Shown piece by piece: positions 1 to 22,860 of a stretch of DNA of 22,860 nt. Under the pieces are notes generated by a model that searched no databases, had not been told where the DNA came from, and was given only the letters and a program-made list of their open reading frames with translations. How positions within the stretch are numbered: the stretch's first letter is position 1; every line of letters begins with the position of its first letter. A program made the position numbers and the translations under genes. The stretch comes from a virus: positions 1 to 22,860 of IMG/VR virus record IMGVR_UViG_3300025483_000081, one strand, 5' to 3'.

Positions 1-249
1 CATACTGGAAAGCATACTTTCCGACTTATTCAAAATTTCAGGATTAATCATAATTATTGATGCATTATCATGCAAAACAATGATAACCCTTTTTAAATAT
101 CCAACTTGGTTTCCTGCCAACCCAATACCACCAGATGATAGCATTGTTTCAACCATATTGGAACAAATTGACCTTAGAGTATCATCAATACTTGCAATTC
201 TTGTTGCTTTTGTTCTTAACTTTTTATCACCCTCCTTGAGTATCTCCAT
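1..249 (-). CDS. def: Peptide deformylase, N-terminal part (runs off window edge)
   Basis: The 83 visible residues begin MEILKEGDKKLR and contain GIGLAGNQVG at about residues 41-50, which is deformylase motif I (GxGxAAxQ). INPEIL follows at about 68-73, as in the family. Motif II (EGCLS) and motif III (HExxH) would lie beyond base 1. The enzyme removes the formyl group from nascent proteins using an active-site metal; marine cyanophages are known to carry short versions, thought to help turnover of photosystem proteins. The ATG at 249 is chosen because an in-frame TAA lies 21 nt upstream and the N-terminus matches the family. There is no good Shine-Dalgarno, and a terminator-like hairpin sits directly upstream. 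The second Ala of motif I is Gly here. Confidence 0.9.
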   Translation of the reverse strand, partial: MEILKEGDKKLRTKATRIASIDDTLRSICSNMVETMLSSGGIGLAGNQVGYLKRVIIVLHDNASIIMINPEILNKSESMLSSM

Positions 250-251
250 AC

Positions 252-282
252 AAAAAATGCGGGTAACTTATATATTCCCACA
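252..282 (-). terminator. Intrinsic terminator between rmlB and def
   Basis: On the minus strand TGTGGG (282-277) can pair with CCCGCA (263-258), six pairs including one G-U, around a 13-nt AT-rich loop. Six Ts (257-252) follow immediately. It lies after the rmlB stop and ends 3 nt before the def start, so it could end the rmlB transcript or attenuate def. Confidence 0.6.
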
Positions 283-293
283 TTAACTGTATT

Positions 294-1325
294 TTACAAA
301 GCAATCCATCTCTCGTTGTTAAGTGTCCATTTCACAACATCAGCAATACGTTCTTTAACAGATTTTGCTGGAGTCCATCCCATTGCCTTCATTTTTGACC
401 CATCAAGTGCATAACGTAAATCATGACCAGGACGTGAAGAATGAAAGTCTATAAGTTCATATAACAACTCCTTTTCAGTAAATTGATTGCCAATGATTTG
501 TGCAACTTCAAGGTTGTTCAGTTCTTCAGATCCAACAATATTAAACTTGGGACACTTTGCACCACCCCAAACATACTGATTTATTTGTTTTTTACCAAGA
601 AGAAATAGTAATGCAGATGCTACATCTTCAGCATGAATATAATGACGTGACCCTGGAATTGTTTTTGTTGAGTCACTATGGATTTGAATAGTTTCACCAT
701 CCCTAACTTTACGGATACTCATAGGAATGAACTTTTCTGGGTGTTGACGCTGCCCAAATACATTCATTGTATGAGTAATATAAACTGGAATCCCGTAAGT
801 ATTCTCATATGCTACACAAAGCTCTTCTCCACCTGCTTTAGTTGCACTATATGGGTTGGTTGAGTTATATCTATCATTTTCTTCATATTTAATTCCGTCA
901 GGTGCAGGTCCAAACACCTCATCGGTACTAAAATACACGAAACGCTCAAGATTATCAATAGACCGCGCAAATTCAAGAATATTACACGTCCCCACCACAT
1001 TATCCAACACAAATTCCATTGGATAGATGATGCTACGGTCAACATGAGATCCAGCAGCAAGATGTAGAATGTAATCTACATTCCCAATCTCGGATTTGAT
1101 AAGTGGGTTAAGCTCTGCCTTTAGATCATGAAATACAATATTAACACGCTTGCGGGTTTCTTGATCAAAGTCAGTCATCAGAAGATCATGAAGACGATTC
1201 AGATTACCACTGTAATCCAATCTATCAAGACTTACAACTTCCCAATCAGTTGTCTTTAAGATTTGACCAATCAAGTGGTGAGCAATAAAACCAGCACCAC
1301 CAGTTATTAATACACGTTTTGCCAT
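294..1325 (-). CDS. rmlB: dTDP-glucose 4,6-dehydratase (short-chain dehydrogenase family)
   Basis: This 343-residue NAD-dependent enzyme converts dTDP-D-glucose to dTDP-4-keto-6-deoxyglucose, an early step towards dTDP-rhamnose and other deoxysugars. Visible landmarks are the Rossmann motif GGAGFIA (9-15), HVDRSI (94-99), the catalytic STDEVFG (133-139) with the Asp-Glu pair that separates RmlB from plain epimerases, YSATK (159-163, YxxxK), and RPGHDLRYALD (298-308), highly typical of RmlB. Length is normal for the family. The third Gly of the NAD motif is Ala. The ATG overlaps the previous stop (TAATG), suggesting translational coupling. With the glycosyltransferase-type genes elsewhere in the window it suggests the phage modifies a sugar on its virion or the host surface; rmlA, rmlC and rmlD are not present here. 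Confidence 0.9.
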   Translation of the reverse strand: MAKRVLITGGAGFIAHHLIGQILKTTDWEVVSLDRLDYSGNLNRLHDLLMTDFDQETRKRVNIVFHDLKAELNPLIKSEIGNVDYILHLAAGSHVDRSIIYPMEFVLDNVVGTCNILEFARSIDNLERFVYFSTDEVFGPAPDGIKYEENDRYNSTNPYSATKAGGEELCVAYENTYGIPVYITHTMNVFGQRQHPEKFIPMSIRKVRDGETIQIHSDSTKTIPGSRHYIHAEDVASALLFLLGKKQINQYVWGGAKCPKFNIVGSEELNNLEVAQIIGNQFTEKELLYELIDFHSSRPGHDLRYALDGSKMKAMGWTPAKSVKERIADVVKWTLNNERWIAL

Positions 1326-1534
1326 TAATCTAATATCTTTTCAAAGCATACACTGTTAAATTTACCAATAATATCCTTAAGTGTCAATTTTGTATGGTAT
1401 CTATGAATTTCAACGTCGGTGACAATAAAGAATTCATCACGAATAAGCGTATGTGGATCATCACAATTTCCCCACATTGTTTGCTCTTTGGTGCATCCCA
1501 AATATTTTACAGTATTGCCAACCTCAAAGTTCAC
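1325..1534 (-). CDS. Small conserved-looking hypothetical protein (69 aa)
   Basis: Not recognised with confidence. It starts MNFEVGNTVKYLG and ends KFNSVCFEKILD. The spacing of a turn-rich VGxxVKYLG strand, a variable middle and a FFIVTDVE / KLTLKDI pair resembles the small SH3-like beta-barrel proteins of about 70 aa common in phages, but no catalytic motif is visible. Its stop overlaps the rmlB ATG by one base and its start overlaps the preceding stop by 4 nt (ATGA), so it belongs to the same transcript. Confidence 0.7.
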   Translation of the reverse strand: MNFEVGNTVKYLGCTKEQTMWGNCDDPHTLIRDEFFIVTDVEIHRYHTKLTLKDIIGKFNSVCFEKILD

Positions 1535-1824
1535 AATTTTCCCTCAACAATTCCAGATCCTACAACTCTTGAATAAAGATGTAATGTTCCCTCTTGTTCA
1601 CACTTAAGATGCCAACGTGTCATTTTAAGAACTCCATCATAAGTTGCCCCAGTTAAAAAACCTTTACCAGTATCTTTTCGGGTAGAAGTAAAGAGTCCAT
1701 AACGTGTTTCATGGATGCTAAAAGCATCATCAATCCACTCAATCTCTTGGTTTTGTTTTGAATTTTTTGAACTTTGTTCCTCCATCGTTTTTATATCGTT
1801 GGATGTAGTTTGTTCTGTAGTCAT
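1531..1824 (-). CDS. Hypothetical protein with polar N-terminal tail (97 aa)
   Basis: Function not recognised. The first ~28 residues are Thr/Ser/Gln/Glu-rich and probably disordered. The rest, starting at IEWIDDAFSIHETRYGLF and including TRWHLKCEQEGTLHLYSRV, looks like a compact folded domain. The ATG at 1824 gives an 86-nt overlap with the preceding gene (1739-1960), unusually long for this genome. An internal ATG at 1785 (MEEQSSK) would cut it to 47 nt and lose only the polar tail, so the start is uncertain while the C-terminal domain is well supported. The stop overlaps the next start by 4 nt. Confidence 0.65.
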   Translation of the reverse strand: MTTEQTTSNDIKTMEEQSSKNSKQNQEIEWIDDAFSIHETRYGLFTSTRKDTGKGFLTGATYDGVLKMTRWHLKCEQEGTLHLYSRVVGSGIVEGKL

Positions 1825-1960
1825 CGTAGGGGAAATATGCGAAGTGTTTTGTATTTTCCTTTATTCCATTAGAAATCCAACTTAACCCATAGGGGAAGAC
1901 TTCATGAAATGGTTTTGGATCTATTAAAGAAGTATCAGTATTTACTCTCTTTTTAATCAT
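1739..1960 (-). CDS. Hypothetical protein (73 aa)
   Basis: Not recognised. The reading frame starts at an ATG overlapping the previous stop (ATGA, 1960-1957), the coupling pattern of confident neighbours. It is rich in aromatic residues and Asn/Lys (HEVFPYGLSWISNGIKEN, FAYFPYDDY) and ends with a basic Lys-rich tail (FKKFKTKPRD). No Cys, metal motif or membrane segment is present. The last ~28 codons share DNA with the next gene in another frame; which frame is under selection there is unclear. Confidence 0.6.
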   Translation of the reverse strand: MIKKRVNTDTSLIDPKPFHEVFPYGLSWISNGIKENTKHFAYFPYDDYRTNYIQRYKNDGGTKFKKFKTKPRD

Positions 1961-2235
1961 ATACTATCTTCATAAAATTTATTCCACTCTTCTTGATTAT
2001 CTGTAACCTCAGCATAGACTGGAATCTTTTCCACTACCAACTCTTTTTGATCCCCAACTTCATTATAAACAATAGAAGCAAATATCCTTGCAAAATCAGC
2101 AAGCATCTGTGGATCTTCAGCAACTACATTCCAATCAATTGGATCCCATTCATTCTCTTCTTCAAGAAGAACATAAAGAGTTTCATTATCAACATAGAAT
2201 GTTGAATCATACTTTTCAGAATAGAACTCTTTCAT
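1957..2235 (-). CDS. Acidic hypothetical protein (92 aa)
   Basis: Not recognised. The protein is strongly acidic, with an N-terminal alternating pattern (FYSEKYDSTFYVDNETLYVLL) suggesting beta hairpins, then a helical stretch (MLADFARIFASIVYNEV) and a Glu/Asp-rich C-terminus. Small acidic phage proteins are sometimes DNA mimics, but nothing here shows that. Start and stop overlap both neighbours by 4 nt (ATGA), marking it as part of one operon. Confidence 0.7.
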   Translation of the reverse strand: MKEFYSEKYDSTFYVDNETLYVLLEEENEWDPIDWNVVAEDPQMLADFARIFASIVYNEVGDQKELVVEKIPVYAEVTDNQEEWNKFYEDSI

Positions 2236-2663
2236 ACTGCCAATGCTCCAGAGGGAATCTCAACCTTTTCGGGTTGCTTATCATCATCAAACTGATTCAT
2301 ATTTGTGCAAACCCATTTGTTATTGACGGTCCAGATGTAAGCATACTCTTCATTGTTCTCTTTAGAGAGAAAATCAAAGATATTTTCATCATAACGAGGA
2401 GGGCAATCTTCACCACGTTCTGAATAGTATTGAGGACCGTATTGATCTTTCTTATGTGTCTTACCATTCTCATCTCGGAAGGTTTCATCGGTCCAACAAA
2501 CTGACATGTCTCCACCATCAATCAGCTCTTCTACTTTCTCCTTTGAACTGTAGTGTGTGTTAAGAACTTTACCCAACCAAGTAGGATAACCATCCCAATG
2601 ATGATAAACAGAAAGAATAGAGTCATCTGAAAGTTGAATGCCGATGCGTGAACGTGTTCCCAT
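2232..2663 (-). CDS. Hypothetical protein with MGTRSRIG start and HHWDGYP motif (143 aa)
   Basis: I recognise the pattern of a phage-conserved family (MGTRSRIGIQL, then YHHWDGYPTWLG at about residues 19-30) but know no established function. The longer frame to 2723 begins with TTG and includes a non-conserved leader, so the ATG at 2663 is used. The middle is rich in Asp/Glu/Tyr, and YIWTVNNKWVC near the C-terminus looks like a beta strand pair. Before it lie a hairpin (2688-2706) and a TATAAT (2717-2712), so this gene may be first on its own transcript. Confidence 0.8.
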   Translation of the reverse strand: MGTRSRIGIQLSDDSILSVYHHWDGYPTWLGKVLNTHYSSKEKVEELIDGGDMSVCWTDETFRDENGKTHKKDQYGPQYYSERGEDCPPRYDENIFDFLSKENNEEYAYIWTVNNKWVCTNMNQFDDDKQPEKVEIPSGALAV

Positions 2664-2687
2664 TTTATGTAGGGGGGAGATGGAAGT

Positions 2688-2706
2688 GGTAGTCTCGTTG
2701 ACTACC
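2688..2706 (-). other. Perfect 7-bp hairpin in leader of the MGTRSRIG gene
   Basis: GGTAGTC and GACTACC are perfect arms around a 5-nt loop (AACGA on the minus strand). A transcript starting about 7 nt after the TATAAT at 2717-2712 would begin essentially at this hairpin, giving a structured 5' end. There is no T-tract after it, so a simple intrinsic terminator is unlikely. Confidence 0.55.
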
Positions 2707-2711
2707 TTGTA

Positions 2712-2768
2712 ATTATAATGCAATCAGACGGTTCTGAAACCCGTTCTGTGCCACTTCCGATACTGCCA
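2712..2768 (-). promoter_or_regulatory. Putative activator-type promoter, copy D (degenerate)
   Basis: TATAAT at 2717-2712 overlaps the stop codon of the metallopeptidase gene. Exactly 32 nt further upstream is AGTGGC (2755-2750; 5 of 6 match to AGTGTC). The distal block is weakly matched (GGCAGTAT, 2767-2760, against GACCAGTTT). The spacing equals that of the three better copies at 4868, 9894 and 13683. No -35 hexamer resembling TTGACA is visible. Confidence 0.4.
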
Positions 2769-3189
2769 CACCTTCTTTATCACTCATATACAGATCATAT
2801 AGGATATCTTCACTCTCCCGTGCTTCAATTTCATGTGGTTGATCCCAATAATCGTACTTTTCAACGGGTTCTTGTGAATAACACATTTTTCCATATCGAA
2901 AACGCAGAGAACCACTTACCCATTGTGCTAGATGGGTCAGTTCATGAAAAAGAGTTTTTATATACAACTCATCACACATATGAGATTGAATCTCAATTAG
3001 GAAGTGTCTGGGACGATTTAAGTCTCCAGTAACATCACAATAACCATAAACACCCTCACGTTTCATGCCACGATGAATGATATCAACATCAATTTTATGC
3101 CTTGGATAATACTTATTCAGAAACCAAAAAACAACATTTTTACAGGTAATTTTTGAATAACCATACCCAGAATAGAAGAGCGTGGACAT
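2713..3189 (-). CDS. Putative zinc metallopeptidase with HELTH motif (158 aa)
   Basis: FHELTHLAQW at about residues 81-90 is a canonical HExxH zinc site with its helix, and PHEIEARESE at about 118-127 supplies a plausible downstream Glu ligand, as in SprT-like or other small gluzincin-type proteins. RHFLIEIQSH just upstream fits the edge strand preceding the active-site helix. The substrate is unknown. The frame stays open to a GTG at 3315, but that extension overlaps a separate small gene (3278-3439) and looks unlike protein, so the ATG at 3189 (MSTLFYSGYGYSK) is preferred. A direct peptidase role is inferred from the motif alone. Confidence 0.75.
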   Translation of the reverse strand: MSTLFYSGYGYSKITCKNVVFWFLNKYYPRHKIDVDIIHRGMKREGVYGYCDVTGDLNRPRHFLIEIQSHMCDELYIKTLFHELTHLAQWVSGSLRFRYGKMCYSQEPVEKYDYWDQPHEIEARESEDILYDLYMSDKEGVAVSEVAQNGFQNRLIAL

Positions 3190-3277
3190 TTGATGGAGAG
3201 AATAAACTTTTTGACTACCTTTACAGTTTAAGTCAATTCCCGTTAAATGGGTGGATAGTATGACACTTCTTAATCTG

Positions 3278-3439
3278 TTACAGTTTCTGAGATTCCATAC
3301 CAGTAACCTCAACACCTTTAACCATCATTTTCATCATAGCTTCTTGTGCTGCCTCTATACTAAAATAGCAGGCATACATGTGCCTGCTATCAAATTTGTA
3401 TCCAACTTTATAGAACTCATTTGAATATCTACTTTTCAT
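3278..3439 (-). CDS. Small hypothetical protein (53 aa)
   Basis: The frame reads MKSRYSNEFYKVGYKFDSRH... to ...VEVTGMESQKL. A YxVGYKFDSRxMYACYFS hairpin is followed by a helix rich in Met and Ala (EAAQEAMMKMM), a plausible beta-beta-alpha mini-fold. Its ATG lies inside the last codons of the preceding gene (3429-3602, 11-nt overlap), the packing seen throughout this region. Function unknown. Confidence 0.65.
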   Translation of the reverse strand: MKSRYSNEFYKVGYKFDSRHMYACYFSIEAAQEAMMKMMVKGVEVTGMESQKL

Positions 3440-3602
3440 TTAAAATACTAATTTCTTTTTGATATTCGGCAAAGATGCACAATAAAGGATCATGTCTATC
3501 TTTATTGGGATTAGGAATTCTGATTACGATATAACGCTCACAGATAAACTTGACAAAACATCTCTGATTTCTATAGAGAACTTCCATCCCCTCAACAAAC
3601 AT
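3429..3602 (-). CDS. Small hypothetical protein (57 aa)
   Basis: The frame reads MFVEGMEVLYRNQRCFVKFI and ends ISILNEK. The order VEGMEVLY / CFVKFICERYIVIRI suggests a small SH3-like beta barrel like the other short proteins of this cluster, followed by a short helix. An internal ATG at 3587 is an alternative start, preceded by GAGGGG, which could act as a ribosome site for it. It overlaps both neighbours (11 nt each). Function unknown. Confidence 0.6.
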   Translation of the reverse strand: MFVEGMEVLYRNQRCFVKFICERYIVIRIPNPNKDRHDPLLCIFAEYQKEISILNEK

Positions 3603-3771
3603 TTGTCACATCAGCAATGAACATCCAGTCACCAGGTTCTTCAGAATCAACTACAAATTCCTCAAAAAGTGCGTGAGCATCATCAAACTGCTCATTTTCA
3701 GCCAACTCTTCTAAACGTTCACAGTAATACTGCTCAATTAGATAGATGTTATGCTCTCTTTCAAGTTTCAT
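3592..3771 (-). CDS. Acidic small hypothetical protein (59 aa)
   Basis: The frame reads MKLEREHNIYLIEQYYCERL... to ...WMFIADVTNVC. Two helices dominated by Glu, Leu and aromatic residues are followed by a DSEEPGDWMFIADV segment. It is strongly acidic. Start overlaps the previous stop by 4 nt (ATGA) and the end overlaps the next gene by 11 nt. Function unknown; cellular location presumably cytoplasmic. Confidence 0.65.
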   Translation of the reverse strand: MKLEREHNIYLIEQYYCERLEELAENEQFDDAHALFEEFVVDSEEPGDWMFIADVTNVC

Positions 3772-4055
3772 AGAAATGCTCTCTCTAGGGGGTTTAAATT
3801 TAACTGCATTGCAGTATATGGAGTTGTATCTTTAATATCTACCACATTACCCTTCTTGATAAAGTTAATGGGAGACAAATACTTTTTCTTTTTAAAATCA
3901 TAAAATCCCCAAACTGATTTAGGTGCTTTATCAGTATAAGAGAAACTGCCATCATTGACAATACAAATACGATGAATATTACTTTGAAATTGCTCAACTT
4001 CGTAGTGATATCCATCAGGAGATTCGTGAATAAAATCAAATGGAAGTTCTAACAT
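3768..4055 (-). CDS. Hypothetical protein (95 aa)
   Basis: Not recognised functionally. The frame is open to a TTG at 4112, but that part lies wholly inside the preceding gene. The ATG at 4055 (MLELPFDFIHESPDGYHYEV) comes one base after the previous stop and gives a convincing N-terminus. The chain looks all-beta in its first two thirds (GYHYEVEQF, RICIVNDGSFSY, SVWGFYDFKKKKYLSP) and ends in a segment with DIKDTTPYTAMQLNLNPLE. The stop overlaps the next ATG by 4 nt. Confidence 0.7.
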   Translation of the reverse strand: MLELPFDFIHESPDGYHYEVEQFQSNIHRICIVNDGSFSYTDKAPKSVWGFYDFKKKKYLSPINFIKKGNVVDIKDTTPYTAMQLNLNPLERAFL

Positions 4056-4056
4056 A

Positions 4057-4305
4057 TCAGGTAGTAAATGCATCCACGATTCCACACTCTTCATTGTCAT
4101 TTGACAATTCAAATCTTAGTGCAGTAGCAATTTTGGGAGCAATTAAGTGTTGATATTTTTCAGTTTCTTCACCTTCAAAATCTTTTGCTCCTGCTGATAA
4201 AATGTCAAAACATTCATCATCATCTTCAGCAACTACTGAAACAATTCCACCATATTCTGAGGAAGGAAATGGAACCCAGTAATCGACAAGGTAAATGTAT
4301 TTCAT
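4057..4305 (-). CDS. Hypothetical protein (82 aa)
   Basis: Not recognised. It starts MKYIYLVDYWVPFPSSEYGG, then an alternating strand (GIVSVVAEDDDECFDIL) and a helix-rich acidic middle ending VDAFTT. The pattern (strand, loop, VVAEDDDE helix) resembles small ferredoxin-like alpha/beta proteins, without metal-binding or catalytic residues I can point to. It is the first gene after a gap that holds a perfect hairpin. Confidence 0.7.
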   Translation of the reverse strand: MKYIYLVDYWVPFPSSEYGGIVSVVAEDDDECFDILSAGAKDFEGEETEKYQHLIAPKIATALRFELSNDNEECGIVDAFTT

Positions 4306-4342
4306 TGATTTGTGTTAGTGTCCTTTGAGAAGTGTAAGTAAT

Positions 4343-4362
4343 TTATGCAGGTAACTGCATAA
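4343..4362 (-). other. Perfect 8-bp hairpin in gap 4306-4377
   Basis: The arms TTATGCAG and CTGCATAA are perfect inverted repeats around a 4-nt loop (TTAC on the minus strand, GTAA on the plus). On the minus strand the sequence after it is only mildly U-rich (ATTACTTACACTTCTC), so it is a weak terminator at best. It sits between two genes of the same operon, in the leader of 4057-4305; an mRNA processing or stability element is equally possible. Confidence 0.5.
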
Positions 4363-4377
4363 CCAATAATAGCATTT

Positions 4378-4551
4378 TTAGTCTTGGTTGTAAATAGATT
4401 TATTACAAGCAAGACTCAACTGTCTCTGTAACTCATATTTGAATGAGATCAGTCTCGTAAATAGAAAAGGTTTCCATTCATTGTCCTGGAGTAAAACCTC
4501 CAGTTCATTAACCTTTTTAAGTGATGTAGTTAAGATTTCTTCTTCAGTCAT
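4378..4551 (-). CDS. Small helical hypothetical protein (57 aa)
   Basis: The frame reads MTEEEILTTSLKKVNELEVL... and ends LACNKSIYNQD. It is predicted almost entirely helical, with Leu/Val spacing (LKKVNELEVLL, FKYELQRQLSLA) suitable for a short coiled coil or helical hairpin. The ATG overlaps the end of the membrane-protein gene by 8 nt. Function unknown. Confidence 0.65.
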   Translation of the reverse strand: MTEEEILTTSLKKVNELEVLLQDNEWKPFLFTRLISFKYELQRQLSLACNKSIYNQD

Positions 4552-4846
4552 TTGTAGAACCGTAGATAATTAAAGCGATACAAATAGCAAGGACTGGAAC
4601 AACAATCCACCAAAATTGAATAAACAACCATGTCAATAGCATAATAACTGCTATCATAAACCATCCAGACATGCTATCATCAGATGAAGATCTTCCAGAA
4701 GATACTTCTCTTAGGTTGCTGATTTGTTCTGCACCATAAATTGTTTCAAACTGACCCATTGCACCATGAGGAGTGTTTGATTTGACTTCAAGTTCTTGCC
4801 AACCATCTGATTGACCTAACCAACAGTCTGCTCTCCAAGTTGCCAT
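4544..4846 (-). CDS. Small membrane protein with soluble N-terminal domain (100 aa)
   Basis: The N-terminal ~45 residues (MATWRADCWLGQSDGWQELE..., then HGAMGQFETIYGAEQI) form a soluble mini-domain. A polar Ser/Asp linker (SSGRSSSDDS) leads to about 32 hydrophobic residues from 62 to 95 (WFMIAVIMLLTWLF ... VVPVLAICIALII), enough for two short membrane helices or a hairpin. It probably inserts in the host inner membrane; the role is unknown. It is the first gene downstream of the motif-C promoter (TATAAT at 4873-4868), and its ATG is 22 nt from that hexamer. Confidence 0.75.
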   Translation of the reverse strand: MATWRADCWLGQSDGWQELEVKSNTPHGAMGQFETIYGAEQISNLREVSSGRSSSDDSMSGWFMIAVIMLLTWLFIQFWWIVVPVLAICIALIIYGSTND

Positions 4847-4867
4847 GACTCTTATGCGTATGTCATT

Positions 4868-4924
4868 ATTATACTCACCAAATCTAGGATTCAGGTAGCG
4901 TGATGGACACTAGGACAACTGTCA
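4868..4924 (-). promoter_or_regulatory. Putative activator-type promoter, copy C
   Basis: On the minus strand GACAGTTGTC (4923-4914) is followed by AGTGTC (4911-4906), then exactly 32 nt, then TATAAT (4873-4868). The -35 region has no TTGACA-like hexamer. The same two-block element and spacing recur at 9894-9950 and 13683-13739. The distal block here has one base fewer than in those copies. Confidence 0.55.
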
Positions 4925-5149
4925 CTAATCGGTTGAGTAGTTATCAAAAATTCCACTATCACCCTCTTTACGGTTTTCAAGTTTATCCAAAATAGAATCT
5001 GTACTAATAACGCTATCGATCTTACTGATCATATCTGCAATTACACTACAAACTAAAGATCTTTCGGTTCTTGCAGCATAAGCAAGTGCATTGCGAAGTG
5101 ATTGTTGAGCCTCAGACAAAGACTCTTCTACTTGTCTACCTAATGCCAT
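4925..5149 (-). CDS. Helical hypothetical protein (74 aa)
   Basis: Not recognised. The first ~50 residues (VEESLSEAQQSLRNALAYAARTE..., VIADMISKIDSVI) form amphipathic helices with regular Leu/Ala/Ile spacing, followed by a short polar acidic tail ending NYSTD. No membrane segment or metal motif is present. The stop lies at the edge of the copy-C promoter element. Separated from the upstream gene by only 3 nt. Confidence 0.7.
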   Translation of the reverse strand: MALGRQVEESLSEAQQSLRNALAYAARTERSLVCSVIADMISKIDSVISTDSILDKLENRKEGDSGIFDNYSTD

Positions 5150-5152
5150 AAT

Positions 5153-5455
5153 TCATTCCAATGATTTACAATTGTTTGTTGCTTTTTTTGATGGTTTTGG
5201 TTTAGAAACATTCAAATTATCAATACAATATGTTAAAGAACTGTTTAACTTGCGTATTTCCTCATAAAGGTTGTAATTATCTTTTTCGAGATAAGATAAC
5301 CTTTCCAAAATTTCTTCATATGGAGAAAATTCTTCTTCATATTCATTTTTATAACTATCATTCATGAAGCGAAAGTAGAGGTCGTCATAGTAATCAACTA
5401 CTTCTCTTCTCACTAATTTAATTCGAGCAATTGCAGTACGAATTAACTTTTTCAT
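5153..5455 (-). CDS. Coiled-coil hypothetical protein (100 aa)
   Basis: Not recognised. A basic N-terminal helix (MKKLIRTAIARIKLVRREV) is followed by an acidic Tyr-rich linker and a coiled-coil-like stretch at about residues 46-75 (EEILERLSYLEKDNYNLYEE), ending in a Lys/Pro-rich tail. The charge separation between ends suggests binding to nucleic acid or to a partner, but no motif proves it. A sigma70-like promoter (5505-5477) lies just upstream. Confidence 0.7.
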   Translation of the reverse strand: MKKLIRTAIARIKLVRREVVDYYDDLYFRFMNDSYKNEYEEEFSPYEEILERLSYLEKDNYNLYEEIRKLNSSLTYCIDNLNVSKPKPSKKATNNCKSLE

Positions 5456-5476
5456 GAAAGTTTAGCAATTGAATAT

Positions 5477-5505
5477 ATCATAACATAAAGAGATGTGTAA
5501 TACAA
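5477..5505 (-). promoter_or_regulatory. Sigma70-like promoter
   Basis: TTGTAT (5505-5500), 17-nt spacer, TATGAT (5482-5477) on the minus strand in the 50-nt gap before 5153-5455. Each hexamer matches consensus in at least 4 of 6 positions and the leader to the ATG at 5455 would be about 15 nt. Confidence 0.45.
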
Positions 5506-5736
5506 CTAAGAATCTGTCTCATCTCTCATCTTTTTTAGCATTTCATCCATTTTCCTATTGCTAATATAATTTGTGATTGGATTTTTAGGATGAAACTTAA
5601 TGAGATAATATAGACGTAGAGTGTTTATACGTGCTAATTGAGTTAGAAGTATGATGTAAAATCCAACATTTTTATCAACTGTCATCATATAAAGGACGAC
5701 AGAAAATACTATTAGTAGCGTATAATAATAGTACAT
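5506..5736 (-). CDS. Small two-helix membrane protein (76 aa)
   Basis: Not recognised. Hydrophobic helices lie at about residues 3-19 (YYYTLLIVFSVVLYMMT) and 24-36 (VGFYIILLTQLAR), followed by a basic cytoplasmic-type tail (FHPKNPI ... RKMDEMLKKMRDE). The positive-inside rule would put both ends in the cytoplasm. Such proteins in phages can act on lysis timing or host membrane functions, but nothing here decides. The ATG overlaps the previous stop (TAATG). Confidence 0.7.
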   Translation of the reverse strand: MYYYYTLLIVFSVVLYMMTVDKNVGFYIILLTQLARINTLRLYYLIKFHPKNPITNYISNRKMDEMLKKMRDETDS

Positions 5737-5939
5737 TATTTAAATCCCCTTGAAGATTTAATATCCTCAACACTAATACATTTTAAATTTTTTAATCTAC
5801 AATTATTAAACCAATACAATTGTAATTGTTCCCAACTCTCAAAGTATTTTGATTTATTATTTTCAGAATGGACTTTATAGTGATGCCTATCGTAAGGTGC
5901 TGCTGAAGTGCATGTAAATTGAGTAATTTTTGGGGTCAT
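5736..5939 (-). CDS. Hypothetical protein (67 aa)
   Basis: Not recognised. The chain reads like a small alpha/beta module: ITQFTCTSAAPYDRHHYKVH, a SKYFESWEQLQLYWFNN helix, then CRLKNLKCISVED. It is rich in aromatic residues and has three Cys without a CxxC pair. The ATG directly abuts the preceding stop with no spacer, and the stop overlaps the next start by one base. Confidence 0.65.
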   Translation of the reverse strand: MTPKITQFTCTSAAPYDRHHYKVHSENNKSKYFESWEQLQLYWFNNCRLKNLKCISVEDIKSSRGFK

Positions 5940-6143
5940 TTAATTCCACCTCAGAGATTTAAGATAGTTTAGCACATCGTCACGAACATCCATAAGTTCA
6001 TTAAAGCACTTTTGATTATGAGCACATCCTCTAAGTTCGGAGTCTGGTTTGCTGACAGATTCAATGAACAAATCTAACCCTCTATTCCATTTCTCTTGTT
6101 TATTTTCAATGTCTTCAATGCCAAGGCTATTTTGATCTTTCAT
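5940..6143 (-). CDS. Hypothetical protein (67 aa)
   Basis: Not recognised. Predicted mostly helical (KQEKWNRGLDLFIESV, QKCFNELMDVRDDVLNYL) with a central polar loop containing ELRGCAHNQKC. The two Cys and the His in that loop could bind a metal, but too few ligands are seen to claim it. It overlaps the glutaredoxin-like gene by 4 nt (ATGA), so expression is probably coupled to it. Confidence 0.65.
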   Translation of the reverse strand: MKDQNSLGIEDIENKQEKWNRGLDLFIESVSKPDSELRGCAHNQKCFNELMDVRDDVLNYLKSLRWN

Positions 6144-6379
6144 TTAATGACTCCAGTTTTCTTTAGATAATAAAGAGTTTCTTTTAATCCACCAATATGG
6201 TTATAACCCAATGCAACTTGTGGGTATGTTGCTTCTGGTCCAAATTCTTGTTCAAAATTATTTTGTGTGAAGTGTTTGTTTAGTTTGTATTCTAAGTATT
6301 CCCCACCCAAAGTTTTTAAGAGTGATGCTACTCGTTCACACTCTTGACTCCCATTGCTGTAGATAGTTGCTGTTTTCAT
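6140..6379 (-). CDS. Glutaredoxin-like protein lacking the nucleophilic cysteine (79 aa)
   Basis: A glutaredoxin/NrdH-type thioredoxin fold is clear: the beta1 strand ATIYSNGS leads to the active-site loop, TYPQVALG (51-58) holds the conserved cis-proline after beta3, and HIGGLKET (61-68) matches the glutathione-binding GG turn. Length is right for a minimal phage glutaredoxin. In place of CPYC the loop reads SQEC (residues 11-14), so the N-terminal attacking Cys is Ser and only the second Cys remains. A normal dithiol reaction should be impossible; glutathione or iron-sulfur binding, or a monothiol role, are alternatives. A strong AAGGAG lies 4 nt before the ATG. Confidence 0.85.
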   Translation of the reverse strand: MKTATIYSNGSQECERVASLLKTLGGEYLEYKLNKHFTQNNFEQEFGPEATYPQVALGYNHIGGLKETLYYLKKTGVIK

Positions 6380-6570
6380 TTATCTCCTTTATACGTAATA
6401 GTTATTTGATTATAAACTTCATCTCTATTGTCACTATTGTAGACATGACAACGTTCTACTTTAGCATCCAATAGTTTCTCAATATTATTAAGTTGCCATT
6501 CAGCAGCATACTTTTTAAATCCATCATTCATCCAAGTCTTATTAGATCCTGGTGTGTTAAAGTCATCCAT
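6376..6570 (-). CDS. Hypothetical protein (64 aa)
   Basis: Not recognised. It begins MDDFNTPGSNKTWMNDGFKK, continues with a helix (YAAEWQLNNIEKLL) and ends in strands (ERCHVYNSD, NQITITYKGDK). Start and stop overlap purS and the glutaredoxin-like gene by 1 and 4 nt. The embedded AAGGAG near its end serves as the ribosome site of the next gene. No catalytic motif is visible. Confidence 0.7.
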   Translation of the reverse strand: MDDFNTPGSNKTWMNDGFKKYAAEWQLNNIEKLLDAKVERCHVYNSDNRDEVYNQITITYKGDK

Positions 6571-6845
6571 TATTCAATACCTGGTGGGAAAGTGTCAATT
6601 TCAGTCAATTCATAGTCCCAATCTTCCATGACTGTATTAGCATAGAAACGATCAGAAAGCATTTCAAGTTCTTTCTCAGCATACTCCCTGGTGGGTGCTT
6701 CCAACCAAATATCAATCACCTTACCAAGTCTAAGTTTCTTGATATCTAACTCAGACAATCGTCTGCTACCATCTCTCACAGCATTGCCAGGAGAGTCATC
6801 CACCTGTGATCGTAGTCGGATGAATACCAATGCTTTAAATTTCAT
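6570..6845 (-). CDS. purS: PurS subunit of phosphoribosylformylglycinamidine synthase
   Basis: PurS bridges PurQ (glutaminase) and PurL (synthetase) in the fourth step of purine synthesis, FGAR to FGAM. Family landmarks are all present: an N-terminal strand (KALVFIRL), DSPGNAVRDG (17-26) preceding the first helix, KLRLGKVIDIWLEA (37-50) with the conserved GK, and ANTVMEDWDYEL (69-80), equivalent to the usual ANxVxEDY strand. At 91 aa it is slightly longer than the usual ~80. Cyanophages are known to carry purine genes, presumably to raise nucleotide supply during genome replication. The start overlaps the preceding zinc-ribbon-like gene by 11 nt; no purL or purQ is in the window. Confidence 0.88.
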   Translation of the reverse strand: MKFKALVFIRLRSQVDDSPGNAVRDGSRRLSELDIKKLRLGKVIDIWLEAPTREYAEKELEMLSDRFYANTVMEDWDYELTEIDTFPPGIE

Positions 6846-6984
6846 TTTTAGATTTTATCCAGCAAGGTTTACATAACGAATTTTTGTATCTTTTTTCGGA
6901 CTGGACATAGCATCCAACCTGAGGGCATTGATTCGCTGGAAACATTTTACCACATCCAACGCATTTTGTCTCCCACATCTTCAT
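6835..6984 (-). CDS. Cys-rich zinc-ribbon-like small protein (49 aa)
   Basis: The frame reads MKMWETKCVGCGKMFPANQC and ends CKPCWIKSKNEI. Cysteines fall at 8, 11, 20, 25, 38 and 41. The pairs CVGC and CKPC about 27 residues apart make a typical zinc ribbon or knuckle arrangement, with C20 and C25 as possible extra ligands. Small zinc-ribbon proteins often bind nucleic acid or RNA polymerase, an inference only. The ATG overlaps the preceding stop (ATGA), and the gene ends inside the start of purS. Confidence 0.7.
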   Translation of the reverse strand: MKMWETKCVGCGKMFPANQCPQVGCYVQSEKRYKNSLCKPCWIKSKNEI

Positions 6985-7280
6985 AATGTTCTCTCAAGTC
7001 TATTCGTTGCTTGATCTGGGAAGTCTCTGGGACGACTATCAGTAGCATTATCAGTCTTAGGAGAACCTTCATTCGCCTTCATAGTATGCTGATAGTTAGG
7101 ACGTGGATATCTGATACAAAATGGGTCAGGCATCCAATATGTTACCTGCCATTCCTGTTCAGGACATAACTCAAGATGCTTCTCTACACTATGAGAGAAA
7201 ATACCAATTTGGATGTATCCATCGTGACTTACACATCTACCATTACCAATGTCAACTAGGAATAGCATCTTACTACTCAT
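6981..7280 (-). CDS. Hypothetical protein (99 aa)
   Basis: Not recognised. The first two thirds look like a compact beta-rich domain (MLFLVDIGNGRCVSHDGYIQ, WQVTYWMPDPFCIRYP); the last third, from about residue 64, is polar, Asn/Arg/Pro-rich and probably disordered (NEGSPKTDNATDSRPRDFPD). The ATG at 7280 overlaps the previous stop by 4 nt; an internal ATG at residue 5 is an alternative start. Two 4-nt overlaps place it in the same operon as purS. Confidence 0.7.
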   Translation of the reverse strand: MSSKMLFLVDIGNGRCVSHDGYIQIGIFSHSVEKHLELCPEQEWQVTYWMPDPFCIRYPRPNYQHTMKANEGSPKTDNATDSRPRDFPDQATNRLERTL

Positions 7281-7408
7281 AGTGCTTTTTGCTCTGGATT
7301 AAGATTTTTCACGAATTGCTGAGGATCCTTTTCTGACTTGTGTACCCAATGATAGCGCATCATCTCGTAAATAGGGTTCCACATGGCGATACAGACATAA
7401 TCAGTCAC
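7277..7408 (-). CDS. Small hypothetical protein with probable GTG start (43 aa)
   Basis: The frame is open to 7471, but everything before about 7423 lies in the preceding gene. GGAGG sits 4 nt before a GTG at 7408, giving (f-Met)TDYVCIAMWNPIYEMMRYHW and an 8-nt overlap with the previous stop, typical of this operon. An ATG at 7423 (MIGGNV) is the main alternative. The protein is rich in aromatic residues and Met, with a polar C-terminus (KSEKDPQQFVKNLNPEQ). Not recognised. Confidence 0.55.
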   Translation of the reverse strand: MTDYVCIAMWNPIYEMMRYHWVHKSEKDPQQFVKNLNPEQKAL

Positions 7409-7715
7409 GTTGCCTCCAATCATCAGGTTTATCTCTTTGAAACCAATCGTTAATATCTTCAGCACTATCAAACCCCGTTTTATGATTGGATGGATCGGGG
7501 TCTCCTAAACCCATCCTATTCAGAAAATCGTCGGTACTACCTTCCTCAATATCTTGTGCTGCTTGGCGTCTTGCTTGCTGCAACCAATCCCTAGCAAGTG
7601 TATGAGACTTAGCCAGTTTTTCTGCCCAGATCATGTCATTTAATGGGACACTTTCTTTATTTGCGATACATCTACAGATAGACTCTAATCTAAGTCGGTA
7701 AGCAGTAGAAAGCAT
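7401..7715 (-). CDS. Hypothetical protein (104 aa)
   Basis: Not recognised. The ATG at 7715 follows the previous stop by one base and gives MLSTAYRLRLESICRCIANK; the longer frame to 7772 lies inside the neighbour. A helical N-terminal part (LESICRCIANKESVPLNDMIWAE, then ARDWLQQARRQAAQD) is followed by an acidic Gly/Asp/Pro-rich part and a short C-terminal helix (AEDINDWFQRD). The helix-rich design could support binding to another protein. The end holds the GGAGG used by the next gene. Confidence 0.72.
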   Translation of the reverse strand: MLSTAYRLRLESICRCIANKESVPLNDMIWAEKLAKSHTLARDWLQQARRQAAQDIEEGSTDDFLNRMGLGDPDPSNHKTGFDSAEDINDWFQRDKPDDWRQRD

Positions 7716-7716
7716 G

Positions 7717-7914
7717 TTAATCTCGTAGTTTTTGTTGTAGATCTGAAACACGTTGATACTCATCAAGAGCACTTTCCGAACGATATTTAAGAATAGATTG
7801 AATATCTTCTAAGATAATCTCTGCATCAACATAGTCATCAAGATATTTATCAATCGCATCTTTAAGATAACGTAATCTATGCCACTCGGGACTATAGGGT
7901 TTGTAGTTGGACAT
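7717..7914 (-). CDS. Helical hypothetical protein (65 aa)
   Basis: Not recognised. Nearly all helix with heptad-like spacing and strong charge (WHRLRYLKDAIDKYLDDYVD, IILEDIQSILKY, LDEYQRVSDLQQKL), consistent with a coiled-coil hairpin. It is the first gene behind the best sigma70 promoter of the small-gene cluster (7965-7937), with a predicted leader of about 16 nt, so it heads the operon running towards purS. Confidence 0.75.
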   Translation of the reverse strand: MSNYKPYSPEWHRLRYLKDAIDKYLDDYVDAEIILEDIQSILKYRSESALDEYQRVSDLQQKLRD

Positions 7915-7936
7915 AATAAAAGGTAAGTATATGGCA

Positions 7937-7965
7937 AATATACGCTAAAACTCAAAATATGTCAA
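7937..7965 (-). promoter_or_regulatory. Strong sigma70 promoter
   Basis: TTGACA (7965-7960), 17-nt spacer, TATATT (7942-7937) on the minus strand in the gap before 7717-7914. The -35 hexamer is perfect, the -10 has five of six consensus bases, and the spacer is optimal. This is expected to be read by host RNA polymerase early in infection. Confidence 0.75.
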
Positions 7966-7968
7966 TAA

Positions 7969-8178
7969 TTATTTTTCTACTTTCCAATGACCATTACCAA
8001 TTTTAGGAACCCAAAAGCAGTATTCTTTATTGAGGGATGTTAGAAAAAAGTGCTCAACTCCATCAATAATCTTCTCTTGTTCCACAATACAAGTATGAAA
8101 TAGTCCCATATTGTTAGCAAAACGATTTTTTGCTTTACTAGAAATAGGAGTCACGCAAACACGCTTTAGTTTTGTCAT
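7969..8178 (-). CDS. Basic hypothetical protein (69 aa)
   Basis: Function not recognised, though the start (KRVCVTPISSKAKNRFANNM) reads like a family that recurs in cyanophages. A Lys/Arg-rich N-terminal helix region precedes beta-like segments (TCIVEQEKIIDG, HFFLTSLNKEYCFWVPKIG). Its basic charge would suit RNA or DNA contact, unproven. A TATACT at 8204-8199 lies upstream without a convincing -35, so its promoter is uncertain. Confidence 0.72.
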   Translation of the reverse strand: MTKLKRVCVTPISSKAKNRFANNMGLFHTCIVEQEKIIDGVEHFFLTSLNKEYCFWVPKIGNGHWKVEK

Positions 8179-8215
8179 AGTTTTTTCTGAATGATCTTAG
8201 TATAGAGTAAAAGTC

Positions 8216-8467
8216 CTACTTTTTTTTCTTCCTTGTGCCAGTTTTTTGTTTGGACTTTTTCTTATGCTGTTCAATGAAGTTTAATGCAGACTGACGATTA
8301 CGACAGACCTTTAATTGAGATCCCTGATGAATAATCATTAATTTTACATCACTTCCACTCATAGGAATTGCTGCATACATCTCAGGATCATCATACTTCC
8401 CAACAATAAAACCCATCTCTACAGGTTTAGAATCAAGAATTGAACTATTATTATGCTTTATTTTCAT
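8216..8467 (-). CDS. Hypothetical protein with Lys-rich C-terminal tail (83 aa)
   Basis: Not recognised. The longer frame begins at a TTG (8473); the ATG at 8467 overlaps the previous stop by 4 nt (ATGA) and is preferred. A globular part (GFIVGKYDDPEMYAAIPMSG, VKLMIIHQGSQLKVCRN) ends in a helix (SALNFIEQH) and about 16 residues almost all Lys/Arg/Thr (KKKSKQKTGTRKKKK), which would bind nucleic acid or acidic surfaces nonspecifically. Confidence 0.72.
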   Translation of the reverse strand: MKIKHNNSSILDSKPVEMGFIVGKYDDPEMYAAIPMSGSDVKLMIIHQGSQLKVCRNRQSALNFIEQHKKKSKQKTGTRKKKK

Positions 8468-8667
8468 CCCCAATTCTCCATATATTCATCAAGTGTATAA
8501 TATTCACCAGTTGAGGTTTCTTCAATTAACTCTTCTAAAGTCATTTCTATCAAGTCCTCATGATATTCTTCAGTTGTTTGATCATTTTCAGGATCAAAAT
8601 CATCATGGCAAAGATAATCCCACTCTGCACATAATGCATCAATTAGTTGTTCTTTAGTGTAGTTCAT
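8464..8667 (-). CDS. Acidic hypothetical protein (67 aa)
   Basis: Not recognised. About a third of residues are Asp or Glu, concentrated in DDFDPENDQTTEEYHEDLIE and in the C-terminal helix LEELIEE ... LDEYMENW. Its neighbour has a Lys-rich tail, so the two proteins of opposite charge could interact; this is speculation from charge alone. Its ATG overlaps the helicase stop by 4 nt, so it is translated from the helicase transcript. Confidence 0.7.
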   Translation of the reverse strand: MNYTKEQLIDALCAEWDYLCHDDFDPENDQTTEEYHEDLIEMTLEELIEETSTGEYYTLDEYMENWG

Positions 8668-9878
8668 TTTCTGATCTCCGAAATTGCAGGTTGTCCCTGA
8701 TTGAACACGACATCTACAACTGCCTGAACTTTACGGGCAGTAGAGATGCCAACCTTGTCATAAGTAGGAATACAAACAAGTCCAAAAGTCTTAGACTTGT
8801 CACCAATACGGATGACACGTCCAATAGACTGACTGATACCAATGTAGTCCATGTTACGCATGAAAATGACTGCTTCAAGACCTGAAACATTCATACCCTC
8901 AGACAGAATACTGTGGTGAATCACAACAAACTTTTTCTCAGTATCTTTACCCCATGCATTCAAAGTATCAAAGAATACCTCACGATTGACTTTCTTACCA
9001 TCAATGATAGGACCAGTCTTAGATGTAATAACCATCCAAGAATAACCACGCTCATCAAGCTCAGAACAAAAACTGGACTGAGAAATAAGTCCTACAATCT
9101 GCTTTGTAGTGCGAGCACAAATTAGCGTTTTTCTAATATCATTGTCATCAATAGTTTCTAGGAGATTGTCAGAGTCTTCTGCAAATACAACTTTACGTCC
9201 CTTGACCATAGGAAGTTGCTTCACAACAACTTTAGGGGGAAGAATATAACCTTGTTCAACAAGCTCAGGTGCAGGAACATTGCATAGAACCTGCCCATAA
9301 ACATCACCCCAGTTCATTCCTGGTTTTTTGAATGTAAGGGAGTGCTTTGGAGTTGCCGTAAAGAAATAGCAACGATCTGCATCATGAGAGAAGAACTCAG
9401 TAGCAGGAAAGAAGTTACGCTTTACACTGTTATGTGCCTCATCAAAGTAAATTGAATTGACCTCAATGTCTGCCTCCATGATGCGATGAAGAGAATTGTA
9501 GGTAGTAAATATGATAACATTCTCACCCATACTACGGGCACAACTTGCATAAAGATGAATCTTGTCTGCTTTGGTGGTGCTAGTGTAGTGAGTTTCGCCA
9601 CTGTGAACGTGCATCACATGCAGATATGGATCACTGTTGTTAGGATCAATAATCTCCATAAACTCAGAACAGAGTTGTTCTGCCAACAAAATGCGTGGAG
9701 CAACAATAACTGTGGTGGTGCCATTACTGATTTCGTTCATGGAATTTTGAACGTCAGAAATCATGGTGAGAGTCTTGCCCGCACCTGTTGGCATGATGAG
9801 TTGACCCTTGGCATACGCCAGCATACGGTCACATGCGCGTTGCTGATGAGGACGAAGGGTGATGGTCACAGATGTCAT
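8664..9878 (-). CDS. SF2 DNA helicase, UvsW-like (404 aa)
   Basis: A complete superfamily-2 helicase core is visible: RPHQQRA (9-15) as Q-like motif, MPTGAGKT (29-36, Walker A), APRILLAEQL (60-69, Ia), YFDEAHNS (144-151, Walker B), FFTATP (172-177, motif III), and QSIGRVIRIG (350-359, motif VI with arginine fingers). The layout resembles T4 UvsW and the helicase subunits of type III restriction enzymes. UvsW unwinds branched DNA and R-loops, switching T4 from origin- to recombination-dependent replication. The 404 aa are shorter than T4 UvsW (about 500), with no obvious accessory DNA-binding domain. It is driven by the copy-B promoter just upstream. Another SF2 domain lies in 10330-13485, so the two may divide labour. 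Confidence 0.85.
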   Translation of the reverse strand: MTSVTITLRPHQQRACDRMLAYAKGQLIMPTGAGKTLTMISDVQNSMNEISNGTTTVIVAPRILLAEQLCSEFMEIIDPNNSDPYLHVMHVHSGETHYTSTTKADKIHLYASCARSMGENVIIFTTYNSLHRIMEADIEVNSIYFDEAHNSVKRNFFPATEFFSHDADRCYFFTATPKHSLTFKKPGMNWGDVYGQVLCNVPAPELVEQGYILPPKVVVKQLPMVKGRKVVFAEDSDNLLETIDDNDIRKTLICARTTKQIVGLISQSSFCSELDERGYSWMVITSKTGPIIDGKKVNREVFFDTLNAWGKDTEKKFVVIHHSILSEGMNVSGLEAVIFMRNMDYIGISQSIGRVIRIGDKSKTFGLVCIPTYDKVGISTARKVQAVVDVVFNQGQPAISEIRK

Positions 9879-9893
9879 TGACTTGATACAGTT

Positions 9894-9950
9894 ATTATAA
9901 GGGAAAACTGGTCCCCATAGGGGATTCCTGTGACACTAGAAAAACTGGTC
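9894..9950 (-). promoter_or_regulatory. Putative activator-type promoter, copy B
   Basis: On the minus strand GACCAGTTTT (9950-9941) and AGTGTC (9937-9932) precede TATAAT (9899-9894) with exactly 32 nt between AGTGTC and the hexamer. A second GACCAGTTTT lies at 9913-9904, a 37-nt direct repeat. Between them is a 5-bp hairpin, TCCCC-TAT-GGGGA (9924-9912), followed by CCAGTTTT, which could weakly terminate the upstream transcript. No TTGACA-like -35 is present. The leader to the helicase ATG is about 10 nt. Confidence 0.6.
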
Positions 9951-10349
9951 TAGGGTCACTTCAGCAGGGGTTCCATCAAAACGGTAATGGTATGTTAGCG
10001 CATCTGCCTTTACATAATGGGGGTGACTTGGATTAACGCCAAGACGTTGACACAATTCTATATGATTATCTTCTTGAAATTCTATTACATAAAGCATGTT
10101 ATCTAACACATGCATCTCATCATGATATTGACATAAAAGTTCTTTGAGTCTGATAGAAAAATTACCAGATCCTGCACAAAGATCTAAAAACTTTGCATCA
10201 GGATTTTGTAACTTTTCTAAAGGAATTTGATCAATCATTTCATTAACAAGACTTGGAGGAGTAAAGACTTCTCCAGTATTATCAATTCTATTTTTTGACC
10301 TTACAATATTAGACCCAATATTTTTTACCTCAGTTTGATTTTTTAGCAT
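9936..10349 (-). CDS. Truncated N6-adenine DNA methyltransferase-like protein (137 aa)
   Basis: It carries the front half of a gamma-type adenine methyltransferase: NTGEVFTPP (24-32), the motif-X/SAM-entry segment of N6 methylases, FLDLCAGSGNFS (54-65, motif I, SAM binding), a motif II acidic residue in YVIEFQ (87-92) and a motif III-like VKADALTYHY (113-122). It stops before motif IV (NPPY or DPPY), so it cannot catalyse methyl transfer alone. The frame is open to a GTG at 10421, but the ATG at 10349 (MLKNQTEVKN), 20 nt inside the end of the upstream gene, is more natural. It may be a SAM-binding regulatory relic, or complement the weak motif I of the upstream fusion protein. The stop lies within the copy-B promoter element. 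Confidence 0.75.
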   Translation of the reverse strand: MLKNQTEVKNIGSNIVRSKNRIDNTGEVFTPPSLVNEMIDQIPLEKLQNPDAKFLDLCAGSGNFSIRLKELLCQYHDEMHVLDNMLYVIEFQEDNHIELCQRLGVNPSHPHYVKADALTYHYRFDGTPAEVTLDQFF

Positions 10350-13300
10350 AGTAAGGATTGGGAATGACATTGAGCATTGAACAAACTGTACGGAATCCAC
10401 CGCTGAGTTGACATGCTTCACGGTAAGTATTTGCTTCGTCTGAGTTCAAGAATTCTACTATAGCACAACCCTCCTCTTCACTATCAACCAGTAAGTACAT
10501 ACTATTATCAGTTGCACCATACTTACCATCATCATAATAGGGGTAAAAGTTACCACCTTCTTTAAAAATTACTTTTTTTTGTTGATAGTAAGGTTGAGGT
10601 TTCTTATCATAAACAAACTCAGGTTCTCCATCTGGAGTTGTTTTGTTTACATTGACATAGCAACCCTCAAAGTAAACAGTTGGATCAAACTTATTTGGAT
10701 TCTTTTTATCTTTGAACCTAGGAGCACGTCCAACTTTAGCAGTCAGACGGGGAATAGATGCGTCAGTATTGATATACTTCTTAAGAAGATCAAGGCTATG
10801 ATTGGGAATAAAAGGATAGTCACGGAAATCTACATCAATCCACTCATTAGTGTCTTGAAATCTTACCTTTGTAGCACTAGTTCGTTCTTCTTTCTTGTAA
10901 GAATACCAATCATAAGGAGTGGATGCATTGAAAACTTTACTTCCTTCCTTAGAAGAATGAATAGAAAGTTTTTCAACTTGAACATCACGCATCAAATAAT
11001 GACGGGCATTATTGTCTTTCCTAAGACCAGGAGGATGAACCATAATTCCATATCCACCTTCTTTCAAGAGATTGTAACCAATCTCAGCAAAATCTCCATA
11101 AGAAGATTTACCAGTCTTATGAGAGTTGATTGAATATGGGGGATTTGAAATCACACCATCAAATTCAACTTTACCCATAACATCCTCCAAGTTGGCAATA
11201 ATGTTGATTTTCTTGCTCAGACATTCTACCCTAAAACGGTGCGTTTGACAAGACTCCCAGACCCACAAATTTTCGGGGCGGATACCTTTATGTTCAATTA
11301 GATAAGCACTTTGCGATCCAGAGGGGTCACAAATCAAAAGAATTTTGTCATCAGATTGAACATAATCATCACACATTTCCGATAGGAGAGTGAAAGGAAT
11401 TCCACGCTGATCTTGAGAGGAAACTGATAGCGTATCCAAAGTATTAGCGAGGGAGTTCTTAATAGAAATATCAATATCTACCGATGCTTGAGAAAGCCGA
11501 TAGAGAAATTTGTTGCTGTCAATGAGTTTCTCATCAATGCAACGCTGAATGATATTTTCATAATCACCAGTCACACTCTGATAGTAATTGCTATTGAGAA
11601 TCATTTCAATAGAGTTTGCAGAATTTCCTTCCCGCAGTTCATAAAGAATTACAAGAGGAATAGACTCCAAAATAGACTTAATTGTCTCTTTTTTGCGATG
11701 CAGTTCCTTGTTAGAAACAGGTGTGTTTTCTAGATCCTTTTTTACATTGGTTTTTCCGTTTGCATCATTATCATTCACCTCAACGTCTTTTACAACATTT
11801 GAAGTAGAAGATTTAAGGTCCAAGTTCAGATCAAATTCTTCTAGTTTGTTGAGATCAATATGATAGCAAGCACTAGAAATCAGTGAGCGAGTATCACCAA
11901 TGTCACAAGCAGTGATTTCATTAATCTTATCTTGTGTCATTTTTGTGTATCCTTTGCACCACTCACTAATAGCAACAAAATCCAAAGGAGTGAACTTTGC
12001 AAGTTCAGGATTACTATCACATGCCATTGAGTATGCAAGACGAAGAGATTCTAGACACTTTTGTGGAGAATATTCAATGACTCTGTAATCATGATCACCA
12101 GATCCACCACGCGATGCACCTTGAATCCAGAACTCAGTAGATTTACCCTCAGAGCAATTGATAACAGTATCAATCTCTTTTACAGTCACTCCAAGAACAT
12201 TTGCCCAACGGGTAATGATCATGGTTTTAGTATTTTCTGCAACATGCTTGCGAATCATATCCGCATCAACATTAGCATCTCCAATTGCAACTAGAGGAGC
12301 ATAATCTTTGATGTAAGGTGCAATCAATTCACATGCTTCTGCACTAGGCATCAAAAGATATGCATGTTGAGTTTGATTCATCAAACGATCTTCACTTTTG
12401 CGAATATGACGTTGAGTAGAGAGACGATTGTAAACAAAATCAATAACAAGATTCTCATGAGCAAATTTACCATCTTCAATGGTAAAAGTATTCTTCATTG
12501 CATCAGGAGAATCTCCATAGATTTTGCGATATTCATCAGACTCATACTTTGTGAGGACTACGTTTAGTTTTCCACGATGAAAAATTCCACGTTTAACATC
12601 AAGTTGCTCATCAAAATAAGAGTAGATGAAGGTATTATCCTTAGTAAACTCTGGTGCCTGTTTGAATGCAGTACCAGACGCATACATGCAGGGAACTTCA
12701 CTTAGAAGATCACGAATGTTATTCCATTGCTTACCAAAATATCCGATGTGACATTCATCATAACAAAGGAAATCTACCTGAGAAAGACTCTCAACCTTAC
12801 GAATCAAACCTTGAATTGTAGACCACAAGACTACTTGTGTTCCTTCAACTTGAGACCAGAACTCAAGCTGCTCTTCCCATCCCTTATCAGAAAGGCAGAT
12901 ATATTTAATGTGATCAAATTCTACAAATCTTTTACTATCTTCTTTCCAAGATTGCTCAGGAGATTTACTCCGTGAAACAACAAGGGAAACTTTGAAATTA
13001 CGATCTACAATGTGAGAAAGTACCATTGCAGATTTTCCTGCACGGCATTTTGCCCACAGAAGAAAGTCAGCATATTCTTTACTTGCCTTTTGAATAAAAT
13101 CTTTTTGATATGGACGCGGAGTAAAATTAATTTTGTCAGTAACAATCCCGTCAAGAGAAAACTCCTTACGGCACATTTCTACAATAATTTCTTCAGTGTA
13201 TGAGTGATTGCCACGAAAAGCAAAAACTTCGGAATGCTTTTTAGAAAAAGGAATATTCTTAAGAAATATATGAATATCATGGTCGCGACCACTGAAGTTC

Positions 13301-13485
13301 TTAAAGAAAGCAATAACTTTATAATCTCCACTACCATCTGGAGACATTGCAGCAAGCATTGCCCTTGCTTTGGAATGATCTCCCATTGAAAGACGACCAT
13401 TCACAAAATCTTGTTCAGTTTCACCACATCCGATAATTAGATGAGGAGTCTTAAAGTTGGGAATGATAAAGTAGATGTTCTTCAT
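10330..13485 (-). CDS. SF2 helicase / N6-adenine DNA methyltransferase fusion (1051 aa)
   Basis: Order: N-terminal domain of unknown type (1-118); helicase core (about 120-470) with PRPYQKDF (123-130), WAKCRAGKSA (144-153, Walker A), CYDECHIG (241-248, DECH Walker B), ASGTAF (269-274, motif III) and IQGASRGGSG (454-463, a degenerate motif VI); a polar linker around 550-600; then a methyltransferase (about 705-1045) with CDPSGSQSAYLI (719-730, motif I) and ISNPPYSIN (779-787, motif IV of N6-adenine enzymes). Helicase plus methylase in one chain is seen in type ISP restriction enzymes and in DarB of phage P1, which protects injected DNA from type I restriction. No nuclease motif was found, so modification or anti-restriction fits better than restriction. 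A consensus sigma70 promoter lies 38 nt before the ATG. Confidence 0.85.
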   Translation of the reverse strand: MKNIYFIIPNFKTPHLIIGCGETEQDFVNGRLSMGDHSKARAMLAAMSPDGSGDYKVIAFFKNFSGRDHDIHIFLKNIPFSKKHSEVFAFRGNHSYTEEIIVEMCRKEFSLDGIVTDKINFTPRPYQKDFIQKASKEYADFLLWAKCRAGKSAMVLSHIVDRNFKVSLVVSRSKSPEQSWKEDSKRFVEFDHIKYICLSDKGWEEQLEFWSQVEGTQVVLWSTIQGLIRKVESLSQVDFLCYDECHIGYFGKQWNNIRDLLSEVPCMYASGTAFKQAPEFTKDNTFIYSYFDEQLDVKRGIFHRGKLNVVLTKYESDEYRKIYGDSPDAMKNTFTIEDGKFAHENLVIDFVYNRLSTQRHIRKSEDRLMNQTQHAYLLMPSAEACELIAPYIKDYAPLVAIGDANVDADMIRKHVAENTKTMIITRWANVLGVTVKEIDTVINCSEGKSTEFWIQGASRGGSGDHDYRVIEYSPQKCLESLRLAYSMACDSNPELAKFTPLDFVAISEWCKGYTKMTQDKINEITACDIGDTRSLISSACYHIDLNKLEEFDLNLDLKSSTSNVVKDVEVNDNDANGKTNVKKDLENTPVSNKELHRKKETIKSILESIPLVILYELREGNSANSIEMILNSNYYQSVTGDYENIIQRCIDEKLIDSNKFLYRLSQASVDIDISIKNSLANTLDTLSVSSQDQRGIPFTLLSEMCDDYVQSDDKILLICDPSGSQSAYLIEHKGIRPENLWVWESCQTHRFRVECLSKKINIIANLEDVMGKVEFDGVISNPPYSINSHKTGKSSYGDFAEIGYNLLKEGGYGIMVHPPGLRKDNNARHYLMRDVQVEKLSIHSSKEGSKVFNASTPYDWYSYKKEERTSATKVRFQDTNEWIDVDFRDYPFIPNHSLDLLKKYINTDASIPRLTAKVGRAPRFKDKKNPNKFDPTVYFEGCYVNVNKTTPDGEPEFVYDKKPQPYYQQKKVIFKEGGNFYPYYDDGKYGATDNSMYLLVDSEEEGCAIVEFLNSDEANTYREACQLSGGFRTVCSMLNVIPNPYYAKKSN

Positions 13486-13522
13486 AAAAGCCTAGATGAT
13501 GGTTATCAACCCTGACAGAGTT

Positions 13523-13552
13523 ATTGTACTGGAATACGTGGGGGTCTGTCAA
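13523..13552 (-). promoter_or_regulatory. Sigma70 promoter of the helicase-methyltransferase gene
   Basis: TTGACA (13552-13547), 18-nt spacer, TACAAT (13528-13523) on the minus strand, giving a leader of about 30 nt to the ATG at 13485. The -35 overlaps the stop codon of the 36-aa gene upstream. Inverted arms GACAGA/TCTGTC (13513-13518 and 13545-13550) flank the spacer and -10 and could be an operator, but may be chance. Confidence 0.72.
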
Positions 13553-13659
13553 GAGACCCGTAAGGCATTCAAGACAACTTCAGTCAAACGAACACCCCAG
13601 TTCATCATGAGCATGAAAGAACCCACGAAAATCAGTTTCTCAGTGCTTGAGAAACGCAT
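13549..13659 (-). CDS. 36-aa putative membrane peptide
   Basis: The frame starts MRFSSTEKLIFVGSFMLMMN and ends WGVRLTEVVLNALRVS. A short polar start is followed by a hydrophobic helix (LIFVGSFMLMMNWGV) and an amphipathic C-terminal helix. It fills the only sizeable gap in the helicase region, its stop overlaps the -35 box of the next promoter, and it lies 24 nt after a TATACT with the copy-A element. No Shine-Dalgarno is visible. Phages of this type often encode such single-pass peptides, but function here is unknown. Confidence 0.5.
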   Translation of the reverse strand: MRFSSTEKLIFVGSFMLMMNWGVRLTEVVLNALRVS

Positions 13660-13682
13660 GGTACTGCATTGTAAGTCAACCT

Positions 13683-13739
13683 AGTATAAAGTCCCTTACA
13701 GAGGATTCTGGAGGGACTGGGACACTTTCTAAACTGGTC
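13683..13739 (-). promoter_or_regulatory. Putative activator-type promoter, copy A, with overlapping hairpin
   Basis: On the minus strand GACCAGTTT (13739-13731) and AGTGTC (13726-13721) precede TATACT (13688-13683) by exactly 32 nt. A hairpin AGTCCCT/AGGGACT (13718-13712 and 13696-13690, 15-nt loop) followed by TTT lies between them and could act as a weak terminator for the gene before. No -35 hexamer is seen. The distal block overlaps the stop codon of the upstream gene. Confidence 0.58.
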
Positions 13740-15264
13740 TATCAAGTGGAATGTTTTCTTTTATTAAATTAATCAGATCTTTATTCTTTGATGCAACACC
13801 TAATCCAAAAGTATGAGTAAAGTTTAATTTTGGAAGATCCAATTCTTCAAAAAATCTCTTGACTCCATATTCATTTCCGTTTATATTATCAACCATTGTG
13901 TCATGGAAAAGAATAACAGCATCATCAGATAGAAACTTACTCCAAGTTTCATAATCATTTTTTATTGATTCGTATGCATGATCACCATCAATGTGGAGAA
14001 TATCTATTTCTTTATCCCACTCTTTTGCAATATCATCAAAATATCCTTTGATGAATGTAAGATTGTCTTTGAGAAATAGTTTTTCTTGCTTTGATAAAAC
14101 AAATGGATATAAACTAGGATCTCTTTCTCCTGCATATTGATCACCTTCAAAAGAATCAATACCATAAACATGACCAATTCTAGGAATTGCAAACGCAAAT
14201 GAAGAGAATCCGTGGTCAACACCAAGATCTACAGTAATTTTTGGTTTAACTGTTTTTACTAACCATTCAGCAAATCCCCTATGTCCCCTCCAACAACTAT
14301 GCAAATCATCTAGATTAGTCAAAAATAATTTGTCAATTGCTTGTGTTCTTTCCGCAAGTGCTTTAGTCTCTGGTGAAAAACTAGATGCAAATACTACAAG
14401 ATCGCTGTTCTGTAGATAAATGCCCAGATGTAAAATATGAAGAAAGGATTGTTCGACATATTCAGAACCCATCTGAATAGATTCACTTAGACTATGAATT
14501 GCATAATTGACTGAGTTTTGAAATTGTCCAATTTGATAGAATAATTTACTACAATCTTGAAATATAATTGGTCTAAAAGTATTGCTATAAGGCTTACTAT
14601 TAGATAAAAACTTTGAACCATAATCTAGTGCTAATTCATAATTTTCAACACTATTATAGTGCTTAAATATAAACCAAATGAAATACCAATTTGTTGGATC
14701 TTTTTTATGCTCCCTTTCACATAAAGAAAGATAAAAAAGTTCTTTGTCTACTGTTTTATTGATATCCTTGATTATTTTTACAGTAGTTTCTACAAAAACT
14801 TCATTCTCAAAATCTTTTGATGGTATAAAGATGGGATGTTCGTGAACAGCATTTTTCCAAGTATAATTTTGAGTCCTATGAAATCTTATATGAACTTCTT
14901 TTGATTCCTTTTCTTCATCACCAATCTTATCAAATCTTTTATGTTTGAAGGATGTAAATTGGTCTTCAAGAGGGGTAAATCCCTCAGGAGAAAACTCTTG
15001 AATATCTTCATTAAAATCTAAACTTAATGCCCAGTCAGTTTTAACATATGATAAAGATTTATTTCTTGCCTCGGAAAAGTCAAATTCTTCTCGAGACATT
15101 GGATGTTCATGAACAGTAATTCCAGCATTTCTCAATCTCTCTACAGTATTATCTGTACTTCCAGTATCTACTACAACAGTATCTGAAAATAATCTTGAAG
15201 TTTCAATAAATCTATCTACGTTTTTTTCTTCATTTTTGCAGATGGCATAAAGAGTTATGTTCAT
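13729..15264 (-). CDS. GT2 glycosyltransferase / class I methyltransferase fusion (511 aa)
   Basis: The N-terminal ~145 residues are a family-2 glycosyltransferase of the WaaE-like subgroup: LYAICKNEEKNV (5-16), VVDTGSTDNT (31-40), SEARNKSL (64-71), SLDFNED (81-87, nucleotide-sugar metal site) and NAVHEHPIF (138-146). A helical TPR-like middle follows (about 165-310). The C-terminus (about 325-490) is a Methyltransf_24-type SAM enzyme: VDLGVDHGFSSF (345-356), YGIDSFEGD (367-375), LHIDGDHAYESI (423-434), ILFHDT (451-456). The protein probably adds and then methylates a sugar, on virion proteins or host glycan; substrate unknown. The longer frame starts at TTG 15279; the ATG at 15264, overlapping the previous stop (ATGA), is preferred. 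Confidence 0.87.
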   Translation of the reverse strand: MNITLYAICKNEEKNVDRFIETSRLFSDTVVVDTGSTDNTVERLRNAGITVHEHPMSREEFDFSEARNKSLSYVKTDWALSLDFNEDIQEFSPEGFTPLEDQFTSFKHKRFDKIGDEEKESKEVHIRFHRTQNYTWKNAVHEHPIFIPSKDFENEVFVETTVKIIKDINKTVDKELFYLSLCEREHKKDPTNWYFIWFIFKHYNSVENYELALDYGSKFLSNSKPYSNTFRPIIFQDCSKLFYQIGQFQNSVNYAIHSLSESIQMGSEYVEQSFLHILHLGIYLQNSDLVVFASSFSPETKALAERTQAIDKLFLTNLDDLHSCWRGHRGFAEWLVKTVKPKITVDLGVDHGFSSFAFAIPRIGHVYGIDSFEGDQYAGERDPSLYPFVLSKQEKLFLKDNLTFIKGYFDDIAKEWDKEIDILHIDGDHAYESIKNDYETWSKFLSDDAVILFHDTMVDNINGNEYGVKRFFEELDLPKLNFTHTFGLGVASKNKDLINLIKENIPLDRPV

Positions 15265-15959
15265 ATGTATTTCTCCCAATTAATGCAAGGTGATAAAAAG
15301 TTTCCATGACAATGAGTACAATATCCTGGAATTGGTGATGCCAAATAATTTCCTTTTCGACTCAGTTCAATGAATTTGATGTGATCATTTGAAGGTTCAA
15401 CATTTGTTGAATGTTTTTTATGAATTTCAAAGTCTTCTAATAAAGTTCCAAATCTAGTTGCAAAAGTATTTGTTGTTGATGGAACTGGCTTCCAGTGAGA
15501 ATTTTCTGTAACTAAGATCTTAGACATTAGATCTTTATACATTTCTTGATACTTATCGCCATGATCATACAAAGTTACATATTTTACTGGTAGGGTAAAT
15601 CCTTCTAGTAAAATATTTGCCCAATTATCTTTATGTAAGTAATCATCTTCTAGAAAATAGATAATCGTATCTTCATCAAAATTTTTAGACTTTATTATAT
15701 CTAAAGTCTTGAGAAAACTTTTTGATTCTTTACCTGCTTTGATTCTTATAACATCTTTCTCATCTTTCAAGAAAGTATCTTCAATCTTCCCATACGTCTC
15801 ATCATAGATTATTGTATAATTTACTAAATTTGGATCTAAAGTTCTCTTAAAGTTTAAAAATGTCTTTTCTTTATCCCACCAACTGGGTCTAGATCTTGAT
15901 GGTTGCTCTTGCAATTTAGAGTAAAAGCAATGACGTAAAAATACTTCAATTTTTTTCAT
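15261..15959 (-). CDS. Putative glycosyltransferase (232 aa)
   Basis: It reads like a GT-A fold sugar transferase: after an N-terminal Arg/Trp-rich region (SRSRPSWWDKEKTF), IIYFLEDDYLHKDNW (99-113) supplies a DxD-like acidic site on a strand end. KYVTLYDHGDKY (126-137) and STTNTFATRF (161-170) follow, then ASPIPGYCTHCHGNF (207-221), a pattern I associate with phage glycosyltransferases of this size. The donor and acceptor are unknown. The gene is directly upstream of, and overlaps by 4 nt, the GT2/methyltransferase fusion, so the two probably act on the same glycan. No late promoter is obvious in the 45-nt gap before it. Confidence 0.65.
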   Translation of the reverse strand: MKKIEVFLRHCFYSKLQEQPSRSRPSWWDKEKTFLNFKRTLDPNLVNYTIIYDETYGKIEDTFLKDEKDVIRIKAGKESKSFLKTLDIIKSKNFDEDTIIYFLEDDYLHKDNWANILLEGFTLPVKYVTLYDHGDKYQEMYKDLMSKILVTENSHWKPVPSTTNTFATRFGTLLEDFEIHKKHSTNVEPSNDHIKFIELSRKGNYLASPIPGYCTHCHGNFLSPCINWEKYI

Positions 15960-16004
15960 ATATTAAATCTATCAAAATGCATAACGTTTGGTGTACTCTA
16001 TGTA

Positions 16005-19000
16005 TTAGAGATCTATTTCTTCAATTGCAGCACTATGATTAAGACTAATGTCAAAATTCTTCCAATTATATCCACCTCTAAATGTTGTTACTGGAGTTAA
16101 AGATGAATTATTTGTTAAGTTGCCAAGACCGCTGTATCCCCAGGTCCATAAACTTCCATCACTCTTAGTTGCAATATTACAAATACCTCCAAGTTTTACA
16201 TCTTTCCAAGTATTTCCTCCACCAAAAACTTCAATTGGAGTGTTGGCAAAAAGTGAATTAGAATTAACTGGTAGGACATATGGTATTCCGCTATATGAAT
16301 TAGTGTCACTGGAGACTCCATTTCTTCCCCAAAAAAACATTTGTCCCTGTTTTGATATTGCGCCAGTAGCATGTAGACCAGAACTAACTTTTTTCCAATT
16401 ATTTTCACCATATGCTACCTGAGTTGGAGTCAATCTTTCAACACTACTGTGTGATAAGTTTATGCCAAGTTCTCCACTAGCATTCGATCCCCATGCCCAT
16501 AGAGTACCATCATCACGAATAGCACTTGATGACTTAAATGACGCAGAAATTGCTGGTGGAATATGTTGTGGAGAGCACCAATTACTGTCTGAATACTCTG
16601 TTTGAATTGGGGTAGTCAGGTAAGCACTACCATAAGACAAATAATTTCCAGATTGACGTTTATTATTTTTCCCCCACGTCCATAGGGTTCCATCAGTTTT
16701 GGTTGCCCAAACATAACTATCATTTCCCACACCACAATAACAATTTTCCCAATTATTACCACCACCAAATGTAGTTACTGGTGTATATCTTCTTTGATAT
16801 GTGCTGTAGAGAACACCAAGTTGACCCACGCTATTTGCACCCCAAGTCCACAGAGTTCCATCTGTTTTAATTGCTACAGTAAAATCATGACCAGTACAAA
16901 CACTTTTCCAATTATTACCACCAGCAAATGTAGTTAGTGGTGTCATAGATAAGGCAGTGGAGTCGTCATTTCCTAATACACCAAAACCCCATCCCCATAA
17001 AGTACCATCCTTAGCAATAGCGTGCATATGATTAGAGTTGTGTCCTGTAGAAAGAACTCTCCATTGATCCGAACCTGAGAATAATGTTACTGGAGTTGAT
17101 TCGTTTTGATACATTAAAAAATTATTCCTTCCCCAACTCCATAATTGCCCATTATTTTTTAAAGCAAAAGTGGCATATTTATTGCAAGTAACTTGTTTCC
17201 AATCATTTCCACCAGCAAATGTAGTTACTGGTGTATAAGTGTGAGTAGTAAGATCTAATTTATTAATTCCAAGACCTCCTCCATATCCCCATGTCCATAG
17301 GGTTCCATCAGTTTTGATTGCTGCCATATGGTAATTACTAACTGAAACTTGTTTCCAAGATCCTCCATTATGCACTTGTGTTGGAGTGACTGAATCTGTT
17401 GACGAATTTGTTCCAGATATTCCATAATTGTTATTTAATCCCCACGTATACAATTCTCCATTATCTCTAATTGCAGCAGATCCGTTTTCTGAAGATGCAA
17501 CGCCTTTAAATCTTTTAGTATCGGTGGGTAATTGTGTTGGTGGTGAATTGTTAATGTTTTTAAACCATTGACTATTTCCTTTTCCCCAAGCCCATAAAGT
17601 TCCATCTCTTTTTACAACTACTTCACCACCTAAAGTTTGTGGTAATCTATCTGAGTAAACTCTCTTCTGATCTTCAGAAGTTTTCCATGTCATTCCTGGA
17701 CTATTAATTTGAACAGGTCTTGAAAATGTAGAACTTAAATTCGAGTTTGTCAATTGACCAAATCCATTATTTCCCCAAGTCCATAGGGTGCCATCATTTT
17801 TAGTTGCTAGCACATGGTCATAACCAAAAGTAATATAATCCCAATTAGTACCTCCAGCAAATGTAGTTACTGGTGTATATTTTGTACTATTATATTCATA
17901 TAAATTGGAAGTATAATTGTCACTATTAATTCCTAGTTGACCTTGATTATTCCTTCCCCACATCCATAAGGTTCCATCAGTTTTGATTGCTCCCATAACC
18001 TGATCCCCACAAGCAACCTGTTTCCAGTCAGTTCCACCAGCAAATGTAGTTACTGGTGTTTTTCTGTAGTTGAAATCACCAAAATTGTTTATACCAAGTG
18101 TTGAATAATTTGTACTTCCTCCACCCCAAGTCCATAATGTTCCATCAAGCTTGATTGCTGCACAATTACCTGTTCCTTTAGAAACTTGCTTCCAATTATT
18201 ACCACCAGCAAATGTAGTTACTGGTGTTTGAGCTGATCCACTCCGTAGATTATTTCCAAGAGCACCTGCAATCTCAGTACCATTAGTCCACAATTTTCCA
18301 TTACTATCGATTGCAGACCATCCATCACTCCAAATGTATCCACATTCTACTTGTTTCCAATAAGTATTCGGAATGGTATTTACTGGAATTGATAATCTGT
18401 TAGAATACCAGACCTGATCTCCCCATTCCCATAAGGTTCCATCATCTTTAATTGCTGCCGAAGAGTTCCACTTATTTTGATTTTGATACTGATTACTTAC
18501 ATAACTTGACCGACGAGTATGACTACACATATACCAATTGTTACCACCAGCAAATGTCGTTATGGGACTAGAAACATAATTTTGTCTATTGGACCATCCT
18601 TGACTAATTACAGGCAAATAAGCTCTCTCAGCACCAATTCCCAAATCAAATTTTTCTCCCCAATTAAAAAGATTTCCTGATCCTATGGCAGATCTAGTTC
18701 CACCAACAGTATACCAATCAGCATTATTGGAAACTAATTGTGGAGTTATTGAATGTACATATCCAGTTTCATAACCATTATCACCATGTCCTAATTCTCC
18801 ATAATAATTTGATCCCCAAGACCATAGAGATCCATCATTTTTTACAGCAAAAGATGATGACTCTGGGGCGAATCCTCCAAGTACAGTATAATCTCCACTA
18901 TCAGTATAATTCCAATAAAAACTCTCACGTTGATGATATATATTTTTTGTTGCAACTGCAAGTTTCCAATCATTTCCACCTGCAAATGTAGTTACTGGAG

Positions 19001-20324
19001 TCCACCTATCTACTCTATCATTTGTTCCAAGTTGTCCAGTACGATTATGTCCCCAAACCCATAAACTTCCATCAGATTTGATTGCTGTACAATGAATAGA
19101 TCCTGCATTAATAAGTTTCCAATCACTTCCACCAGAAAATACTGTTGTTGCAGTATATGCAACTTTAAATTGAGAACCATTCACAGTATATGTGGGTGCT
19201 ACATTATTTGCGAGAATTGAATATCCCCATTGCCATAGAGTTCCATCTCGTTTAATTGCATAGGCATGTCTTTCTGCTGCAGAGATTTTTTTCCAATCAC
19301 CACCAGGTATTTCTATTGGAATGGTTATATTGAGATTAGCAGCTGCTATAGCACTCCCACTAGCAGTAGGAGGTCCCCCTCCAGAGACACTGTGTTGATT
19401 ATTGCTGAAATCTGCAAATGATCCTTGACATATGAGTAGTTCTGTTCCAGTAACAGCAGGTAAAGGTGCGTTTGGTACTGTGAAGTTTGATGTGTAGAGA
19501 GCATTGCCTTTGACTAGGCGGAAGTTGGAAATATAACCATCAAAGGGATACTGTAGATACGGATCATTAGGTTTTCTATCACCGATAGTAAAAGGTTCAG
19601 TATTTGTGAAATCCGTATTTATATTTGTTGAAGTATGCTCCAATATGCCATTAATATACATTTTCAAAGTACCAGAGGATCTAGTGACCGCAAGATGATA
19701 CCAAGTATTATTTGCTACATCGCTACTAGATTGGTACATAATGATACCACTATTGCCATCATCTTGAGCACCAAATGTAAATTTATTCTGATAGAAAGAT
19801 ATATTATATGTCCAGGGTATGACTCCATCGCCTTTGCCACCAATATGAGCGTAAGTACTCGCCCCCACACTGGATAAACTTTTTACCCAACACTCAATAG
19901 TAAAATCACCTGTCCCTAAATTTAAAGTGTCATCACTTGCAATTGAGAGATAGTCATCACCATCAAATAATACACTACCCGCATTAGCAAATGGTTCTAT
20001 AACACCACCAAAATTATATCCAACTGATGTTGCATCTCTTCCCCAAGACCACATGGTTCCATTTTGTTTGATACCATATCCACACGTAATATTAGAGGCA
20101 ACACTTTTCCAATCAGTTCCACCTGCAAATGTAGTTACTGGAGTTGACTTTACTGCTGGCACTCCTGGGGTGTCATTAGTTCCAAAAACGTAATTATTTC
20201 CACTTTCATTTTTCCCCCAAGTCCAGTATCCTCCAGACTGAAAAATATCTGCATAAACAAATTTACTTTCAAAAGTTTGTTCTACGCCATTTTCAGTAAA
20301 TCTAAGGTTGCTACTTTCGGGCAT
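16005..20324 (-). CDS. Giant RCC1-repeat protein with LamG-like domain, probable tail/adhesion protein (1439 aa)
   Basis: The chain contains 21 RCC1-type blade signatures (LWTWG or variants), at about residues 33, 91, 363, 421, 500, 552, 631, 678, 730, 786, 847, 910, 958, 1009, 1062, 1109, 1158, 1214, 1275, 1330 and 1392. Each blade of 50-55 residues pairs this with AIKTDGTLW and TPVTTFAGGNDWK. Twenty-one equals three seven-bladed propellers. Between blades 2 and 3 (about 115-315) lies a concanavalin/LamG jelly-roll (VLFDGDDYLSI, FTIECWVKS, WYHLAVTRSSGTL, FDGYISNFRLVKG). The N-terminus FESKFVYADIF is shared with the neighbour gene and may be the virion anchor. No signal peptide. A phage late promoter (20354) supports a structural role, probably host or glycan binding; this is inferred. 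Confidence 0.85.
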   Translation of the reverse strand: MPESSNLRFTENGVEQTFESKFVYADIFQSGGYWTWGKNESGNNYVFGTNDTPGVPAVKSTPVTTFAGGTDWKSVASNITCGYGIKQNGTMWSWGRDATSVGYNFGGVIEPFANAGSVLFDGDDYLSIASDDTLNLGTGDFTIECWVKSLSSVGASTYAHIGGKGDGVIPWTYNISFYQNKFTFGAQDDGNSGIIMYQSSSDVANNTWYHLAVTRSSGTLKMYINGILEHTSTNINTDFTNTEPFTIGDRKPNDPYLQYPFDGYISNFRLVKGNALYTSNFTVPNAPLPAVTGTELLICQGSFADFSNNQHSVSGGGPPTASGSAIAAANLNITIPIEIPGGDWKKISAAERHAYAIKRDGTLWQWGYSILANNVAPTYTVNGSQFKVAYTATTVFSGGSDWKLINAGSIHCTAIKSDGSLWVWGHNRTGQLGTNDRVDRWTPVTTFAGGNDWKLAVATKNIYHQRESFYWNYTDSGDYTVLGGFAPESSSFAVKNDGSLWSWGSNYYGELGHGDNGYETGYVHSITPQLVSNNADWYTVGGTRSAIGSGNLFNWGEKFDLGIGAERAYLPVISQGWSNRQNYVSSPITTFAGGNNWYMCSHTRRSSYVSNQYQNQNKWNSSAAIKDDGTLWEWGDQVWYSNRLSIPVNTIPNTYWKQVECGYIWSDGWSAIDSNGKLWTNGTEIAGALGNNLRSGSAQTPVTTFAGGNNWKQVSKGTGNCAAIKLDGTLWTWGGGSTNYSTLGINNFGDFNYRKTPVTTFAGGTDWKQVACGDQVMGAIKTDGTLWMWGRNNQGQLGINSDNYTSNLYEYNSTKYTPVTTFAGGTNWDYITFGYDHVLATKNDGTLWTWGNNGFGQLTNSNLSSTFSRPVQINSPGMTWKTSEDQKRVYSDRLPQTLGGEVVVKRDGTLWAWGKGNSQWFKNINNSPPTQLPTDTKRFKGVASSENGSAAIRDNGELYTWGLNNNYGISGTNSSTDSVTPTQVHNGGSWKQVSVSNYHMAAIKTDGTLWTWGYGGGLGINKLDLTTHTYTPVTTFAGGNDWKQVTCNKYATFALKNNGQLWSWGRNNFLMYQNESTPVTLFSGSDQWRVLSTGHNSNHMHAIAKDGTLWGWGFGVLGNDDSTALSMTPLTTFAGGNNWKSVCTGHDFTVAIKTDGTLWTWGANSVGQLGVLYSTYQRRYTPVTTFGGGNNWENCYCGVGNDSYVWATKTDGTLWTWGKNNKRQSGNYLSYGSAYLTTPIQTEYSDSNWCSPQHIPPAISASFKSSSAIRDDGTLWAWGSNASGELGINLSHSSVERLTPTQVAYGENNWKKVSSGLHATGAISKQGQMFFWGRNGVSSDTNSYSGIPYVLPVNSNSLFANTPIEVFGGGNTWKDVKLGGICNIATKSDGSLWTWGYSGLGNLTNNSSLTPVTTFRGGYNWKNFDISLNHSAAIEEIDL
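16766..18227 (+). repeat. Repeated DNA segments encoding TPVTTFAGG/KTDGTLW in the giant gene
   Basis: The plus-strand 19-mer CAAATGTAGTTACTGGTGT begins at about 16766, 17216, 17858, 18041 and 18209, with further one- or two-mismatch copies (for example about 16925, 18985 and 20128). Another recurring piece, ending GGTTCCATCAGTTTTGATTGC-like, encodes AIKTDGTLW. Near-identity at DNA level, rather than only at protein level, implies recent duplication or gene conversion. Confidence 0.8.
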
Positions 20325-20340
20325 CTATCTGTAGTCACTT

Positions 20341-20354
20341 TCCTTTTATTTATT
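20341..20354 (-). promoter_or_regulatory. T4-type late promoter and ribosome site of the giant RCC1 gene
   Basis: AATAAATA (20354-20347) on the minus strand fits the T4-like late -10 element (NATAAATA, used with the phage late sigma factor). AAAGGA follows at about 20346-20341, roughly 16 nt before the ATG at 20324. The site lies in a true intergenic gap, unlike other TATAAATA-like strings found inside genes of this window. Confidence 0.6.
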
Positions 20355-20362
20355 TTAAAAAA

Positions 20363-21562
20363 TCAACTGGACAGATATTCTCCTTCAAAAGTTAAAGCAC
20401 CTATTGATGCACTATCATGTCCTGAGAAAATAGTTTTCCAACCATTTGTAACTATATCTACCTGTACAGGTGTTAACTTGTCATCAGTACCAGAAACACC
20501 TAATTGACCATATGCATCATATCCCCATACCCATAAAGATCCATTAGTTCTTATACCAAAACATGAAGAGCCTATCATTTCAACAATTTTCCAATCATTT
20601 CCTCCACCAAATGTAGTTACTGGTGTATATCTATCTACACTATCATTTGTTCCAAGTTGTCCTCTAAAATTTATCCCCCATGTCCATAGGGTTCCATCAG
20701 TTTTGATTGCTGCAGAGCAGTTTTGTCCACAAGAAACCTGTTTCCAGTTAGTTCCACCAGCAAATGTTGTTACTGGCGTATAACTATCTGTAGTATGGTT
20801 TATTCCTAGATTGCTCCAAGTATTTGATCCCCATGCCCATAAGGTTCCATCAGTTTTGATTGCTACAGAATAACCATGACCATTAGAAACCTGTTTCCAA
20901 TTATTACCACCAGCAAATGTAGTTACTGGTGTTATACTATTCTCTGATCTATTAATTCCAAGATTACCAGTTCCCCACACCCATAGGGTTCCATCAGTTT
21001 TGATTGCTGCTACACTATTAGTTCCACAAGAAGCCTGTTTCCAATCAGTTCCACCAGCAAATGTAGTTACTGGTGTTGAACTAACAGTTGCAGTATTTGT
21101 TCCCAACACCTCATACGAATTCCCCCATGTCCATAATGTTCCATTGGTTTTAATTGCAGCAGTAACATTCTTACCGCAAGAAATTTGTTTCCAATCATTG
21201 GAATATCCAATTCTTGTTGGTACTGATTTTGTGTCTGGGGAACCATTCCCCAAAAGTGCTCCAGTTCCCCAACCATACAATTTCCCATCAATGGTAATTG
21301 CATTCATTCTATCAAGGTTATTGTTATTTTGCGGATAACTATTGCCATATACGGATCCAGATTTCCACCCCAATTGGGAATAATATGTTTCATATGGTCC
21401 AGATTGATTTGCAAAATTTCCAGTTTTATTATTTCCAACTTGTCCTTCTACACCTCTTCCCCAAGACCATAAATTTCCCGTGAAGAATAGATCTGCAGAC
21501 ACAAATCTGTCTTCAAAAGGGATGATAGATTCTCCATCTTGATAGTTGTAATTACTTGGCAT
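20363..21562 (-). CDS. Seven-bladed RCC1-repeat protein, probable virion-associated (399 aa)
   Basis: Seven blade signatures (LWSWG 31, LYGWG 95, LWTWG 143, LWVWG 193, LWAWG 240, LWTWG 291, LWVWG 343) make exactly one beta propeller. Blades repeat every 48-51 residues with TPVTTFAGGTDWKQVSCG and AIKTDGTLW. The start (DGESIIPFEDRFVSADLFFTGN) parallels the giant gene downstream, so both likely attach to the same site, perhaps tail fibre or baseplate. RCC1 propellers in eukaryotes bind chromatin proteins; in phages they are thought to be adhesins, which is inference. It overlaps the YkgJ-type gene by 11 nt. Confidence 0.82.
   Translation of the reverse strand: MPSNYNYQDGESIIPFEDRFVSADLFFTGNLWSWGRGVEGQVGNNKTGNFANQSGPYETYYSQLGWKSGSVYGNSYPQNNNNLDRMNAITIDGKLYGWGTGALLGNGSPDTKSVPTRIGYSNDWKQISCGKNVTAAIKTNGTLWTWGNSYEVLGTNTATVSSTPVTTFAGGTDWKQASCGTNSVAAIKTDGTLWVWGTGNLGINRSENSITPVTTFAGGNNWKQVSNGHGYSVAIKTDGTLWAWGSNTWSNLGINHTTDSYTPVTTFAGGTNWKQVSCGQNCSAAIKTDGTLWTWGINFRGQLGTNDSVDRYTPVTTFGGGNDWKIVEMIGSSCFGIRTNGSLWVWGYDAYGQLGVSGTDDKLTPVQVDIVTNGWKTIFSGHDSASIGALTFEGEYLSS
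20608..21076 (+). repeat. Tandem ~150-nt repeats in the seven-blade gene
   Basis: Copies of CAAATGTAGTTACTGGTGT or a two-mismatch form start at about 20608, 20761, 20914 and 21058, i.e. spacings of 153, 153 and 144 nt, matching one propeller blade each. The same 19-mer occurs in the neighbouring giant gene, so the two genes could recombine. Confidence 0.8.
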
Positions 21563-21932
21563 TAATTTCTTTCCAAACTTTATCTTCCAAGTAAAAAACT
21601 GGAGTATTCATCATGCGACTCCAGTTTTTTAAAAACACTAATGTATCTATATTTATCTTTTCATCTTTCATATTTGTGACTTTAAGATATTGACCTTTAT
21701 CACCATTTTCAATGGAAACTAGTATCCCACACTTATCAGGTCTCATTTCTAGTGGGAAAAGTTCTTGTGCCCAAGCACAGAAATATTTTGCACAAACTTC
21801 TGGACGTTTTTCATGAATGCTACAACCTGATCCACACAAATATTTACAAGATTTTCCTCCACCAAATTCATATCCATAAGCATCCCCATTTAACCAGGTA
21901 CAGCAAGCAGTACACTCTCCACATTCTCTCAT
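21552..21932 (-). CDS. YkgJ-type cysteine-cluster protein (126 aa)
   Basis: The N-terminus has the CxxCxxCC signature (CGECTACC, residues 4-11), then Cys at 29, 33 and 37, RPEVC ending at Cys 47, and Cys 52 in AKYFCAW. This is the pattern of the YkgJ / UPF0153 family, thought to chelate zinc or an iron-sulfur cluster; its biochemical role is not established. The C-terminal ~55 residues are beta-rich without Cys. It sits between a glycosyltransferase-like gene and RCC1 structural genes and overlaps both (4 and 11 nt). A role in maturing or modifying the structural proteins is only suggested by position. Confidence 0.8.
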   Translation of the reverse strand: MRECGECTACCTWLNGDAYGYEFGGGKSCKYLCGSGCSIHEKRPEVCAKYFCAWAQELFPLEMRPDKCGILVSIENGDKGQYLKVTNMKDEKINIDTLVFLKNWSRMMNTPVFYLEDKVWKEINAK

Positions 21933-22636
21933 TGCATATATTCCCCCTCTGCAAAGAAGTGGGTATATGGGTCATAGTCTCCCAACCCCTTTTTAACTGG
22001 AATAGGATGATTTGATACAAACTCTTCATCTTCTCCACATTCCTGAAGAGATTTTGCATTGCAGTTGGGATTGGTCCCAATCCAAAATTCTCTATCAAAT
22101 CTATAATCAGTTTCAAGATACTTATGATCTAGTGTTTGAATATAAGATGCATTTGCCCACCAGAAATTTCCACAGAAACATCCTAGTCCAGTGTTCTGAG
22201 TTAATTCTCCATTGGACCATAATGTTGGTCCTAATGGTTTAAAACTTTGCCCAACACAATCATATTCGTCGAGATAATCAACACACTCTTTCCACCTATC
22301 AATTACAAAATATTCCATCATCAATCTCCAGGAGTCTGCAATTAAGGTTTGCTTACTACCACCTTTTAAATGAAAGTACAAAATCTTGTAGTCTGGATTT
22401 TTATATGCAAAATCTTTCAATGCAACTAAAGTGTCTGTCTCTTCACTTAAATTTTTATTGTGGACAACTTTTGCTCCATTTGGAACATTAAACATTTCTT
22501 GATCACCATTCACTCCAATATGAATATGATCTGCTGCTTTAATTAATTTGGAAGCATGAAGTCTATGTATTTGTTGTTGGTAAATAAAAGCTGTAATTCC
22601 TGCTTGAAAGGTGTGATAAAATATTGCTATCTTCAT
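21929..22636 (-). CDS. Putative sugar-transferase family protein (235 aa)
   Basis: It opens with a strand (MKIAIFYHTF) and shows YFHLKGGS (87-94), DSWRLMMEYFVIDRWKECV (101-119), an ECVDYLDEYDCVG segment and FCGNFWWANASYI (154-166), then YRFDREFWIGTNP (178-190). This order is found in phage, algal-virus and capsule-locus proteins related to glycosyltransferases, in which the GNFWWA segment follows the sugar-binding loop; I recall the pattern rather than a named family. The gene overlaps its neighbours by 4 nt on both sides, so it belongs to the late tail/glycan operon. Activity is not proven. Confidence 0.6.
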   Translation of the reverse strand: MKIAIFYHTFQAGITAFIYQQQIHRLHASKLIKAADHIHIGVNGDQEMFNVPNGAKVVHNKNLSEETDTLVALKDFAYKNPDYKILYFHLKGGSKQTLIADSWRLMMEYFVIDRWKECVDYLDEYDCVGQSFKPLGPTLWSNGELTQNTGLGCFCGNFWWANASYIQTLDHKYLETDYRFDREFWIGTNPNCNAKSLQECGEDEEFVSNHPIPVKKGLGDYDPYTHFFAEGEYMQ

Positions 22637-22860
22637 AGTGAATATCTATCTCCATTCATACCCTTAATAACATCTAGTCCAAGAACAGGTATATTAACAA
22701 TCTTATTTTTATCTAAGAAATTGTAGAGAGTGTGTTCAATGTCAGTACCCGAAGTATATTGAATTGATTTTTCCATATATTCAAAACTATTATATAAACT
22801 CATTATAGTATTATGAAGAAGTAATTTATCAAATGACCACAGACCAGTCACAAGTTGACC
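22633..22860 (-). CDS. C-terminal part of an unknown protein (runs off window edge)
   Basis: The frame is open to the window edge; the visible 75 residues begin GQLVTGLWSFDKLLLHN and end IKGMNGDRYSL. A GTG at 22851 is not convincing as a start because the frame continues upstream of it. Helical segments (DKLLLHNTIMSLYNSFEYME, TDIEHTLYNFLDK) are followed by a short strand. In its position just before a sugar-transferase-like gene it could be a further glycan enzyme or a tail protein; the fragment alone does not say. Confidence 0.6.
   Translation of the reverse strand, partial: GQLVTGLWSFDKLLLHNTIMSLYNSFEYMEKSIQYTSGTDIEHTLYNFLDKNKIVNIPVLGLDVIKGMNGDRYSL

Follow-up and report, generated by a model that had tools for sequence, protein, structure and literature searches.

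A Putative Single-chain Restriction-modification Enzyme with a Predicted GIY-YIG/T5orf172-type Domain in a Cyanophage-like Genome

The Locus

The window, i.e. the whole stretch of viral DNA that was analysed (22,860 nt), resembles the T4-like phages of Synechococcus and Prochlorococcus. An uninterrupted open reading frame of 1051 amino acids is found on its minus strand at positions 10330–13485, and it overlaps a small partner gene. The features are as follows.

10330–13485, minus strand: fused helicase-methylase gene, 1051 aa, stop codon at 10330–10332 (open reading frame and translation; relatives)
13523–13552, minus strand: sigma70-like promoter, TTGACA-18-TACAAT, 11 of 12 consensus matches, 38 bases upstream of the large gene
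13132–13485, minus strand: predicted T5orf172/GIY-YIG-type domain, aa positions 1–118 (AlphaFold, VIA-align, Pfam on relatives, profile match)
11956–13131, minus strand: SF2 helicase/translocase core, aa positions 119–510 (Pfam ResIII; VIA-align to RadD, Z 24.4)
11374–11955, minus strand: helical linker, coupler-like, aa positions 511–704 (predicted helices; split open reading frames)
10906–11373, minus strand: gamma-class amino-methyltransferase core with DPSGSQ, VWE and NPPY, aa positions 705–860 (Pfam Eco57I; profile match)
10333–10905, minus strand: probable target-recognition domain (TRD), aa positions 861–1051 (weak TaqI_C match at 960–1026, E-value = 0.027; swapped as a unit in relatives)
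9936–10370, minus strand: partner gene phrog_4376, ~144 aa (PHROG E-value = 9e-51; ATG at 10370 is the probable start, the frame being open from 10421)

An earlier reading, made from the sequence only, had described the large protein as a fusion of a helicase and an adenine methyltransferase, and this is borne out. KCRAGKS (aa positions 146–152), DECH (243–246) and QGASRGGSG (455–463) are present, as are DPSGSQ and NPPY, and the matches to ResIII (4.6e-5) and Eco57I methylase (5.5e-7) exceed the Pfam cut-off. PHROG 22930, a family of unknown function, spans aa positions 3–705. Matches to Aminotran_5 (Pfam) and to a geranylgeranyltransferase (NCBIfam) are under the cut-off and were set aside as noise.

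The closest relative, viral locus L006, is 76% identical to the window protein over its whole length. Comparison of the two gives dN/dS values of 0.08–0.25 across the domains (0.19 for the N-terminal domain), which indicates purifying selection everywhere. The open reading frame is not a chance product, because it has relatives in phage records and viral loci and every domain is under purifying selection. An assembly or frame shift artefact was dropped as an explanation of the fusion, since 16 out of the 44 family members examined have the fused open reading frame. The locus could also be what is left of a bacterial restriction-modification system that was captured and is now decaying without function, and the altered catalytic residues described below and the fission of the gene in relatives would fit this. 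The dN/dS values, the frames that stay open at about 50 viral loci and the promoter just upstream speak against it, and this explanation is very improbable.

Helicase, Methylase and Specificity Domains

The SF2 core displays the Walker A sequence AKCRAGKS, DECH, SGTA and Q-x3-R-GGS, and the motor alone shows likeness in VIA-align to RadD and other SF2 proteins. The earlier reading had pointed out that motif VI departs from QxxGRxxR and that the helicase cycle may differ as a result. The departure stands, but it is a trait of the family and does not point to a different helicase cycle in this protein: in 33 out of 33 relatives aligned at this position the Q and the first R never vary, and Ser replaces the second R. 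In bacterial relatives motif VI reads QxxFRxQ(S/T)P or close variants of this.

The methylase displays NPPY, a SAM-binding motif and a match to the Eco57I profile, and is assigned to the N6-adenine methylases of the Eco57I type; its motif I is a divergent DPxGxH. In a profile comparison the phage methylases align with aa positions 236–572 of a bacterial methyltransferase (probability 99.7).

From the N-terminus, the predicted order of domains is nuclease-type domain, SF2 motor, helical coupler, m6A-type methylase and specificity domain. Foldseek with the full-length model ranks the type ISP enzyme LlaBIII first (4xqk; E-value = 3.6e-18 over 1058 alignment columns), so that type ISP, named as a precedent by the sequence-only reading, was well chosen. 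Type ISP enzymes consist of a single chain of Mrr nuclease, SF2 ATPase, coupler, methylase and TRD (PMC4666363). The window protein has the same single-chain order as LlaBIII and LlaGI (nuclease-type domain, SF2 motor, coupler, gamma methylase, TRD) as judged by Pfam, the predicted model and Foldseek, the TRD part of this comparison being weak. It differs in several respects. The N-terminal domain is of the GIY-YIG/T5orf172 type, whereas type ISP enzymes have a PD-(D/E)XK domain of the Mrr family; the chain is ~1050 aa as against 1484 in 4xqk, with low overall sequence identity; and the window protein is accompanied by a separate gene for a SAM-binding half-methylase. The predicted anatomy suggests that it works like a type ISP enzyme, but it is not a member of that type because the Mrr nuclease is absent.

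The N-terminal Domain

The sequence-only reading had seen no nuclease motif in the protein. This is contradicted by several predictions, which point to a nuclease-type domain of the T5orf172/GIY-YIG type at aa positions 1–118; its cutting activity is putative. The AlphaFold model of this segment, made from an alignment of 39 sequences, has a pLDDT of 85.5 and the order b-b-a-b-a-b-b-a. It opens with strand-strand-helix-strand-helix, as in GIY-YIG enzymes. When the model was compared with solved structures by VIA-align, the top three were At-HIGLE and two Slx1 entries, all of them GIY-YIG nucleases, with Z scores of 5.1–5.3 (the next row has 3.7), in a range below Z 8 where the tool itself advises caution. 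GIY-YIG chains reach the top only after this realignment; Foldseek with the N-terminal model alone gave no match below an E-value of 1, and GIY-YIG chains were at ranks 9 and 30. A PDB sequence search with the whole protein, and then with the N-terminal profile, yielded nothing useful.

Sequence comparisons tie the window N-terminus to T5orf172 by way of bacterial proteins in which a T5orf172 domain precedes a helicase. Restricted to aa positions 1–100, the phage profile matches the N-termini of these bacterial proteins (E-value = 1.1e-6, probability 91), and the alignment places IY, GxT, D-x3-H and EWF in register. The bacterial N-termini in turn match stand-alone T5orf172 proteins (E-value = 3.6e-11). 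The window protein itself has no T5orf172 (PF10544) match in Pfam at an E-value of 0.1; its relatives L046 and L049 have one of 25 bits, where the Pfam cut-off is 20. Set against a stand-alone T5orf172 protein or S-SKS1_215 in a plain HMM comparison, the window-type N-terminus gave no significant match. An initial profile match that linked the two N-terminal types of the phages was rejected, as it leaned on residues of the helicase side and fell to a probability of 50 with aa positions 1–100.

In the family N-termini Y5, G21 and D68 are invariant, T23 and E86 (the Glu of the EWF-like motif) are nearly always present, and R31 is found in 26 of 33 relatives aligned. Two catalytic positions are altered. 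At the YIG position the window protein has Gly (G19) instead of Tyr/Lys; most phage members have Gly or Asn there, and the L046 type retains Lys. At the acidic position, where GIY-YIG enzymes have a metal-binding Glu, there is an Asp that is invariant in the family and also present in bacterial relatives. Members of the window type have a D-x2-K motif after the Arg, and one may speculate that it makes up for the altered residues.

These changes bear on the function. P1 DarB unites a helicase and a methylase in one phage protein, and it is packaged and protects in cis. The sequence-only reading had favored a nuclease-less role of this kind, to be refuted by a nuclease fold at the N-terminus. 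Such a fold is now predicted, with a changed catalytic position, and the proposal is weakened because it rests on a missing nuclease. A modified version of it can be formulated, in which the GIY-YIG-like domain does not cut but serves for DNA binding or docking, and the motor and methylase would shield phage DNA from host restriction or mark the genome by methylation. The change at one catalytic position gives this version some plausibility; the lack of the YIG-position Tyr/Lys in the window type and the well kept methylase core and specificity domain in the comparison with L006 would agree with it. On the other hand, Y5 and D68 are invariant, R31 is mostly kept, and the N-terminal domain is retained and under purifying selection. 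The window protein also differs from DarB in its predicted nuclease-type domain, and no P1 record was found in the phage-wide tblastn search at an E-value of 1e-5. This alternative is regarded as unlikely, though it deserves some weight.

The Partner Gene

The partner protein has the motifs VFTP and DLCAGSGNF, and NPPY is absent. By profile it is the SAM-binding half of an N6 methylase, and it matches the N-terminal half (aa positions 52–123) of the bacterial methyltransferase (probability 97.3). A homologue adjoins the methylase module in nearly all of the 44 family members; it was not seen in L015, L051 and L052, the last two of which are cut by the end of the contig. In Synechococcus phage ACG-2014f the partner gene is located upstream instead. 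It also accompanies methylases in phages that lack this helicase, an association that would suit a function confined to methylation.

It is tentatively proposed, at somewhat less than even odds, that the methylase is split: the phrog_4376 protein would be a shared SAM-binding subunit that is resident even at an “empty” site and serves whichever cassette of catalytic half and nuclease/motor recombines in. This is favored because P-SSM2 has a bare catalytic half, beginning at the NPPY strand and with a stop codon 15 codons upstream, beside the partner gene. Further support is that the two phage proteins correspond to different halves of one bacterial methylase, the partner to the N-terminal half and the phage methylase to the C-terminal one. 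A second SAM site, rather than a split enzyme alone, is also possible because a divergent DPxG motif is present in the phage methylase itself.

Viral Relatives

A tblastn search of the phage collection yielded nine phage records with relatives; identity is 35%–38% in eight of these, and several had been annotated by their depositors as “type II restriction-modification system restriction subunit”. In IMG/VR a scan with the single protein found no relatives; an alignment query found 52 viral loci that encode them. Apart from the 16 fused members, 22 of the 44 are split near aa position 705 and 5 near 595, and fused and split forms interleave on the helicase tree.

The domains at the two ends vary separately. 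L018 and L023 are 96% identical in the helicase and 99% in the TRD but only 31% at the N-terminus, whereas L024 and L028 share 87% identity in the helicase and 17% in the TRD. Thus the predicted nuclease and specificity domains are exchanged independently among relatives.

A Cassette Position in Cyanophages

Three states of one genome position are seen in ACG-2014f: empty, occupied by this cassette, or occupied by an unrelated one with a methylase and a helicase. Isolate C7 has the empty site, where a 58-aa gene comes immediately after the partner gene. Isolate C24 has ~3.1 kb extra at the site, which is this cassette, and in isolates C9 and C90 the site encodes a 200-aa protein together with a methylase and a helicase. 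The flanks are 95%–99% identical between isolates, and at the junctions is a repeated terminator-promoter element of ~75 bases. S-CAM7 isolates vary in a like manner at the position. As read from these sequences, cyanophages trade putative restriction-modification enzymes as cassettes at one genome position. A discussion of promoter-stem-loop elements as mediators of such shuffling in T4-like phages forms part of PMC4503421, where the original work is cited.

The 200-aa protein of C9 and C90 displays a GVDG...QIKYK pattern and a sub-threshold match to Mrr_cat (E-value = 0.11), and is a possible PD-(D/E)XK nuclease. Its presence in the place of the N-terminal domain argues against a purely methylating function of the window cassette.

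The cassettes bear on another alternative, in which phage recombination or repair employs the N-terminal domain to nick or resolve DNA, and methylation restricts this processing to host or unmodified DNA. T5orf172 domains have been proposed as recombination nucleases (PMC7824862), and GIY-YIG domains are also found in structure-specific nucleases such as Slx1, which is among the best fold matches. Sporadic presence and an empty site in sister isolates fit poorly with a core replication role, and TRD swapping suits site-specific modification. This alternative is considered improbable.

Bacterial Relatives and Related Systems

A pattern-based scan of 84,980 species yielded 11 loci, in Bacilli, Clostridia, Mollicutes and unclassified Firmicutes or bacteria; it gave none in cyanobacteria, an absence that carries little weight with this type of scan. 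Where a locus is well covered, a partial methylase comes first, followed by the NPPY methylase and then the T5orf172-like-helicase. A survey of 295 genomes of the same phylum found relatives in 20, including T5orf172-helicase open reading frames as well as single-chain T5orf172-helicase open reading frames with NPPY near aa position 1010. All three modules of the window protein are homologous to this bacterial family (the helicase by tblastn from the family profile, the methylase and N-terminus by the profile matches given above), as is the partner.

Databases already list enzymes of this kind as putative restriction enzymes: the helicase and the methylase of the bacterial relatives are both covered by a single PADLOC model, PDLC03626 “REase_MTase_IIG” (1359 aa). 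The window protein does not match this model, and at an E-value of 0.01 gives only MTase_I (1.1e-4). Compared with the PDLC03626 family, motif VI of the phage clade reads Q-x3-R-GGS rather than QxxFRxQ(S/T)P, and the KIG lysine has been lost from most of the clade.

The dnmA-yeeB-yeeC set of B. subtilis consists of a methylase (DnmA, MmeI-like), an SF2 helicase and a T5orf172 protein in three adjacent genes (PMC9973331). Compared by description, these are the same three activities that are predicted for the window protein, but in separate genes rather than a single chain. The set did not restrict three phages and behaves as an orphan methylase in B. subtilis, which favors methylation only; homologues in Vibrio crassostreae are reported to be protective against some phages (PMC9973331).

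Proposed Function

The source of the window appears to be an ocean virus of cyanobacteria with a self-contained restriction-modification enzyme. The preferred reading (rough probability 0.6) is that of a phage-borne, single-chain restriction-modification enzyme of type ISP layout, in which a GIY-YIG/T5orf172-type domain replaces the Mrr nuclease. Directly supported are the domain order, the family, the N-terminal fold as predicted and by profile, the gene association, the domain swapping, the allelic cassettes and the empty site; DNA cutting, m6A formation, translocation, the target DNA and the benefit to the phage are extrapolated from these. The C-terminal domain would probably read a DNA site, at which the methylase, with the small partner contributing a second SAM-binding half, would put N6-methyladenine in phage DNA. 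Where the host chromosome or the genome of a co-infecting phage is unmethylated at this site, the SF2 motor would move along the DNA and the N-terminal domain may cut it. Counted against restriction are the altered YIG-position Tyr/Lys and the Glu to Asp change, the modest Z of 5.3 and the non-restricting dnmA set (PMC9973331).

The restriction reading would offer a testable explanation of why “DNA methyltransferase” and “restriction subunit” annotations are patchy among marine phages. The common view of lytic T4-like phages is that they are targets of restriction. Allelic cassettes and swapped domains within one cyanophage species suggest that phages may wage sequence-specific DNA warfare on the host chromosome or on co-infecting phages. 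The fused and split relatives also form a natural series for studying the coupling between nuclease, motor and methylase modules.

The promoter named by the sequence-only reading is the top one within 5 kb, though the total of promoter-like sites equals the shuffled expectation. Early expression of the 1051-aa gene is only suggested by this promoter-like site.

Methylase genes and cassettes in related phages

One open reading frame of phage S-SKS1 carries a methylase half and no helicase:

L071 (S-SKS1) 3489–4868, minus strand: 458-aa protein, GIY-YIG-looking N-terminus and NYPY methylase half

Its N-terminus (FYIGQT...DYSK) is fused directly to the NYPY methylase half; the similarity of this N-terminus is below significance in an HMM comparison. 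The gene is followed by a homologue of the window's partner gene, the small gene for the SAM-binding methylase half.

Three relatives of the main gene (L025, L026, L028) display two methylase genes in tandem downstream of a single helicase gene with a predicted nuclease part, as if two specificities were being stored.

In isolates of Synechococcus phage ACG-2014f (L002, L069, L076), a terminator-promoter element of ~75 bases recurs in the gaps that separate many small genes, and it also flanks the cassettes. This element is a candidate recombination site.

A distant, second methylase-like gene, located at ~135.4 kb in KJ019052, is present in this and other ACG-2014f isolates where the cassette site is empty but the partner gene is retained.

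Other open reading frames of the window

13729–15279, minus strand: single 516-aa open reading frame, glycosyltransferase family 2 and Methyltransf_24 domain
16005–20324, minus strand: RCC1-repeat protein, 1439 aa
20363–21562, minus strand: RCC1-repeat protein, 399 aa

The 1439-aa protein has a laminin-G/concanavalin-like lectin domain at its N-terminus, and there are numerous internal DNA repeats. The two proteins are possibly virion or host-binding proteins.
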